NCBI GenBank assembly: GCA_011620585.1
Contig: WOYV01000025.1
Location: 1-64,000, forward strand
Direction: 5' to 3'
Length of the DNA: 64,000 bases
DNA from: Draconibacterium sp.
Lineage (GTDB): Bacteria > Bacteroidota > Bacteroidia > Bacteroidales > Prolixibacteraceae
Numbering within the stretch: position 1 is the stretch's first letter; the number at the start of each line of letters is the position of its first letter. The translations under genes were made by a program, and so were the position numbers. Under the pieces are notes generated by a model. That model was not told where the DNA came from. It was given only the letters and a program-made list of their open reading frames with translations, and did no database searches. Shown one piece after another: positions 1-64,000 of the stretch.

Positions 1-46
1 AGATTGACATACTGGTTTTAAAATTTAGTGCGTTTTCTTGCGGAGA

Positions 47-3000
47 CTATTTATATTCATCCCAGCTTTTCACTTTAATATCTTCCATTTTGTATTTACA
101 AATACCGTAAAGGAAAGCACTGGCCACCCGGGCATTTGTGATTAGCGGAATATTGTAGTCGATGGCACTTCGGCGAATATTATATCCGTTTTTCAACTCA
201 CGGTTGGTGTGGTTCTTCGGAATATTGATCACCAAATCGATCTTTTTTTGTTTGATCATGTCGATTGTGTTCGGCGATTGTCCTTCTTCATCCGGCCAAT
301 AGATCAAGGTATTTTCAATACCATTATCGCGGAAGAATTTATGGGTTCCTTCGGTAGCATAAATAGTGAAATTTCGTTCCACCAGCATTCGCGCACTGTT
401 TAGTAGCTCGAGTTTGCCACGCGACGGTCCCGATGAAATCAGAATATTCTTTTTGGGGAAGTTATATCCCACCGAGAGCATTGCTTTCAGAATGGCTTCG
501 TAATATGATTCTCCGATACAACCTACTTCTCCGGTCGACGACATGTCGACACCGAGTACAGGATCGGCATTTAATAACCGCGCAAACGAAAATTGCGGCG
601 CTTTTACACCCACGTAGTCTAGTTCGAACAACGATTTATCAGGTTTCGGAACATCGATCCCGAGCATTACTTTAGTGGCGATCTCGATCAGGTTCAGTTT
701 CATCACCTTCGAAACAAAGGGGAAGCTTCGCGAGGCGCGCAGGTTGCATTCGATAACTTTAATATCATTGTCTTTGGCCAGGAATTGCATATTGAATGGA
801 CCTGTAATTTCGAGTCCCTGTGCAATTTCGCGGGCAATTCTTTTAATTCGGCGAATGGTTTCGACATACAGTTTCTGTGGGGGGAAAACGATGGTTGCAT
901 CGCCCGAGTGCACCCCTGCAAATTCAACGTGTTCCGAGATGGCATAAGCAATCATCTCACCTTTATTGGCCACTGCATCAATCTCGATCTCTTTTGCATT
1001 TTCGATGAACTCGGTAACAACCACCGGGTGTTCTTTCGAAACATTAGCAGCCATCACGAGGAAGTGCTCCAACTGATCGGGGTTCGACACCACGTTCATG
1101 GCGGCTCCCGAGAGGACATACGAGGGGCGGATCAAAACAGGGTAACCCACTTCATCAACAAATTTGTGAATTTCTTCAATAGTTGAAAGACGCGCCCAGC
1201 GTGGTTGGTCAACTTTTAAGGTATCGAGCAGGGAAGAGAATTTTTCACGGTCTTCGGCGTTATCAATCTTAATTGGAGAGGTGCCTAGTACCGGAACATT
1301 CTGGCTGTGCAGTTTCATAGCCAGGTTATTCGGTATTTGTCCACCCATCGAAACCACCACTCCAAACGGATCTTCAAGATCGATAATATCCATCACACGT
1401 TCGAAACTCAGCTCGTCGAAATACAAGCGGTCGCAGGTATCGTAATCTGTACTCACCGTTTCAGGATTGTAGTTGATCATGATCGAGCGGTACTTTTCTT
1501 GTTTAATGGTTTCGATCGCGTTAACACTACACCAGTCGAATTCAACCGAACTACCAATCCGGTATGCCCCCGAACCCAACACAATCACCGAACGATCATC
1601 GTGGAAAAACCCGATATCATGTTCCGTACCGCTGTATGTCAGGTACAGGTAATTGGTTTGTGCAGGATATTCACCTGCGAGCGTATCAATTTGTTTTACT
1701 GCGGGCAGAATGCCGTTGGCTTTTCGGTAATCGCGTACCCGCAGCAGATCGGTGGTAATGCTTTTATTTGGGCTGTTGAGCGCAAGCCGTGCAATCTGAA
1801 AATCGGAGAACCCGGCTTTTTTCGCTGCTTTTAAAAGCGGAACAGGCAGGTTTTCAAGTTCTTTTATTTCCTGTAGTTCAAGACTTATTTTGTAAATATT
1901 ATTTAGTTTCTGTAAGAACCAGCGGTCGATCTTTGTTTTATCGTGAATTTCATCGATCGAATATCCTTTATTGAAGGCTTCTGCAATCGCAAAAATCCTT
2001 CGATCGGTCGGGTTGGTCAGTTCTTCTTCAATCGCAGCAATGTTAATTTCTTCGCGGTTGGCTACAAATCCGTGCATCCCGAGTCCAACCATTCTTATTC
2101 CTTTCTGAATGGCTTCCTCGAAAGTTCTGCCAATGGCCATAATTTCGCCGACCGATTTCATCGAGCTGCCAATATTTTTTGAAACCCCCACAAATTTGCT
2201 CAAATCCCAGCGGGGAATTTTCACCACACAGTAATCGAGTGCCGGTTCAAAAGCGGCGGTAGTAACTTTGGTTACCGAGTTTTTAAGCTGGTGCAAGCCA
2301 TAACCCAAGCCGAGTTTGGCAGCCACAAAAGCCAGCGGATATCCGGTTGCTTTCGAAGCCAGTGCCGAAGAACGCGATAAACGGGCATTCACCTCGATCA
2401 CACGGTAGTCTTCCGAATACGGGTCAAGTGCAAACTGTACGTTACATTCGCCCACCACACCAACGCGGCGGATAATTTTTATCGAAATGGCACGTAGTTT
2501 ATGATATTCAGAGTTTGACAAAGTTTGCGAAGGAGCTACCACGATACTCTCGCCGGTGTGAATACCGAGCGGGTCGAAGTTTTCCATGTTACACACTGTA
2601 ATACAGTTGTCGTAGCGGTCGCGAACCACTTCGTATTCCACTTCTTTCCAGCCTTTAATCGATTCTTCAACCAAAATTTGCGGCGAATACGAGAAAGCGC
2701 TTCCGGCAAGTTTTTCGAGTTCTTCTTCATTTTCACAAAAGCCCGAACCCAACCCTCCCAAGGTATAAGCGGCCCGGATAATAATCGGGAACCCAACAAT
2801 TTTAGCGGCTGCCATTGCTTCCTCCATAGTTGAGGCGGCAATGCTTTTTGGAGTTTTAATATCAATTTCGCCCAACATTTTCGCGAAAATATCGCGGTCT
2901 TCGGTATCGATAATCGATTGAACCGGGGTACCTACCACTTCAACATTGTACTTTTCGAGCACCCCGCTTTTAAATAGCGCTACACCACAGTTCAGCGCAG

Positions 3001-3277
3001 TTTGACCCCCAAATGCCAGTAATATCCCCTGGGGTTTTTCCTTTTTGATCACTTCCTCAACAAAGTAAGGAGTAACCGGCAGGAAGTAAATTTTGTCGGC
3101 TATGTTTTCCGAGGTTTGAATGGTAGCAATATTCGGGTTGATCAAAACCGTTTCAACACCTTCTTCTTTTAATGCTTTTAATGCCTGCGAACCCGAGTAG
3201 TCAAATTCTCCGGCTTCCCCAATTTTAAGGGCGCCTGAACCAAGTACGATCGCTTTTTTAATATGAGTATGTATCAT
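47..3277 (-). CDS. carB: Carbamoyl-phosphate synthase large subunit
   Basis: Makes carbamoyl phosphate from bicarbonate, two ATP and ammonia supplied by CarA, for arginine and pyrimidine synthesis. The 1076-residue length is normal for the family. The N-terminus shows LGSGALKIGEAGEFDYSG and the second half repeats it as LGSGAYRIGSSVEFDW, so both homologous carboxyphosphate and carbamate ATP-grasp halves are present. Roughly residues 130-330 and 670-870 are the ATP-grasp cores, 400-540 the oligomerisation region, and about 940-1076 the MGS-like allosteric domain (starts near ISSGPSRGKLELL). It reads leftward from carA but is separated from it by a four-helix-bundle gene. Complete, with no broken motif seen. 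Confidence 0.97.
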   Translation of the reverse strand: MIHTHIKKAIVLGSGALKIGEAGEFDYSGSQALKALKEEGVETVLINPNIATIQTSENIADKIYFLPVTPYFVEEVIKKEKPQGILLAFGGQTALNCGVALFKSGVLEKYNVEVVGTPVQSIIDTEDRDIFAKMLGEIDIKTPKSIAASTMEEAMAAAKIVGFPIIIRAAYTLGGLGSGFCENEEELEKLAGSAFSYSPQILVEESIKGWKEVEYEVVRDRYDNCITVCNMENFDPLGIHTGESIVVAPSQTLSNSEYHKLRAISIKIIRRVGVVGECNVQFALDPYSEDYRVIEVNARLSRSSALASKATGYPLAFVAAKLGLGYGLHQLKNSVTKVTTAAFEPALDYCVVKIPRWDLSKFVGVSKNIGSSMKSVGEIMAIGRTFEEAIQKGIRMVGLGMHGFVANREEINIAAIEEELTNPTDRRIFAIAEAFNKGYSIDEIHDKTKIDRWFLQKLNNIYKISLELQEIKELENLPVPLLKAAKKAGFSDFQIARLALNSPNKSITTDLLRVRDYRKANGILPAVKQIDTLAGEYPAQTNYLYLTYSGTEHDIGFFHDDRSVIVLGSGAYRIGSSVEFDWCSVNAIETIKQEKYRSIMINYNPETVSTDYDTCDRLYFDELSFERVMDIIDLEDPFGVVVSMGGQIPNNLAMKLHSQNVPVLGTSPIKIDNAEDREKFSSLLDTLKVDQPRWARLSTIEEIHKFVDEVGYPVLIRPSYVLSGAAMNVVSNPDQLEHFLVMAANVSKEHPVVVTEFIENAKEIEIDAVANKGEMIAYAISEHVEFAGVHSGDATIVFPPQKLYVETIRRIKRIAREIAQGLEITGPFNMQFLAKDNDIKVIECNLRASRSFPFVSKVMKLNLIEIATKVMLGIDVPKPDKSLFELDYVGVKAPQFSFARLLNADPVLGVDMSSTGEVGCIGESYYEAILKAMLSVGYNFPKKNILISSGPSRGKLELLNSARMLVERNFTIYATEGTHKFFRDNGIENTLIYWPDEEGQSPNTIDMIKQKKIDLVINIPKNHTNRELKNGYNIRRSAIDYNIPLITNARVASAFLYGICKYKMEDIKVKSWDEYK

Positions 3278-3292
3278 GATAACTATTGATTT

Positions 3293-3758
3293 TCGAATGA
3301 TAATTAACGATTTAAGATTTTCGGTTGAGTGGTCTCGATGTAACTATAATCGTTTGTTACTGCACTTTTATTCTTTTTTGCTGTTTCGATACTTTTTACA
3401 AAAATGGATATCAACTCATTGTTCTCAATAAAACATTTTTCAACTAAGTCAGGTGTTACATCCAGACTGGAATATTTAATGATCTTGAGAGCAACAAAAG
3501 TTTCTCTGAGTTCTTTAAGGCTAATGCTCATTTTATGAATGAAATCTTTTTTTGATTCAGCGCTTTGAGCCTCGCCATAATTCAATGCCGGTGATGTTCC
3601 TGAACGAACGATCTGACCTTTCATATGATTGCCGATGGGAGAATTTGGTAAACTTTCGGCCAACTGAATTATATTGGCAGCAAACTTAATCAACCTTTCT
3701 TCCAAATCAAATCTGTTCATATTCTTAGCTTAAATCAAAAATCCTAAATCGTTAATCG
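3293..3758. repeat. Inverted repeats bracketing the four-helix-bundle gene
   Basis: The left arm at 3308-3323 (AACGATTTAAGATTTT) and the right arm at 3738-3753 (AAAATCCTAAATCGTT) are inverted copies with one mismatch. A related sequence at 7503-7578 has both arms but no gene between them. The arms overlap the 3' end of the four-helix-bundle gene on one side and the carA-proximal spacer on the other. Confidence 0.7.
3304..3720 (-). CDS. Four-helix-bundle protein (23S rRNA intervening-sequence family)
   Basis: A 138-residue, predicted all-helical protein of the four-helix-bundle family first known from 23S rRNA intervening sequences. Family hallmarks visible are SLPNSPIGNHMKGQIVRSGTS, then NYGEAQSAESKKDFIHKM and a SLKELRET helix. 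Its biochemical role is unknown across the family. It sits between carA and carB, two genes that normally adjoin, and is bracketed by inverted copies of an AACGATTTAAGATTTT-like repeat (about 3293-3322 and 3732-3758). The left repeat encodes the last residues and the stop codon. This arrangement suggests a later insertion that travelled with the repeat. Family call is sure; function is not. Confidence 0.88.
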   Translation of the reverse strand: MNRFDLEERLIKFAANIIQLAESLPNSPIGNHMKGQIVRSGTSPALNYGEAQSAESKKDFIHKMSISLKELRETFVALKIIKYSSLDVTPDLVEKCFIENNELISIFVKSIETAKKNKSAVTNDYSYIETTQPKILNR

Positions 3759-3775
3759 ATATTCTTCAATCCGTA

Positions 3776-4858
3776 TTATTTTTTCTTATATTCTGCAACG
3801 CTGTTCATAAAATCATCAAACAAAAATTCAGTATCGGTTGGTCCGCTCGATGCTTCAGGGTGAAACTGTGTCGAAAAGAAGGGTTTCGTTTTGTGCCGGA
3901 TTCCTTCGTTGGTGTTGTCGTTTACATTGGTAAACAGCGGTTCCCAATCTTCAGGTAAGGTTTCGGTAGCCACTGCAAAACCGTGGTTTTGCGAGGTGAT
4001 GTAACACTTGTTGGTGCCTTCGAGCAAAACCGGCTGATTGTGGCTGCGGTGTCCGTATTTCAGTTTGTAGGTATCGCCACCTGCAGCGCGCGCGAGCAGT
4101 TGGTTCCCAAGGCAAATTCCCATGATCGGCTTTTCTTCACCAATCACACTTTTTATATGGCCGACGGTTGCCGAACACATGGCCGGGTCGCCGGGGCCGT
4201 TCGAGATAAATACCCCATCGTAATCTTCCTTTGTGAAATCGTAATCCCAGGGCACACGAATTACAGTGGCATTTCTGTCGAGCAGGCAGCGGATGATATT
4301 GTTTTTTACTCCGCAGTCGATCAAAACAACTTTGTATTTTCCATCGCCATATTCTTCGCGAGTGGTGCAACTGGCAATGGCTACTAAATTCTCCTGGTTT
4401 GGGTCGTAAAATTCAATTTCTTCATCGAATTCAATTTTTCCAAGCATCGATCCTTTCTCGCGTAAAATTTTTGTTAAGGCTCGTGTGTCTATGTCAAAAA
4501 GGCCCGGAACTTCGTATTCTTTTAACCAGTCCGACAAACTTTTTTCGGCATTCCAATGGCTGAACTCAAACGAATAATCCGAGACGATCAAGCCGGTGAT
4601 GTGCAGTTTATACGACTCGAAAAATTTGTGGATCCCATTTTCCTGCCGATTTACCGGAACCCCGTAATTCCCGATCATCGGGTAGGTTGAAACCAGTATC
4701 TGTCCGGTGTACGAAGGGTCGGTCAAACTCTCCGGATAGCCGGTCATAGCAGTGTAAAATACCACTTCGCCTGCTACCGATTTCTCGCTTCCAAACGATT
4801 TTCCCGTAAAAACGGTTCCGTCTTCCAATGTTAATTTGGCCTGTCTTACTTTATACAT
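3776..4858 (-). CDS. carA: Carbamoyl-phosphate synthase small (glutaminase) subunit
   Basis: Hydrolyses glutamine and channels ammonia to CarB. 360 residues, the usual size. An N-terminal CarA domain (about 1-150) is followed by a class I glutamine amidotransferase domain: oxyanion motif SNGPGDP near 219-225, nucleophile Cys249 in GICLGNQL, and His333 and Glu335 in QFHPEAS. It starts with ATG at 4858, 18 bases downstream of the T-run of a strong terminator-like hairpin (4881-4911), which suggests control by transcription attenuation. It is divergent from argR and leads into the four-helix-bundle gene and carB. Confidence 0.97.
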   Translation of the reverse strand: MYKVRQAKLTLEDGTVFTGKSFGSEKSVAGEVVFYTAMTGYPESLTDPSYTGQILVSTYPMIGNYGVPVNRQENGIHKFFESYKLHITGLIVSDYSFEFSHWNAEKSLSDWLKEYEVPGLFDIDTRALTKILREKGSMLGKIEFDEEIEFYDPNQENLVAIASCTTREEYGDGKYKVVLIDCGVKNNIIRCLLDRNATVIRVPWDYDFTKEDYDGVFISNGPGDPAMCSATVGHIKSVIGEEKPIMGICLGNQLLARAAGGDTYKLKYGHRSHNQPVLLEGTNKCYITSQNHGFAVATETLPEDWEPLFTNVNDNTNEGIRHKTKPFFSTQFHPEASSGPTDTEFLFDDFMNSVAEYKKK

Positions 4859-4875
4859 ATTCCGGTATTATATTT

Positions 4876-4911
4876 AAAAAAAATGCGTTTGCCTTAAATA
4901 CAAACGCATTT
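4876..4911 (-). terminator. Intrinsic-terminator hairpin in the carA leader (candidate attenuator)
   Basis: On the minus strand a perfect 11-bp stem AAATGCGTTTG / CAAACGCATTT with a 9-nt loop (4892-4900) runs into an uninterrupted T-tract (4876-4880 beyond the stem). It lies between the candidate carA promoter (-7 box at 4994-5001) and the carA start at 4858. No gene upstream on this strand needs terminating, so an attenuator role is the simplest reading. Structure is seen; regulation is inferred. Confidence 0.75.
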
Positions 4912-4953
4912 CAGTTCTTCTGTAATTATATCCACACAAGTAATCTTTCGCAT
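4894..4953 (-). CDS. Possible 19-residue leader peptide ahead of carA
   Basis: An ATG at 4953 opens a 19-codon frame (begins MRKITCVD, ends KCVCI) that stops with TAA inside the loop of the terminator hairpin at 4881-4911. A ribosome reaching that stop would sit on the 5' arm of the terminator and could prevent it forming. The codons show no run of Arg or other amino acid typical of classical attenuators; they hold three Cys and one Arg. The coding status is unproven, and the frame could be chance. Confidence 0.3.
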   Translation of the reverse strand: MRKITCVDIITEELKCVCI

Positions 4954-4993
4954 TGATTAAGATCGCAACATTAAGTTAGAATCAATATCGATG

Positions 4994-5001
4994 CAAAAAT
5001 A
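4994..5001 (-). promoter_or_regulatory. Candidate carA promoter -7 box
   Basis: TATTTTTG on the minus strand matches the Bacteroidota -7 consensus TAnnTTTG. A clear TTG -33 element at the expected distance is not seen. Transcription from here would give a leader of about 130 nt that contains the attenuator-like hairpin. Confidence 0.45.
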
Positions 5002-5022
5002 GTAATTATTCTGAATTATTTA

Positions 5023-5052
5023 TTTGATTTTTCATCAAAATGAATAAATTTG
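5023..5052 (+). promoter_or_regulatory. argR promoter
   Basis: A TTTG -33 element at 5023-5026 lies 18 bp ahead of TAAATTTG at 5045-5052, a full match to the Bacteroidota -7 consensus. Transcription would start near 5058-5060, leaving a leader of under 20 nt before the ATG at 5077. Confidence 0.6.
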
Positions 5053-5075
5053 CACAAAAAATGTATAAATATACA
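5041..5075 (+). promoter_or_regulatory. Two ARG-box-like operators over the argR promoter
   Basis: TGAATAAATTTGCA (5041-5054) and TGTATAAATATACA (5062-5075) resemble the ArgR operator pattern TGAATwwwwATTCA. The second has perfect 6-bp arms around AA. Their centres are 21 bp apart, the spacing of tandem ARG boxes in characterised ArgR operators. They cover the -7 box and the predicted start of transcription, which fits autorepression. They also lie upstream of the divergent carA promoter. Confidence 0.6.
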
Positions 5076-5076
5076 A

Positions 5077-5556
5077 ATGAAGAATAAAGTACAACGACTG
5101 CTCGAAATCAGGAAAATAATTCAGCAGGGGCAGGTTCACAGCCAGGATGAATTATTGTCCACCCTAAAAGAGAAGGGTTATGAGCTGACTCAGGCTACCT
5201 TGTCGCGCGACTTAAAAGTGTTACAGGTGGCAAAAGTACCACATCCTTCAAAAGGATATGTTTATACGGTTCCGGAAACTGTTCGGGAAACGGGAGTGGC
5301 CGAACAAAGCAGGGTAAATTATCTGGCCGACGGTTTTCAGGACATCCAGTTTTCGGGGAACCTGGCAGTAGTGAAAACGCTTCCGGGTTACGCCAACAGT
5401 ATTGCAGCAGTTATCGACCAGGCAAAAAGCTGGGAAATTATAGGAACAGTTGCAGGCGACGACACCATACTGATTATTGAGAGAGAGGGGATTTCTAAAA
5501 ACGATTTGATGCAGGCATTAAAACGAATTATGCCAAAATTGAATGAAAGATTTTAA
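5077..5556 (+). CDS. argR: Arginine repressor ArgR
   Basis: Arginine-responsive DNA-binding regulator, 159 residues from the ATG at 5077. An upstream in-frame TTG at 5050 is rejected because it lies in the -7 box. The N-terminal winged helix (about 1-70) carries the recognition helix TQATLSRDL. The C-terminal hexamerisation/arginine-binding domain carries LPGYANSIAAVID and the GTVAGDDTI loop, whose adjacent aspartates contact arginine in known ArgR structures. It is the first gene of a rightward arginine/proline/histidine gene series and is divergent from carAB. Operator-like sites overlap its own promoter. Confidence 0.95.
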   Translation: MKNKVQRLLEIRKIIQQGQVHSQDELLSTLKEKGYELTQATLSRDLKVLQVAKVPHPSKGYVYTVPETVRETGVAEQSRVNYLADGFQDIQFSGNLAVVKTLPGYANSIAAVIDQAKSWEIIGTVAGDDTILIIEREGISKNDLMQALKRIMPKLNERF

Positions 5557-5570
5557 GCGAGAAGAGAAGA

Positions 5571-6245
5571 ATGAATAATCTGGACAATATTAAAGTTCTG
5601 GTAGCAGGGGAAGAACATTTGAAATACATCGACGACATCAACGATGCCATCGATCTGGCTTCTAAACAACGGGGTACCGGGATCGCTCGTCGTACCAACG
5701 AATACCTTACCATGAAAATGGAGGAAGGGAAGGCAATTATTGCACTCGATGGTGACAAATTTGCCGGCTTTTGTTATATCGAAACATGGCAGGAAAAAGG
5801 TTTTGTGGCCAACTCGGGTTTGATTGTGGTTGAAGAATACCGTGGGAACGGGCTGGCGAAAGCCATTAAAAAGAAGGCTTTTGAGCTTTCGCGAAAGCGT
5901 TATCCAAATTCTAAAATTTTTGGTTTGACAACCGGGTTGGCAGTTATGAAAATCAACCACGAACTGGGTTACCGCCCGGTTACATTCTCTGAACTGACCC
6001 TGGACGATCAATTCTGGAAAGGTTGTACAGGTTGTGTGAATCATGATATTTTGGAACGAACAGGGCGAAGCAAATGTTTGTGTACCGGAATGTTGTACGA
6101 TCCGGCCTGGGAAAAACCTGCAGTAACCAACAACAACCCAATCAAAAAACGCAGCTTGCTGGACCTGATCCCGAAGTTTAAACCTGCAATGGTGGCGAAA
6201 AAGAATAAGATGTTGAAAAAAGGAAATGAGAGTGACAGCTTCTAA
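5571..6245 (+). CDS. GNAT-family acyltransferase of the arginine cluster
   Basis: A 224-residue GNAT acyltransferase, 14 bp after argR and ahead of argG. The acyl-CoA-binding segment is visible as LIVVEEYRGNGLAKAIKKKA (about residues 84-103). The C-terminal third is unusual: it has two Cys pairs, CTGC and CLC, around a DILERTGR segment, then MLYDP and a basic tail. No recognisable argA or argJ is nearby, so this may be the enzyme that acylates glutamate at the start of the pathway. With the transcarbamylase predicted to prefer succinylornithine, succinyl-CoA is a possible donor. Family call is firm; the substrate is inferred from context. Confidence 0.8.
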   Translation: MNNLDNIKVLVAGEEHLKYIDDINDAIDLASKQRGTGIARRTNEYLTMKMEEGKAIIALDGDKFAGFCYIETWQEKGFVANSGLIVVEEYRGNGLAKAIKKKAFELSRKRYPNSKIFGLTTGLAVMKINHELGYRPVTFSELTLDDQFWKGCTGCVNHDILERTGRSKCLCTGMLYDPAWEKPAVTNNNPIKKRSLLDLIPKFKPAMVAKKNKMLKKGNESDSF

Positions 6246-6304
6246 AAACAGACAGCTACAGGTTTATATTTTTATGCGGTCACTCTTTCATAGAAAAGAT
6301 AATT

Positions 6305-7498
6305 ATGAACAAAAAATTGGTTTTGGCATTTAGCGGGGGTTTGGATACTTCGTTTTGTGCAAAGTATTTAAAAGAAGAAAAAGGATTTGAGGTGTACACA
6401 GCCATTGCTAACACCGGCGGGTTTTCGGATGCGGAACTAAAGACAATTGAACAGCGTGCAATGACTTTGGGCGCAGTAAAGCATGTAACACTCGATGTAA
6501 CTAACGAGTATTACGACAAGTGTATCCGCTACATGGTTTATGGAAATGTTCTGCGTAACAATACTTATCCGGTCTCGGTGAGTTCGGAACGCGTTTTTCA
6601 GGCCATTGCCACCATTGAATATGCCAAGGAAATTGGGGCCAAATACATTGCTCACGGAAGTACAGGTGCCGGCAACGATCAGGTTCGTTTCGACCTGACT
6701 TTCCAGGTGCTGGCTCCGGATATCGAAATTATCACGCCAACCCGCGACTTAATGCTGAGCCGCCAGGAAGAAATCGATTACCTGAAAAAATTTGGGTACG
6801 AAACCGATTTCAAAAAAATGGAATACTCTATCAACCAGGGTTTGTGGGGAACCAGTGTAGGTGGTAAAGAAACTTTGACGGCGAACAGGAATCTTCCTGA
6901 AGAAGCGTATCCCAGCCAGTTGGAAGCCAGTGGCGAAAAACTCATCGAACTGGGTTTTGAAAAAGGCGAACTGGTTTCGCTGGATGGAGAATTCTACGAG
7001 AACGGGCCGGATATCATCCGGGCACTCGACAATGTGGCATCGAAATTTGCGATTGGCCGCGACACGCACGTGGGCGACACCATAATCGGAATTAAAGGGC
7101 GCGTAGGTTTTGAAGCCGCGGCTCCGATGATTACGATTAAAGCACATCATTTGCTCGAAAAACATACGCTCACCAAGTGGCAAATGTACTGGAAGGAACA
7201 ATTGGGAAACTGGTACGGCATGTTTCTGCACGAAGCCATGTATCATGAACCGGTAATGCGAAATATTGAGGATTTCCTCGAATCGAGCCAGGAAAATGTG
7301 ACAGGGAAAGTTTTTGTAAAACTGAAACCCTATCATTTCGAATTGGTGGGAATTGATTCGGAACACGATCTGATGAACTCTGGTTTTGGCCAGTACGGCG
7401 AAACTGTGGAAGCCTGGACCGCCGACGATGTAAAAGGCTTTACAAAAATATTATCGAACTCCTTGAAAATTTACAACAAGGTTAACAAGGGGATTTAG
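6305..7498 (+). CDS. argG: Argininosuccinate synthase
   Basis: Joins citrulline and aspartate with ATP to make argininosuccinate. 397 residues, normal length. The N-terminal ATP-pyrophosphatase P-loop AFSGGLDTSFCAKYL (about 8-22) and the later segments STGAGNDQVRFDLTF and SINQGLWGTSVGGKE are typical. It follows the GNAT gene by about 60 bp and is followed by a spacer holding a copy of the AACGATTTAAG-type repeat before argC. argH, which would act next, is not in the window. Confidence 0.97.
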   Translation: MNKKLVLAFSGGLDTSFCAKYLKEEKGFEVYTAIANTGGFSDAELKTIEQRAMTLGAVKHVTLDVTNEYYDKCIRYMVYGNVLRNNTYPVSVSSERVFQAIATIEYAKEIGAKYIAHGSTGAGNDQVRFDLTFQVLAPDIEIITPTRDLMLSRQEEIDYLKKFGYETDFKKMEYSINQGLWGTSVGGKETLTANRNLPEEAYPSQLEASGEKLIELGFEKGELVSLDGEFYENGPDIIRALDNVASKFAIGRDTHVGDTIIGIKGRVGFEAAAPMITIKAHHLLEKHTLTKWQMYWKEQLGNWYGMFLHEAMYHEPVMRNIEDFLESSQENVTGKVFVKLKPYHFELVGIDSEHDLMNSGFGQYGETVEAWTADDVKGFTKILSNSLKIYNKVNKGI

Positions 7499-7502
7499 AA
7501 TG

Positions 7503-7578
7503 TCGAATGATGATTAACGAATTAAGATTTGAAGAAGTAAATCTGCAATCAAAAATCGTTAATCTGCTATCGTTAATC
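7503..7578. repeat. Copy of the four-helix-bundle-flanking repeat, without a gene inside
   Basis: TCGAATGATGATTAACG and AATTAAGATTT (7503-7530) match the left flank of the four-helix-bundle gene (3293-3320) at 26 of 28 positions. AATCAAAAATC followed by GTTAATC (7547-7564) resembles its right flank. Only about 16 bases separate the arms here. It fills the argG-argC spacer. Confidence 0.65.
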
Positions 7579-7580
7579 AA

Positions 7581-8549
7581 ATGATAAAGGTTGGAGTCAT
7601 AGGAGGGGCCGGTTATACCGCCGGCGAATTGTTGAGGATATTGATCAATCATCCGGGCGCAGAGGTGGTTTTTGTGCAAAGTTCGAGTAATGCCGGAAAC
7701 CCGGTTTCGGATGTTCATGTCGATCTGCTTGGCGAAATTGACCTGAAGTTTACTGCCGAAATGCCTTTCAATACCGTGGATGTTATATTTCTGTGTATGG
7801 GTCACGGAAAGTCGAAGGAATTCATGCAGGAAAACAAGCTTCCGGAAAACTTGAAGGTGATTGATCTCAGCCACGATTTCAGGTTGAAAAGAGAGGGAAA
7901 CAACTTTGTTTACGGGCTGCCGGAACTAAATCGGGAACTGATAGCAGGTGCGCAGTTTATTGCCAACCCGGGGTGTTTCGCTACAGGAATCCAACTGGCT
8001 CTCTTGCCGCTTGCTGCTGCCGGGTTGTTGATTGATGAGGTTCATGTTCAGGCCATCACCGGATCGACCGGGGCCGGACAAAAACCAACCGAAACTTCCC
8101 ACTTTAGCTGGCGCAATAACAATTTGTCGGCTTATAAAGTTTTTGAGCACCAGCATGAAGGCGAAATCATTCAAAGCCTGAAACAGTTACAGCCAAGATT
8201 TTGGTACGATTTTAATTTTGTTCCGGTTCGCGGAAACCACACTCGTGGTATTTTTACCACGGCGTACACAAAGTTTGAACGTACTTTGCCGGAAGCAAAA
8301 GAAATTTATGAAGATTATTATACGGACCATCCATTTGTTTTTGTAGTTGGCTCCAATCCTTCGTTGAAACAAGTGGTGAATACAAATAAAGTGGTGGTTT
8401 ATCTTGAAAAACACCGGAATAAACTGGTGATTATTAGTGTCACCGACAACTTAATAAAAGGAGCTTCGGGGCAGGCAGTTCAGAATATGAACCTGATGTT
8501 TGGCCTGGATGAAAAAGCCGGTCTGAACCTGAAGCCGGTAGCATTTTAG
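7581..8549 (+). CDS. argC: N-acyl-gamma-glutamyl-phosphate reductase
   Basis: NADPH-dependent reduction of the acylglutamyl phosphate to the semialdehyde, third step of arginine synthesis. 322 residues. Rossmann motif VGVIGGAGYTAGELLR at the N-terminus; catalytic Cys132 in ANPGCFATGIQ; substrate segment VPVRGNHTRGIF near 215-226. Some Bacteroidota use N-succinyl instead of N-acetyl intermediates, and the acyl group cannot be read from this sequence. It ends directly at a palindromic repeat element (8550-8685) that separates it from argD. Confidence 0.95.
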   Translation: MIKVGVIGGAGYTAGELLRILINHPGAEVVFVQSSSNAGNPVSDVHVDLLGEIDLKFTAEMPFNTVDVIFLCMGHGKSKEFMQENKLPENLKVIDLSHDFRLKREGNNFVYGLPELNRELIAGAQFIANPGCFATGIQLALLPLAAAGLLIDEVHVQAITGSTGAGQKPTETSHFSWRNNNLSAYKVFEHQHEGEIIQSLKQLQPRFWYDFNFVPVRGNHTRGIFTTAYTKFERTLPEAKEIYEDYYTDHPFVFVVGSNPSLKQVVNTNKVVVYLEKHRNKLVIISVTDNLIKGASGQAVQNMNLMFGLDEKAGLNLKPVAF

Positions 8550-8685
8550 TTTTTGCACAGTCCTTTAGGGCTGTGATTAGAGATCTGAGTATAGTTTGGC
8601 TTTAGCCATTAATTTGATATTTAACGGCTAAAGCCAGGGATTTAAAATAAAATTAAACACCAAGCTAAAGCATGGTGCAAAAAAA
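8550..8685. repeat. MITE/REP-like palindromic element between argC and argD
   Basis: The outer ends are inverted (TTTTTGCAC at 8550-8558, GTGCAAAAA at 8675-8683). Inside are a hairpin CACAGTCC/GGGCTGTG with a TTTA loop (8556-8575) and a perfect 11-bp inverted repeat TGGCTTTAGCC/GGCTAAAGCCA (8597-8607 and 8626-8636). A partly palindromic CACCAAGCTAAAGCATGGTG precedes the right end. No ORF is present. The element begins at the base after the argC stop. Confidence 0.65.
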
Positions 8686-8729
8686 GGAAAGGAAGATTGC
8701 TTCCAGCTTGAAACTTCCGACTTGAAAAT

Positions 8730-9875
8730 ATGAAACTATTTGACGTATATCCGCTCTTTAACATTACGCCTGTAAAAGCCAAAGGTTGTCAGGTTTGGGA
8801 TTCAAAAGGAAACAGGTATCTCGACATGTACGGGGGTCATGCCGTAATTTCGATCGGTCACAGTCATCCGAATTATGTCGATAAAATATCAAATCAGTTG
8901 ACGCAGATCGGTTTTTACTCGAATTCGATCCGGAATCCGTTGCAACAGGAATTAGCTGATAAATTAGGGGCCTTGTCTGGCTGTAACGATTACCAGCTTT
9001 TTCTGTGTAACTCTGGCGCCGAAGCAAACGAGAACGCGCTCAAACTGGCTTCTTTCATTACCGGGAAGAAAAAGATTATCAGTTATAAAAAAGGTTTTCA
9101 CGGGCGAACCTCGGCAGCGGTATCGATTACCGATAATCCGAAGATTATTGCTCCGGTCAACGAAAGCGACAATGCAATCATTTTGCCTTTCAACGATATT
9201 AGGGCCACCGAAGAAGCGCTTAAAAACGGGAACGTGGCAGCGGTAATTGTGGAAGGGATACAGGGAATTGGCGGAATTCATGTACCGGATGCCGGATTCT
9301 TGGTTGAGCTTAAAAAACTAACCGAGAAATACGTGGCTGCACTCATCCTCGACGAAATTCAGTCGGGATACGGAAGAAGCGGTAAATTCTTCGCTTTTCA
9401 GCATACGCCTGTTAACCCGGATATCATTACGATGGCCAAAGGAATGGGAAATGGATTTCCGGTTGGTGGCGTACTTATTCAGAAAGAAATTGGAGCCTGG
9501 CACGGAATGTTGGGAACAACTTTTGGAGGAAATCACCTTGCATGCGCAGCTTCGATAGCTGTACTCGACGTAATGAAAAACGAGAAACTGATTGAGAACG
9601 CGTCGAAAATCGGTAATTATATAATGCAGGAACTGGCAGCGATGGATGGCGATTTTGAAGTTCGCGGCTTAGGCCTGATGATTGGAATCGAGTTTACGTT
9701 CCCGATTAAGGAAATCAGAAACCGTTTGTTATTTGATTATGGAATTTTTACCGGAGTTTCCGGACAAAATATTATTCGTTTGTTGCCACCTTTGAGTTTG
9801 ACGGTACAGGAAGCTAACGAATTTCTGGCTGCCTTTAGTGAAGTATATGTAGATGTTGCACAGTCGCTTGACTGA
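8730..9875 (+). CDS. argD: Acylornithine aminotransferase (class III PLP)
   Basis: PLP enzyme that transfers the amino group of glutamate to the acylglutamate semialdehyde to give acylornithine. 381 residues. The cofactor-binding segment CNSGAEANENALKLA (about 93-107), Asp208 in ILDEIQSGYGRSG and the PLP lysine Lys237 in MAKGMGNGFPVGG are all present. The next gene is proC, an adjacency that fits the shared semialdehyde chemistry of arginine and proline synthesis. Acetyl or succinyl specificity is not resolved from the sequence. Confidence 0.94.
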   Translation: MKLFDVYPLFNITPVKAKGCQVWDSKGNRYLDMYGGHAVISIGHSHPNYVDKISNQLTQIGFYSNSIRNPLQQELADKLGALSGCNDYQLFLCNSGAEANENALKLASFITGKKKIISYKKGFHGRTSAAVSITDNPKIIAPVNESDNAIILPFNDIRATEEALKNGNVAAVIVEGIQGIGGIHVPDAGFLVELKKLTEKYVAALILDEIQSGYGRSGKFFAFQHTPVNPDIITMAKGMGNGFPVGGVLIQKEIGAWHGMLGTTFGGNHLACAASIAVLDVMKNEKLIENASKIGNYIMQELAAMDGDFEVRGLGLMIGIEFTFPIKEIRNRLLFDYGIFTGVSGQNIIRLLPPLSLTVQEANEFLAAFSEVYVDVAQSLD

Positions 9876-9897
9876 TTATTGAATTAAAATACTGGAT

Positions 9898-10698
9898 ATG
9901 GAAAACAAAAAAATAGCGATTATCGGAGTTGGAAACATGGGAGGCGCCATTGCGGCCGGTTTATTAAAATCGGGTTTTGTAACTGCTCCCCATATTTCTG
10001 TTTCCGACCGCAAAGAATCGACGTTGAAAGCCATGCAGGAGTTGGGCGCGAACACATTTACCGACAACTTTGATGCGGCCAAAGATTCCGATGTAATAAT
10101 TGTTGCAGTAAAACCATACCACATCGAGAGTGTGATTCAGGATATTAAAAAAGCGCTGACGCCTGATAAAATTCTGATCTCGATTGTTGCCGGTGTTGGT
10201 ATTGATGCACTTGGTGAAATGGCCGGGACGAACATTCCGATCTTTAGAGTGATGCCCAACACTGCCATCGCCCTGCAGGAATCACTAACTTGTATTTCGG
10301 CAAATGCAAACACCGCTAAACACCGCGAATACGTGCTCGAGATGTTCAATAAAATGGGCAAAACAGTTGAAATTGGTGAAGATCTGATGGCGGCAGCAAC
10401 TGTGCTTTCGTCGTGTGGAATTGCTTTTGCTTTGCGTTATATCCGGGCTGCCATGCAGGGTGGTATCGAAATTGGGTTTGGAGCCGAAATGGCACAGTTT
10501 ATTACCGCTCAAACAGTTAAAGGGGCAACCGAATTGTTGCTGCAGTCGGGGCACCATCCCGAGCGCGAAATCGATAAGGTGACTACCCCAATGGGAATTA
10601 CGATTACCGGATTAAACGAAATGGAACACAAAGGTTTTAGTTCTTCATTGATACAGGGAGTGATGGCTTCGTATAATAAGATTGATAAATCAAAATAA
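9898..10698 (+). CDS. proC: Pyrroline-5-carboxylate reductase
   Basis: Last step of proline synthesis: NAD(P)H reduction of pyrroline-5-carboxylate. 266 residues. N-terminal dinucleotide-binding motif IGVGNMGGAIAAGLLKSG, the IVAGVGIDALGEM segment and the conserved FRVMPNTAIALQESLT. The C-terminal dimerisation domain contains MGITITGLNEMEHKGF, matching the family TPGGTT-like region. It is followed after 4 bp by proB, so the two are almost certainly cotranscribed. Confidence 0.95.
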   Translation: MENKKIAIIGVGNMGGAIAAGLLKSGFVTAPHISVSDRKESTLKAMQELGANTFTDNFDAAKDSDVIIVAVKPYHIESVIQDIKKALTPDKILISIVAGVGIDALGEMAGTNIPIFRVMPNTAIALQESLTCISANANTAKHREYVLEMFNKMGKTVEIGEDLMAAATVLSSCGIAFALRYIRAAMQGGIEIGFGAEMAQFITAQTVKGATELLLQSGHHPEREIDKVTTPMGITITGLNEMEHKGFSSSLIQGVMASYNKIDKSK

Positions 10699-10702
10699 GT
10701 AA

Positions 10703-11821
10703 GTGCAGCTGCGGTATAAGAAAATAACAGTTAAAGTTGGTAGCAATGTGCTGGCAAAATCCGACGGAACGCTAAATGTTTCGCGGATCGCACATTTGGT
10801 CGACCAGATCGCGTTTCTTCACAAACAGGGAGTGGAAGTGGTATTGGTATCGTCGGGCGCAGTGGCTGCCGGCCGCGCTGTAATGCAGCCTTTAAAGAAA
10901 ACTGATGCGGTTTCGCAACGGCAGTTGTGGGCAGCTTTGGGACAGGTGAAACTCATTTCAAGGTATTCCGATTTTTTCCAGGAAGACGGGCTGGTATGTG
11001 CCCAGGTGCTTACTACGAAAGAAAATTTCGCGAGCCGCGGACATTATCTGAACATGAAGAACTGCATTACTACGCTGCTTGAAAATAAAGTGATCCCAAT
11101 TGTAAATGAAAACGATACAATTTCGGTAACCGAACTCATGTTTACCGATAACGACGAACTTTCAGGACTAATCGCTTCGATGGTCGACTCCGAAGCGCTG
11201 ATTATTCTAAGTAATGTGGACGGGGTTTTTAGCGGACATCCGGCCAACAAGGATGCCCGCCTGATCGAAAGGATCGAAACTTCGCAACGTGAACCCGAAA
11301 ATGCGATTTCGTCAGAACAATCGAATTTTGGAAGGGGAGGCATGCACACCAAGTTCAGAATAGCAAAAAAAGTAGCGGCCGATGGAATCGGAGTTCATGT
11401 GGCCAACGGAACCAAAGACAATATTTTAATCGATTTGCTTGACACGAATAAGAAAGCAGACCACACTTTTTTTGTTCCGAATGAAAAACCGTCGAGTGGT
11501 GTTAAAAAATGGATCGCATATTCCGATGGCTTTGCAAAAGGGCAGGTGATACTTAACGAAGGAGCTGTAAAAGCGCTAAATTCAGAGAAAGCCGTGAGTT
11601 TATTACCCGTTGGGATTGTCAGGGTTGAAAGCGAATTCAAACGTGGCGACCTGATTAGAATGATCAGCGAAAGTGGCAAAATTATTGGCTTGGGAAAAGC
11701 GGCTTACGGTTCAGAAAAAGTGGAAAAGGAAAAGCATTCGGAAAAACAAAAACCGGTCGTTCATTACGATTATATGTATTTGGAAAACAGGATAAAAGGT
11801 AAAATCCAGGATGGATTGTAA
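10703..11821 (+). CDS. proB: Glutamate 5-kinase
   Basis: Phosphorylates glutamate, first step of proline synthesis. 372 residues, GTG start at 10703 just after proC; no better in-frame start exists near the conserved ITVKVGSNVL. The amino-acid-kinase domain (about 1-255) shows VSSGAVAAGR, NENDTIS, FTDNDELSGLIA and FGRGGMHTKFRIA. The C-terminal 75 residues (FAKGQVILNEGAVKAL onward) form a PUA domain as in full-length bacterial GK, which is the proline-feedback form. Confidence 0.95.
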   Translation: MQLRYKKITVKVGSNVLAKSDGTLNVSRIAHLVDQIAFLHKQGVEVVLVSSGAVAAGRAVMQPLKKTDAVSQRQLWAALGQVKLISRYSDFFQEDGLVCAQVLTTKENFASRGHYLNMKNCITTLLENKVIPIVNENDTISVTELMFTDNDELSGLIASMVDSEALIILSNVDGVFSGHPANKDARLIERIETSQREPENAISSEQSNFGRGGMHTKFRIAKKVAADGIGVHVANGTKDNILIDLLDTNKKADHTFFVPNEKPSSGVKKWIAYSDGFAKGQVILNEGAVKALNSEKAVSLLPVGIVRVESEFKRGDLIRMISESGKIIGLGKAAYGSEKVEKEKHSEKQKPVVHYDYMYLENRIKGKIQDGL

Positions 11822-11923
11822 AAAATAAAAAACAGCTCAGGGTAAATTATTGACTGGTTTGCCGTTTCCTGGCAACTATTCATTCTCCCTTTTTTTTTGA
11901 TGCCTTAATTTGAACATATTCTG

Positions 11924-11953
11924 AGCTCCCTCTCCCGCCCCTCGGGAGGGGGT
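11924..11953. repeat. Solitary CCTCCCC-type palindrome
   Basis: CCCTCTCCCGCCCCTCGGG followed by AGGGGG forms a GC-rich palindrome in an AT-rich spacer. It resembles the repeats at 14925-15040 and 54589-54718 but has no inverted partner nearby. It lies in the proB-proA spacer and ends 21 bp before the proA ATG. Confidence 0.55.
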
Positions 11954-11974
11954 TTTAAATTGAAAGGACAGATA

Positions 11975-13225
11975 ATGAAAATTAAAGAACAGCTGCAAAA
12001 ATCACTCGAAGCTTCGCGAAGCCTGAACCTGGCCACAAACGAACAGGTAGAAGATGTTTTACGGGAATTGGCAAAGCAGGCACGTTTGGATACTGCTTTT
12101 ATCCTGGCAGAAAATCAAAAAGACCTTGCCCGGATGGATGCGGACGATCCGAAATATGACAGGTTAAAACTTTCTGAAGAAAGAATTGAAGGAATTGCGT
12201 CGGATATTGAAAATGTTGCTGCTTTGGAAAGCCCGGTTGGTAAAGTTTTAAAAGAAACAACCCGCCCGAATGGTTTGAAGATCCAAAAAATAACCGTTGC
12301 TTTTGGTGTAATTGGCGTTATTTACGAAGCCCGGCCTAATGTAACTTTCGATGTTTTTGCTCTCTGTCTGAAATCGGGAAATGCCTGTGTTTTAAAAGGA
12401 GGCAGCGATGCTATTTATTCGAACCAGGCCATTGTATCAGTCATTCAAAAAGTACTAAGGAAATTTGAAATTAACGAAAATACGGTGACCTTACTTCCGG
12501 CTGGCCGCGAAGAAACCAACGAAATGCTTCGCGCACACGGATACATCGATCTTATTATTCCCCGTGGCAGCCAGGGACTGATCAATTTTGTACGCGAAAA
12601 TGCAACCATTCCGATAATTGAAACAGGTGCCGGAATATGCCATACCTATTTCGACAAATATGGCGATGCAACAAAAGGGCGCGAAATAATTTTCAATGCC
12701 AAAACACGTCGTCCATCGGTTTGTAATGCATTGGATTGTTTGTTAATACATGAAAGCAGGTTGGCCGATTTAAATGATTTTGTAAAAAAATTAGCAGAAG
12801 AGCAGGTCATTATTTATGCCGATGAAAGGGCCTACAATCAAATTAAAGATCAATATCCTTCCGATCTTTTGTTTCAGGCTTCGGAGGAATCATTTGGCAC
12901 TGAATTTCTTTCACTTAAAATGGCTGTAAAAACTGTCGACTGTATTTACGATGGAATCGAACACATTAATAAATACAGTTCAAAACACAGCGAAGCCATT
13001 ATTTCTGAAGATAAAGAACGAATAGCGGTTTTCAGAAAATTAGTGGATGCGGCAGCCGTTTATTCCAATGCATCCACTGCTTTTACCGATGGTGCACAGT
13101 TTGGCTTGGGCGCCGAAATCGGTATCAGTACACAAAAACTCCATGCACGCGGCCCGATGGCGCTCGAAGAGCTGACCAGTTATAAATGGATTATTGAAGG
13201 AACCGGGCAGGTTCGGCCCAAATAA
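11975..13225 (+). CDS. proA: Glutamate-5-semialdehyde dehydrogenase (gamma-glutamyl phosphate reductase)
   Basis: NADPH-dependent reduction of gamma-glutamyl phosphate, the second proline step. 416 residues from the ATG at 11975; a TTG 15 bases upstream is in frame but lies at the edge of a palindromic repeat. Aldehyde-dehydrogenase-fold motifs include [27 protein letters not shown] and catalytic Cys250 in [10 protein letters not shown]. The C-terminal [16 protein letters not shown] is a family hallmark. With proC and proB just upstream the window holds a complete glutamate-to-proline route. Confidence 0.95.
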
Positions 13226-13233
13226 AATTAACT

Positions 13234-14181
13234 ATGAAGAAATTTATCTCGGTAAAAGATATCCCAGGTATCGAAGAAGCCATAAAAACCGCATTTGAGG
13301 TAAAAAAGAATCCGTTTGGATTTCAACATCTTGGAAGAAATAAAACCATGGTTTTGGTGTTTTTTAATTCCAGTTTACGCACTCGGCTAAGTACTCAAAA
13401 GGCTGCCATGAACCTGGGAATGAATACGATGGTGATGAACGTGAACGAAGATAGCTGGCAACTGGAATCGGAAATGGGAGTAGTGATGGATGGAAACACT
13501 GCCGAACACCTGCGTGAAGCAATTCCGGTTATCGGAAGATATTGCGATGTGATTGGTGTACGCGCATTTGCCCGTTTTGAAAGTAAGGAAGCCGATTATT
13601 CAGAGCGAATCCTGACGCAGTTTGTGGATTATGCCGGTGTTCCGGTGGTGAGTATGGAAGGTGCCACACGTCACCCTTTACAAAGTTATGCCGACCTGGT
13701 TACCATCGAAGAATTCAAAAAAACAGAGCGCCCAAAAGTAGTGCTCACCTGGGCGCCACATCCGCGTGCCTTGCCGCAGGCGGTCCCCAACTCGTTTGTG
13801 GAATGGATGCGCGAAACCGAATATAAACTGGTGGTTACCCACCCCGAAGGATACGAACTGGCCCCCGAATTCATGGGCGATGTTAAAGTGGAGTATAATC
13901 AGAAAAAAGCCTTCGAAGGCGCCGATTTTATTTATGCCAAAAACTGGGCTTCCTACTCGCGTTACGGGCAGATTTTATCCAAAGATTTTGGATGGACCGT
14001 GGATGAAGCCAAAATGGCATTAACCAACGAAGCCAAATTTATGCACTGTTTACCGGTTCGCCGAAACGTGGTTGTAACCGATGGTGTAATCGACAGCGCC
14101 AATTCAATTGTGGTGGAACAGGCATATAACCGCGAAGTTACAGCGCAGGCCGTCTTGAAAATGATTTTAGAAAATTCGTAG
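13234..14181 (+). CDS. argF': N-acylornithine transcarbamylase, probably succinylornithine type
   Basis: Transfers the carbamoyl group to N-acylornithine. 315 residues, very close in length and sequence to the succinylornithine transcarbamylase of Bacteroides fragilis as I recall it. Carbamoyl-phosphate motif FFNSSLRTRLSTQ (43-55), HPLQSYADL, WAPHPRALPQAVPNSF and MHCLPVRRN are present. The residue that sets acyl specificity (Pro90 in B. fragilis, Glu92 in the Xanthomonas acetylornithine enzyme) is Ala90 in DGNTAEHLREA. Published swaps of Glu92 to Ala, Ser, Val or Pro gave succinylornithine activity. Substrate call is therefore inference from one position. It lies 8 bp after proA. Confidence 0.9.
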   Translation: MKKFISVKDIPGIEEAIKTAFEVKKNPFGFQHLGRNKTMVLVFFNSSLRTRLSTQKAAMNLGMNTMVMNVNEDSWQLESEMGVVMDGNTAEHLREAIPVIGRYCDVIGVRAFARFESKEADYSERILTQFVDYAGVPVVSMEGATRHPLQSYADLVTIEEFKKTERPKVVLTWAPHPRALPQAVPNSFVEWMRETEYKLVVTHPEGYELAPEFMGDVKVEYNQKKAFEGADFIYAKNWASYSRYGQILSKDFGWTVDEAKMALTNEAKFMHCLPVRRNVVVTDGVIDSANSIVVEQAYNREVTAQAVLKMILENS

Positions 14182-14182
14182 C

Positions 14183-14190
14183 TATCTTTG
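14183..14190 (+). promoter_or_regulatory. Candidate hisA promoter -7 box
   Basis: TATCTTTG matches TAnnTTTG exactly and lies 6 bp before the ATG at 14197, so any transcript would be leaderless or nearly so. A TTG at 14155-14157 is a little too far upstream for an ideal -33 element. Confidence 0.45.
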
Positions 14191-14196
14191 CATCGG

Positions 14197-14952
14197 ATGA
14201 CTAAGAAAATTGAAATAATTCCGGCTATCGATCTGATTGATGGAAAGTGCGTGCGTCTTTCACAAGGCGATTACAATCTGAAAACCATTTACAACGAAAA
14301 TCCGCTGGAAGTAGCCCTTATGTTTGAAGACGCCGGGATCCGCAGGCTACACCTTGTCGACCTCGACGGCGCCAAGGCCAGGCACATTGTGAATCATAAA
14401 ATCCTCGAAACAATCGCGACAAAAACATCACTGGTTGTCGATTTCGGTGGCGGGTTAAAATCGGATGAAGATTTAAGAATTGCTTTCGAATCGGGAGCTG
14501 CCATGATTACAGGTGGTAGTATTGCCGTAAAAGAACGCGAAATATTTCTGAAGTGGCTCGGGAAATACGGAAGCGGTAGAATTATTCTCGGGGCCGATGC
14601 CAAAGACGGAAAAATTGCGGTTAGCGGCTGGCTGGAAAGTACTGAGTTGGCTGTAATTAAATTTATTTCTGATTACCAAAAACAAGGGATCAGCAAAGTG
14701 ATTTCAACCGATATCAGTCGCGACGGAATGCTTAGTGGCCCTTCGTTCGAACTTTATTCTGAAATCATGGAAACATTGCCAGGTGTTGAGATTATCGCCA
14801 GCGGAGGTATTGCCACAATGAATGACATATTAAAATTGGATGAAATGGGAGTTCCGGGTGTGATCACCGGGAAGGCCATTTATGAGAATAAAATATCTTT
14901 GAAAGAAATAGAAAAGTTTATCACAGCCCCCACCAGCTCCCCCGGGGAGTGA
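14197..14952 (+). CDS. hisA: ProFAR isomerase (phosphoribosylformimino-AICAR-P isomerase)
   Basis: Isomerises ProFAR to PRFAR in histidine synthesis; a (beta/alpha)8 barrel of 251 residues from the ATG at 14197. [21 protein letters not shown] holds the first catalytic Asp, [11 protein letters not shown] and VDFGGGLKS follow, and [13 protein letters not shown] holds the second catalytic Asp. Homologues end shortly after the last helix (LKEIEKFI). Here nine more residues, TAPTSSPGE, and the stop codon are encoded by a palindromic repeat element (14925-14951). hisF follows across the rest of that element. Confidence 0.95.
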
Positions 14953-15040
14953 AAAAAGGAAAGCAAGGGCTGTATTTTAATTTATATGAATAACAATTCG
15001 TAGCAAACTCCTTCCCCAAGGGGAAGGTTGGGAAGGGGCT
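14925..15040. repeat. REPIN-like inverted doublet between hisA and hisF
   Basis: The left arm AGCCCCCACCAGCTCCCCCG (14925-14944) plus GGGAGTG, and the right arm 15006-15040 (CTTCCCCAAGGGGAAGG then TTGGGAAGGGGCT), are inverted versions of one sequence type. About 54 AT-rich bases separate them. Each arm is itself a small palindrome. The left arm encodes the HisA tail; the right arm ends 2 bases before the hisF ATG. Confidence 0.65.
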
Positions 15041-15042
15041 TT

Positions 15043-15798
15043 ATGTTAGCAAAAAGAATTATACCATGTCTCGATATTAAAGACGGACAAACCGTTAAGG
15101 GAATCAATTTTGTGAACATCCAGGAAGTGGGCGATCCGGTTGAACTGGGGGCAAAATACGCTGCCGAGGGGGCCGATGAATTGTGCTTTCTGGACATAAC
15201 TGCCACACACGAAGGACGCAAAACATTTGTTGAACTGGTAAAACGTATTGCTGCGCACTTGAATATTCCGTTTACTGTTGGCGGCGGGATCAGCGAACTT
15301 TCGGATGCGGAGAAACTGCTCAGCGCCGGTGCCGATAAAATTTCGATCAACTCTTCGGCGGTTAGAAATCCAAAACTGATCGACGACCTGGCGCTCAATT
15401 TTGGGAGCCAGTTTGTAGTGGTGGCAATCGATGCCCGTGGAGACCAAAACGATCACTGGACGGTTACTGTGAACGGTGGCCGGATACCAACCGACAAAGA
15501 ACTGTTTTCGTGGGCCAAAGAAGCCGAAGATAGGGGCGCAGGCGAAATTCTGTTTACTTCGATGAACCACGACGGAACCAAAAACGGCTTTGCCAACCGA
15601 CAGCTTTCGCACATGGCCGAAATGCTCAAAATCCCGATTATTGCATCGGGTGGGGCAGGTACTAAAGATCATTTCTTTGATGTATTTACCAAAGGAAAAG
15701 CCGATGCCGGACTGGCAGCCAGTATATTCCATTATAACGAAATACCGATTCAGGTACTTAAGAATTACTTAAGACAAAAAGGCATTGTGGTTCGATAA
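15043..15798 (+). CDS. hisF: Imidazole glycerol phosphate synthase cyclase subunit
   Basis: Makes imidazole glycerol phosphate and AICAR from PRFAR with ammonia from HisH. 251 residues from the ATG at 15043; the in-frame TTG at 15028 lies inside a repeat arm and would add residues absent from the family. [20 protein letters not shown] holds catalytic Asp11 and [10 protein letters not shown] the second catalytic Asp (about residue 130). [11 protein letters not shown] is the phosphate loop. Its partner hisH is not in the window. Confidence 0.95.
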
Positions 15799-15949
15799 TC
15801 GAAGCATTGTGTAACTTCACACCGTATTTAACCATGAAAACAGATTAATTTTATTGTTTGCCAGGTGTTTGGGCAATCATTAAAATCGACCACAAATAGA
15901 GGAATTTGCGCCCGTGGTGTAAAGAAACCAGAAATTTAAATTTGACAAA

Positions 15950-16567
15950 ATGAAAACATTAAAAGAAATATCCCAACTCGATTTTACTAAAACCGGCGGA
16001 TTGATTCCTGCCGTTATTCAGGACGCTGAAACACAGGTTGTACTCATGTTGGGATACATGAACAGCGAAGCGCTTGCCAAAACAGAGGTAAGTGGCAAGG
16101 TAACTTTTTTTAGCCGCTCTAAAAACCGTTTATGGACCAAAGGAGAAGAATCAGGAAACTTCCTGAATGTAGTATCCATTGGTGTTGACTGCGATAACGA
16201 TACTTTGCTGGTAAAAGTAAACCCGGTTGGCCCGGTTTGCCACACTGGTAGCGACACTTGTTTCGAAGAGGTAAATGCCTCAAACGAAATACTTTTCCTG
16301 AGTTATCTTCAGGATTTCATCGATAGGCGAAAGGTGGAAATGCCCGAAGATTCGTACACCACCAAATTGTTTCGGGAAGGTACACGCAAGATTGCCCAGA
16401 AAGTTGGGGAAGAAGCTGTGGAAACAATTGTTGGCGCCATGGCCAACGATGATGAAAACCTTATATACGAAGCCAGCGACCTGCTTTACCACCTCATTGT
16501 ACTGCTGGCCGACAAAGGACACAGAATTGAAGAAGTGGTGAACGAACTAAAATCGAGGCATAAATAG
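15950..16567 (+). CDS. hisIE: Bifunctional phosphoribosyl-AMP cyclohydrolase / phosphoribosyl-ATP pyrophosphatase
   Basis: Catalyses the second and third steps of histidine synthesis. 205 residues, HisI then HisE. The HisI half (about 1-110) has [36 protein letters not shown] and the zinc cysteines in [12 protein letters not shown]. The HisE half (about 115-205) has [21 protein letters not shown] followed by EASDLLYHL, an all-alpha MazG-like pyrophosphatase fold. It lies 151 bp after hisF. A TAAATTTG at 15937-15944 could be a -7 box but would give a leaderless message. Confidence 0.95.
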
Positions 16568-16750
16568 CACGTCGCAATCCTAAATAAATTTGTTTCCATA
16601 AAGCCAATTAGACAAATGATTTCGGCAAATAGCCTGTGCTTTAAACGAATCATTTGTTCAATTAGGGTTTTGTATAACATTGTTTCTTAACATAGTTGTA
16701 AAACATTGAAAATAACCTTTTTATAGTTAGGCTTTTTTATACAGAGTGCA

Positions 16751-16758
16751 TAGCTTTG
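16751..16758 (+). promoter_or_regulatory. Candidate promoter -7 box for the 226-residue protein
   Basis: TAGCTTTG matches TAnnTTTG and is 31 bp ahead of the ATG at 16790. No convincing -33 TTG is seen. Confidence 0.4.
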
Positions 16759-16789
16759 TTCTATCAACTAACTGCAAAAACCGTTTTTT

Positions 16790-17470
16790 ATGGAAACTCT
16801 AACCATTTGTCCAACCAGCACGGCAACGATTTTGGCGTGTCAAAAAATTGCCAAAACCTTTAAGGAGAATATTTACGAACTCTCAAGTGTAAGGAAGGAG
16901 TGGGATCCGGAATATGCTACTTCGCTAAATGTTTGGATCGACGATACCATTGAAAAGCATTACTCAAATACCCTAAGCGCCTTACAGGAAGAGCGTTATC
17001 GCCAGTGGCACGAAGTGATGGTGGCAGCCTTGCAGCACCTCAAAGTTTTACGAGCTTCTATCAAAATCGATTTTAAAAAGGACAAACAATTTATGAACGA
17101 TTTTTTTGAGAAGACCGGGTATAACGAGTATTTCAGCGATGCAAAAAATGGTGACCATCTCAGTTTATACAAATTTCTGAAGGCCTTTGCTGCCAATCTT
17201 GATGAGGGTACACGTCAGAAGATTGTGGATAAAGGAACGATGGATTCGTTATTTGATAAAATTATGGTTTGCGCCAACAGAGTGAATGAATTTGAAGATT
17301 GCTTTGTTGCTCTTGAAGGTGAAGCCCAACTCGATAACTACGGAAAAAATGAAGTGGCCAGTATTTATTCTACTATTCAGGATATTTGCAGGGTCGCTAT
17401 AGCGTATTATCAGTTCGATGCCAAATTGCGAAACAACTTTAACTATTACAAAGTGTTGGTAAATCTGTAA
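16790..17470 (+). CDS. Uncharacterised helical protein, 226 residues
   Basis: I do not recognise this protein. It has no signal peptide or membrane segment, is predicted mostly helical, and is rich in Lys, Asp, Glu and aromatic residues. Visible segments include ELSSVRKEWDPEYA near the N-terminus, LQEERYRQWHEVMVAALQHL (about residues 65-84) and a C-terminal helical stretch RVAIAYYQFDAKLRNNF. It has its own -7 promoter box and a downstream terminator at 17502-17535, so it is probably monocistronic. A soluble four-helix-type bundle is likely, but no function can be assigned. Confidence 0.75.
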   Translation: METLTICPTSTATILACQKIAKTFKENIYELSSVRKEWDPEYATSLNVWIDDTIEKHYSNTLSALQEERYRQWHEVMVAALQHLKVLRASIKIDFKKDKQFMNDFFEKTGYNEYFSDAKNGDHLSLYKFLKAFAANLDEGTRQKIVDKGTMDSLFDKIMVCANRVNEFEDCFVALEGEAQLDNYGKNEVASIYSTIQDICRVAIAYYQFDAKLRNNFNYYKVLVNL

Positions 17471-17501
17471 TCACCTAATATTTAACTTAATAAATTGACA
17501 A

Positions 17502-17535
17502 TAGCCTGCTCATTTCGGAGAGTAGGCTGTTTTTG
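17502..17535 (+). terminator. Intrinsic terminator after the 226-residue protein gene
   Basis: AGCCTGCTC (17503-17511) pairs with GAGTAGGCT (17520-17528) through one G-T pair; loop ATTTCGGA; followed by GTTTTTG. Confidence 0.8.
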
Positions 17536-17543
17536 TTTGATAT

Positions 17544-17574
17544 AAAAAAGCCCCGGATCGTGAAAATCTGAGGC
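17544..17574 (-). terminator. Intrinsic terminator after queA
   Basis: On the minus strand GCCTCAGAT and ATCCGGGGC form an imperfect 9-bp stem (17550-17574) followed by TTTTTT (17544-17549). It faces the terminator of the convergent gene. Confidence 0.7.
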
Positions 17575-17598
17575 TTCATATAGTTCGTACAAATATTT

Positions 17599-18648
17599 TT
17601 AAAGGATCAGCATGGCATCGCCGTATGTTCCAAAGCGGTAATTTTCTTTAATTGCAGTGTGGTAGGCTTCCATCACAAAATCGTAACCGCCAAATGCTGC
17701 CACCATCATCAATAAAGTAGAATAAGGCAAATGGAAGTTAGTAATCATCGAGTTAGCAACACTGAATTCGTAAGGAGGAAAAATAAATTTATTGGTCCAT
17801 CCTTCGAATGGTTTTAAATGGCCCTGTGTTGAAACCGAACTTTCGAGTGTTCGCATCACTGTGGTACCAACTGCACATACGTTTTGTTTGTTTTCCTTGG
17901 CGTTGTTTACAATGGTACAGGCTTCCTGGTTGATCCATATCTGTTCCGAATCCATTTTATGTTTAGTAAGGTCTTCCACATCAACACTGCGGAAATTACC
18001 CAATCCCACATGCAAAGTGATGTACGAAAAATCAACCCCTTTTATTTCAAGACGTTTCAATAGTTCGCGACTGAAATGAAGACCCGCCGTTGGGGCAGCA
18101 ACTGCACCTTCATGTTTCGCAAAAATGGTTTGGTAACGTTCTTTGTCTTCGGGCTGAACATCCCGGTTAATAAACCTTGGTAGCGGGGTTTCACCTAAAC
18201 TGTACAAGGTTTTTTTGAATTCGTCGTATGGCCCGTCGAATAGAAAACGCAATGTACGGCCACGCGAAGTAGTGTTGTCAATAACTTCGGCAACCATTAA
18301 ATCATCGTCGCCAAAATAAAGCTTGTTCCCAATACGGATTTTTCTGGCCGGATCAACCAATACATCCCAAAGACGTTGTTCGCGGTTGAGTTCGCGGAGT
18401 AAAAATACCTCGATTTCTGCACCTGTTTTTTCCTTGTTCCCGTATAAACGCGCCGGAAAAACCTTGGTGTCGTTAAAAACCATCACGTCTTTGTCACCAA
18501 AATAATCAAGTAAATCTTTGAAAAGGCGGTGTTCGATTTTCCGGGTTGCCCGGTTAAGAACCATTAATTTCGACTCATCGCGATTATCTGCCGGATGAAG
18601 TGCAATTTTTTCTGGCTTGAGTTCAAACTTGAATTTTGATAATTTCAT
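17599..18648 (-). CDS. queA: S-adenosylmethionine:tRNA ribosyltransferase-isomerase
   Basis: Transfers and isomerises the ribose of SAM onto preQ1-modified tRNA to make epoxyqueuosine. 349 residues, normal length. Family motifs: [20 protein letters not shown]-like N-terminus ([19 protein letters not shown]), [28 protein letters not shown]-like [15 protein letters not shown] and THHVGLGNF-like [13 protein letters not shown]. It is the last gene of the leftward ftsX-DUF3098-uppP-truB-queA series, 94 bp after truB, and ends at its own terminator. Confidence 0.96.
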
Positions 18649-18742
18649 TCGTTATATTTTTAATCCGTTATTCGTTTTAAAGCGACAAAATTAGCACAGT
18701 TTTTTGTTTTTTGTTCAGCGTGTGTGGTTTACGTACTAAAAT

Positions 18743-19456
18743 CTATTTTGATTCACCCAAATTAATATTTTCCAGAAACCCATCTACCGTAAACGCATCA
18801 TCGATACTGTAGCTGCCAATTCTGGTTCGTTCGAGTGAAGTTAAATAAGCCCCACAGCGGAGCGCTTCCCCTATATCTCGGGCCAGCGCACGGATGTAGG
18901 TGCCTTTTCCGCAGTTTACCCTAATCCTGATATGTGGCAATTCACATTCTTCCAATTCGATCGTATGTATAACAATTTTTTTCGACTGAAGTTCTACCTC
19001 TTCTCCTTTTCGTGCATAATCAAAGGCACGTTTCCCTTTTATTTTCACAGCCGAAAAAACAGGCGGAACCTGATCGGTTTCTCCAACAAATTGTTGAATA
19101 GCTTCTTCTACTAACTTCCTGTTGATGTGGCCGATATTGCTTGTTGAATCTTCCTCAGTCTCTAAGTCAAAAGAAGGAGTGGTGGCTCCCAGTTTTAAGG
19201 TGGCTACGTATTCTTTTTCAGTTTGCTGAATCTCCTCAATCCGTTTGGTAGCCTTGCCGGTACACAATACGATCAGTCCGGTAGCCAGCGGGTCGAGCGT
19301 ACCGGCATGCCCAACTTTTAGCTTTTTAATCCTTAGCATCCGGCAAAGATTGTAACGTACTTTATTTACTACGTCAAACGATGTCCAGTTTAATTCTTTA
19401 TTAAATAAAAGAACTTCGCCTGCCGGGAAATCATATGTTGATTTGAATACGGGCAT
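18743..19456 (-). CDS. truB: tRNA pseudouridine-55 synthase
   Basis: Forms pseudouridine 55 in the T-loop of tRNAs. 237 residues, at the short end for the family and lacking a long C-terminal PUA extension. Catalytic Asp55 lies in VGHAGTLDPLATGLIVLCTG. Other family segments are TEKEYVATLKLG, VPPVFSAVKIKGKRAFDYAR and GKGTYIRALARDIG. It sits between uppP and queA in a widely kept Bacteroidota gene order. Confidence 0.95.
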   Translation of the reverse strand: MPVFKSTYDFPAGEVLLFNKELNWTSFDVVNKVRYNLCRMLRIKKLKVGHAGTLDPLATGLIVLCTGKATKRIEEIQQTEKEYVATLKLGATTPSFDLETEEDSTSNIGHINRKLVEEAIQQFVGETDQVPPVFSAVKIKGKRAFDYARKGEEVELQSKKIVIHTIELEECELPHIRIRVNCGKGTYIRALARDIGEALRCGAYLTSLERTRIGSYSIDDAFTVDGFLENINLGESK

Positions 19457-19503
19457 AAGGAATTCTCTGTTATTCAGAGAGTTGAATTAAATTTTTCGAA
19501 AAA

Positions 19504-20286
19504 TCAGGCTGCAAATATAGCAATTAGGCCAATAAGGGCACAATAAATGGCAAAATAAATCAATTTTCCGCGCTTAACGATTTTAATCATCCACGAGCAG
19601 GCCAGCAAGCCGGAAAAAAAGGCGGCAAGAAATCCAACTACCATCGGAAGTACTGCAACATCGGTTTGCGCAGTGAGATCACCCGAAAGTAATTTCAACA
19701 GGTTAGCTCCCAAAATAGGGATGATAACCATCAGGAATGAAAATTTTGCCAGGTCATTTTTATTGTTTCCTAAAATCATTCCGCTTGCTATGGTCGATCC
19801 GCTTCGTGATATGCCAGGAATTACGGCCATCATTTGGGCAATACCAATTATAAATGCATCGATAAAACGAATTTTACGTTGGCCATGGCGCGCGAAATTG
19901 GCAAAACCCAAAAGAAGAGCGGTTACAAGCAGTGCCAGTCCTACCCATAAAAGGTTCCCGAAAAAGAGCGACTCAATTTCTTCCTCAAAAAGAACACCGA
20001 CAATACCTACAGGAATAGCCGACACCAAAAGTTTGGCTGTGTATTGGGTCGGTTCGTTCCATCTGAACTCAAAAAGCCCTTTGAACAGTTCCAAAATATC
20101 TTTGCGAAAAACAACAAGGGTACTTAGTACAGTGGCGCCATGTAAAACTATGTCGAACAGAAGGCTGCTTTGGCCTTCAACTCCAAACAACACATGGCCA
20201 ATTTCGAGATGACCGCTCGAACTTACGGGAAGAAATTCAGTGAGACCCTGGACTAAGCCCAGAAGCAGGGCTTGAAGTTCGTTCAT
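19504..20286 (-). CDS. uppP: Undecaprenyl-diphosphate phosphatase
   Basis: Integral membrane enzyme that recycles the undecaprenyl carrier for peptidoglycan and other envelope polymers. 260 residues with about eight predicted membrane segments. The two conserved catalytic motifs are present: LTEFLPVSSSGHLEIGH (about 16-32) and PGISRSGSTIASG (about 155-167). It follows the small DUF3098 gene by 10 bp and precedes truB, and is very likely cotranscribed with ftsX. Confidence 0.96.
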   Translation of the reverse strand: MNELQALLLGLVQGLTEFLPVSSSGHLEIGHVLFGVEGQSSLLFDIVLHGATVLSTLVVFRKDILELFKGLFEFRWNEPTQYTAKLLVSAIPVGIVGVLFEEEIESLFFGNLLWVGLALLVTALLLGFANFARHGQRKIRFIDAFIIGIAQMMAVIPGISRSGSTIASGMILGNNKNDLAKFSFLMVIIPILGANLLKLLSGDLTAQTDVAVLPMVVGFLAAFFSGLLACSWMIKIVKRGKLIYFAIYCALIGLIAIFAA

Positions 20287-20296
20287 TTACTTGGGT

Positions 20297-20554
20297 TTAC
20301 TGGTCTTCTTTTGGTTTTTTCATAATGGCGTAGATTTCGAAAATGAAACCTACGAGCAAAAGTACCGGGGCAATGGTTAAACGCCTGAAACTAAAAATAT
20401 CTTCGCTAAACACGTTTGGATCGTTGCTTCCGCCACCAGCCAGTAAAATAAAACCTAAAACAATAATGGCAAATCCAATCGCCAGTAATTTATAATTCTC
20501 TTTTCCCAGCGCAAAGCCAGCTGTTTCTTTTGAATCTCTTATTTTTTTTGCCAT
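20297..20554 (-). CDS. DUF3098 small membrane protein
   Basis: 85 residues with two hydrophobic segments (KLLAIGFAIIVLGFILLAGG and TIAPVLLLVGFIFEIYAIM) separated by a short loop with NDPNVFSEDIFSF. This matches the DUF3098 family, which sits between ftsX and uppP in many Bacteroidota. Function is unknown; the conserved context suggests a role near cell-division or envelope synthesis. The C-terminus ends in Lys/Glu/Asp residues, probably cytoplasmic. Confidence 0.88.
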   Translation of the reverse strand: MAKKIRDSKETAGFALGKENYKLLAIGFAIIVLGFILLAGGGSNDPNVFSEDIFSFRRLTIAPVLLLVGFIFEIYAIMKKPKEDQ

Positions 20555-20583
20555 TGTTATTGAAAATACGTGTGTAAAGATAA

Positions 20584-21462
20584 CTAATAAAACAATTCAT
20601 CAAATTTGAGGCGGAGGAATTTGTTCACTGCCAGCCAGGTCGATACAAGCGAAATCAATATTCCAAGCGCCCAAACAATTCCACTCATACTCAGGATTAC
20701 CCGCAGATCGGTAATACTGATCAGCCCTGACAATTCTTTTTCGTAGGTGTAAATAATTCCGATCAGAATAATATTTGCCAAAGCAGCGCCGCTTACACCA
20801 AGCCAAAGACTTCGGCGCAGAAAGGGTAATCGGATATAGTTTTTTGTGGCGCCCACCATCAGCATGGTATTGATGGTAAAACGCTGGGCATAAATCAACA
20901 TTCGAATTGTGTTGTTGATCAATCCAAAAAAAATGACGAGCAGCAAAACACTCACTGCCGAAATCAGCAAACTGATCTTTTTTAAATTCTTGTTGATAAG
21001 CGTGAGCAGGTTTTTCTGGTAGTAGACCTCGCTAACCTGAGGGTATTTTAAAAACTTCTGTTCGAGCATTTTTAAACTGTCGCTTTCGGTGTACGCAGCG
21101 TTTAGTTTTACATCGAGCGAAGCAAACAAGGGATTGTATCCCAGGAAACCGGTGAAATCTTCACCCAGTTCTTCGGTGAGTTCATGTGCAGCTGTTTCCT
21201 TATCGATATAACGCGTCGATTTAACGTACTCTCCGGTATTCAATACCTTTTGCAAACGGAGCACTTCTACTTCTTTTATATTTTCGCGGAGCACAAGCGT
21301 GAACCCTACTTTTTCGCGAATATATTCCGTCAGGTGCCGGGCATTAATCAGGATCAGGCTTAACATCCCCAACATTACCAATACCATCGAAATACTGATC
21401 AGCGCGGTGAACCACGAATTCAGAAAATGTTTTTTTCTATGTGCCGATTTAGCCTGTTTCAT
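20584..21462 (-). CDS. ftsX: Cell-division ABC-type permease FtsX
   Basis: Membrane partner of the FtsE ATPase, which links division to peptidoglycan hydrolase activation. The ATG at 21462 is chosen (292 residues), 13 nt after the predicted transcription start of a -7 box at 21482-21489; the longer frame from 21573 would start upstream of that promoter. Four membrane segments: one after the basic N-terminus (ISMVLVMLGMLSLILINA), an extracellular domain of about 120 residues, then three C-terminal segments (LLISAVSVLLLVIFFGL, ANIILIGIIYTY, SGIVWALGILISLVSTWL). ftsE is not in the window. Confidence 0.92.
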   Translation of the reverse strand: MKQAKSAHRKKHFLNSWFTALISISMVLVMLGMLSLILINARHLTEYIREKVGFTLVLRENIKEVEVLRLQKVLNTGEYVKSTRYIDKETAAHELTEELGEDFTGFLGYNPLFASLDVKLNAAYTESDSLKMLEQKFLKYPQVSEVYYQKNLLTLINKNLKKISLLISAVSVLLLVIFFGLINNTIRMLIYAQRFTINTMLMVGATKNYIRLPFLRRSLWLGVSGAALANIILIGIIYTYEKELSGLISITDLRVILSMSGIVWALGILISLVSTWLAVNKFLRLKFDELFY

Positions 21463-21481
21463 CTTTTTTGAACGAGTAAGG

Positions 21482-21489
21482 CAAATGTA
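21482..21489 (-). promoter_or_regulatory. Candidate ftsX operon promoter -7 box
   Basis: TACATTTG on the minus strand matches TAnnTTTG and is 19 bp upstream of the chosen ftsX ATG. A -33 TTG at the right distance is not obvious. Confidence 0.5.
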
Positions 21490-21677
21490 ATTATTTCTGT
21501 TTGCAGCTTTTTGATATTCAATACTATTTCTAACGGGTTTTATCAACACAAACACGAAATTAACTTCGCACAACTAATTTTGAACGTTGAAAATGTACCC
21601 GGCCGGAAACATTTTTTAGAAATCCTTCAGGCTGGTTTAAGATGGATTTAACTAATTGAAAATTTGATCTTTATTTC

Positions 21678-21708
21678 TTTGGAAATACGAAAAAAGAAAA
21701 TACTTTTG
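21678..21708 (+). promoter_or_regulatory. rplM operon promoter
   Basis: TTTG at 21678-21681, then 19 bp, then TACTTTTG at 21701-21708. Both elements and the spacing fit the Bacteroidota housekeeping promoter. Transcription would start near 21715 and give a leader of about 140 nt. Confidence 0.7.
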
Positions 21709-21714
21709 CAGTCC

Positions 21715-21855
21715 CGATTGTTATCCTTAGATTTAAGGAGTGTAAATAGTTGATTTTCTTGCAGTAAGCAGATTTTGATGAGAAAATTCCGTTGAGTCAG
21801 AATAAAGCGAACTGCGTGAATTTCGAAAGTGTAGAATACAAAAAAATAGTAAAAA
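21715..21855 (+). promoter_or_regulatory. Structured leader of rplM-rpsI
   Basis: The 140-nt leader contains TCCTTA/TAAGGA with a GATT loop (21724-21739) and a longer-range pair ATTTTCT/AGAAAAT (21753-21759 and 21781-21787). Ribosomal-protein messages often carry such leaders for autogenous control. No named RNA family is recognised. Confidence 0.4.
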
Positions 21856-22308
21856 GTGGACACACTTAGTTATAAAACAATTTCGGCCAACAAAGAAACC
21901 GCCAATAAAGAGTGGGTTCTTGTTGATGCAGAAGGACTTGTTTTAGGACGTATGGCAAGTGAAGTTGCCAAAATCCTAAGAGGGAAAAATAAAGCAAATT
22001 TTACTCCGCATGCTGATTGCGGAGATAACGTAATCGTGATTAATGCTGAGAAAGTTGTATTGACCGGTAAAAAAATGAGCGACAAGCAATATGTACGTCA
22101 CTCAGGTTACCCGGGCGGACAACGCTTCCAAAACCCTCTGGACCTTTTGAAAAAATATCCGGAGCGTATTGTAGAAAAAGCCGTTAAAGGGATGTTGCCT
22201 AAAAACAAACTGGGCCGTCAGCTTTACGGAAACTTGCATGTAGTAGTTGGCGCCGAGCACAAATATGAAGCTCAGAAACCAAAAGTTGTTGATTTAAAAA
22301 TTAAATAA
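21856..22308 (+). CDS. rplM: 50S ribosomal protein L13
   Basis: 150 residues, GTG start at 21856, which gives the usual N-terminus MDTLSYKTISANKET. Family motifs DAEGLVLGRMASEVAKILRG, GDNVIVINAEKVVLTGKK and MLPKNKLGRQLYGNLHVV are all present. It is followed 5 bp later by rpsI, the standard L13-S9 pair, and preceded by a long leader with a good promoter. Confidence 0.97.
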   Translation: MDTLSYKTISANKETANKEWVLVDAEGLVLGRMASEVAKILRGKNKANFTPHADCGDNVIVINAEKVVLTGKKMSDKQYVRHSGYPGGQRFQNPLDLLKKYPERIVEKAVKGMLPKNKLGRQLYGNLHVVVGAEHKYEAQKPKVVDLKIK

Positions 22309-22313
22309 GCAAG

Positions 22314-22700
22314 ATGGAAGTAGTTAATACATTAGGACGTAGAAAGTCAGCAGTAGCGCGTATTTACGTTAGCGAAGGTAAAGGAAATATTACCATTAAT
22401 AAAAGGGAATTAAAAGAGTATTTCCCATCAGAAATTCTGCAATACATTGTATTACAGCCGCTGAACCTGCTTCAGGTTGCTGAAAAATACGATATCAAAG
22501 TAAATCTTGATGGCGGTGGCCCAAAAGGACAGGCAGAAGCCTTGCGTTTGGCTATCACCCGCGCCATGATGGAAATTGATGCGGAATCGAGGCCACAACT
22601 GAAAGCTGCCGGCTTTGTAACCAGGGATCCACGCGAAGTGGAACGTAAAAAACCGGGTCAGCCAAAAGCAAGAAAACGTTTCCAGTTCTCAAAACGTTAA
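22314..22700 (+). CDS. rpsI: 30S ribosomal protein S9
   Basis: 128 residues. N-terminus NTLGRRKSAVARIYVSEGKG, central VNLDGGGPKGQAEALRLAITRAM and C-terminal PKARKRFQFSKR are typical of S9; the basic tail reaches the P-site tRNA in the ribosome. Cotranscribed with rplM. No terminator is evident before the rpsB leader, so read-through to rpsB-tsf is possible. Confidence 0.97.
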   Translation: MEVVNTLGRRKSAVARIYVSEGKGNITINKRELKEYFPSEILQYIVLQPLNLLQVAEKYDIKVNLDGGGPKGQAEALRLAITRAMMEIDAESRPQLKAAGFVTRDPREVERKKPGQPKARKRFQFSKR

Positions 22701-22728
22701 TATCATTTATATTATTCACTTATATGGG

Positions 22729-22780
22729 TCTAAAACGGCTGAGATCTCTGCGAAAGGGCTACTCAGCGGTTGCTTTTAGA
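22729..22780 (+). promoter_or_regulatory. Hairpin leader of rpsB
   Basis: An outer stem TCTAAAA/TTTTAGA (22729-22735 and 22774-22780) encloses an inner stem GCTGAG/CTCAGC (22738-22743 and 22762-22767) with an asymmetric bulge GGTTGC and an 18-nt loop containing GCGAAAGGGC. It ends 20 bp before the rpsB ATG and has no T-run. This looks like a protein-binding leader, inferred to be S2 autoregulation. Confidence 0.5.
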
Positions 22781-22800
22781 ACATAGAAAAAAGTAAACAG

Positions 22801-23565
22801 ATGCCAAGAACAAATTTTCAAGATTTATTGGACGCAGGTGCACATTTTGGCCACCTGAAAAGAAAGTGGAACCCAAACATGGCTCCGTATATCTTTATGG
22901 AGAAAAACGGTATCCACATTATCGACCTTCAAAAAACAGTAGTAAAAATCGACGAAGCTGCTGCAGCCATCAAACAGATTGCAAAATCAGGCCGCAAAGT
23001 TTTGTTTGTTGCTACTAAAAAACAGGCCAAAGAATTGGTTGCCGATTTAGTAAAAGAGGTAGGAATGCCTTATGTTACTGAACGCTGGCCAGGTGGTATG
23101 CTTACCAACTTCCCAACTATCCGCAAAGCGGTTAAGAAAATGATCTCCATCGATAAAATGATGAAAGATACCAGTTGGGATAACCTTTCAAAACGTGAAA
23201 AACTGCAGATTACACGTCAGCGCGCTAAACTGGAAAAAGTACTGGGATCGATCTCAGACCTGAGCCGTTTGCCTGCTGCCTTGTTTATTGTTGACGTTTT
23301 GAAGGAGAAAATCGCAGTTCGCGAAGCACAGAAGCTCGGAATTCCCGTTTTCGCAATTGTTGATACCAATTCAAATCCAGACGATGTTGATTTCGTGATT
23401 CCGGCAAACGACGATGCTTCCCAGTCGATCCGTTTGATTGTAGGCGCTATGTGCGACGCAATTAAAGAAGGTTTGAACGAACGCAAAGTCGAAAAAGAAA
23501 AAGATGAAGCCGACGGCAGCGATAACGATGACGCCGAGGTGGAAACTGAAGTTGACGAAGAATAA
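22801..23565 (+). CDS. rpsB: 30S ribosomal protein S2
   Basis: 254 residues. MPRTNFQDLLDAGAHFGHLKR-type N-terminus, RWPGGMLTNFPTIRKAV and FAIVDTNSNPDDVDFVIPANDDA are diagnostic. The C-terminus ends in a highly acidic tail (about 25 residues with Asp/Glu and DGSDNDDAEV), longer than in E. coli S2 and common in Bacteroidota. It starts the rpsB-tsf pair and is preceded by a structured leader. Confidence 0.97.
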   Translation: MPRTNFQDLLDAGAHFGHLKRKWNPNMAPYIFMEKNGIHIIDLQKTVVKIDEAAAAIKQIAKSGRKVLFVATKKQAKELVADLVKEVGMPYVTERWPGGMLTNFPTIRKAVKKMISIDKMMKDTSWDNLSKREKLQITRQRAKLEKVLGSISDLSRLPAALFIVDVLKEKIAVREAQKLGIPVFAIVDTNSNPDDVDFVIPANDDASQSIRLIVGAMCDAIKEGLNERKVEKEKDEADGSDNDDAEVETEVDEE

Positions 23566-23606
23566 ACAAAGGATTTTAATTACAAACATTTTAAAAAGAT
23601 AATATC

Positions 23607-24434
23607 ATGTCTTTTACAACAGCCGACGTAGTAAAACTGCGTAAAGTATCAGGTGCCGGAATGATGGACTGCAAAAATGCCCTTGCCGAAGCAGATGGTA
23701 ATTTTGAAAGAGCGCTTGAAATTATTCGCGAAAAAGGAAAACTGATTGCCAACAAACGTGCCGACCGCGACGCTGCAGAAGGTGTCGCCTTGTCGAAAGT
23801 TACTGAAGATGGTAAATTTGGTGCCCTCGTTGTATTGAATTGCGAAACCGACTTTGTTGCTAAAAACGAAAGTTTTGTTGCTTTTGCTGAAAGCATCCTG
23901 AATGCAGCACTTGAAAACAAGGTGGAAAGCCTGGAAGCACTGAAAGCAGTAGAATTAAATGGCAAAAGCATCGATGCTTTGGTAACCGAGCAAACTGGTG
24001 TAACCGGCGAAAAACTAGATCTGTCATACTTCAAAAGCCTGACTGGTGAAGCCGTTGTTTCATACATTCACCCGGGTAACAAACTGGCTACCATGGTTAG
24101 CTTCAACAAAGCTATTGCCGATGTTCAGGTTGGTAAAGATGTTGCCATGCAGATCGCTGCAATGGCTCCTGTCGCTGTTGACGAAAAATCAATTCCACAG
24201 GCTGAGATCGACAAAGAACTTGCATTTGCTAAAGAAAAATACCGTAACGAAGGTAAACCTGAAGAAATGATTGAAAAGATCGCCTTGGGTTCGCTGAACA
24301 AGTGGTACAAAGACGTAACTCTTTTAAACCAGACTTACGTGAAAGACGGAAAAATCTCGATCAAAGATTTCCTGAAGCAAAACGATCCACAATTGACAGT
24401 TACAGCATTCGACCGCTATTCTCTGACGGTGTAA
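23607..24434 (+). CDS. tsf: Translation elongation factor Ts
   Basis: Nucleotide exchange factor for EF-Tu. 275 residues. The N-terminal UBA-like domain (LRKVSGAGMMDCKNALAEAD) is followed by the EF-Tu contact motif CETDFVAKNESF (about residues 77-88) and YIHPGNKLATMVSFNKA in the core. It ends just before a strong terminator at 24456-24485, closing the ribosomal block. Confidence 0.97.
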   Translation: MSFTTADVVKLRKVSGAGMMDCKNALAEADGNFERALEIIREKGKLIANKRADRDAAEGVALSKVTEDGKFGALVVLNCETDFVAKNESFVAFAESILNAALENKVESLEALKAVELNGKSIDALVTEQTGVTGEKLDLSYFKSLTGEAVVSYIHPGNKLATMVSFNKAIADVQVGKDVAMQIAAMAPVAVDEKSIPQAEIDKELAFAKEKYRNEGKPEEMIEKIALGSLNKWYKDVTLLNQTYVKDGKISIKDFLKQNDPQLTVTAFDRYSLTV

Positions 24435-24455
24435 GAAGCTGAAGAATATAAAGAT

Positions 24456-24485
24456 AAGGCCGTTCAATTTTGAACGGCCTTTTTT
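24456..24485 (+). terminator. Intrinsic terminator after tsf
   Basis: Perfect 11-bp stem AAGGCCGTTCA/TGAACGGCCTT with an ATTT loop, continuing into TTTT. Confidence 0.92.
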
Positions 24486-24664
24486 ATGGCCATTAACTAT
24501 TGAATCGCTTGAATTAAAACTATTTCCGTTTCTCAAACGTACATAAATGTGAATTGTACAAATGAAAATGTTGAACGGGAAGCATATAAGAAGTAAGGAT
24601 TCGCGGCAAGTTTGTAGTGTGCTGCATTATTTTGGAGTAGTAATTAAATTAAACAAAAAGAACC

Positions 24665-24757
24665 ATGGCAGTTATTATTGCTTACGGAATCCTGATGGTA
24701 ATGCTCGTTTTTTTGATAATGTATTTAAGCTATCGGGATTTGAAACATCATGAATAA
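24665..24757 (+). CDS. Small single-span membrane protein, 30 residues (copy 1)
   Basis: A short frame beginning MAVIIAYGILMVML and ending MYLSYRDLKHHE: one membrane span and a short polar, basic/acidic C-terminus. A second frame at 25883-25984 encodes a clear paralogue (MAAIVTYAVFLLMLV ... MYLSYKDVKQNH); aligned without gaps the two share about half their residues, including MYLSY-D-K. Such similarity at the protein level in two separate spacers supports real coding. It lies between the tsf terminator and tRNA-Thr. Function is unknown; it is too short and too different for a confident KdpF, CydX or similar call. Confidence 0.6.
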   Translation: MAVIIAYGILMVMLVFLIMYLSYRDLKHHE

Positions 24758-24908
24758 GCGAAAGCCGGTAAAAACCAGCCGGAAATATTTCCGTCTTATG
24801 AATTGAGGAATTTACCACAATAAGGGGAGATATGTTCCCGACAGAATAGAATTCAAACTACATTACTGAATAGAGAAGCCTTCCAACGGAAGGCAATCAA
24901 TATTCCCG

Positions 24909-24981
24909 AGCCTCTCATGGGACTCGAACCCACGACCTGCTCATTACGAATGAGCTGCTCTACCAACTGAGCTAAAGAGGC
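24909..24981 (-). tRNA. tRNA-Thr (anticodon CGU)
   Basis: A 73-nt cloverleaf on the minus strand: acceptor GCCTCTT pairing with GAGAGGC (one G-U), D-stem GCTC/GAGC, anticodon stem GCTCA/TGAGC with loop TTCGTAA (anticodon CGT), T-arm GTGGG-TTCGAGT-CCCAT. The discriminator base is T and the CCA end is not encoded. It reads ACG threonine codons. Confidence 0.96.
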
Positions 24982-25030
24982 GAATATTAAATGCGAATTA
25001 AGTAATTTAACACGAACTATACAATAGCTT

Positions 25031-25582
25031 TTAAGCTTCTGTGTGAAGTGAAAATTGATCGGGATTTTTCCCTTTTACATCCAGATAAACGCTATTTATC
25101 TCTGCAAGTGCGGTTTTAAAGTCCGAGGTCTCATAAATAACTTTTTGAATACTCATCTCCTTTTTATTGTAATCAAGCGTTGCAACAACAATCGGCACCC
25201 CGGCTTTTTGAGCCATGTAGAAGAATCCTTTATTCCATTTTGTCCTTCTTTTTATATAGCCCTCGGGCGAAACTACAATGTGCAGTTCTTCAGCATCATC
25301 AAGCAATTCCACCACATGGTAAATGGCATTCTGGCCAACAACACCCCTGACCGGAATTGAACCAAGTTTTTGCATGATCAGGTTCATAGGGAAAAAGAAA
25401 AGCTCTTTTTTTGAAAGGAATTTAAATTTTACGCCAAGCTCGGTAAAACCAAGTTTCCCGTAAAAATAGTCGATGTGGGCTGTGTGAGGTGCGAAGATAG
25501 TTACCGATTTTTTTAATCCGGCATAATCACTTGTTATTTTCCAGCCGAGACTTTGTAATACTTTACCGGAGATTGTCCTCAT
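25031..25582 (-). CDS. PlsC-type acyltransferase (1-acylglycerol-3-phosphate acyltransferase-like)
   Basis: 183 residues with the LPLAT fold signature: catalytic HX4D in APHTAHIDYFYG (about residues 32-43), LGSIPVRG as the glycerophosphate-binding block and VSPEGYIKRRTKW as the third block. There is no strong membrane anchor, and it is shorter than typical PlsC. Closely similar short acyltransferases occur in many bacteria, and their acceptor is uncertain. Monocistronic and leftward, 49 bp beyond tRNA-Thr, with the small membrane protein genes on either side. Confidence 0.85.
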   Translation of the reverse strand: MRTISGKVLQSLGWKITSDYAGLKKSVTIFAPHTAHIDYFYGKLGFTELGVKFKFLSKKELFFFPMNLIMQKLGSIPVRGVVGQNAIYHVVELLDDAEELHIVVSPEGYIKRRTKWNKGFFYMAQKAGVPIVVATLDYNKKEMSIQKVIYETSDFKTALAEINSVYLDVKGKNPDQFSLHTEA

Positions 25583-25882
25583 AGTAGGCAGTTCAGTGGC
25601 GGAAGGTAGAAATTTTAATTGGATATTTGGTTTTCGATTTTAAAAGGTACCCGTGTTATCGGTAGGCAGATCACATTTTATTCGTTTTGACAACTTCCGG
25701 GATTTATTTTCACCACAATATTGCGCAGTAATTGTTTCTCGTTTTCCCATGAAGTACACAATCTGAATAACACATATAAACATAACACGTTTAATAAGTT
25801 TCACTAAAACAGATACTTAGCCTGGTTCATTGGTTGTAAATTGGTTTCCATAATTATCTGTATCCCTAAGTCCCGATTGAAA
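25583..25882. other. Spacer with no recognisable gene
   Basis: About 300 AT-rich bases between the acyltransferase start and the second small membrane protein gene. No ORF with coding character, no tRNA and no strong palindrome were found. It probably holds the promoters of the two divergent genes; no perfect TAnnTTTG box was seen. Confidence 0.4.
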
Positions 25883-25984
25883 ATGAAGTTTATGGCAGCA
25901 ATTGTTACTTATGCAGTTTTCTTGCTGATGTTGGTGTCTGTAATGATGTATTTAAGTTATAAGGATGTAAAACAGAATCATTAA
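25883..25984 (+). CDS. Small single-span membrane protein, 33 residues (copy 2)
   Basis: Begins MKFMAAIVTYAVFLLML and ends MYLSYKDVKQNH. Paralogue of the 30-residue protein at 24665-24757, with MLV, the MYLSY motif at the membrane exit and a D-K pair kept. One predicted transmembrane helix, N-terminus short, C-terminus polar. It lies between the leftward acyltransferase and lysS genes with no neighbour on its own strand, so it would need its own promoter. Confidence 0.6.
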   Translation: MKFMAAIVTYAVFLLMLVSVMMYLSYKDVKQNH

Positions 25985-26093
25985 AGTTCTGATTTACTTC
26001 TTTCCTGGCTGATTTTGGATTGAGATTTTTCGGTCTCGATCTGTAACATTACGCTCTTCATTATAAACATGAATCATACAAATATGCTCCAAC

Positions 26094-26123
26094 AAAAAAG
26101 CCCCCTGCAAAAGCAGAAGGCTT
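26094..26123 (-). terminator. Intrinsic terminator after lysS
   Basis: On the minus strand AAGCCTTCTGC/GCAGGGGGCTT (two G-T pairs) with a TTTT loop is followed by TTTTTT (plus 26094-26099). Confidence 0.85.
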
Positions 26124-26155
26124 GTATCTTGATTCTTGTGTCTTGAATCTTGGAT

Positions 26156-27862
26156 CTATAAGATTGTTATACTCAGCCCGGCGCCGGTATTTTCTACTTT
26201 TGCCACCTTCTTGCTGGTGAGCCCTTTAATGGCTTTGTCCCATTTTTTATTGCTGAGTTCACTTTTTGTTTTCAGTTCGTTCAATTCAACCGGCGAAGTT
26301 TCTTGCAGTAGGTTGTGTACTATTTTTTCATCTTCGGTGAGTTCCACCGCTTTTTTCTCTGGTTTCATTTGCGGAAAGAAAAGTACGTCCTGAATCGACG
26401 GGCTGTTTGTCATAAACATAGTCAGGCGGTCCATCCCGATTCCCATTCCTGAAGTAGGCGGCATTCCGTATTCGAGTGCGCGAAGAAAATCCTGGTCGAT
26501 AAACATCGCTTCGTCGTCACCTTTTTCTGATAGCGACAGCTGATCCTGGAAACGTTCGCGCTGATCGATCGGGTCGTTTAATTCAGAATAGGCATTGGCC
26601 AGTTCTTTCCCGTTTACCATTAATTCGAAACGTTCGGTCAGTTCAGGATGTTCGCGGTGTTTTTTGGTTAGTGGCGACATCTCAACCGGGTAATCGATAA
26701 TAAAGGTTGGCTGGATATAATTGCCTTCGCATTTCTCTCCGAAAATCTCGTCGATGAGTTTTCCTTTCCCCATGCTCGGGTCGGTTTCAATTCCCAACTT
26801 GTCGCAAATATCGCGGAGCTCTGCTTCACTTTTCCCGGTGATGTCGTAGCCGGTGTGTTCTTTTATAGCCTCGGTCATGGTTACCCGAGGAAACGGCGCT
26901 TTGTAATCGATCACGTGATCGCCCAACTGGACTTTGGTTGTTCCGTGCAGGGCCACGGCAACGCGTTCACAAATTTCTTCGGTGAACTCCATCATCCATT
27001 TGTAATCTTTGTAGGCCACATAAATTTCCATTACCGTAAACTCGGGGTTGTGTGTGCGGTCCATTCCTTCGTTCCGGAAATCTTTCGAAAACTCGTACAC
27101 GCCTTCGAAACCGCCAACAATCAATCGTTTCAGGTACAATTCGTTGGCAATTCGCATATACAAAGGCATGTTCAGCGCATTGTGGTGCGTAATAAACGGA
27201 CGTGCTGCTGCCCCGCCGGGAATAGGTTGCAGAATCGGCGTCTCCACTTCGTGATAACCATATTCATTAAACATCTGGCGCATGGTGTTGTAAATGACCG
27301 TCCGTTTCATAAAGGTATCTTTTACCTGCGGATTTACGATCAAATCGACATAGCGCTGGCGGTAACGCTGTTCGGGATCGGTAAATGCATCAAAAGTCTG
27401 TCCGTCTTTTTCTTTTACAATCGGAAGCGGTCGCAAGGATTTGCTCAGAACTGTCAGTTCTTTAACATGAACTGTCAATTCTCCCATCTGTGTAATAAAA
27501 GCGAACCCTTTTACTCCGATAATATCGCCGATATCGAGTAGTTTTTTGAAAATTTCGTTATACAAGGCCTTGTCTTCGCCGGGGCAAATCTCATCGCGGT
27601 TCACATAAATCTGGATACGTCCTTCGTGGTCCTGGATTTCGGCAAAAGCCGCTTTTCCCATAATTCGCTGGCTCATCATTCTACCTGCAATCACTACATC
27701 CTGAAAATTATTTTCATTTTTGGCAAAGCCTGCTTTTATTTTTGCAGAGGTGGTATTTACATGGTATTGAGCTGCGGGGTAGGGGTCGATACCCAGTTCA
27801 CGCATTTTTTGCAACGAATTTCTTCGGATAATTTCTTGTTCGCTTAATTCCTGATGACTCAT
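26156..27862 (-). CDS. lysS: Lysyl-tRNA synthetase, class II
   Basis: Charges tRNA-Lys. 568 residues, about 60 longer than E. coli LysS. An OB-fold anticodon domain (about 50-170) precedes the class II core: motif 2 [20 protein letters not shown] and motif 3 [14 protein letters not shown]. After the normal end ([11 protein letters not shown]) a 65-residue tail follows, with helices [19 protein letters not shown] and a basic [19 protein letters not shown], resembling a winged-helix appendage. Longer LysS proteins of this kind occur in Bacteroidota. Divergent from recJ. Confidence 0.96.
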
Positions 27863-27943
27863 TTTCTTGCTCGTTCATTTGGCCGGTTTCCGGCATTCTC
27901 CCGAAAATAACCCGGTGAAAACTATTAAATTGAAAAATTGTGG

Positions 27944-27951
27944 CAAAGATA
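27944..27951 (-). promoter_or_regulatory. Candidate lysS promoter -7 box
   Basis: TATCTTTG on the minus strand, about 80 bp upstream of the lysS ATG at 27862. It matches TAnnTTTG; no ideal -33 element is seen. Confidence 0.5.
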
Positions 27952-28046
27952 ATAAAACAACTTGCTTTCTCTTTTTTTCGATATTCGATTCGCCAAAAAA
28001 TAATGTTGCAGAACATCGATTTATTTCGATATGACCGGGCATTTTA

Positions 28047-28054
28047 TATCTTTG
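28047..28054 (+). promoter_or_regulatory. Candidate recJ promoter -7 box
   Basis: TATCTTTG, 31 bp upstream of the recJ ATG at 28086. Predicted transcription start near 28060 rules out the in-frame TTG at 28062 as a practical start codon. Confidence 0.5.
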
Positions 28055-28085
28055 CAGATCATTGCATCAAATACAGCAACGCAGC

Positions 28086-29810
28086 ATGGATAGAATTTGG
28101 AACTTAAAAAAACAAGGCGACCAAAACGAGGTAAAGCACCTTTCTGCGGCGTTGAACGTAAACATGGTCATTGCCCGGTTGTTGGTGCAGCGTGGCATTA
28201 AAACTTATAACGAAGCCAAATCATTTTTCCGGCCCCGGTTAAGTGACCTGCACGATCCATTTTTGATGAAGGACATGGACAAAGCCGTGGAAAGGCTTAA
28301 CAGGGCCGTCAATAACCAGGAAAAGGTAATTATTTACGGCGACTACGACGTGGACGGAACTACCTCGGTGGCATTAATGTACCTGTTTTTGAAGCAAAGG
28401 ATCAAGGAAATTGAATACTACATTCCCGACCGATACAGCGAAGGTTATGGTATTTCGCCCAAAAGTATTGACTACGCGGTAGAAAACGGTTATACGCTGG
28501 TGGTGGCGCTCGACTGTGGTATCAAAGCGGTTGATAAAATCGCGAAGGCAAAAGAACGCGGTCTTGATTTTATTATCTGCGATCATCACAATCCTGCCAA
28601 TACCGTGCCCGATGCCGCAGCAGTGCTCGATCCGAAACAGCCGGGATGCAATTATCCCTATAAAGAACTCTCGGGTTGTGGCGTGGGTTTTAAATTGCTG
28701 CAGGCTTATTCGAAGGATAACAACATTGATTACGAAGAAATTTATGATCTGCTTGATTTGGTTGCCGTTTCGATAGCTGCCGATATAGTCCCGATTACAG
28801 GGGAGAACCGGGTGTTGGCATATTACGGTTTGAAAAAGTTGAATTCGAACCCGGGTGTCGGCCTGCAAACCATCATCAATTTTGCCGGAATCAATGGAAC
28901 TGAAATTACCATTAGCGACATAGTGTTTAAAATTGGCCCGCGATTAAATGCGTCGGGAAGGATCGAACACGGGAAAAAATCAGTTCAGATCCTGGTTTCG
29001 GATGATGAAGATAAATCGGATCTTCTTGGGGAAGAAATCGACTCGTTTAACGAAATTCGGAAAACACTCGACCGCGATATTACGGTTGATGCGCTCGATA
29101 TGATCGAGAAAAGCGAGGAGCTGAAATCGATGAACAGCACTGTGTTGTATAACCGCGACTGGCACAAAGGCGTGGTTGGGATTGTTGCATCGAGAGTTAC
29201 CGAGCAGTATTATCGGCCAACCATTATTTTAACCGAATCAAACGGTTTGGCAACGGGTTCGGCGCGTTCGATACGGGATTTCGATTTATACGAAGCAATT
29301 GGCCAGTGCAGCGATTTGCTTGAATCGTACGGCGGGCACATGTATGCAGCCGGTTTGACCATGAGAATCGAGAATATTCCTGAATTCCGTCGTCGTTTCG
29401 AAGAAATTGTGACAAAACAGATTACCGACAAACAAAAGGTGCAGTCGATTGATGTGGATGCAAAAATTACGCTTAGTGAAATTACCCCGAGATTCTTCCG
29501 GATTTTGAAACAATTTGCGCCTTACGGTCCGCACAATATGATGCCGATTTTTGTAACGGAAGATGTATTTGACGCCGGGACCAGTCGCCTGGTTGGGAAA
29601 AACAAGGAACACCTGAAACTGGATTTGGTAGAACCGGATGTGAATTCAGGGATTTTTCCGGGAATCGCTTTCAATCAGTCGGAGGCTTTTGACCTGATTA
29701 CCTCGGGATCGCCTTTCGATGTTTGTTATTCAATCCACGAAAACGAATACCGCGGGAAAACAAATCTTCAACTATACATCCGCGACATTAAGAAGCGCGA
29801 TATTTTTTAA
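28086..29810 (+). CDS. recJ: Single-strand-specific 5'-3' exonuclease RecJ
   Basis: Exonuclease of recombination and mismatch repair. 574 residues from the ATG at 28086. DHH-family metal ligands: VIIYGDYDVDGTTS (about 81-94), ALDCGIKA, FIICDHHNPANTVPDA (DHH motif) and the DHHA1 region with RLNASGRIEHG and ATGSARSIRDFDLYEAI, plus the GGHMYAAGLTMR motif. A C-terminal OB-like domain (about 460-570) completes the fold. It starts next to the divergent lysS. Confidence 0.96.
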   Translation: MDRIWNLKKQGDQNEVKHLSAALNVNMVIARLLVQRGIKTYNEAKSFFRPRLSDLHDPFLMKDMDKAVERLNRAVNNQEKVIIYGDYDVDGTTSVALMYLFLKQRIKEIEYYIPDRYSEGYGISPKSIDYAVENGYTLVVALDCGIKAVDKIAKAKERGLDFIICDHHNPANTVPDAAAVLDPKQPGCNYPYKELSGCGVGFKLLQAYSKDNNIDYEEIYDLLDLVAVSIAADIVPITGENRVLAYYGLKKLNSNPGVGLQTIINFAGINGTEITISDIVFKIGPRLNASGRIEHGKKSVQILVSDDEDKSDLLGEEIDSFNEIRKTLDRDITVDALDMIEKSEELKSMNSTVLYNRDWHKGVVGIVASRVTEQYYRPTIILTESNGLATGSARSIRDFDLYEAIGQCSDLLESYGGHMYAAGLTMRIENIPEFRRRFEEIVTKQITDKQKVQSIDVDAKITLSEITPRFFRILKQFAPYGPHNMMPIFVTEDVFDAGTSRLVGKNKEHLKLDLVEPDVNSGIFPGIAFNQSEAFDLITSGSPFDVCYSIHENEYRGKTNLQLYIRDIKKRDIF

Positions 29811-29816
29811 CCGGAG

Positions 29817-30458
29817 TTAGCCAATCATCCAGTCGTGGTTTAAAAGTTCGCCCAAATCGGGGAGGACAACGGTCCCCGTGGTTTCCAGTCGCTTTTTCGA
29901 CTGATGCCCGTTCGCGATGAGAATGCAACGGATACCAAGGTCTTGCGCAACTTCAAAATCATGGATAGTATCGCCGATAATTACAGCAGATTCTTTTTTG
30001 ATTTGGTGACGATCAATCATTTGTTGTCCAAGTTCTATCTTCGAAACAGCATAATGATCGTCAAGCCCGTTTACACTTTCAAAGAAGTCAAGAATTTCCT
30101 GATGTTTTAACGTTTTTTCGAGCATATCCTGTTTCATGGCCGACAAAACAAACTGCTTTTTACCGAGTTTTTCTATTTCACCTAAAATTTCCTTTGCCTT
30201 TTGATGAAGTGCACAACCGCCGACTTTGCTATTGTATAAATCGATGAATTCGCCTGCAGGTACTGCAAAATCTTCAATACTGAAATCAAAACCGATTGCT
30301 TCGTAATAATCTTTTACCGGAAATGAGAATACTTCCCGGTATATCTGTGAGTCGAGTGGCTTCAACCTTCTTTTTTCGAGTAAATGATTGATCGATGAAA
30401 TACACAGCTCAAGATCGTTGAGCAGTGTTCCGTTCCAATCCCAGATAACCGATTGCAT
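29817..30458 (-). CDS. HAD-superfamily phosphatase (phosphoglycolate phosphatase-like)
   Basis: 213 residues. HAD motif I is IWDWNGTLLNDLEL, with Asn in place of the second Asp, a variant seen in many relatives of this Bacteroidota group. An alpha-helical cap (about 15-80) precedes motif II (FVLSAMKQDMLEKT), the motif III lysine region and motif IV AVIIGDTIHDFEVAQDLGI. The substrate is unknown; phosphoglycolate phosphatase is the closest general label. It is 1 bp downstream of the leftward acyltransferase gene, so probably cotranscribed. Confidence 0.87.
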   Translation of the reverse strand: MQSVIWDWNGTLLNDLELCISSINHLLEKRRLKPLDSQIYREVFSFPVKDYYEAIGFDFSIEDFAVPAGEFIDLYNSKVGGCALHQKAKEILGEIEKLGKKQFVLSAMKQDMLEKTLKHQEILDFFESVNGLDDHYAVSKIELGQQMIDRHQIKKESAVIIGDTIHDFEVAQDLGIRCILIANGHQSKKRLETTGTVVLPDLGELLNHDWMIG

Positions 30459-30459
30459 G

Positions 30460-31602
30460 CTAAGGTTTGGTAACTTTTAATTTGTTGATCACCGGGTTGG
30501 CATATACTTTAAGAAAGCGTTCCTGGATGTCGGTGATTGGATAATCAATGTTGATAAGAGCCTGTTCCACCATCATTTCGAATGCTTTTTGTTCTTCCGA
30601 AGTGTAGCGGTCTTTAAATCGGTGTTCCTGCATCAGCAAATCGTAGGCCACATAGTTATTGGGCCACAACTTGTAATTCTTGTAGATCTGGGAATCGATA
30701 ATCTCGGCGATATCGTGAATGTATTTGTTTCTCTGTTCGTTATTGTCGGCCAGCGCAAAATGTGTTTCAATCAGGTCGCCAAATGCAAAACGGATCCTTC
30801 CCTTTGGTGCAAACATTCCCATCGACATACTTTTCAGATCGTCTTTGCTGGTTTTCAATTGACCGTAATGTTCTTTCTTGATCAGCTCTTTTAACTTGGC
30901 CAAAGCACAAGGTTCAATTTCATACGAGATCGAAACCGGAACAATATTCAGTTCGTTAAACCCGTCGGAAATACCTCCCTGGTTGCTCATATTCAGCATC
31001 TTCAATACACTTTCCTGTGTTTTGTCGAATCCGTCTTTGGTTCGTCCTTCGCGTTGTGCAATCCAAATCGAGACATTATCTTCAGTAATAGATTTACGGA
31101 TGTAGTGTGATACCTTTTTCGAGGCTACCATCAGTTCACGGGGGGGCAGATTTCGTCTGATTACAAACGACCGGTTCAGTTTTACGGTGTGTTCGATCCA
31201 TTCGTATTGCAGAAGATTGTCGCCAATGGCAATTTGTGTGGTGTTCATGCCATTCTCGAAAATCAGGAAATTCAGCAGAGCGGCATCCAGGATAATATCG
31301 CGATGGTTTGAAATAAAGAGGTAAGGTTTTTTCTTGTCGAGTTTCTCAATTCCGGTACACCGTATTCCTTTCGAAGTTTTATCCACCAGCCAGTGCAACA
31401 GGTCGTAAATAAATACCCCCTGCAATTGTTTTACACTACGCACCCTTCTGAGCTGAAACTTTACCATTTCCACCTTTGGGCGGTTTTTAAAAAGGTGCAT
31501 CAACACGTCGTCAAAAGTTTTATCCTTTAACATCAGACGCATTTTCTGTCTTACTTCCGAGTCGTAATAGGGGCGGATGTCATCAAAATTGTAGCCTGTC
31601 AT
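30460..31602 (-). CDS. Glycerol-phosphate-type acyltransferase
   Basis: 380 residues from the ATG at 31602 (an upstream in-frame ATG at 31638 overlaps the end of the previous gene region). The LPLAT active-site block reads FISNHRDIILDAALLNFL, where His and Asp are five residues apart rather than the canonical four. The second block is SFVIRRNLPPREL and the third WIAQREGRTKDGFDKTQ. No signal peptide is present and it is probably peripheral on the inner membrane. The remaining helical C-terminus (about 250-380) has no recognised domain. It follows the HhH/beta-barrel gene and precedes the HAD phosphatase. Confidence 0.82.
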   Translation of the reverse strand: MTGYNFDDIRPYYDSEVRQKMRLMLKDKTFDDVLMHLFKNRPKVEMVKFQLRRVRSVKQLQGVFIYDLLHWLVDKTSKGIRCTGIEKLDKKKPYLFISNHRDIILDAALLNFLIFENGMNTTQIAIGDNLLQYEWIEHTVKLNRSFVIRRNLPPRELMVASKKVSHYIRKSITEDNVSIWIAQREGRTKDGFDKTQESVLKMLNMSNQGGISDGFNELNIVPVSISYEIEPCALAKLKELIKKEHYGQLKTSKDDLKSMSMGMFAPKGRIRFAFGDLIETHFALADNNEQRNKYIHDIAEIIDSQIYKNYKLWPNNYVAYDLLMQEHRFKDRYTSEEQKAFEMMVEQALINIDYPITDIQERFLKVYANPVINKLKVTKP

Positions 31603-31640
31603 GTGTATTGATTTAACTCGGCAAAGTAACACATTCAAAC

Positions 31641-33689
31641 TCAGAATTTCAACCGAAGCTGTACTTTTAACTCACTTTTGTTGTGTCCGTCGATTTCGTT
31701 ATAGCCCGAACTGATGCTCTCGCGGCCGGCCCAAAGCGTGTTCCCGAATTTGATCCAGCACTCGGCATTGCCCGAAATCCGGTACTTTGCATTCAGGTAA
31801 GTTCGGAAACCTTTTTCGTAATAAGCGGGTATCGAAAAAGTATATAACAGATCGTTTTCGTAAGCATAAATTCGCGAATTGTACCCATCGGTTCTGAACC
31901 AGGCCAGGCGTGCGGAAAAACTAATTGGAAAACTTAGGGAATTATATTGAACATCTTCAAAAATCAAAATTCCGTTTTCAGGAGAGTTGCCGTTAAAATA
32001 AGCATGTTCGAAACGGGTTTTAACCTGAATGGTTTCCGTAATCCGGTAATCAAAATGAAGCCGGGTTTTTTGTATTCGTTCCGTTAGGTTCACATATTGT
32101 TTTTCGAGTATGTATTTCTGATCTCTTTCTTCGTTTTTGTAGCGAATGTAAAAGCTGAATTTCTCTGAAAAACGAAAATCGGCCTGGCTCAAAACATCCC
32201 AGCCGGTAGAAGGGCCGGCAGTTGAAAAAGAATACCACTTCGAGCGGTAAATATCGGAATAGGCAGAAAGCGTGACAAACTTTGCCGGAAGGAAACGCAG
32301 CCCGAAATACAGGCCTGATTCGTTATTGGTGTTGGTGCCGTCGGCAAAAGTATTGGCCCAAAGTGCATGATAGTTTTTATCGAAATGCCGGTACAAAAGT
32401 GAAACGTTAACCCTGTCGTTTAGTCGAACCACGGTTCCCTGGATCAATGCCATTCCTCCCGAACGTGAAACAGCCGCTTCGCCAAAAAACTGGTATTTTC
32501 CCCGGCTAAAAAGATAATCGATGCCAGCGGTGTAATTTTCATTCCCGGAAAACAGAAACTGGTTGTGCAGCTGTGCACTTCGGATAAAGGGCTGATCGAA
32601 ATGCTGGTAAACAAACGTGGCCCCGAATTTCACATCACGCAGGTTAAGTTGATAAACAAATCCGGCATTGAGGTTTTGTATTGTTTTTTCGTCTTCAATT
32701 TCGCTCTGCGTGCGATGGTATCCCGAGCTTTGGAGACTGGTAAACCAGTTGTTCCCTTCTTCATCCGTTTCGACATTCCCATCGGCTTTTTTGCTTGAAA
32801 TGAAAAACGTAGCCGAATTCTTTTTGTATTTTAATACTGCTGCTGCTCCCCTAAAAAATGCGTTTTCATCCACCGAAGTATAAGGACGTGTTCCCTGCCC
32901 GGTTTTCAAAATGGAAAGCACATCGGGAGATTTGCCGCTGGTGTATCCTTGCCATAGGGCCAGCCCCTGACCGGCGCGAACCACAAAATCGCCCACCGTT
33001 ATTTGCTGTATAAATTTTCCCGGAGTCCAACTCAAATGAGCCGAATAATAATCAAAACCCTGTTTATTCGATCCATCGAAAAAGGCTTCGCCCGGATCCT
33101 TTTCTGTAGTAACCCCAGCCGATAAAGCATCGCGGGCTTCAAAACGATACCTGCTGTAATACCTGAAACGATTACCTTCGTAAGGTGTCGTTCCATCTTC
33201 GCGTGGAAGATAACCTTTTGCGGTCTGCAAGGTGCCGAGTGTTCGCGCCAGCACCTCGTGTTTTCCTTTTTTCATATTTTCTCCAAACGAACTTTTTTCT
33301 TCCTCAGCAGGACCAAAACGGATGAAGGGTTGCATTTTTTGTAACAGATCGGGTGTAAAGCCATCAATCGTATTTAATTCAAAAATTGAAAGGACAGGGC
33401 CAAAATCCCGGACGAAGTCGAGCAGTTTATTTATTTGAACCGTTGAAAGCAGGTACAGGCGTGAGAGTTCAACAGCGTTGGTTGAGTTAATATTAACCGG
33501 GTGTTCTGCCAGGTCTTCCAGATCCTCGATAATCAGGACTGCGTCTGTTCCCTCATCCAGATTTTCAATATGCGATTCAATAATCGCCTCAATAATCGAA
33601 TGAGGATCGCGTTGTTGTGCTGTGGCCCCTATTGCAAATATCAGCACAAATAAAACAGCAATATGTTGCCGTGTTCTATTCATTTCCAT
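31641..33689 (-). CDS. Exported HhH-domain protein with predicted outer-membrane beta-barrel
   Basis: 682 residues with a signal peptide (HIAVLFVLIFAIGATAQQ). Residues about 60-130 hold tandem ComEA-like helix-hairpin-helix segments (VNINSTNAVELSRLYLLSTV and FELNTIDGFTPDLLQKMQPF). The rest has alternating hydrophobic/aromatic strands ending in ...LKVQLRLKF, a C-terminal Phe strand typical of outer-membrane barrels. The combination of a periplasmic DNA-binding-like HhH region with a barrel is seen in unstudied Bacteroidota proteins. It overlaps the upstream PorV-like gene by 10 bp, so the two are translationally linked. Function is unknown. Confidence 0.75.
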   Translation of the reverse strand: MEMNRTRQHIAVLFVLIFAIGATAQQRDPHSIIEAIIESHIENLDEGTDAVLIIEDLEDLAEHPVNINSTNAVELSRLYLLSTVQINKLLDFVRDFGPVLSIFELNTIDGFTPDLLQKMQPFIRFGPAEEEKSSFGENMKKGKHEVLARTLGTLQTAKGYLPREDGTTPYEGNRFRYYSRYRFEARDALSAGVTTEKDPGEAFFDGSNKQGFDYYSAHLSWTPGKFIQQITVGDFVVRAGQGLALWQGYTSGKSPDVLSILKTGQGTRPYTSVDENAFFRGAAAVLKYKKNSATFFISSKKADGNVETDEEGNNWFTSLQSSGYHRTQSEIEDEKTIQNLNAGFVYQLNLRDVKFGATFVYQHFDQPFIRSAQLHNQFLFSGNENYTAGIDYLFSRGKYQFFGEAAVSRSGGMALIQGTVVRLNDRVNVSLLYRHFDKNYHALWANTFADGTNTNNESGLYFGLRFLPAKFVTLSAYSDIYRSKWYSFSTAGPSTGWDVLSQADFRFSEKFSFYIRYKNEERDQKYILEKQYVNLTERIQKTRLHFDYRITETIQVKTRFEHAYFNGNSPENGILIFEDVQYNSLSFPISFSARLAWFRTDGYNSRIYAYENDLLYTFSIPAYYEKGFRTYLNAKYRISGNAECWIKFGNTLWAGRESISSGYNEIDGHNKSELKVQLRLKF

Positions 33690-34498
33690 CGATATTGAAG
33701 AGAAACCGAAGGTGAAAAGCCGAGGTTGCCGTGGTAACTAAAGGCAATATCGGTGGTAAAACCACCAATGGTGTAACCCAGTCCTGCCGAGTATTTTAAA
33801 GGTCTCCCCGAAACACCCATTCGTAAAGCCAGGTTTTGAAGCGGATAAAACTCGAGCCCGGTTCGAACTTGTCCGGTTTGGTCGTTGTTATAAGCATATT
33901 CAGCCGAAATCAAAACACGGTCTGCAAATTCATAGTGGCCACCAATCCTTGCAATCAAAGGCATTTTTTCTTTCCCGTAATACGTCGTGATCCCATTTTT
34001 TACCGGATTGAACACGTGTGCGCCCAGCACCACTTCGTTATTTAAGCGGTATACAATTCCTGCTTCGAAGGTGGCAAACCCAAAGGCTTTTTCGTTTTCA
34101 GGCCAGCGATTCATAAAATAATCCATTTGAACGGCAGCGTTCCAGCGTTCAGAAAGTTGTCTGGCATAAGCGAACCCGAATTTTGTTTCGTTGTAGGTTC
34201 CGCTGCCAAACTGGTAAAAGCTCAGGCCAACATTTCCATTTAAGAGCGGGAGTGTTGCAGTGGCAGCTGCCAGCGAGAGTTCGTCAACCAGAAAACGTGA
34301 TTCGTAAAAAACACCGGCCGAGAAATTTTTTATTCCTGCCAATGTTGCCTGGTTATGAAACGTGCTCCAACTATCGCTTACCGAAACAAAGGCATTCGAA
34401 AGCGCAACCGAACGTGCTCCAACCGAATAATTACCTAAAGCCGGCGAGGGGACATAGATACCTAGGAACAGACACAGTATTCGTAAGGTTTTTATCAT
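33680..34498 (-). CDS. PorV/PorQ-like outer-membrane beta-barrel protein
   Basis: 272 residues with a signal peptide (LRILCLFLGIYVPSPALG). The N-terminus of the mature part, GARSVALSNAFVSVSDSWSTFHNQATLAG, is the hallmark of the PorV/FadL-like family of Bacteroidota. Strands follow to a C-terminal VSLQYRWK. PorV proteins shuttle type IX secretion substrates, but paralogues with other roles exist, so a T9SS role is not claimed. It overlaps the HhH/barrel gene by 10 bp and is separated from purE by a hairpin. Confidence 0.75.
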   Translation of the reverse strand: MIKTLRILCLFLGIYVPSPALGNYSVGARSVALSNAFVSVSDSWSTFHNQATLAGIKNFSAGVFYESRFLVDELSLAAATATLPLLNGNVGLSFYQFGSGTYNETKFGFAYARQLSERWNAAVQMDYFMNRWPENEKAFGFATFEAGIVYRLNNEVVLGAHVFNPVKNGITTYYGKEKMPLIARIGGHYEFADRVLISAEYAYNNDQTGQVRTGLEFYPLQNLALRMGVSGRPLKYSAGLGYTIGGFTTDIAFSYHGNLGFSPSVSLQYRWK

Positions 34499-34501
34499 AT
34501 A

Positions 34502-34532
34502 AAAGAGGTATGTTGTTCAAACACACCTCTTT
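34502..34532 (-). terminator. Probable terminator after purE
   Basis: AAAGAGGT and ACCTCTTT with an inner TGT/ACA make an 11-bp stem with one mismatch. On the minus strand it is followed by TTTATATGA, a weak U-tract. Confidence 0.5.
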
Positions 34533-34559
34533 AAAAATACGAAAAATATTTTGTTCAGC

Positions 34560-35066
34560 TTAATTTGTTTTGAATTTAAATTTCACTTCTGCCAAATCCT
34601 GGTTGGCTTTCACAATTTTTCCTTTAAGGTTTTCCTTGTATGCAATCATTTTTTGCATCAGGGTTTCGTCTCCGGTAGCCATCATCTGAACGGCAAGGAT
34701 GGCTGCATTCATGGCGCCATCAACAGCTACTGTTGCAACCGGGATTCCGGGAGGCATTTGCAGAATCGCCAGGATGGAATCGAAACCCGATAAACTCGCA
34801 TTGATTGGAACTCCGATCACTGGTAGCGGAGTCATGGCGGCAATTACTCCCGGAAGGTGGGCAGCCATTCCGGCCCCTGCAATAATTACTTTAATCCCAC
34901 GGTCTTTCGCGCCTTTCGCAAAAATTTCCACAGCCTCGGGTGTGCGGTGCGCTGATAAGGCGTTGATCTCGAACGGAATCTCAAATTCGTCGAATAGTTT
35001 GGCAGCTTTTTCCATCACTCCAAGATCGGAAGTACTGCCCATGATAATGCTTACTTTTGGTGTCAT
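34560..35066 (-). CDS. purE: N5-carboxyaminoimidazole ribonucleotide mutase
   Basis: Purine synthesis; converts N5-CAIR to CAIR. 168 residues, class I PurE size. Conserved VSIIMGSTSDLGVMEKAAKLF with the SD motif, SAHRTPEAVEIFAKGAK, IAGAGMAAHLPGVIAAMTPLP and GVPINASLSGFDSILAILQMP are all present. It is divergent from hpt and followed by a hairpin. purK is not in the window. Confidence 0.96.
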   Translation of the reverse strand: MTPKVSIIMGSTSDLGVMEKAAKLFDEFEIPFEINALSAHRTPEAVEIFAKGAKDRGIKVIIAGAGMAAHLPGVIAAMTPLPVIGVPINASLSGFDSILAILQMPPGIPVATVAVDGAMNAAILAVQMMATGDETLMQKMIAYKENLKGKIVKANQDLAEVKFKFKTN

Positions 35067-35272
35067 ATTTCTATATTATATTTCTGTTACTCGAATTGTT
35101 TTTATTATTTTGTACGCTTTATTTTTTGCGAAAATACGCCAAATTGATAATTAATAAAAATCAAAGCATTTTGGACGAAACCACCTTGAATTTTTAATTC
35201 TTTCATAACGATAATGATACGAATTAGGTTTCATTGCCAAATACATTAAATGCTGAAAAGACTTTGAATACG

Positions 35273-35815
35273 ATGAAAAGGGTAAAAATCCACGATAAAG
35301 AATTTGAATTATTTATACCGCACGAAAAAATCCAGGCGGTGGTTCAGGAAATGGCCGATAAAATGAACGAAGAGCTGTCTGGGAAAGACCCGCTTTTCCT
35401 TTGTATCCTGAATGGTTCATTTATGTTTGCCGCCGAACTTTTTAAACGTATCGATTTTGTTGAGTCGGAAATTTCATTCGTGAAACTGGCTTCATACCGG
35501 GGTTCTCAAACTACAGGTACAGTAAAACAGTTGATTGGGTTAAACGAAGATATTAAAGGCCGCACTGTTGTAATTCTTGAAGATATTGTCGATACCGGGA
35601 TCACCATCAGTAATATTCAGGACCAACTGGAAAAAATGGAACCCAAAGAAGTATTGGTGGCCACTCTGCTTTTAAAACCCGATGCGCTAAAAAAAGAAGT
35701 GGATTTGAAATATGTGGGGATGGAAATTCCGAATGATTTTATTGTAGGTTATGGTCTTGATTACGATGGTCACGGCCGCAACCTGCTTGATATATATTCA
35801 ATAATAAAAAATTAA
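35273..35815 (+). CDS. hpt: Hypoxanthine phosphoribosyltransferase
   Basis: Purine salvage: hypoxanthine (and usually guanine) to nucleotide. 180 residues from the ATG at 35273; the in-frame TTG at 35234 would add an unconserved leader. The PRPP-binding motif VVILEDIVDTGITISN (about 98-113), FLCILNGSFMFAAEL and the C-terminal VGYGLDYDGHGRNL are typical. adk follows 12 bp later, so the two purine-nucleotide genes are likely cotranscribed; purE lies divergently upstream. Confidence 0.95.
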   Translation: MKRVKIHDKEFELFIPHEKIQAVVQEMADKMNEELSGKDPLFLCILNGSFMFAAELFKRIDFVESEISFVKLASYRGSQTTGTVKQLIGLNEDIKGRTVVILEDIVDTGITISNIQDQLEKMEPKEVLVATLLLKPDALKKEVDLKYVGMEIPNDFIVGYGLDYDGHGRNLLDIYSIIKN

Positions 35816-35827
35816 ACCAAAATTAAA

Positions 35828-36400
35828 ATGTTGAACCTTGTTTTATTTGGGCCACCCGGAGCCGGGAAAGGCACGCAGGCAGAATTTCTGATCGACTCAT
35901 TCGGACTCATTCACCTCTCAACCGGAGATCTGTTGCGCAGCGAAATTGCTGACGGAACCGAACTTGGGTTGAAAGCCAAAAGTTTCATGGACAAAGGCGA
36001 ACTCGTTCCCGACGAGGTTGTAATCGGGATGATAAAAAGCAAACTGGATAACAACCGCGACGCAAAAGGTTTTATCTTCGATGGTTTCCCGCGCACCGTG
36101 GATCAGGCAAAAACCCTTGATACTTTATTGAATGATAATGGAACCCCGATGTCGGGAATGTTGTGTTTGGAAGTGGAAAAGGAAGAATTGATCAGCCGTT
36201 TGCTGAATCGGGGAAAAATTTCGGGCCGTGCCGACGACCAAAATCAAAAAGTGATCGAAAACCGGATTGCCGTTTATAACGAAAAAACACTACCCATAAT
36301 CGAATACTTCAAGCCACAAAATAAACATTTCGGGATTAACGGAATGGGAAGTATCGAAGACATTGCCGAAAGAATTAAAGCAGTTGTTGAAAAACTATAG
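35828..36400 (+). CDS. adk: Adenylate kinase
   Basis: Interconverts ATP, ADP and AMP. 190 residues, the short form without the zinc-type LID insertion. P-loop FGPPGAGKGTQAEFL (about 6-20), STGDLLRSEI, GFPRTVDQAKTL and the shortened LID GRADDQNQKVIENRI are present. It is followed after 78 bp by obgE. Confidence 0.97.
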   Translation: MLNLVLFGPPGAGKGTQAEFLIDSFGLIHLSTGDLLRSEIADGTELGLKAKSFMDKGELVPDEVVIGMIKSKLDNNRDAKGFIFDGFPRTVDQAKTLDTLLNDNGTPMSGMLCLEVEKEELISRLLNRGKISGRADDQNQKVIENRIAVYNEKTLPIIEYFKPQNKHFGINGMGSIEDIAERIKAVVEKL

Positions 36401-36478
36401 CATCTTTGTGCTGTTAATGTTTAGAATGATCTGCTGGACCAGATGTCGGAATCCGAGGGGAGTTAATGAATAGAAAAT

Positions 36479-37468
36479 ATGGCCGAAACGAATTTTGTTG
36501 ATTACGTAAAGATACACTGTGAATCCGGGAAAGGAGGAGCGGGCTCTGCACACTTGCGCCGCGAAAAATTTGTTGAAAAAGGCGGTCCTGACGGAGGCGA
36601 TGGAGGACGTGGCGGTCATATCATTGTTCAGGGCAACCAACATATGTGGACGCTCCTCCACCTGAAATACAAAAAACATATAAAAGCCGGTCATGGAGAT
36701 CCAGGCGGGAAACAGCGAAGCACCGGCGCCGATGGCGAGGACGTGGTTTTGGAAGTTCCGCTGGGAACCATTGCCAAAGATGCCGAAACCGGAGAGTTTT
36801 TATTCGAGATTACCCAACACGGCGAATCTCAGATATTGATGAAAGGCGGACGCGGAGGACTTGGAAACGATCATTTCAAATCGGCTACTTTCCAAACGCC
36901 ACGTTTTGCACAACCCGGCGAACCCGGCGAAGAAGGTTGGAAAATTCTGGAATTGAAAGTACTGGCCGACGTTGGTTTGGTAGGCTTTCCCAGTTCCGGA
37001 AAATCAACCCTGTTGTCGGTTGTTTCGGCCGCAAAACCAAAAATTGCAGATTATCCGTTCACCACGCTGGTGCCAAACCTGGGAATTGTGGGGCACCGCG
37101 AACAGCGTTCGTTTGTAATGGCCGACATTCCGGGGATTATCGAAGGCGCACACGAGGGAAAAGGACTGGGACTGCGCTTTTTGCGCCACATCGAACGCAA
37201 CTCGATGTTACTGTTCCTGGTTCCGGCCGATAGCAAGAACCACCTGAAAGAATACAACATTCTGCTCGACGAGTTGGATAAATATAATCCCGAACTCCTC
37301 GATAAAGAACGCTTTCTGACTATCAGTAAAGCCGACATGCTCGACAATGAACTGATGAAGGAGATTAGCAAAGAATTAAAAGGGATTCCGCACATGTTTT
37401 TCTCTTCGGTAACAGGAAAAAATTTGCAAGCCCTAAAAGACAAGATCTGGGATATTTTAAACGCTTAA
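36479..37468 (+). CDS. obgE: GTPase ObgE/CgtA
   Basis: Essential ribosome-associated GTPase. 329 residues. The Gly-rich Obg domain (1-158) begins [20 protein letters not shown] and contains repeated G-x-x motifs such as GGDGGRGG. The G domain shows G1 [29 protein letters not shown] (switch II/DxxG) and SKADM. No C-terminal OCT domain is present, which is usual in this phylum. The stop overlaps closely with the next gene start (37469). Confidence 0.97.
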
Positions 37469-38161
37469 ATGGATTTTTTACAAAGCATACTGGAGTGGGA
37501 TAAGGATTTGTTTTTGTACCTGAACGGGTTCAACAGCGGTTTCTGGGATACAATAATGATGCTGAACACCCGAAAAGAAACCTGGATTCCCCTGTACCTT
37601 ACTTTGCTTTATTATATTGTAAAAAATTACCGGAATAAAGCAGTACTGATTATTGTTGCATTGGTACTTGTGGTAGCGGGCGCCGATCAGCTGGCCGGGC
37701 TCCTTAAGGTAACGGTACAACGACTACGTCCGGTTCACGATCCGGCGATCGAACACCTGGTTCATAATGTACTCCACAAAGGAGGTTTGTACGGATTTGT
37801 TTCAGCACATGCTGCCAACTCGGTGGCCATTTTAGTGTTTACTGCCTCGCTTTTTAAAAGACGCAGCTATTTTTATATGATGCTGATCTGGACCGTAATC
37901 TTTTGCTACACCCGCATTTATTCGGGGGTGCATTATCCTCTCGATCTGCTTGGAGGCGCCCTCGTAGGTTGGGGAATTGGGTTCAGCGTTTATAAACTCC
38001 TGATTTTTACAGAGCAACGCTTTTTTAAAGCACGATCTCCGCAAATCGGCGAAACTGCCTTGAGTGCCGATCAGTCGAAAACTATTTGGCTGGTTTATAT
38101 TTTGTTAATGTCGGGGATGTTCATTACAACTTACTTGCTTCATCATTACAATTATTTGTAA
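37469..38161 (+). CDS. PAP2-family membrane phosphatase
   Basis: 230 residues with about six membrane segments. The three PAP2 motifs are KVTVQRLRPVHDP (KX6RP), SAHAANSVA (PSGH position, with Ala instead of Gly) and RIYSGVHYPLDLLGG (SRX5HX3D position). It probably dephosphorylates a lipid phosphate such as undecaprenyl diphosphate or phosphatidylglycerol phosphate; the exact substrate is unknown. It abuts obgE directly and is followed with no gap by the MutS-like gene, so the three are almost certainly cotranscribed. Confidence 0.9.
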   Translation: MDFLQSILEWDKDLFLYLNGFNSGFWDTIMMLNTRKETWIPLYLTLLYYIVKNYRNKAVLIIVALVLVVAGADQLAGLLKVTVQRLRPVHDPAIEHLVHNVLHKGGLYGFVSAHAANSVAILVFTASLFKRRSYFYMMLIWTVIFCYTRIYSGVHYPLDLLGGALVGWGIGFSVYKLLIFTEQRFFKARSPQIGETALSADQSKTIWLVYILLMSGMFITTYLLHHYNYL

Positions 38162-39940
38162 ATGGGACCGGCCAACGATTTTTACGATCAGAAATCCAAA
38201 GAATATTCCGATTTATACCTCTCATTGAAATCGAAACTAAGGTGGTTTGGCGCTTATCGGTTTTTGGTTTTCGTATTCATTTTTGTACCTTTTTTTATTG
38301 TCGGATTCAGTGTTTGGAGCGTATGTGTGGCACTTTTTTTTCTGATTTTATTTTTTTACCTCATCAAACTTAATCTTCGTTTCGATCGTCAGAAAAAACG
38401 CACAATGATTCTGAAGACGCTGGTTGAAGACGAACAAAAGGCGCTCGGACATTCTTTTCTTCATTTTTCATCTGGCAAAGAATTTTTGGATACCGATCAT
38501 TTCTTTTCGTACGATCTTGACCTTTTTGGCGACGGCTCGCTTTTTCAGTTTTTAAACAGGACAGTAACACTGGGAGGTAAAAGGAAATTGGCTGACTGGC
38601 TGAACCATCCTTCAAAAGAAATTACCGAAATTGAAAACCGGCAGCAGGCAATTCTGGAACTTTCGCAAATGCCCGGGTGGCGTCTTCAGTTTCTGGCTGA
38701 TGGAAAAATGTTTGAAGAAACAGAAGCTTTAAACAAAGAAATCAGGTCGTGGTCGGTAACCGGACTTTCGCTTAACCGCCCTACTTCCATCCGATGGATG
38801 ATATGGATTATTCCTGCTTTCACACTGCTGTCCTTTATTCCTTCCATTCTGGGGTTTACTGATCTTTTTCTCGTACTTTTTATTTTGATGCAATGGTTTA
38901 TTTTGGGTTTTTCCGGGAAACAGATCACCCAATATTTTCTTGTTTTTGGCCGAAAATCACAACTTTTATCCAAGTACATGCAGTTACTTGAAAAGTTGGA
39001 ATCGCAGGATTTTAAGTCATCATACTTGTTAAAATTGCAGAAAAAAGTAAAACAACCGTCTGCCGGAAGGACTTTTGGCGAATTAAAAAAGTTAGTGGCA
39101 CAATTCGAGTACCGTCAAAATATTATAGTGGGTTTTGCATTAAATTCATTGTTACTTTGGGATATTCGTTGTGTGTATCGTTTGTGGGTTTGGCACAACA
39201 AAAATCACCGGAATTTGGCTGAATGGCTCGACGCTGTGGCCGGGCTCGATGCATTGATCAGCCTGGCGAATTACACAAATAATCATCCCGCTTTTGTTTT
39301 TCCGAAACTCAACAGCGATGGATTTGTACTTGAAGCTGAAGCGCTTGGGCATCCACTGCTTCGGGACGAAAAACGTGTTTGTAATGATCTCGAAATCTCT
39401 GGTTGGTCGAAAGTAATGATTGTAACCGGTGCCAACATGGCCGGGAAAAGTACCTTTTTACGGACGGTTGGGGTAAACTTGTTACTGGCTGCTTCGGGAG
39501 CGCCGGTTTGTGCGCGGAGGATGCGTTTTACCCCGGTCGATCTTTACACCAATATGCGTACTACCGATTCGTTACTCAAAGATGAATCATACTTTTTTGC
39601 CGAACTAAAACGGATAAAAACGGTGCTGGAAAAATTACAAAATGGCGAACGTATTTTTGTAATTCTCGACGAAATGCTGAAAGGTACCAATTCTGTGGAT
39701 AAACTGAACGGTTCGAAAGAATTGATTCGCAAACTTGTTGAATTTGAGGCGGTTTCGCTAATTGCTACGCATGATTTAAAACTAAGCGAAATGGAAAAGG
39801 AATTTCCGCAGCGGGTTTTTAATAAATGTTTCGAAATCAGGATTGAAAACGACGAGTTGGTATTCGATTATACGCTTTCGGACGGAGTAACGCAAACGAT
39901 GAATGCCACATTCCTGATGAAGAAAATGGGTATTATTTAA
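38162..39940 (+). CDS. Membrane-anchored MutS-family ATPase
   Basis: 592 residues. The C-terminal half is a MutS ATPase: Walker A VTGANMAGKSTFLRTVG (about 418-434), Walker B VILDEMLKGTNS and the H-loop-type LIATHDLKLSE. The N-terminal mismatch-binding domain of true MutS is missing. Instead residues about 37-75 hold two close hydrophobic spans (FLVFVFIFVPFFIVGFSV and CVALFFLILFFYL), and two more lie near 210-250 (IWIIPAFTLLSFIPSILGF, LFLVLFILMQWFILGF). So it is a membrane protein, unlikely to do mismatch repair. Its role is unknown. Confidence 0.88.
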   Translation: MGPANDFYDQKSKEYSDLYLSLKSKLRWFGAYRFLVFVFIFVPFFIVGFSVWSVCVALFFLILFFYLIKLNLRFDRQKKRTMILKTLVEDEQKALGHSFLHFSSGKEFLDTDHFFSYDLDLFGDGSLFQFLNRTVTLGGKRKLADWLNHPSKEITEIENRQQAILELSQMPGWRLQFLADGKMFEETEALNKEIRSWSVTGLSLNRPTSIRWMIWIIPAFTLLSFIPSILGFTDLFLVLFILMQWFILGFSGKQITQYFLVFGRKSQLLSKYMQLLEKLESQDFKSSYLLKLQKKVKQPSAGRTFGELKKLVAQFEYRQNIIVGFALNSLLLWDIRCVYRLWVWHNKNHRNLAEWLDAVAGLDALISLANYTNNHPAFVFPKLNSDGFVLEAEALGHPLLRDEKRVCNDLEISGWSKVMIVTGANMAGKSTFLRTVGVNLLLAASGAPVCARRMRFTPVDLYTNMRTTDSLLKDESYFFAELKRIKTVLEKLQNGERIFVILDEMLKGTNSVDKLNGSKELIRKLVEFEAVSLIATHDLKLSEMEKEFPQRVFNKCFEIRIENDELVFDYTLSDGVTQTMNATFLMKKMGII

Positions 39941-41262
39941 GGGGTTGGGCCGGTTTGATTATTTGAGGTATTCTCCTTTAAAATTCCAAGTTTTTTGTAA
40001 ACCGGTTGGATGTGTTCCTGCATAACCTGCCTTTTCCGAAAGTAAAAAACAGCGCCAATAATGCAGGATATCCCACCAAAAGCCAATGTCATCGGGGTCC
40101 CGATTACTTTTGCCAAAGAGCCTGCAAGGAGGCTCCCGAATGGAGCGGTCCCCATAAAAGCCATCGCGTAAAAACTCATTACCCGGCCACGTTTACTGTC
40201 GTCGATTATTGTTTGGATGACTGTGTTGCTCGAAGCCATAACCAACATCATTCCTGCACCGGTAAGAATCATAACCAGGCTAGCCAGCCAGAATACGCGC
40301 GAGACAGAAAGCAGGATGAGCCCGACGCCAAAAATACTTGCCGAAACAGGAATCAGTTTTTCCAGCCCTGCTACATTTCTTCGCGAAGCCAGGTACAACG
40401 CCCCGCTTAATGCTCCGAACCCGGAAGCGCCCATCAGGAAACCAAAAGTATGCGAACTACCGTGTAAAATTTCCTTGGCATAAACCGGCATAAGAACGGA
40501 ATATGGCATTCCCATTAAACTAACAAGTGCCAGAAGCAGGATAATAAAACGAATGGGTTTAAACCCAAAGGTATATTCAAAACCTTCTTTCAATTCGGTA
40601 ATCATTTTCGAACTTTTGAGTTTCCTTTCTTTAGGAACGATCCTCATATTAAACAACGATAAAATCACGAGGATGTAGCTAACGCCGTTGATTAAGAAAC
40701 AGGTTCCTTCGCCAGCCACCGAAATCAGCACACCGGCAATGGATGGCCCAAGCAAACGTGCTCCGTTCACCATAGTTGAATTGAGGGCGATGGCATTTCC
40801 AAGATCCTCTTTCTTTTCGACCATTTCCACCATAAACGATTGGCGTGCCGGCATGTCGAAAGCATTGATCAGACCCAGCACTACGCTGAGCAATACAATG
40901 TGCCACACTTGTATCGATCCTGAGAAAACCAGGGCTGCCAGCGTTAATGCCTGGATCATGGCAAAAACCTGGGTGGCAATCAGTATTCGGTATCGGTTTC
41001 TCCGGTCAACGATCACACCGGCATACGAAGCCAGGATAAAAGTGGGGATTTGACCCGCAAAACCAACAATTCCCAATAATACTACCGAATTGGTGAGGTC
41101 GTAAACCAGCCAGGGCATGGCAATTCGCTGAATCCAGGTTCCGACTAACGAAATGCTCTGTCCGCCAAAAAATAAACGAAAATTTCGGTAACGCAAGGAG
41201 CGAAAAATATGTTGCATTTCACCTCTAACCCAATTGTTTTGTCGCACCGTTCTCTGATTCAT
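39937..41262 (-). CDS. MFS exporter (EntS-like, MFS_3)
   Basis: 441 residues with about 12 membrane segments. N-terminal SLRYRNFRLFFGGQSISLVGTWIQRIAMPWL carries the start usual for the MFS_3/EntS group; an internal ATG at 41217 (MQHIFRS) is an alternative start. The loop 2-3 motif AGVIVDRRNRYRILI is the MFS signature A position. Most relatives export siderophores or drugs; substrate is unknown here. It converges on the MutS-like gene with a 4-bp overlap of the two 3' ends. Confidence 0.88.
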   Translation of the reverse strand: MNQRTVRQNNWVRGEMQHIFRSLRYRNFRLFFGGQSISLVGTWIQRIAMPWLVYDLTNSVVLLGIVGFAGQIPTFILASYAGVIVDRRNRYRILIATQVFAMIQALTLAALVFSGSIQVWHIVLLSVVLGLINAFDMPARQSFMVEMVEKKEDLGNAIALNSTMVNGARLLGPSIAGVLISVAGEGTCFLINGVSYILVILSLFNMRIVPKERKLKSSKMITELKEGFEYTFGFKPIRFIILLLALVSLMGMPYSVLMPVYAKEILHGSSHTFGFLMGASGFGALSGALYLASRRNVAGLEKLIPVSASIFGVGLILLSVSRVFWLASLVMILTGAGMMLVMASSNTVIQTIIDDSKRGRVMSFYAMAFMGTAPFGSLLAGSLAKVIGTPMTLAFGGISCIIGAVFYFRKRQVMQEHIQPVYKKLGILKENTSNNQTGPTP

Positions 41263-41459
41263 TTAAACTTGTTCAGCATGTGTTTTCTGAAATCAAAAGT
41301 ACTGAAAGAAAAATAACAGTAGATTTTGATATTCTATAATTCGTGTTCAACAAACAAAGAATTAGCATTGGTTTTTGCGAAATTATTATCCACTACTTTT
41401 CAACGAATAATTGTTAGTTAATGACTGGGGACAAACCGCAGAAACCTTGATGATTTAAT

Positions 41460-41467
41460 TATATTTG
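41460..41467 (+). promoter_or_regulatory. Candidate parE promoter -7 box
   Basis: TATATTTG matches TAnnTTTG. It would give a leader of about 215 nt before the chosen parE start at 41689. No good -33 TTG is seen at the usual distance. Confidence 0.4.
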
Positions 41468-41688
41468 TGGCAATCGGGTGAATTCCGCAGTTATTTGAAA
41501 TACAGCACACCAAATATTTGAATGGCATGGTTCATAACTACTGGTTAACAATGTAGTACATGCAATTCACACATCCGTCAGCCGACGGAGTACCACAGAC
41601 CTATGGCGATCCCGCAAAAGGCAGGATCATGCTCGTTTCATTTAATAGTCGGCGTTCACTTTCCGATGAAAGATCAGGAGAGAAGATT
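41468..41688 (+). promoter_or_regulatory. Long leader of parE with two hairpins
   Basis: A perfect hairpin TCCGTC-AGCC-GACGGA (41574-41589) and a second, GATCC/GGATC (41608-41612 and 41624-41628), precede the start codon. The reading frame of parE is open back to an ATG at 41560, but those 43 residues lack any topoisomerase similarity. The hairpins may be a repeat or a regulatory leader. The rest of the 41263-41459 spacer shows nothing distinctive. Confidence 0.4.
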
Positions 41689-43524
41689 ATGAGCGCAAAT
41701 TACGACGAGGGAACCATTAAAACCTTAGATTGGCAGGAACACATCCGGAGGCGTCCGGGCATGTATATCGGGAAACTGGGAGATGGATCATCTCCCGACG
41801 ATGGTATTTATGTTTTGCTGAAAGAGGTAATGGACAACTCCATCGATGAGTTTATGATGGGGTACGGTAAAAAGATTACCATAAAAGTAGAACAGGAAAA
41901 GGTTACTGTCCGCGATTACGGGCGGGGCATTCCTCTGGGAAAACTGGTGGATGTGGCAAGCAAAATGAATACCGGGGCCAAGTACGACAACAAAGTGTTT
42001 AAAAAATCGGTTGGTTTGAATGGCGTTGGGATCAAGGCAGTAAACGCTCTTTCATCTAACTTTACCATTCGGGCCATTCGAGAGGGAGTGGCCAAAGAGG
42101 TTCTTTTCAGTCAGGGTGTCATTCAGGGAGAAAAAGATTATACCGGTTTAGAAGAAGAAAACGGAACCGAAGTAACTTTTGTCCCCGACGTCAGCGTGTT
42201 CAATAAGTATCGTTACATCAACGATTACATCGTGAACATGGTGAAGAACTACACTTTTCTGAACTCGGGGCTAACGATTGAAATGAACGGTGAACGTTTT
42301 CATTCAAGAAACGGGTTGCGCGACCTGCTCGAAGAGAACATGGATCACGACCCGGTTTATCCGATCATCCACTTAAAAGGAGAAGATATTGAAGTAGCCA
42401 TTACGCATGGCAACCAGTACGGCGAAGACTATTACTCGTTTGTAAACGGACAGCACACTACGCAGGGAGGAACCCATCTCCAGGCGTTCCGCGAAGTGTT
42501 GGTGAAAATTATCCGCGATTTTTACAAAAAAGAATTCGACCCGTCTGATATTCGGGCTTCGATTGTTGCCGCCATCAGCATTAAAGTGGAAGAACCGGTT
42601 TTTGAATCGCAAACCAAAACAAAGCTTGGTTCACGGGATATCGGGCCCGACGGCCCATCGGTACGTGCCCACGTCGGGAACTTTTTGCAAAAAGAACTCG
42701 ATAATTTCCTGCATAAAAATCCGGACACAGCCGAGATGCTGCTCCGGCGCATAGTCGAGTCAGAACGCGAACGAAAAGCGATTTCCGGGATCAAGAAACT
42801 GGCGAAACAACGTGCAAAGAAAGCCAATCTGCACAACAAAAAACTACGCGACTGCCGGACACATTTCAACAGTACCAGCGAGCAAAAAGAGCTTTCGAGT
42901 ATATTTATAACCGAGGGTGATTCGGCCAGCGGATCGATCACCAAGTCGCGGGATGTGAACACGCAGGCGGTTTTTAGTCTGAAAGGAAAGCCACTCAATA
43001 CCTATGGACTCACCAAGAAAGTGGTTTACGAAAACGAAGAGTTTAACCTTTTGCAAGCCGCCCTGAACATTGAAGATAGCATGGAAGACCTTCGTTACAA
43101 TAAAGTTATTATTGCAACCGATGCCGACGTGGACGGAATGCACATCCGCTTGTTGCTGATCACTTTCTTCCTGCAATTCTTCCCCGAACTAATAAAAAAA
43201 GGACATGTGTTTATTTTGCAAACGCCGCTGTTCAGGGTAAGAAATAAGCAAAAAACCATATACTGCTACTCCGACGAAGAACGAATAAAAGCGATTGACG
43301 ATTTAAAAGGAAAACCTGAGATCACCCGTTTTAAAGGGCTTGGAGAGATTTCTCCCGACGAGTTCAAAAATTTTATCGGGAAAGATATGCGCCTCGATCC
43401 CGTGCAAATGAAAAAGCACGAATCGGTAGCGCAGATGCTGGAATTCTACATGGGAAAAAATACCCCTGAACGGCAGGATTTCATCATCGATAACCTGTAT
43501 GTAGAAAAAGACGAAGTCGCCTAA
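41689..43524 (+). CDS. parE: DNA topoisomerase IV subunit B
   Basis: ATPase and TOPRIM subunit of the decatenating type IIA topoisomerase. 611 residues from the ATG at 41689, preceded by GGAGAGAAG. GHKL ATPase motifs: [30 protein letters not shown] and [20 protein letters not shown] motifs: [14 protein letters not shown] and [14 protein letters not shown]. No GyrB-type insertion is present. It is followed by parC after 45 bp, so both subunits are made from one message. Confidence 0.94.
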
Positions 43525-43569
43525 CTGAAGACAAACCCTTAAGGGAACCTCAATTTTTTACGTGTAAGA

Positions 43570-46188
43570 ATGGTAGAAGAGAATTTAAATCAGGACGAAA
43601 ATCAGGACGAAATAACCTATTTGTCGGGTATGTACCGCGAATGGTTTCTGGATTATGCTTCATATGTTATTTTAGAACGAGCTGTTCCGTACATTAACGA
43701 TGGACTGAAACCGGTGCAGCGCCGCATCTTGCACGCGATGCGCGAAATGGATGACGGACGTTACAACAAGGTGGCCAATATTATTGGTCAAACCATGCAA
43801 TATCACCCGCACGGCGATGCCTCAATTGGCGATGCCATTGTTCAACTGGGACAGAAAGATTTATTGATAGATACCCAGGGAAACTGGGGAAACATACTTA
43901 CCGGAGACGGTTCTGCAGCTCCGCGGTACATCGAGGCACGATTATCAAAATTTGCACTCGAAGTGCTGTTCAACCCAAAAACTACCGAGTGGAAACTTTC
44001 GTACGACGGACGAAAACGCGAACCACTTACTTTACCTGTTAAATTTCCTTTGCTTCTGGCTCAGGGTGTCGACGGGATTGCAGTGGGTCTGGCTTCCAAA
44101 TTGTTCCCACATAATTTCCTGGAACTCATCGATGCTTCCATCTCATACCTGAAAGGAATTGATTTCGAATTATATCCCGACTTTCCAACCGGAGGCTCTG
44201 CTGATTTTAGCAAGTACAACGACGGGTTACGTGGAGGTACGATTAAAGTGCGGGCAAAAATCGAGAAACAGGATAACAAAACGCTCGTCATCAACGAGAT
44301 TCCTTACGGAAAAACAACGACTTCACTGATCGAATCGATTATCAAAGCCAACGACAAGGGCAAGATAAAGGTGAGAAAGATTGACGACAACACAGCTGAA
44401 AATGTTGAAATTCTGGTTCATTTGGCACCCGGCGTTTCTTCGGATAAAACCATTGATGCGCTTTTCGCTTTTACCGACTGCGAAGTTTCGCTTTCGCCTA
44501 ACTCGTGTATAATCGAAAACGATAAACCGATTTTTATTGGGGTTACCGAGATATTAAAACGGTCGGCTGACAGCACAATGAATTTGCTCAAACTTGAGTT
44601 GGAAATTAAAAAATCGGAACTCGAAGAACAGTGGCATTCACTCTCGCTCGAAAAAATATTTATTGAAGAACGAATTTACAAGGATAAGAAATTCGAAGAT
44701 GCCGACAATATGGACGCCGCAGTGGCGCACATCGATAACCGGCTGGAGCCATGGAAACCGAAACTGAAACGCGGGATTACCCGCGACGACATTATGAAAC
44801 TGATGGAGATCCGCATGGCACGCATCCTGAAGTTCAATAAAGATAAAGCCAGCGACCAGTTAAAAGCGATCGAAGACGAAATCGAAGAAGTGGTTGGCAA
44901 TATCAAAAACATTGTTCCGTACACCATTTTGTGGTTCGAACACCTGAAACAGAAGTATGGAAAAGGTCGCGAACGCAAAACCGAAATCCGTAACTTCGAG
45001 AATATTGTAGCTACCAAAGTTGTGGTGAACAACGAAAAATTGTATGTCGACCGCAAAGAAGGTTTTATAGGCACATCGCTCAAAAAAGCCGAATACGTTT
45101 GCGACTGTTCCGATATCGACGATATTATCGTTTTCCACCGCGATGGTTCGTATTTTGTTACCAAAGTCTCTGAAAAAGCATTCATTGGGAAAAACCCATT
45201 GCACATCGATGTTTTCAAAAAGAACGACGACCGAACAATTTACAACGTAATTTACAAAGACGGAAAAACGAATGTTTCGTATATGAAGCGTTTTTATGTT
45301 ACCGGAGTAACACGCGATAAGGAATACAACCTGACCAGGGACGAAAAAGGTTCACGCATCCAGTATTTCTCGGCAAACCCGAACGGGGAAGCTGAAACTC
45401 TGCGTGTGATCCTGAAACCAAAACCAAGGATTAAAAAGCTGGTATTCGAAGTCGACCTTGGCGAACTGGCCATCAAAGGCCGGCAGTCGATGGGGAATAT
45501 TTTGACTAAGTATGAGGTCCATAAAATTTTGCTCAAAGAAAAAGGTATCTCAACTCTTGGAGGCCGCAAAATCTGGTTCGACCCGGATGTGCTTCGATTA
45601 AATGCCGACAACCGGGGAACCTATCTTGGCGAATTTTCAGGCGAAGATCAGATCCTGGCAATATACAAAAACGGCGAGTTCCAGTTGTACAACTACGACC
45701 TTAGCAACCATTTCAACCCCGATATTCTGCTGATCGAAAAGTTTAATCCGAGTAAGGTGCTTTCGGTAGTTTATTTCGATGCCGAGCAGCAGTTCTACTA
45801 TGTCAAGCGTTTCGAGATCGACGAACCCGAAGGAAAACTGGTACGTTTTGTTGGCGATCATCCCAACAACAAACTCATCAGTATCACTTGGGTACATTAT
45901 CCCCGGCTTGAGATCACTTTTGGAGGGAAAAACGCCGAACGCGAAAACGAGATAGTGGAAATAGCCGAATTTATTGGAGTGAAATCGTGGAAAGCCAAAG
46001 GAAAGAGATTGACCAATTACGAGGTTCAGAATATTACTGAAATAGAACCGGTGGTTAAAGACGAGGACGATCGCCCGGATCCGGGACCCGTTGAAAACGA
46101 GGATGATTTCGATGATATTCCGTTTGAGGTGAATCGTCCTAAAAAAGACGACGATAAAAACAATGGCAACCAGATGTCACTTTTTTAG
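43570..46188 (+). CDS. parC: DNA topoisomerase IV subunit A
   Basis: DNA-cleaving subunit, 872 residues. Active-site Tyr120 lies in GSAAPRYIEARLS. The quinolone-contact helix reads HPHGDASIGDAIV, so position 84 (GyrA Ser83 equivalent) is Ala while Asp88 is kept. The C-terminal DNA-wrapping domain (about 500-800) is present but degenerate, followed by an acidic tail (DEDDRPDPGPVENEDDFDD) and KKDDDKNNGNQMSLF. Paired with parE. Confidence 0.94.
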   Translation: MVEENLNQDENQDEITYLSGMYREWFLDYASYVILERAVPYINDGLKPVQRRILHAMREMDDGRYNKVANIIGQTMQYHPHGDASIGDAIVQLGQKDLLIDTQGNWGNILTGDGSAAPRYIEARLSKFALEVLFNPKTTEWKLSYDGRKREPLTLPVKFPLLLAQGVDGIAVGLASKLFPHNFLELIDASISYLKGIDFELYPDFPTGGSADFSKYNDGLRGGTIKVRAKIEKQDNKTLVINEIPYGKTTTSLIESIIKANDKGKIKVRKIDDNTAENVEILVHLAPGVSSDKTIDALFAFTDCEVSLSPNSCIIENDKPIFIGVTEILKRSADSTMNLLKLELEIKKSELEEQWHSLSLEKIFIEERIYKDKKFEDADNMDAAVAHIDNRLEPWKPKLKRGITRDDIMKLMEIRMARILKFNKDKASDQLKAIEDEIEEVVGNIKNIVPYTILWFEHLKQKYGKGRERKTEIRNFENIVATKVVVNNEKLYVDRKEGFIGTSLKKAEYVCDCSDIDDIIVFHRDGSYFVTKVSEKAFIGKNPLHIDVFKKNDDRTIYNVIYKDGKTNVSYMKRFYVTGVTRDKEYNLTRDEKGSRIQYFSANPNGEAETLRVILKPKPRIKKLVFEVDLGELAIKGRQSMGNILTKYEVHKILLKEKGISTLGGRKIWFDPDVLRLNADNRGTYLGEFSGEDQILAIYKNGEFQLYNYDLSNHFNPDILLIEKFNPSKVLSVVYFDAEQQFYYVKRFEIDEPEGKLVRFVGDHPNNKLISITWVHYPRLEITFGGKNAERENEIVEIAEFIGVKSWKAKGKRLTNYEVQNITEIEPVVKDEDDRPDPGPVENEDDFDDIPFEVNRPKKDDDKNNGNQMSLF

Positions 46189-46259
46189 TTTCAAGTTGGG
46201 AGTTCAAAGTTCAGGGTAATTTTCTCTGAACGCTGAACACGGAACACTAAACAACTTTT

Positions 46260-46757
46260 ATGAGAATATATTTAATCGGATATATGGGTTGCGGCAAATC
46301 CACCTTTGGGCGGCGGTTATCGAAACACCTGAACTTGCAGTTCGTGGATATGGATCATTATATTGAAGAACGTAATTGTAAAACCGTTCCCCAAATTTTT
46401 GCTGAAGAGGGGGAGGCAGAGTTCCGGAAAAAAGAACGAAAAGCGCTCGAAGAGCTTTCCGAATTTGACGATATTGTTATTGCAACCGGCGGCGGCGCCC
46501 CCTGTTTTTTCGATAACATTGAACTGATGAATAAAACCGGTAAAACCATTTACATGAATATTCATCCGGCTATTCTTGCCGATCGCCTGTTGGCATCCAA
46601 AACCGAGCGACCGCTTATTAAAGGAAAATCGAGAGGCCAGTTGGTAGCCTTCATTGACGAAACCCTTCAGAAACGTAACGAATTTTATCTGCAAGCGCAG
46701 TTTCAGATCACCCGGCCCGATGTTGAACTCGAATACGTGGAAACCCTTATCTCCTGA
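46260..46757 (+). CDS. aroK: Shikimate kinase
   Basis: Phosphorylates shikimate in the chorismate pathway. 165 residues. P-loop GYMGCGKSTFGRRL (7-20), VDMDHYIEERN with the Mg/shikimate aspartates, EAEFRKKERKALEEL and ATGGGAPCF are all present, and KTERPLIK is the LID arginine region. The next gene starts 4 bp after its stop, which suggests cotranscription with the TPP enzyme. Confidence 0.95.
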   Translation: MRIYLIGYMGCGKSTFGRRLSKHLNLQFVDMDHYIEERNCKTVPQIFAEEGEAEFRKKERKALEELSEFDDIVIATGGGAPCFFDNIELMNKTGKTIYMNIHPAILADRLLASKTERPLIKGKSRGQLVAFIDETLQKRNEFYLQAQFQITRPDVELEYVETLIS

Positions 46758-46761
46758 AAAC

Positions 46762-48393
46762 ATGTTAAGTGTTGCCCAACAGTTTGCTCACACCCTCCGC
46801 GAAGTGGGGGTGCGTTTTGTTTTTGGAGTTCCAAGCGGAAACATGATCGACTATGTTGAAGCTATCAGAAAAGAGGATGGGATCGATTTTATTTTGGTTG
46901 GTCACGAAGCTACTGCCGCCATCATGGCAGATGTGTGTGGCCGGCTGACCGGAATTCCGGGGGTATGTTTTGCAACTTTTGGCCCCGGTGCCACTAACCT
47001 GAGTACGGGTGTTGGCGAGGCTTTTCTCGACCGCTCACCACTTTTGGCTTTTACCGATGAAATGCCCGGTCATCTCTTGAACCGTACCGTTCAGATGAAT
47101 ATCGATCACCAGCAATTGTTTTTTCCAATCACCAAACTCACCACCCGCTTAAATACCGGAAATGTGGAAGAGGTGATACTGAACGCAGCAGGAAAGGCAA
47201 CTTCTGACATTCCGGGCCCGGTTCACATTGGAGTGCCGGCCGGAATTGGCACACAAGCTATCAATCCTGAAAAATCGGAGTTGGAATACCTTCGGATTGA
47301 AAAAAAGAAGTGGTCGCCACTTGTCCCGGAACAGATCAGAAAAATTGAAAAACTGATTGTCAATAGCGAAAAACCGCTGCTGGCCGTTGGCTTAACTGCG
47401 GTACGAGAAGGAGTCCGGGATTTGATACTACAGGTTGCCGAAAAATTTAATGTCCCGGTGGTGCTTACTCCAATGGCAAAAGGAATGTTTCCCGAAGACC
47501 ATCCGCTCTATGCAGGTATCTTGTTTCATGCTTTGTCAAACCTGGTTGCCGAAACCTATTGCGAAGCCGATTTGGTAATCGGAACAGGTTACGATCCGGT
47601 TGAGTTCAATTATGAAGACTGGATACCACGTGTTCCCTTGGTTCATATCGGTTCAAAAGAGGCAGATGTCGAAACCGGGCGAATTCTGGAGGTGATGGAC
47701 ATTGTAGGGAGTGTGAAAACAGCTTTGGAAGAATTGCTCAAGCTGGATCCCGTACCTTCAAAATGGGATGTTCAAAAACTGCAAGAGAGGAAAACGGAGA
47801 TGTTCCGGAAACTAACACCGGGGAAAGAAAGTTTTGGTCCGCTGGCGGTAATTCACGAGTTACGAAAAGCTTTGCCTGACGAAGGAATCCTTACGGTGGA
47901 CGTGGGAGCCCATCTGCATCTTGCAGGTCAGCAATGGAGAACTCCGGCACCACAAAAATTACTAATGACCAACGGTTGGTCGGGAATGGGATTTGCTCTT
48001 CCTGCGGCGCTTGCTGTCAAACTTTGTCATCCCGAACTTCCGGTAGTGGCATTAATGGGTGATGGAGGTTTTTATATGGCCGTTGGCGAGCTCGCAACTG
48101 CCAAACGACTGAACCTGAGAATCGTTTTTGTAGTGATTTACGATCAGAGCTTGTCGCTTATCAATATCAAACAAAGTAAAAAAGGATATGATCCGCATTA
48201 CGGAACCGATCTCAACAATCTTCCAGAGGAACCAACCAATCATTACTTTGGTGTTCCGGTAATTCGTGCAACAAATTTGGTTTCTTATCAAAAGGCGCTG
48301 GAAGAAGCATTTAGTTTAGACGGACCGGTTGTGATCGAAGCGGTAGCCAATCCATCGGAATACAAAGATTTGGTGCTGAAACCCAACAAATAA
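46762..48393 (+). CDS. Thiamine-pyrophosphate enzyme, acetolactate-synthase-like
   Basis: 543 residues from the ATG at 46762; the frame is open upstream inside aroK but that part is not homologous. Three TPP-enzyme domains: N-terminal Pyr domain with catalytic Glu49 in VGHEATAAIMADVCGR and the ATFGPGATNLSTGVGEAFLD block, a central domain (about 190-320), and the PP domain with MGDGGFYMAVGELATA. The usual NN of the Mg/TPP motif is replaced: VVIYDQSLSLINIKQS. The substrate is unknown. It could be an acetolactate synthase relative or a decarboxylase; no small regulatory subunit lies nearby. Confidence 0.85.
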   Translation: MLSVAQQFAHTLREVGVRFVFGVPSGNMIDYVEAIRKEDGIDFILVGHEATAAIMADVCGRLTGIPGVCFATFGPGATNLSTGVGEAFLDRSPLLAFTDEMPGHLLNRTVQMNIDHQQLFFPITKLTTRLNTGNVEEVILNAAGKATSDIPGPVHIGVPAGIGTQAINPEKSELEYLRIEKKKWSPLVPEQIRKIEKLIVNSEKPLLAVGLTAVREGVRDLILQVAEKFNVPVVLTPMAKGMFPEDHPLYAGILFHALSNLVAETYCEADLVIGTGYDPVEFNYEDWIPRVPLVHIGSKEADVETGRILEVMDIVGSVKTALEELLKLDPVPSKWDVQKLQERKTEMFRKLTPGKESFGPLAVIHELRKALPDEGILTVDVGAHLHLAGQQWRTPAPQKLLMTNGWSGMGFALPAALAVKLCHPELPVVALMGDGGFYMAVGELATAKRLNLRIVFVVIYDQSLSLINIKQSKKGYDPHYGTDLNNLPEEPTNHYFGVPVIRATNLVSYQKALEEAFSLDGPVVIEAVANPSEYKDLVLKPNK

Positions 48394-48403
48394 AAGGTTC
48401 AGG

Positions 48404-49126
48404 ATGAAGATTCGACGTTTTCACATTCTCACGTTTTTTACCTTAACTGTTTTTATTGTTTCCTGTTCACCTGGTTCAAAAAAGGAAAAGCTTGTGATTA
48501 AAAATATACTGGAAGTGCAAGCTCCCGTAATACCGGATTCGGTTAAACAGTTGGTGTTAGTATATAACGAGACACTAAAAGATCAGCAGGCAAAACTTTT
48601 TACTTTTCAAAAAGATAAAGAAGAATGGAGCATTGTTCATGGTCCGGTACAGGCCGGCATTGGAGAAAATGGCTTTGCAAAACACGGCGAAAAAGTTGAA
48701 GGCGATGGAAAATCGCCTGGCGGGGTATACGAACTGGGGCATTTATTTACCTACGAGGAAAGTGTGAATACACGAATGCCTTTTACTCGATCTACCCCGG
48801 AAGATAAATGGATCGATGACACTGAGTCTCCCGATTATAACCAACATGTGCGTGGTGAAACTTCAGCAAAATCATATGAAAACTTAAAGCTGAAGAGCGA
48901 TCATTATAAATATTGCCTGGTAATCGAATACAATACAAACCCAATTGTAAAAGGAAAAGGAAGCGCTATTTTCTTTCATCTTCGCGATTCTGAATCAGGA
49001 ACTACTGCCGGTTGTGTAGCGATTTCTGAAACAGAGATGCTGAAAGTTCTGAAATGGCTGGATCCGGATAAACATCCAGTGATTCTAATGGGGAGCATGG
49101 AAGTTTTATTCGAAAATCCACAATAA
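48404..49126 (+). CDS. L,D-transpeptidase-family lipoprotein
   Basis: 240 residues. The N-terminus is a lipoprotein signal (LTFFTLTVFIVSCSPGSK) with the lipid-carrying Cys in VSC-S. The catalytic YkuD-like motif is IFFHLRDSESGTTAGCVAIS, with His and Cys in the right order. Upstream, SPGGVYELGHLFTYEE matches the family substrate loop. Such proteins crosslink peptidoglycan or attach proteins to it; as a lipoprotein it would face the periplasm. It starts 10 bp after the TPP enzyme gene. Confidence 0.85.
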   Translation: MKIRRFHILTFFTLTVFIVSCSPGSKKEKLVIKNILEVQAPVIPDSVKQLVLVYNETLKDQQAKLFTFQKDKEEWSIVHGPVQAGIGENGFAKHGEKVEGDGKSPGGVYELGHLFTYEESVNTRMPFTRSTPEDKWIDDTESPDYNQHVRGETSAKSYENLKLKSDHYKYCLVIEYNTNPIVKGKGSAIFFHLRDSESGTTAGCVAISETEMLKVLKWLDPDKHPVILMGSMEVLFENPQ

Positions 49127-49165
49127 GTTTTCCTGTATTTCTTTTGATTCAAAAGATTAGGGTTT

Positions 49166-49230
49166 GCCAAACTCTTGTAAAAGAGCATTTGTATTCGTTT
49201 GGCGCTAATATCATCCTGTTTTACAACAGG
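49166..49230 (+). promoter_or_regulatory. Nested hairpins ahead of the Pif1-type helicase gene
   Basis: GCCAAAC/GTTTGGC (49166-49172 and 49197-49203) encloses CTCTT-GTAA-AAGAG, and a separate CCTGTT-TTAC-AACAGG follows (49215-49230). No T-run follows either. The region could be a leader structure or another repeat. Confidence 0.35.
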
Positions 49231-49291
49231 TAGTTGCCGATCTTATTCTCTAAAAATCTTACCTTTATTTTTCTAATAGAAAATAAGCGCA

Positions 49292-51745
49292 ATGCAAACC
49301 AACAAACAACTCGAATTGGCTTACAGTTTTATTCAGTACACTGGCCGGAATATCTTTTTGACCGGCAAAGCGGGGACTGGCAAAACCACTTTCCTGAAAA
49401 ACCTGAAAGCAAGTTCGCCAAAACGTATGATCGTGGTGGCGCCCACCGGAGTGGCCGCGATCAATGCCGGCGGGGTTACCATCCATTCCTTTTTTCAATT
49501 ATCGTTTGGGCCGCAAATGGGGCAGGAAAGTGGGCAAAACCGACAGATGCGTTTCAGCAAGGAAAAAATCAACATCATCCGCAGCCTCGATCTTCTCGTG
49601 ATCGATGAGATAAGTATGGTTCGCGCCGATATTCTGGATGCCATTGATCGGGTAATGCGCAGGTTTAAAAACCGACAGAAACCTTTTGGTGGCGCACAGT
49701 TGCTGATGATTGGCGATTTGCAGCAACTGGCCCCCATCGTAAAAAGAGAAGAATGGGAGCTGCTAAAAACTGTCTACGAAACCGCCTACTTTTTCAGCAG
49801 TAATGCCTTGAAACAGACGCCTTATGTAAGCATCGAGTTGATACAGGTTTTCCGGCAGCAGGACGACAAATTTATTTCGATATTAAATAAAGTACGCGAT
49901 AATATCCTGGATGAAGCAGCGCGAAACGAGTTGAATGCACGTTTTAATCCCGGTTTTAAACCGGATGACGACGAAGGATACATCACACTTTGTACCCACA
50001 ACGCGCAGGCCCACCGGATCAACGATTCGAAATTGAGAGAGCTGCCTTCGGAGGTGAAAGTTTTTACGGCGAATGTCGAAGGGAATTTTCCTGAATATTC
50101 TTTCCCTACCGATTATGAATTGCATTTAAAAGTGGGCGCTCAGGTGATGTTTGTTAAAAACGACCCCGATCCGGAAAAACGTTTTTTTAATGGGAAAATC
50201 GGGCAGGTTACTCATTTTGATGAATCTACAATTTTTGTTCAGTGCCCCGGCGACGACGAGGAAATTGAAGTAAACAGTCTATTGTGGGAGAATATAAAAT
50301 ATACAATCGACCAGGAAACTGCTGAAATAACAGAAGAAGTAGAAGGTTCGTTTAGCCAGGTTCCTTTAAAATTAGCCTGGGCAATTACCATTCACAAAAG
50401 CCAGGGGCTTACGTTCGAGCGGGCCATTATCGACGCCGAGGCTTCTTTTGCTCACGGACAAGTGTATGTGGCGCTCAGCCGCTGCAAAACAATGGAAGGG
50501 CTGGTGCTGAAAACTCCCATCCAGAAACATAGCATTATTACCGACGAAACGGTGGACGGATTTATTCAGCAGGTAGAACAAAACCAGCCGGGAGAAAAGG
50601 AGCTAACAGATGCCAAACTGGCTTTTCAGCGCGAACAGTTGAATGAACTTTTTCGGTTTTACCGGGCAATGTATCTTGTGAATTCCATAGGTAAAACCAT
50701 GGAAGAAAATAAAGGGAGTTTTACCGAAGTTTTGGCCGAGAACTTTAGAAAAATCAGGGATAATTTGAAAAACGAACTGGCAGATGTTGGGGATAAATTT
50801 CAACAACAAGTGGAGAAATACCTGCAAAAGGAACCCGATGTTGAGAAGAATCAAAACCTTCAGGAACGGATACGGAAAGCGGCCGAATATTTTTCTGAAA
50901 AAGTTCAGCAGATATTGATAGAAGGACTGGAGCACGTTGACTGGGACATCGACAATCGCACAGTGAAAAAGCAAATTATTCAGCGATTAAGCGATTTATC
51001 GGAAGATGCCAAAACAAAACTGGCCGCTTACGAGGTTTGTAGTGAAGGTTTTTCGGTGAAGAAAATTATGGAAGCCCGCGCCAAAGCGATCATCGACAGT
51101 AATATTCCAAAGCCTAAAAAGCCAAAGGCCCGTGAGATTGAAAACTATGCCAATATTCCTCATCCCGAACTTTACAGTTTGCTGCGTTCGTGGAGGTATG
51201 AAAAGGCAGAAGAACTAAAGATCCCGGCCTATATGATTTTTTCACAGAAATCACTGCTTGAACTCGTAACTTATTTACCTGTCGATTCGGCCGAACTGAG
51301 ATTGATTAACGGCCTTGGAAAACGTAAGATTGTACTGTTTGGCGATGATATTATTGATTTGATCCGGGGATATTGCGAAGAAAACGATATCGAAAAAGGA
51401 GAAATTCCATTAAAAGAAGTTTCAAGGAAAAATAAGCCGCCAAAGCCCGACACAAAAAAGGTGAGCTACGAAATGTTTCAGTCGGGAAAAACCATTGAAG
51501 AAATTGCTAAAGAACGCGGACTGGTAGAAACCACCATTGCCAGCCACCTGGCACATTTTGTAAAACAGGGAGAATTGGATGTACGCCAGTTTCTGCCACA
51601 GGAAAAGCTCGATAAAATTGTGGCGTATTTCAAAGATACTGAAGAAAAAAATCTGACGCCAGCCCGCGAAGCTTTGGGCGAGGATTTTAGTTACAGCGAT
51701 TTGCGAATGGGCTTGAGTTATTTGGAGTCGAAACGGGACTCCTGA
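49292..51745 (+). CDS. Pif1/RecD-type helicase with HRDC and HTH domains
   Basis: 817 residues. The SF1B helicase core (about 1-430) shows Walker A FLTGKAGTGKTTFLKN (23-38), Walker B LLVIDEISMV, GDLQQLAPIV and the C-terminal AITIHKSQGLTFERAI and YVALSRCKTMEGL. A coiled-coil-rich linker (about 440-600) leads to an HRDC domain (about 625-700, LYSLLRSWRYEKAEELKIPA) and an HTH_40-type domain (about 715-800, QSGKTIEEIAKERGLVETTI). HRDC and HTH_40 are the accessory domains of RecQ helicases, here on a Pif1 core. Likely acts on structured DNA or stalled forks. Confidence 0.92.
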   Translation: MQTNKQLELAYSFIQYTGRNIFLTGKAGTGKTTFLKNLKASSPKRMIVVAPTGVAAINAGGVTIHSFFQLSFGPQMGQESGQNRQMRFSKEKINIIRSLDLLVIDEISMVRADILDAIDRVMRRFKNRQKPFGGAQLLMIGDLQQLAPIVKREEWELLKTVYETAYFFSSNALKQTPYVSIELIQVFRQQDDKFISILNKVRDNILDEAARNELNARFNPGFKPDDDEGYITLCTHNAQAHRINDSKLRELPSEVKVFTANVEGNFPEYSFPTDYELHLKVGAQVMFVKNDPDPEKRFFNGKIGQVTHFDESTIFVQCPGDDEEIEVNSLLWENIKYTIDQETAEITEEVEGSFSQVPLKLAWAITIHKSQGLTFERAIIDAEASFAHGQVYVALSRCKTMEGLVLKTPIQKHSIITDETVDGFIQQVEQNQPGEKELTDAKLAFQREQLNELFRFYRAMYLVNSIGKTMEENKGSFTEVLAENFRKIRDNLKNELADVGDKFQQQVEKYLQKEPDVEKNQNLQERIRKAAEYFSEKVQQILIEGLEHVDWDIDNRTVKKQIIQRLSDLSEDAKTKLAAYEVCSEGFSVKKIMEARAKAIIDSNIPKPKKPKAREIENYANIPHPELYSLLRSWRYEKAEELKIPAYMIFSQKSLLELVTYLPVDSAELRLINGLGKRKIVLFGDDIIDLIRGYCEENDIEKGEIPLKEVSRKNKPPKPDTKKVSYEMFQSGKTIEEIAKERGLVETTIASHLAHFVKQGELDVRQFLPQEKLDKIVAYFKDTEEKNLTPAREALGEDFSYSDLRMGLSYLESKRDS

Positions 51746-51906
51746 CTGGAAGAGAGCCATCGCCCCACGATGAGTTGACGCTGATGGTCAACTTTAAGAA
51801 TTTTCTTTATTTGTCCGGCAATGGAGGCCGGTTGAGTGTTGGTACTTCCCTGGACAGCAAGCAAAAAGCCAATGAGCAAAACAATAATTGTGTAAAATAT
51901 CTTCAT
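51718..51906 (-). CDS. Possible small exported peptide, 62 residues
   Basis: The frame begins MKIFYTIIVLLIGFLLAVQGS, a convincing signal peptide, then STNTQPASIAGQIKKI. The C-terminal half (from about VDHQRQL) runs through a palindromic repeat fragment (51758-51790) and overlaps the 3' end of the helicase gene in antisense. It may be a small secreted protein whose end was replaced by the repeat, or chance. No homologue is recognised. Confidence 0.35.
   Translation of the reverse strand: MKIFYTIIVLLIGFLLAVQGSTNTQPASIAGQIKKILKVDHQRQLIVGRWLSSSQESRFDSK
51758..51790. repeat. Fragment related to the 53142-53306 palindromic element
   Basis: CATCGCCCCACGATGAGTTG and the following ACGCTGATGGTCAAC share CATCGCCCCAC with both ends of the element at 53142-53306, and GTTGAC/GTCAAC forms a small hairpin. 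It begins just past the helicase stop codon. Confidence 0.5.
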
Positions 51907-51982
51907 CGTAATTTCAAATCAAATTACGATCGGCAAGTTTACCTAATTGCGTGGTTAAGGCAGTAGTTTTCCTGCGAAAATG

Positions 51983-52990
51983 TTAATCTTTCAGAAAATT
52001 TAAAAGTGGCTCAATAAATTTGTCGAAACTTTCGATGTGCGGTAAATGGCCAATACCCGGGATTTCGACCAATTCAGAATTCGGAATTGCCTTTTGTGTT
52101 TTCTTGCCGAGTTCGTTATAAAGGCCCATTGTTTTGCTCACTTCTTTGCCAACCAGCGGCTTTCCAAGCGCAGTCCGGTCGCGTGTTCCGATAATCAACA
52201 AAGTAGGGGCTTTAATTTCGCTGAATTCATACAAAACAGGTTGGGTAAAAATCATGTCGTAAGTAAGTGCAGCGTTCCAGGCAATCCGTTTATAATCGGA
52301 GTTCAGTGTCCATCCGGCGAGCAAGTTCACCCATTCGTCATATGCTGTTTCCCATTTGTTGTCGTAATAACTGGTAAGCTGGTACGATTTTATCGCGGCG
52401 TAATCTTTTTTCAATTCATTCTGGTACCACCATTCCACCGGTTTGTAAGGCGCAACGAGTTTCCAGTCTTCCAGGCCTATCGGGTTTTCAAGAATAAGTT
52501 TTTCGGTGATTTCAGGATACATCAACGTAAATCTTGTTGCAAGCATTCCGCCCATAGAATGGCCAAGAACCGCTGTTTTCGAAATTTGCAACGAATCTAA
52601 AAGATGGCGTGTGTTCAATGCCAGTTGCTGAAAAGTATAGTGAAAATGTTCGGGTTTTGATGATTTTCCAAAGCCTATCTGATCGGGGGCAATAACCCGG
52701 TAACCTTCCAGGCTTAAGTGTTCTATTGTGGTTCTCCAGTAGGCTCCGTTAAAATTTTTCCCATGGAACAGCACAATGTTTTTCCCGTTGTAATTGTCAG
52801 GTTTAACGTCCATATAGGCCATTTTTAGCTGCTGGTTTTGAGCGTTTATAGTAATAAAATTTACCGGGTAGGGATAGGTGTAATTGCTGAGTTCCAAATC
52901 AAGCCATTTTAAATTTTCTGGTTGCGCTTTAGTTTTTGCACTGATAAAAAACAGTGCTCCCGCGAAAAGTAAAATTGTAAGTTGTTTCAT
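51983..52990 (-). CDS. Exported alpha/beta hydrolase
   Basis: 335 residues with a signal peptide (LTILLFAGALFFISAKTKAQP). The triad is visible: nucleophile Ser in VLGHSMGGMLATRF, acid in LLIIGTRDRTALGKP and His in VEIPGIGHLPHIESF. VLFHGKNFNGAYW holds the oxyanion hole. The order and spacing are those of the alpha/beta-hydrolase fold 1 family (epoxide hydrolase/haloperoxidase-like). Substrate is unknown. Probably periplasmic and monocistronic. Confidence 0.88.
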   Translation of the reverse strand: MKQLTILLFAGALFFISAKTKAQPENLKWLDLELSNYTYPYPVNFITINAQNQQLKMAYMDVKPDNYNGKNIVLFHGKNFNGAYWRTTIEHLSLEGYRVIAPDQIGFGKSSKPEHFHYTFQQLALNTRHLLDSLQISKTAVLGHSMGGMLATRFTLMYPEITEKLILENPIGLEDWKLVAPYKPVEWWYQNELKKDYAAIKSYQLTSYYDNKWETAYDEWVNLLAGWTLNSDYKRIAWNAALTYDMIFTQPVLYEFSEIKAPTLLIIGTRDRTALGKPLVGKEVSKTMGLYNELGKKTQKAIPNSELVEIPGIGHLPHIESFDKFIEPLLNFLKD

Positions 52991-53141
52991 CTTTTTTCTA
53001 TTTTTTAATTTTTTGCAGAGGATCTATGTCATCGCTTCACCAATAAAATAGTATAGCGGGGGAAATTGTTCACCAGAAACATTGAAATTTTTAGAAAGGG
53101 AGTGTGATCGTGTAAAGGAGAACTGTATGCTGTAAGAAAGT

Positions 53142-53306
53142 CATCGCCCCACTATTGTCGTGTCAATTTTAAAATGTCATATCGTCATTTCGAATTTATT
53201 TCGGGATCTGTCTTTTAAACTGAGATGCTGAAATAAATTCAACATGACGTTCATCGGAAGAAAGCTTGACGCGACACTATGATAATTCTCACATAGTGGG
53301 GTGATG
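53142..53306. repeat. Composite nested palindromic element
   Basis: Three nested inverted repeats share one centre: outer CATCGCCCCACTAT (53142-53155) with ATAGTGGGGTGATG (53293-53306); middle GTCGTGTCAA (53157-53166) with TTGACGCGAC (53266-53275); inner 53183-53249 with CGTCAT...GAATTTATTTC against GAAATAAATTC...ATGACG. A further hairpin CACTATG/CATAGTG lies at 53275-53297. No ORF. It fills most of the 326-bp spacer between the hydrolase and dehydrogenase genes, which otherwise shows nothing. Confidence 0.7.
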
Positions 53307-53316
53307 AGTAAAAAGA

Positions 53317-54648
53317 TTATATATCCGGTGCGTTTTCAAGCAAATATGCCTCGGCTTCAATATTCCAAAGGCCTTTGGTTTTAGCTGCCAGTTTTGCCAG
53401 TTCAGCATAAAAAGGAACGGTTTTCCCGAGGTCCTCAAAATCTGAAATTGCCACCAAAGGAAGATCCTTATGTGTATAAATCAACTTTTTCCCTCCGGGT
53501 ATATTAGGAAGGTTCAAGGTAGTTTCGGCAACGGCATTTAGTCCGCCTATATGTGTGATTAAGCCTGCCGGGTCAAGTCCTTTCCCCATAATATCGAGCG
53601 CTTCCACCATGTCGTCGTTGTTACCACCCGAAGTTCCCACAATATGGGTGTAGGCATAATGCACGTTATAAAAATTCAATTTAGCCGAGAATTCGGGATT
53701 TGAAGGGCCGGCAAAAAAGTTAAGACAGCCGTCGTGCGCCAAAATGGCATCGCCCTGTTCAACCACCGGGGTAACCGGGGCAAAAACAAATACATCGTTG
53801 TAACCTGTTCCGCCCGAGGCTTCTTTCAGCTTTTTAACCGGATCATCCACATTCCCGGTGTTCAGATAAACCAGTTCAATTCCCTTTTCTTTCGCCCATT
53901 CCACCGGGAAAATTTCAGCGGCACGGTCGAGGCGGTCCTGCGCAATATCAGTTACAACCAGCAGCGAAGGTTTCCGATCCTCGCGGCTAACCACATAATT
54001 AATGGCTGCCAGTCCCATCGGGCCAACACCGGCCAGGATGGCCATTTTTCCACCATCCACAATTTCCATTTGGTGAACATACGAGCCCGGTTTTGTGTGG
54101 TAGTTGGCGTGCATGGCGCCAATTACACAACTCAGCGGCTCCGACAACGAAGCCGGGTAAAAGCCCGGGCCATCATAAGCCAGCAGGCAATCCTGTTCCA
54201 GCACATCCTTCGGAATGATTACATAAGTTGCATCGCCGCCAATATATTGGTAGGAATAGCCGGGTGCACTTAAAATCCCCACAGGTCCGTTTTCGTAATA
54301 AATAGCCGGTTGAATCGAGTACTTTTGTCCGGCTTTGAATTTATGTTGCCATTTGGCGCCCACTTCAACAAGCTCTCCGGCAAACTCGTGCCCGATAATT
54401 ATTGGACTTTCTGCAACATTGTTGGGAATACGTTTGTGGTCGGTTCCCTGGGTTGCCGCTTTGTAGCTCGACATGCAAATACTGTCGCTTACTACTTTGG
54501 CCAATATCTCGTCATCTTTAATTTGCGGAAGTTCAAATTCTTCCAGCCTTAAATCTTTCTTCCCGTAAAGTCGTATTGCTTTTGTTACAGCCCCTCCCGG
54601 CCTCCCCGATGGGGAGGGAGATTTTTTATTATCCGTTTTTGTCGTCAT
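53317..54648 (-). CDS. Zinc-dependent dehydrogenase (sorbose-1-phosphate reductase-like)
   Basis: 443 residues, MDR superfamily. The conserved domain starts at KAIRLYGKKDLRLEEFELP; ligand-region motifs are DSICMSSYKAATQG and IIIGHEFAGELVEVG; the Rossmann segment is ILAGVGPMGLAAINY. The family resembles E. coli YggP and L-sorbose-1-phosphate reductase, so a sugar-phosphate substrate is plausible but unproven. The first 20 or so residues include SPSPSGRPGGA, encoded by a palindromic repeat arm (54589-54620); no in-frame start lies between the repeat and the conserved region, so the repeat must be translated. Last gene of the leftward PHP/aldolase-SDR/dehydrogenase set. Confidence 0.87.
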   Translation of the reverse strand: MTTKTDNKKSPSPSGRPGGAVTKAIRLYGKKDLRLEEFELPQIKDDEILAKVVSDSICMSSYKAATQGTDHKRIPNNVAESPIIIGHEFAGELVEVGAKWQHKFKAGQKYSIQPAIYYENGPVGILSAPGYSYQYIGGDATYVIIPKDVLEQDCLLAYDGPGFYPASLSEPLSCVIGAMHANYHTKPGSYVHQMEIVDGGKMAILAGVGPMGLAAINYVVSREDRKPSLLVVTDIAQDRLDRAAEIFPVEWAKEKGIELVYLNTGNVDDPVKKLKEASGGTGYNDVFVFAPVTPVVEQGDAILAHDGCLNFFAGPSNPEFSAKLNFYNVHYAYTHIVGTSGGNNDDMVEALDIMGKGLDPAGLITHIGGLNAVAETTLNLPNIPGGKKLIYTHKDLPLVAISDFEDLGKTVPFYAELAKLAAKTKGLWNIEAEAYLLENAPDI

Positions 54649-54718
54649 CTTCCAATTTTTCTAGTTGTTTCTAATTTGTTAACTTTTTAATTCCTCTTTG
54701 GGGAGGTTAGGAGGGGCT
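54589..54718. repeat. REPIN-like inverted doublet between the aldolase-SDR and dehydrogenase genes
   Basis: The left arm 54589-54620 (AGCCCCTCCCGGCCTCCCC then GATGGGGAGGGAG) and the right arm 54691-54718 (CTCTTTGGGGAGG then TTAGGAGGGGCT) are inverted copies, about 70 bp apart, with AGCCCC at the outer ends, as at 14925-15040. The left arm is inside coding sequence; the right arm ends 1 base from the stop codon of the aldolase-SDR gene. Confidence 0.65.
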
Positions 54719-54719
54719 C

Positions 54720-56696
54720 TTACTTCAACATATTTTGTCCTCCGGTAACAGGAACTGCCTGCCCGGTTTCATATTCCTGTTCAATCACATAAAAAATAGC
54801 TTTTACCACATCCAGGGCGGTACATCCGCGGCCTGCCGGGACCTGGGACTCGTAAAACGCTTTTACGTCGTCAATGGTTTTGGCGCCTGGCACTTTCCCG
54901 GTATTCAGGTATTGTACAAATAAGCCATTTTCAGGGTCGCTCCAAAGCGGGCCGTCAAAAAAGTTGCCCGGGCAAATCGAGTTTACTTTAATTTTGTATG
55001 GCATCAGTTCGAGGGCAAACGACTGTGTTAACCCGATGCCACCAAATTTTCCGCCAGCGTATGCAAAATTCTTATTGCTTCCTTTTAATCCCGATTTTGA
55101 ATTGATCTGGATGATATCCATAAAATGATCAGGATGAATGGAATGCTGCATTTTCATAACCGGTTTTGCATATTTGGCACACAGAAAATAGCCGGTGTAG
55201 TTGACCTTCGTCATCAGTTCAAAAGTTTCCTGGTCCATTTCGTCGAGGCTGCCGGCACGTAAAATTCCTGCATTTGAAATCATCACATCGAGCCCGCCAA
55301 AACGCAGCACAGTTTCATCGATCAAAGCTTTTACCGAATTTCCATCGGCCACATCCACTTTTACAAAATATGCTTTGTTTTTGGTTTCTTTCGAGTTGAG
55401 CTGTTCGGCAAATTCCTGCCCTTTTTCCTTGTTCATATCGGCGACCACAATATTGGCGCCTTCGTTGTGAAGCAATTTTGCGATTCCTGCGCCAAATCCC
55501 TGCGCAGCGCCTGTAACTACAATAATCTTATTTTCGACACGTCCCTGCGGTTTGCCCCCCAGCGACACTTTTTTACGATAGTTCTCCACTTCCCAGTTTT
55601 CGATAAAGGAGATTTGGTCGTCAGTCAAAGGATGTGGCCCGCCAAAGGACGCGGAAAGTGCACTTATCTGGCAGAAATCATTTACAATATCTTTCAGGTA
55701 TTCTACCGAAGCCGGAGAATCTTCGGCAACGATTGCTCCTTCGTTCTGAATAAAAACAATTTTAGGAGCGTTGCCTTTCCGGGATTTGAATTCGGCTACT
55801 TTTTTCTTTGTTTCCGCAATGATTGAATCAACTGATGAATTGTTGGCAATAAACAGGTATTCCGGACCGCAATACACCATCTGATCGGGGGTAAAGGGTT
55901 TGGCAATGCCATTCTTAAAAGCTTGTTCCGAAACAATAAATTTTTCTATCCACGAACTGTTTAAAGCTGTGGCAACTTTAATTTTTTCTCCCGAAAGTAA
56001 CATGCGGAGTGCCGGAAGCACTTCTATGATCTTTTCTGAAACAGGGACTTCTTTGGTTTCGGGAGCAAAACCTGTGGCAGCAATCAGTTTTTCTTTTACA
56101 TTTTTATACAAAGCATCAATTTCCACTACAGAATCGGCGGCCACAAAAACCCCGTGGTTCTGGATCAGTACAATTTTGGGATCGTGACCAAACCGGATAT
56201 TATAACCTGCTATCTGTTCGGCAATGATCTTGAACAATACAAAGCCCGGATCGGAGTAGGCTACATAAAGTACTTCTTCTCCAAATATTTCCAATGTTTT
56301 TTCTGCTGCCTGCCGGCTGCACATCAATCCGTTTACCAGCGTATTGTGAGTATGAACCACAAAATGGTAGCTAAACAGGTTGTGCAGCGAGGTTTCTACC
56401 GAAGGCCTCAGTCCGCCTGACGGGTCAACACGGCTGTTTATAAGCGCATTTTTAACCTGTTCTTCGCGTGTGGCCGAATCTTCCGAAAAAGTCTGGTTCG
56501 GAAGATCGTTCAGTTTTTGACGATCGAGCACACAAAAACCGTTTTCATCGATAGTGCCAAGGTTTATCCCACTGGCTTTTATCCAAAGGTGTTGTTCGTT
56601 TTTGTATGAGGTGTTGCCCCCGCCGGCAATCACATATTCTTTTTTACTTCCGTATGCTCTCGATACTTCTATTAAATCTTTAACTCCCTGGTTCAT
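54720..56696 (-). CDS. Bifunctional class II aldolase / short-chain dehydrogenase
   Basis: 658 residues. The N-terminal class II aldolase/adducin domain (about 1-360) has GGGNTSYKNEQHLWIKASG, the zinc ligands in FVVHTHNTLVNGLMCS and IQNHGVFVAADS. The C-terminal SDR domain (about 390-658) has VVTGAAQGFGAGIAKLLHNE (TGX3GXG), ISNAGILRAGS and the catalytic Tyr-Lys pair in YAGGKFGGIGLTQ. RhaD-type aldolase-dehydrogenase fusions act on deoxy-sugar phosphates such as rhamnulose or fuculose phosphate in other bacteria; the sugar here is unknown. It lies between the PHP and zinc-dehydrogenase genes. Confidence 0.9.
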   Translation of the reverse strand: MNQGVKDLIEVSRAYGSKKEYVIAGGGNTSYKNEQHLWIKASGINLGTIDENGFCVLDRQKLNDLPNQTFSEDSATREEQVKNALINSRVDPSGGLRPSVETSLHNLFSYHFVVHTHNTLVNGLMCSRQAAEKTLEIFGEEVLYVAYSDPGFVLFKIIAEQIAGYNIRFGHDPKIVLIQNHGVFVAADSVVEIDALYKNVKEKLIAATGFAPETKEVPVSEKIIEVLPALRMLLSGEKIKVATALNSSWIEKFIVSEQAFKNGIAKPFTPDQMVYCGPEYLFIANNSSVDSIIAETKKKVAEFKSRKGNAPKIVFIQNEGAIVAEDSPASVEYLKDIVNDFCQISALSASFGGPHPLTDDQISFIENWEVENYRKKVSLGGKPQGRVENKIIVVTGAAQGFGAGIAKLLHNEGANIVVADMNKEKGQEFAEQLNSKETKNKAYFVKVDVADGNSVKALIDETVLRFGGLDVMISNAGILRAGSLDEMDQETFELMTKVNYTGYFLCAKYAKPVMKMQHSIHPDHFMDIIQINSKSGLKGSNKNFAYAGGKFGGIGLTQSFALELMPYKIKVNSICPGNFFDGPLWSDPENGLFVQYLNTGKVPGAKTIDDVKAFYESQVPAGRGCTALDVVKAIFYVIEQEYETGQAVPVTGGQNMLK

Positions 56697-56722
56697 AGTT
56701 TGTGATATATTTCATGGTGAAG

Positions 56723-56791
56723 CTTTGTGCCTGCTTTGTGCTCTTTGTGGTAAAAATCTTTACCACGGAGTTCACGAAGAATTTCACAAAG
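56723..56791. repeat. Long imperfect palindrome in the PHP-aldolase spacer
   Basis: GTGGTAAA/TTTACCAC (56747-56754 and 56759-56766) forms the tip with an AATC loop. CTTTGTG/CACGAAG (56734-56740 and 56773-56779) and CTTTGTG/CACAAAG (56723-56729 and 56785-56791) extend the stem. The whole hairpin is about 69 nt. Confidence 0.6.
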
Positions 56792-56803
56792 GAACGCTAA
56801 GTT

Positions 56804-58045
56804 TTATTTAAGTCCTAAAAAGTACGTAATTACTGCCTTGCCTAATTCAATAAAGGAAGCTTTCTCATGGGTTTTGGCGATGCCGTTTTTTAAATAGCCT
56901 TCTTCGCCTTTTGCGAACAGATACTGGTGAGCCGCGACTACAGCGGCACCTTCGTAATTAATCTGTTTCAATTCGTCATCCAATTCTACGCCACTACCCG
57001 CTGAAAGTTTAATGGGGTCAAGCTTTGGCGTATTATGTTCCGAGCCAAAAGTGATTACAAAATTGTTGGCATTAAAGAACCGTACAAATTCCTTAAAAAT
57101 GTGGAACTTGTTTCTTGCCGGAATAAGTTCAATGCTGCCTACATTTTTACTTTTGAGTTCGGCCAATAACTTTTCTTTGTCGGATTCATAATCCGTAAAA
57201 TTCTCATCGCCAAAATCAAGCAGAACAGGGTAGCAGGGTATTCCGCCCGCATCAATAATCAGTTCCTGCACTTCTTCCAATGAAAGAAATGCCTTCGGGT
57301 CTTCCGGAACAAAAGCGGCCCCACCGGCTTTTAATAGCTGGCCGCGGATTTCGTTTTCGAGACCGGCAAAATCGTCAATGGCCGATTTGATTTCCTTCCC
57401 ATCAAAAATTTTATTGAAAAGCATCGCCCGGCCAAGGTCGCTGTTTTCTTTTTCGAAAACGGCAATTCGAATTGCCTGTGCAATATGGCGTTCGCGGAAA
57501 AGGTTTTTAGCTAAACGCTTTTGTAGTTCAGCAGCATCGAATTGTATATTGATTCCTCTTTCGCTGAAATAGTTATTCAAACGAGTCACCATTTCATAGG
57601 TCTGGCGGTTACTTTCTTCTTGCAGAGTTTTTATTTTTTTGAAAGAAACTTCGCTCATTTTTGGAGGTTGGGAAAGCCCTTTCCCGCTAAAATACGTTCG
57701 CCCCGGGTTGCTGGGGTCGTTTACGCGAATTCCGGCTTTCTGCAAATCTTTCTGCAAGGCCATAAATTCGATGTTGAACAATGGAAAAACCCGGTACTTT
57801 TCAGCCATTTCGGCAAATTCATTATACCCATCAGTGGTGTAAAAATCGTTGATGCCCAGCACAGAAACCCCTTCTGTTTTGGCCATTTCAAAAGGCTGCT
57901 CGATGTTTGAGAAAGCGCTAAACGAATGAGGTGAATGAATGTGTCCGTTGATATCGGGAACCTTTGTCGGGTTATGGTTTTTATCCCACTGTAGCAATTC
58001 CTCTTTTGTGGGAAAGCTTGCAAATATGCTTTTCAGGTCTGTCAT
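56804..58045 (-). CDS. PHP-domain protein
   Basis: 413 residues from the ATG at 58045; an in-frame TTG at 58072 overlaps a promoter-like AATTTG and is not favoured. The PHP metal-binding motif is DINGHIHSPHSFSAFS (about residues 30-45), followed by FPLFNIEFMAL and, near the C-terminus, VITFGSEHNTPKLD, another metal-ligand region. PHP proteins are phosphoesterases, including histidinol phosphatase and cyclic-phosphate hydrolases. With a sugar aldolase and dehydrogenase downstream, it might dephosphorylate a sugar phosphate. That is inference only. Confidence 0.8.
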   Translation of the reverse strand: MTDLKSIFASFPTKEELLQWDKNHNPTKVPDINGHIHSPHSFSAFSNIEQPFEMAKTEGVSVLGINDFYTTDGYNEFAEMAEKYRVFPLFNIEFMALQKDLQKAGIRVNDPSNPGRTYFSGKGLSQPPKMSEVSFKKIKTLQEESNRQTYEMVTRLNNYFSERGINIQFDAAELQKRLAKNLFRERHIAQAIRIAVFEKENSDLGRAMLFNKIFDGKEIKSAIDDFAGLENEIRGQLLKAGGAAFVPEDPKAFLSLEEVQELIIDAGGIPCYPVLLDFGDENFTDYESDKEKLLAELKSKNVGSIELIPARNKFHIFKEFVRFFNANNFVITFGSEHNTPKLDPIKLSAGSGVELDDELKQINYEGAAVVAAHQYLFAKGEEGYLKNGIAKTHEKASFIELGKAVITYFLGLK

Positions 58046-58179
58046 TTTTCTTTGTTCTGAATCTGTCTGCAAATTAATAAAAGCCGGGATTTTTATGTGT
58101 CCTTTTGTATCCTGCTTAAGTTTATCAAATCAAACTTTATAACGAGTCTCTTGTTTTCATTCAGTAAAATAAATTAAAT

Positions 58180-58557
58180 ATGAGCAAAATAATTTTAATG
58201 ATTGCAAGCGCTTTGCTGGCACTGGCTGTTGCATTTGGCGCATTTGGCGCACATGCCCTGAAAACGCAGCTTTCGGCTGAAATGTTACAAACCTGGAAAA
58301 CCGCAGTTGATTATCATTTTTACCACGCGCTGGGTTTGTTGCTGGTTGGTGTTTTGGCAGTATCTTTTCCTTCCACTTCTTTAAAATGGTCGGCGATTTT
58401 TCTTGTAGCAGGTGTTTTTCTTTTTTCAGGAAGTTTATATGCAATGGCATTGAGCGGGATTAAATGGCTGGGGGCAATCACTCCTGTTGGTGGAGTTGGC
58501 TTTATTTTGGGCTGGATTATGTTGTTTGTGGCTGTTTGGAAGAAGTTACCAGTTTAG
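58180..58557 (+). CDS. DUF423 small membrane protein
   Basis: 125 residues with four hydrophobic segments (IASALLALAVAFGAFGAHAL, ALGLLLVGVLAVSF, SAIFLVAGVFLFSGSLYAMA, GGVGFILGWIMLFVAVW). The signature AFGAFGAHALK and HFYHALGLLL fit the DUF423 (YgdD-like) family. Function is unknown. Divergent from the PHP gene and monocistronic by position. Confidence 0.92.
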   Translation: MSKIILMIASALLALAVAFGAFGAHALKTQLSAEMLQTWKTAVDYHFYHALGLLLVGVLAVSFPSTSLKWSAIFLVAGVFLFSGSLYAMALSGIKWLGAITPVGGVGFILGWIMLFVAVWKKLPV

Positions 58558-58663
58558 TATGCCAGGAGAAAATTGTTAACAATATTCAAAACAGCAAACT
58601 TGAAGTATCATAAAATCAATTTTTGATTACTATTGCGAAAACATAGGATTATCAGATTATTGT

Positions 58664-59446
58664 ATGAGACTTTTTCTACTGACATTGCTCTTTGTTTCAA
58701 GTGTTCTGGCTGGTTTCGGACAATACGTTAATACTGATGAAGTGATGGTTGTTCCCGGATTGGATGAACCAATTAGCAAACGTGAATACAGGGTTTTGAA
58801 CGATTTAAACAATGTTCGGCACGAAAGTTACCTGGCCGATTACCTGGTGCCTGGCGACGGAGGTAATATTATCAGCCGGTTTGGGCCACGTTCGGGACGA
58901 ATGCACTATGGCACCGACATTAAAATGGCACATGGCGACACAGTGAGAGCAGTGAACTCAGGTTATCTTACCCGCTCGGGATGGGGAACCGGTTTTGGAA
59001 ATATTATGGTCATTCAGCACGATAACAACATCGAAACTTATTATGCACATCTTTCTAAATTTCTGAAAAGGGCAGGCGATTGGGTTAACAAAGGCGAAGC
59101 CATTGGTTTGGCCGGGAGCACTGGCCGTGCCCGCGGAACGCATTTGCACTTCGAACTGCGCCAGGATGGCACCGCTTTCGATTCGGAACTGGTTTACGAT
59201 TATCAGAACCAAACAATCCGCGACGATGCGAAACAATTCAGCACGCTGGTGGCATTGCACCGCACCCTCAAACCAAAGGGATACGCCAATAATGCGGCCA
59301 TTCCCGAATATTATAAGGTGCGCTCGGGCGATTCGCTTTGGGTAATCTCGAAAAAATACAAAACGCCCATTAAAGATATCTGCCGGATGAATAACATTAC
59401 CGAGAGTTCGGTTTTACGGGTGGGGCAACCGCTGAAATTGTATTAG
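58664..59446 (+). CDS. Exported M23 peptidase with LysM domain
   Basis: 260 residues with a signal peptide (FLLTLLFVSSVLAGFGQ). The M23 catalytic core (about 60-185) has the metal ligands HYGTDIKMAHGDTV (HX3D) and THLHFELRQDG (HXH). A C-terminal LysM (about 215-260, YKVRSGDSLWVISKKYK ... VLRVGQPLKLY) binds peptidoglycan. It is a peptidoglycan endopeptidase candidate or a degenerate amidase activator; the key histidines are intact, which favours activity. Confidence 0.93.
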   Translation: MRLFLLTLLFVSSVLAGFGQYVNTDEVMVVPGLDEPISKREYRVLNDLNNVRHESYLADYLVPGDGGNIISRFGPRSGRMHYGTDIKMAHGDTVRAVNSGYLTRSGWGTGFGNIMVIQHDNNIETYYAHLSKFLKRAGDWVNKGEAIGLAGSTGRARGTHLHFELRQDGTAFDSELVYDYQNQTIRDDAKQFSTLVALHRTLKPKGYANNAAIPEYYKVRSGDSLWVISKKYKTPIKDICRMNNITESSVLRVGQPLKLY

Positions 59447-59622
59447 AGAAATCGTTTAGCACAAGAAATTAGCCACTGGAATATTTCCCGAAGTTTACGC
59501 GCCAGATACTTTATTTTGTTTACACATCTATTATATAAATGCGTAACTTGTACACCGATTTATTTTATTATTGAAGTAACTCACCATCAAATTAATCTAA
59601 ACCAAAAAACGAAATTCGTATT

Positions 59623-60480
59623 ATGAAAACCGGACTCAGACTATCGTTTATTCTTGCTTTTTCAATAGGCATTATATGTAGTTCTTGCACACAGAAATCA
59701 CCCAGGGAAAACTGGGAGGTACTCTTTGACGGCACCAGCCTGGAAAACTGGAATACTTATTCAGGCCCCAGATTTATACGGGGCGGGGAGGGGCAAAGCC
59801 TTGCTGAAGATACTCTGCTCGGCTTAGATAATGATCAGGCCGGGGTTTACACAATTGTTGATTTGGACGGTGAGAAAGCATTAAGAATCTCGGGGGAAAT
59901 ATTTGGCGCCATTTTAACAAAACGAGAATTTGAAAACTATCATCTTCGTCTCCAGTTCAAGTGGGGGGACAAAAAATGGTTTCCCCGTGATAATAGCAAA
60001 CGGGACAGTGGAATACTGTATCATAGTGTTGGGGACCAGGGTGAGGGCGATACTTATTGGTTGAGATCACAGGAATTTCAAATACAGGAAGGTGATTGCG
60101 GCGACTATTGGGGTGTGGCAGGAGGAATGTTTGATATTAAGGCAAAAATGAATTCAGACAGCATTTATCAATATAATCCCGAAGGCGAGTTGATAACATT
60201 TCGTGAAGACAGTGAAATAGGCCGGTATTGCAAAAAATATCCTGACGCTGAAAAACCAAGTGGAGAATGGAATACGATCGACCTGTATTGTTTTAAAGAT
60301 ACAAGCGTTCATGTGGTAAATGGGGTTGTAACAATGATACTGGCAAATTCCAGAATAAATATAAACGGTAATGTAAGTCCCTTAACAAAGGGTAAAATTC
60401 AAATTCAATCGGAAGGAGCTGAAGTTTTTTACCGGAATATTGAAATTTCCCCCATCGAAGGCCTCCCGGATTTTAATTAG
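59623..60480 (+). CDS. DUF1080 lipoprotein (3-keto-disaccharide hydrolase-type domain)
   Basis: 285 residues. The signal ends in a lipobox (FSIGIICSSCTQK). The DUF1080 domain begins WEVLFDGTSLENWNTY (about 31-46) and covers the rest, a concanavalin-like jelly roll with FENYHLRLQFKWG and DSGILYHSVGDQG typical of the family. Members act on 3-keto-sugars or bind polysaccharides. No sugar uptake genes lie beside it. A hairpin at 60513-60538 follows. Confidence 0.9.
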   Translation: MKTGLRLSFILAFSIGIICSSCTQKSPRENWEVLFDGTSLENWNTYSGPRFIRGGEGQSLAEDTLLGLDNDQAGVYTIVDLDGEKALRISGEIFGAILTKREFENYHLRLQFKWGDKKWFPRDNSKRDSGILYHSVGDQGEGDTYWLRSQEFQIQEGDCGDYWGVAGGMFDIKAKMNSDSIYQYNPEGELITFREDSEIGRYCKKYPDAEKPSGEWNTIDLYCFKDTSVHVVNGVVTMILANSRININGNVSPLTKGKIQIQSEGAEVFYRNIEISPIEGLPDFN

Positions 60481-60512
60481 CAATTAGACAAATAAAGCAT
60501 TATTACCTAAAG

Positions 60513-60538
60513 AATCCGGCCTCTTTTGAAGCCGGATT
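60513..60538 (+). terminator. Hairpin after the DUF1080 gene
   Basis: AATCCGGC/GCCGGATT, 8-bp perfect stem with a 10-nt loop. No T-run follows, so it is a weak terminator or an end-protecting hairpin. Confidence 0.5.
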
Positions 60539-60570
60539 GAACTATTCTAAAGAGATTTATTTTGAAGATA

Positions 60571-60603
60571 AAGGATCCGACCTTTTCAAAAGATCGGATC
60601 CTT
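60571..60603 (-). terminator. Terminator between convergent DUF1080 and E1 genes
   Basis: AAGGATCCGA/TCGGATCCTT, 10-bp perfect stem with a loop CCTTTTCAAAAGA. On the minus strand it is followed by TTTATC and on the plus strand by ATTTTAAA, so it may serve both sides. Confidence 0.7.
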
Positions 60604-60606
60604 ATT

Positions 60607-63075
60607 TTAAATACCTCTGGCATTCCTGTCCAATTGTTCTGCCTCGGTAAAATCGTTTTCGCAAACATGGCCTTTCAGTGGGAGAATGCGTTCGTGGATC
60701 GCGTCGATAATCCACCCGGGTTGCGGGAAGAAGGCATTTTCGAGTTCGTAAGCCGGAGTAATCCAGTTTCGCGAACCCACAACCACCGGCGGTGCATCAA
60801 GGTAATCGAAAGCCAGTTCGGTAATATTCGAAGCCAGGTCGCGCAGGAAGGAGCCGCGTGCGGATGCATCGCCCGAAATAACGATCCGCCCGGTTTTTTT
60901 GATCGATTCAATCACCGGTTCATAATTAAACGGAACCAGCGAGCGGGCATCGATTACTTCTGCCGACATATTGTATTTTTCTTCGAGTATTTTGGCAGCA
61001 TCCAAAGCCCGGTACAATGTTGCTCCGATTGTAAGAATGGTGACATCGCTTCCTTCTTTTTTTACATCCGGTTCTCCCAATGGGATTTCATAATATCCTT
61101 CAGGAACTCCGCCCTCATGGAACATTTCGCCAATGTCGTAAATCCGCTGGCTTTCAAAGAAAATTACCGGGTCGGTTCCCTGAAGGGCCGAGTTCATCAA
61201 ACCTTTGGCATCGTAAGGTGTAACCGGGAAAACTACTTTCAAACCCGGAATATGTGCAGCCAGAGCAGTCCAATCCTGTGAGTGCTGTGCGCCGTATTTC
61301 GATCCTACTGAAACACGGACCACCACCGGCATAGTGAGTACGTTTCCACTCATGGCCTGCCATTTGGGAAGTTGATTAAATACTTCGTCGCCGGCGCGGC
61401 CGAGGAAGTCGCAATACATAATTTCAGGAATTACGCGGCCACCACACATCGCATAACCAATCGCAGTCCCAACAATCGCAGCCTCAGAAATAGGCGAGTT
61501 AAACAAACGATGGTAGGGAAGAGTTTCAGTTAATCCGCGATAAACTGCAAACGCGCCGCCCCAGTCGCGGTTTTCTTCTCCGTAAGCAATCAGCGTTGGA
61601 TCTTTATAAAAGCGGTCGATGATGGCTTCGAAAATACCATCGCGCAAACCATAGGTTTTTATTTTTGAATGCGGTTTGCCGTTCTCGTCGAACATAAACC
61701 GTTCCTTGGAAGTCAGTTGTTTTACCCGTGGATTTTCTTCCATCGGGTGGTTGACTTCCACTTCGCGATCCTCCATTTTGTCCAGCGACTGGTTGCTGAA
61801 CATCATTTCGCCGATCAGGTTTGGGTGCTTCTTCATATCCATAACCGGCGAAACTTCATCGTCGATGGCCAGTTTTAACGAGGAAGTAATTAAATCGGTT
61901 GTTTCAGTTTTTATCTGTTCGAGTTGTGCTTCGGTGGCAACGCCAGCTTTTACGAGTTCTTTGCCAAACCAGATAATCGAATCCTGGGCTTCCCAGGCTT
62001 CCACTTCTTCTTTTGTCCGGTACGATGAAGCATCGGAAGGAGAGTGCCCACTGTAACGATAAGTAAGCACATCGAGCAATACCGGCCCGCGTTTTTCTTC
62101 CAGAATTTTACGTTTGCGTTTATAAGCGTCGATTACGGCCAGCGGGTTGTAACCGTCCACACGCTCGGCGTGCACCTGGTCGGCATTCAGTCCGGCGCCA
62201 ATTCGTGCGGCAATATCGTAACCCATGGTTTCACCACAGGTTTGTCCGCCCATTCCGTATTGGTTGTTCATGATGTTGATGATCAGCGGCAGGCCGCCTT
62301 TCATATCGCCTTCCCAAAGTTGGGTAAACTGGTCCATGGTAGCAAATGCCAGGCCTTCCCAAACCGGGCCACAAGCCATTGATGCATCGCCGATGTTCGC
62401 TACCACAATACCGGGTTTGCGGTTCACTTTTTTATAAAGCGCTGCACCCACCGAAATATCCCCAGAACCGCCAACAATGGCGTTATTTGGATAAACACCA
62501 AAGGGAGTGAAAAAGGCGTGCATCGATCCGCCCAACCCACGGTTGAACCCGGTTTCGCGGGCAAAAATTTCAGCAAGTGTTCCGTAAATCAGAAATTTGA
62601 TGGCCAGCTCTTTTGTTGTCCCGGTGTGACCGGCTTTTACCGGCGCCGCGGTTATTCCGTTAAAATGCGAGCCCATGATTTGTTGTAACTGCTCGTCGTT
62701 CAGTTTATCGATGGCCGACAATCCTTTGGCCAGAATTTCGCCGTGGCTGCGGTGCGAACCAAAAATGAAATCTTCGACACCCAGTGTGTAAGCCATTCCA
62801 ACTGCGGCTGCTTCCTGTCCGATGGAAAGGTGAGCCGGTCCTGGATGATTGTAAGGGACCCCGTTGTATTCGTTACGTGTTTTTATCAGGTTCAACATGG
62901 TTTCAAATTCGCGGATGACCACCATGTCGTGGAATATGCGAATCAGGTCGTCGTTCGAAAAATTCTCTTTTTCGTCTTCCACTGTTTTGTTATACTGGTT
63001 AACCGGTATCGGTTTAAATTCAATTTGACCTGGTTTTCGTACTTCTTTCGGGTTGATGTATAGTGATTTTGTCAT
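60607..63075 (-). CDS. 2-oxoacid dehydrogenase E1, fused alpha and beta subunits
   Basis: 822 residues that join E1-alpha (about 1-410) and E1-beta (about 470-820), normally separate proteins. Alpha: [32 protein letters not shown] and the TPP segment [15 protein letters not shown] ... [12 protein letters not shown], where GDG is GDA. Beta: [32 protein letters not shown] and [18 protein letters not shown] charged linker (about 415-470) joins them. This is the pyruvate- or branched-chain-type complex; substrate is not decided. The E2 gene lies 12 bp upstream. Confidence 0.92.
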
Positions 63076-63087
63076 TTCATTTAAAGT

Positions 63088-64000
63088 TTAAAGTGAGAGA
63101 TTTTCTATCTGATTTTTTATCTCTGCCAGGAAGAGCGTGGCTTCTCCACCGTCCAGCGCCTGGTGGTTGTAGGTGAGTGAAAGCCCCATCATCGGTACAA
63201 AGCCAATTACGCCATCTTCTATTTCCTTTGGACGGAGAACGATGGTACACACTCCCAGGATGGCAGTTTGCGGCAAATTGATCACCGGGGTAAACATTTC
63301 AACGCCATAATTTCCAAGGTTGGAAACGGTGAAAGTAGCTTCCGCCGGGTTTAACAGGTCGGGGTTTATATTTCCGTTGCGGGCTGTAGTAGAAAGTTCT
63401 TTTAATTTTCTTGAGAGCCCTGAGATGGAAAGGTCATCGGCATTTTTCAAAGCCGGGACCATCAAACCGCGATCAGTATCAACTGCTAGTCCGAGGTGTA
63501 CTTTGCTGAACCATTTCATTTTGTCGCCCAGGTAATGTGTATTTACCTGAGGGTATTTCTCCAATGCGCGAACAACTGCGTAACAAACCAGGTCGTTTAT
63601 CGTCACATTTTCTTTTACTTCACCTGTTTCAAGTAGTCTTTTGAATTTCTTCCGAAGTTTCAAAACCTGTCTTGCGTCGGCGCTCATGTGGTGAGTAAGC
63701 TGTGCCGAATTCTGCAACGACTGGTGCATGGCATTGGCAATCAGTTTACGGATATTCGGAATGGTTTTGATTTCAAAATCTTCACCTTTTGAAAGAATGG
63801 TGGCGGTAGCCGGTTTCATAACCGGAGCGGCCTTAGCCACTTTCCCCTGAACTGTTGGTGTTTTTTGAGTGGCATTTTCAATATCGCGTACTATAATCCG
63901 GCCATGAGGGCCAGAGCCTTTTAATGACAGTATATCGAGCCCCAGTTTCTCTGCCATATTTCGGGCGAGTGGAGAAATTCGTACCCGGGCACCTTCTTCG
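63088..64000 (-). CDS. Dihydrolipoamide acyltransferase E2 (5' end beyond the window)
   Basis: Partial gene, at least 303 codons; the start lies outside the window. The frame stays open past the Met at 63957, and the residues before it (RVRISPLARNMAEKLGLDIL) form the peripheral-subunit-binding domain, so that Met is internal. The catalytic domain (about 65-300 of the visible part) shows FTVSNLGNYGVEMFTPVIN and the active-site motif YNHQALDGGEA, where the usual first Asp is Asn but His and Asp-Gly are kept. Lipoyl domains would lie upstream. Cotranscribed with the fused E1. Confidence 0.92.
   Translation of the reverse strand, partial: EEGARVRISPLARNMAEKLGLDILSLKGSGPHGRIIVRDIENATQKTPTVQGKVAKAAPVMKPATATILSKGEDFEIKTIPNIRKLIANAMHQSLQNSAQLTHHMSADARQVLKLRKKFKRLLETGEVKENVTINDLVCYAVVRALEKYPQVNTHYLGDKMKWFSKVHLGLAVDTDRGLMVPALKNADDLSISGLSRKLKELSTTARNGNINPDLLNPAEATFTVSNLGNYGVEMFTPVINLPQTAILGVCTIVLRPKEIEDGVIGFVPMMGLSLTYNHQALDGGEATLFLAEIKNQIENLSL

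Follow-up and report, generated by a model that had tools for sequence, protein, structure and literature searches.

A conserved terminator in the carA leader of Prolixibacteraceae as a candidate translation-gated attenuator

Does the hairpin directly upstream of carA in Draconibacterium sp. decide whether carAB is transcribed, and which signal would it read? Escherichia coli controls carAB through ArgR, PepA, PurR, RutR and UTP-dependent reiterative transcription. The accessible part of a review on this operon places the control at initiation and states that neither P2 nor any of the arginine genes involves attenuation (PMC6245113). Our literature survey, covering mainly papers outside subscription and some of them as excerpts, yielded no description of a carA, carB or pyrB attenuator in Bacteroidota. 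Excerpts of a flavobacterial transcriptome and of a Bacteroides thetaiotaomicron map report leader-peptide clues before amino-acid operons (PMC9723704) and short frames in long leaders (PMC7366714), respectively.

The carA leader of Draconibacterium sp.

The window, a stretch of 64,000 nucleotides (assembly GCA_011620585.1, contig WOYV01000025.1), carries carA, the presumably regulated gene for the small subunit of carbamoyl phosphate synthase (3776..4858, minus strand; Pfam PF00988, PF00117), and downstream of it carB for the large subunit (47..3277, minus strand; PF02786, PF25596, PF02787). A gene for a 23S rRNA intervening-sequence-type protein (PF05635, 3304-3720) is located between the two on the same strand. 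The gene argR is divergent from carA, and the leader elements occupy the argR-carA intergenic stretch. The -7 element of the carA promoter, TATTTTTG (4994..5001, minus strand), was read directly and matches TAnnTTTG, the motif named as promoter consensus of Bacteroidota in the available text of PMC9723704. From the positions of promoter and terminator, a leader RNA would begin about 5 nt past TTTG and, if terminated, end at the U tract (4876..4988, minus strand); TATTTTTG and the first conserved stem base are separated by 84 nt.

Direct reading confirmed the original prediction of a perfect 11-bp stem and a U tract aimed at carA (4911-4876, minus strand). The arms AAATGCGTTTG (4911-4901) and CAAACGCATTT (4891-4881) form 11 perfect pairs around a 9-base loop, and this stem-loop (4881..4911, minus strand) was also supported by folding and covariation. 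It is followed by a T8 tract (4876..4883, minus strand), the first three bases of which are also paired in the stem. The distance to carA, previously given as 18 bases, measured 17 nt from the U tract to the ATG at 4858. A leader frame of 19 codons, MRKITCVDIITEELKCVCI (4894..4953, minus strand), starts with ATG at 4953 and stops with TAA at 4894 inside the terminator loop, just as had been proposed. The second AATGCG (4949-4954), which had been considered as alternative pairing partner, is present and constitutes the start of this frame; the pairing role was rejected, as a further ATGCG between promoter and stem occurred in only 2 of 107 leaders.

The leader folded with -27.4 kcal/mol, compared to -18.9 +- 3.0 for shuffled sequences, only 1 of 200 shuffles being as low. 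The 3.9 Mb genome contains a single copy of the exact stem repeat with a loop of 3-10 nt (listed for both strands, since it is palindromic), so that a generic repeat was rejected. Defining strong terminators by a stem of 8 or more and a T-run of 6 or more, 16 were found in the window with its 52 approximate genes, and only the one in the carA leader aims at a gene start within 120 nt. An Rfam scan of the window gave no cis-regulatory match at gathering score, only a tRNA elsewhere in the window.

Conservation of the terminator and its position

Among 140 genomes from 23 genera of the family, carA was present in 127, in two of them cut by contig ends. The stem ATGCG..CGCAT with T8 was found upstream of carA in all 125 assessable genomes, comprising 109 upstream regions that were read and 16 covariance-model matches that were placed by coordinates. 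Of the regions read, 108 were recognized by a TGCG pattern in the 5' arm, and one (G527, with a stem starting ACGC) was placed by hand. In the genus, carA was detected in 35 of 37 genomes at E 1e-100 or better (the window genome and 34 of 36 relatives), and in all 35 the covariance model, trained on 25 distinct sequences, matched immediately 5' of carA; as the model was partly trained on these sequences, matches were to be expected, but not their position beside carA.

The spacing towards the gene was measured from the end of the U tract to the base that corresponds to residue 1 of CarA in the alignment. Of the 109 regions, 84 have a spacing of 14-27 nt, 19 one of 35-53 nt and 6 one of 164-246 nt. 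On the other side, TAnnTTTG was present upstream of the stem in 107 of 109 leaders, the remaining two being truncated, at a distance of 45-107 nt in 106 leaders and of 192 nt in one. Among the 67 dissimilar leaders with 180 nt of upstream sequence, every one had TAnnTTTG 40-115 nt before the stem, while 100 shuffles gave a mean of 5.0 and a maximum of 12. In these leaders the terminator sits between promoter element and carA.

The outer stem ATGCG..CGCAT is nearly invariant, and the next pairs and the inner stem vary in concert. Pairs 1-8 were paired at 95-100% across 83 distinct hairpins. Two-sided changes affected 5 of 12 stem pairs, a value matched by 14 of 500 shuffles, and the number of further pair types was matched by 75 of 500; these two of the five covariation measures are the less striking ones. 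None of the 500 shuffles attained the observed covariation score or the observed fraction of paired cells. All these measures have to be read knowing that related sequences can produce such a signal without structure. A candidate premature terminator, as foreseen for the carA leader, is conserved across the family, and its stem shows compensatory changes.

Beyond the family, few carA genes have this stem. The first two CarA searches yielded 94 matching loci, 55 with and 39 without the stem. In 18 further families of the order, no leader terminator could be called at carA, except for three loci (L240, L241, L245) with an unrelated terminator through which a reading frame runs. Scanning 393 genomes of the order with the model gave 22 matches at E 0.01 or better, of which 4 preceded carA and 3 carB. 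Of the remaining 15, 14 were read (all except L142); these were mostly terminators after an A-rich stretch, with no car gene by tblastn, and were set aside.

Leader frames at carA and similar devices at carB and pyrB

For the frame test, leaders were scored for a frame with at least 8 codons before the stem that stays open to within 14 nt of the stem or beyond. Leaving out two truncated leaders and the one of 192 nt, 106 of the 109 leaders qualified, and 68 of these were less than 85% alike. ATG or GTG frames reached the stem in 64 of the 68 leaders (200 shuffles: 34.6 +- 4.1, maximum 48), which extends the leader frame running onto the terminator, as originally predicted, to the family. Restricted to ATG, the count was 41 of 68 (shuffles 27.8, maximum 39); with TTG starts allowed as well, it was 68 of 68 (shuffles 46.5, maximum 56), so that a TTG start was required in 4 leaders. 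The stops of the ATG/GTG frames were located between 14 nt 5' of the stem and the end of the U tract in 57 of 68 leaders (shuffles 25.5, maximum 38). Within this range their place is not fixed: by eye, some stops lie in the loop, others within the 5' arm or immediately ahead of the stem, and a conserved stop codon in the loop, as originally expected, did not hold up. A leader start at the AUG of AUGCG inside the stem was tried and dropped, because by eye the resulting frames have no common end point.

Judged by eye, the leader sequence from promoter to stem changes rapidly between genomes. In four small groups of carA leaders (4-7 sequences each), the pN/pS of the frame was 0.98, 1.60, 0.74 and 0.70, and the pyrB leader frame had a value of 0.79 (20 of 26 pyrB leaders). 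In group g207 the value of 0.70 was the lowest of the three frames (others 0.91 and 1.47), and some selection on this peptide is possible; in group g223 the leader frame was below one other frame, and in the remaining three groups it was not lower. Of the five groups (one of pyrB and four of carA), four gave no clear indication by pN/pS of selection on the peptide, and amino-acid conservation was abandoned as proof of coding in favour of the open frame. NCBIfam and Pfam searches with six leader peptides gave nothing convincing, one peptide having two Pfam matches and one NCBIfam match below cut-off. Since the peptides are little conserved while the frames stay open, translation as such seems more important than the leader peptide.

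Several leaders have features of their own. In L206, L207 and L209 two leader frames overlap by ATGA 5' of the carA terminator, as seen by eye, which suggests coupled re-initiation. In short-leader genera (L153-L159, L165-L177, L193-L196) a GTG is visible by eye 4-5 nt after TTTG; this codon may start the carA leader frame, which would be almost leaderless. An upstream CGC able to pair with GCG of the stem is present in 24 of 24 leaders from four short-leader genera, which were chosen after the pattern was noticed, and in 4 of 82 elsewhere. The leader in the window has no such CGC within 30 nt before the stem.

Stems of the carA type were also found in front of carB. In 10 of 19 genomes, from five other families, such a stem precedes a carB copy (f61, 5/5; f105, 3/3; f60, 1/5; f56, 1/4; f69, 0/2), the genomes being a non-random choice, picked for matches, for two carB copies or for comparison. 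The first carB copies fetched had no such stem, and of the 30 places examined out of 33, 20 lacked it in the 260 nt upstream. Each of the ten carB leaders contains a frame of 26-43 codons, whose end falls anywhere from 1 nt ahead of the stem to 20 nt inside it. In 8 of 10, five or more consecutive T precede the stem, a count taken without shuffle comparison.

The pyrB leaders of the genus present a similar arrangement. Among 30 loci, our script detected a terminator together with a leader frame in 26: in 25 a frame of 63-108 codons passes through the terminator stem, among them that of the window genome's own pyrB (L310, G000:C17; 108 codons), and in one (L301) a frame of 42 codons ends at the first base of the stem. 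Three further loci (L299, L320, L323) have a terminator visible by eye. The last one (L315) belongs to a genus member of 2.2 Mb (G024) that has neither a carA match nor a terminator before pyrB. All 26 leader frames are stop-free before the stem, and the other two frames hold 100 and 115 stops; as the frames were selected for reaching the stem, independent support comes from their uniform start at 4-7 nt past TTTG. Across the order, 119 genomes were searched for pyrB and 110 had a match; in the best-scoring 30 of these, a terminator was located 8-112 nt upstream in 16, and six loci have an upstream frame whose end lies 4-12 nt ahead of the terminator. E. coli rph-pyrE, an intercistronic attenuator, resembles these six loci in lay-out, but gene and neighbours differ. 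The frames of the six loci (L332, L333, L335, L339, L340 and L350, from six families) have similar C-termini, and in L355 a frame resembling the end of carB stops 8 nt before the pyrB terminator. A kinship of the pyrB leader peptides with E. coli PyrL was rejected at rank 61 of 942 against shuffles.

Mechanism and signal

In E. coli pyrL-pyrBI, according to portions of two papers, translation coupled across the leader prevents the terminator (PMC5021804, PMC4824070). With a script similar to ours, the start of the E. coli pyrL frame was placed 87 nt ahead of the stem and its end 20 nt beyond the U tract. The leaders described here share with this system a frame that reaches or passes an intrinsic terminator just before a gene of the pyrimidine pathway, and the pyrB leaders of the genus share the lay-out including the frame reading through the stem. 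The differences are that the device is on carA or carB, that the frame normally stops within the stem or shortly ahead of it and not beyond, that carA leaders lack an enrichment of U-runs and that the pyrB leader peptides have no similarity to PyrL. Bacteroidota, unlike E. coli, do not use Shine-Dalgarno initiation, as stated in an excerpt of PMC10931766. According to the available part of PMC4824070, the leader gene of amino-acid attenuators of the Trp type is separated from the terminator by more than 20 bp, in contrast to the 57 of 68 carA leaders with stops between the last 14 nt before the stem and the end of the U tract. As in E. coli carAB, arginine and pyrimidine arms meet on one operon, here with an ARG-box-like pair beside argR. 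The PyrR-type pyr attenuators of Bacillus also have a terminator in pyr leaders. PyrR is an RNA-binding attenuation protein in the consulted section of PMC2965389. The 37 genus genomes were searched with NF003549 (PRK05205), which we take to be PyrR. No match above cut-off was obtained in any of them, 33 had weaker matches, and 6 of 14 controls were above cut-off.

We consider it probable that the carA terminator is a translation-gated transcription attenuator of the carA-carB transcript, similar to pyrL-pyrBI, with pyrimidine supply as the most likely signal. The sequences supply the promoter, the conserved and covarying terminator, the frames open to the stem and the similar devices at carB and pyrB; termination itself, the coupling and UTP as signal are what we infer. 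RNA polymerase would start at the TAnnTTTG promoter and produce a leader of about 110 nt, and a ribosome would initiate on the short leader frame. A ribosome close behind the polymerase would stand on the 5' arm and keep the stem open, so that carAB is transcribed; such masking would fit the leader frames, which extend into the loop or the 5' arm or stop within a few bases of the stem. With a lagging ribosome the stem would close over the U tract and transcription would halt before carA. Low UTP would slow the polymerase and allow the ribosome to catch up. The gap between TAnnTTTG and the stem is only 45-59 nt in 25 of 107 leaders, which leaves little room for catching up and was counted against this explanation.

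Pyrimidine supply, sensed as UTP, is probably the controlling signal of the carA device, because pyrB and carB carry similar leader-frame terminators. The U-runs expected of a pause region were no more frequent at carA than in shuffled sequences: a T-run of 6 or more occurred in 3 of 68 leaders, with 4.2 in shuffles. The pyrB leaders had such a run in 19 of 26 (shuffles 14.9, maximum 21). The carA device would resemble pyrBI in its presumed working and may belong to this kind; given the missing U-run enrichment, it may also respond to translation in general or rely on a different kind of pause. Arginine, the other signal that had been suggested, is a poor candidate, because 13 of 64 carA leaders lack an Arg codon ahead of the stem and because the ARG-box-like pair overlaps the promoter of argR; only the pyrimidine part of this suggestion is in line with the devices at carB and pyrB. 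One or more Arg codons were present in 51 of 64 leaders, a count without shuffle control. The ARG-box-like pair itself (5039-5077, 18+3+18 bp, recognized by eye) covers TAAATTTG (5045-5052) of the argR promoter; the spacing of 3 bp is that described for E. coli carAB P2 in a partial text of PMC6245113.

A gate of the same construction that lacks pyrimidine specificity and reports ribosome supply or translation rate, with carAB made only when translation is brisk, is an unlikely but serious competitor. It would account for frames that reach the stem in carA leaders lacking U-run enrichment and for the scarcity of conserved peptides; the similar devices at carB and pyrB speak against it, as does the restriction of a strong terminator just upstream to carA among the genes of the window. 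Somewhat less credit is due to an RNA switch bound by a ligand or a protein, in which the near-invariant AUGCG of the 5' arm would be a site of binding or alternative pairing and the frame would be secondary. Stem pairs 3 and 4 (G-C and C-G) are invariant in the 83 hairpins although the frame through them differs, and the post hoc upstream CGC of the short-leader genera fits such a switch. The window leader without this CGC, the Rfam scan, the PyrR search and the fast drift between promoter and stem point away from it.

A classical arginine attenuator, in which a ribosome stalling at Arg codons selects antiterminator or terminator, would suit the location of carA next to argR and other arginine genes and the Arg codons in most leaders; with these codons inconstant and with frames that extend onto the terminator and do not stop more than 20 bp ahead of it, it is very improbable. 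As partners for a competing antiterminator, two candidates were examined, the second ATGCG (2 of 107 leaders) and the upstream CGC of the short-leader genera. The same low rank is assigned to a hairpin without regulatory function, be it a plain 3'-end terminator or an mRNA-stabilising structure: argR, the upstream gene, is divergent in the window, a promoter element lies 5' of the stem, and in 23 genera the hairpin keeps its place close to promoter and carA.

The preferred reading of a translation-gated attenuator may be extended, as a tentative proposal, to the order: carA, carB and pyrB of Bacteroidales would carry ribosome-gated terminators of several origins with unrelated stems, the coupling itself would be the pyrimidine sensor, and the short-leader genera would add an RNA switch of GCG and upstream CGC.

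If true, Bacteroidota would possess a control circuit for pyrimidines that needs no repressor or RNA-binding protein. The leaders would be a natural reporter of ribosomes closely trailing RNA polymerase in this phylum; an excerpt of PMC10931766 describes such coupling for E. coli and reports that it is functionally absent in B. subtilis. One regulatory solution would then have been reached via unrelated leader peptides and stems.
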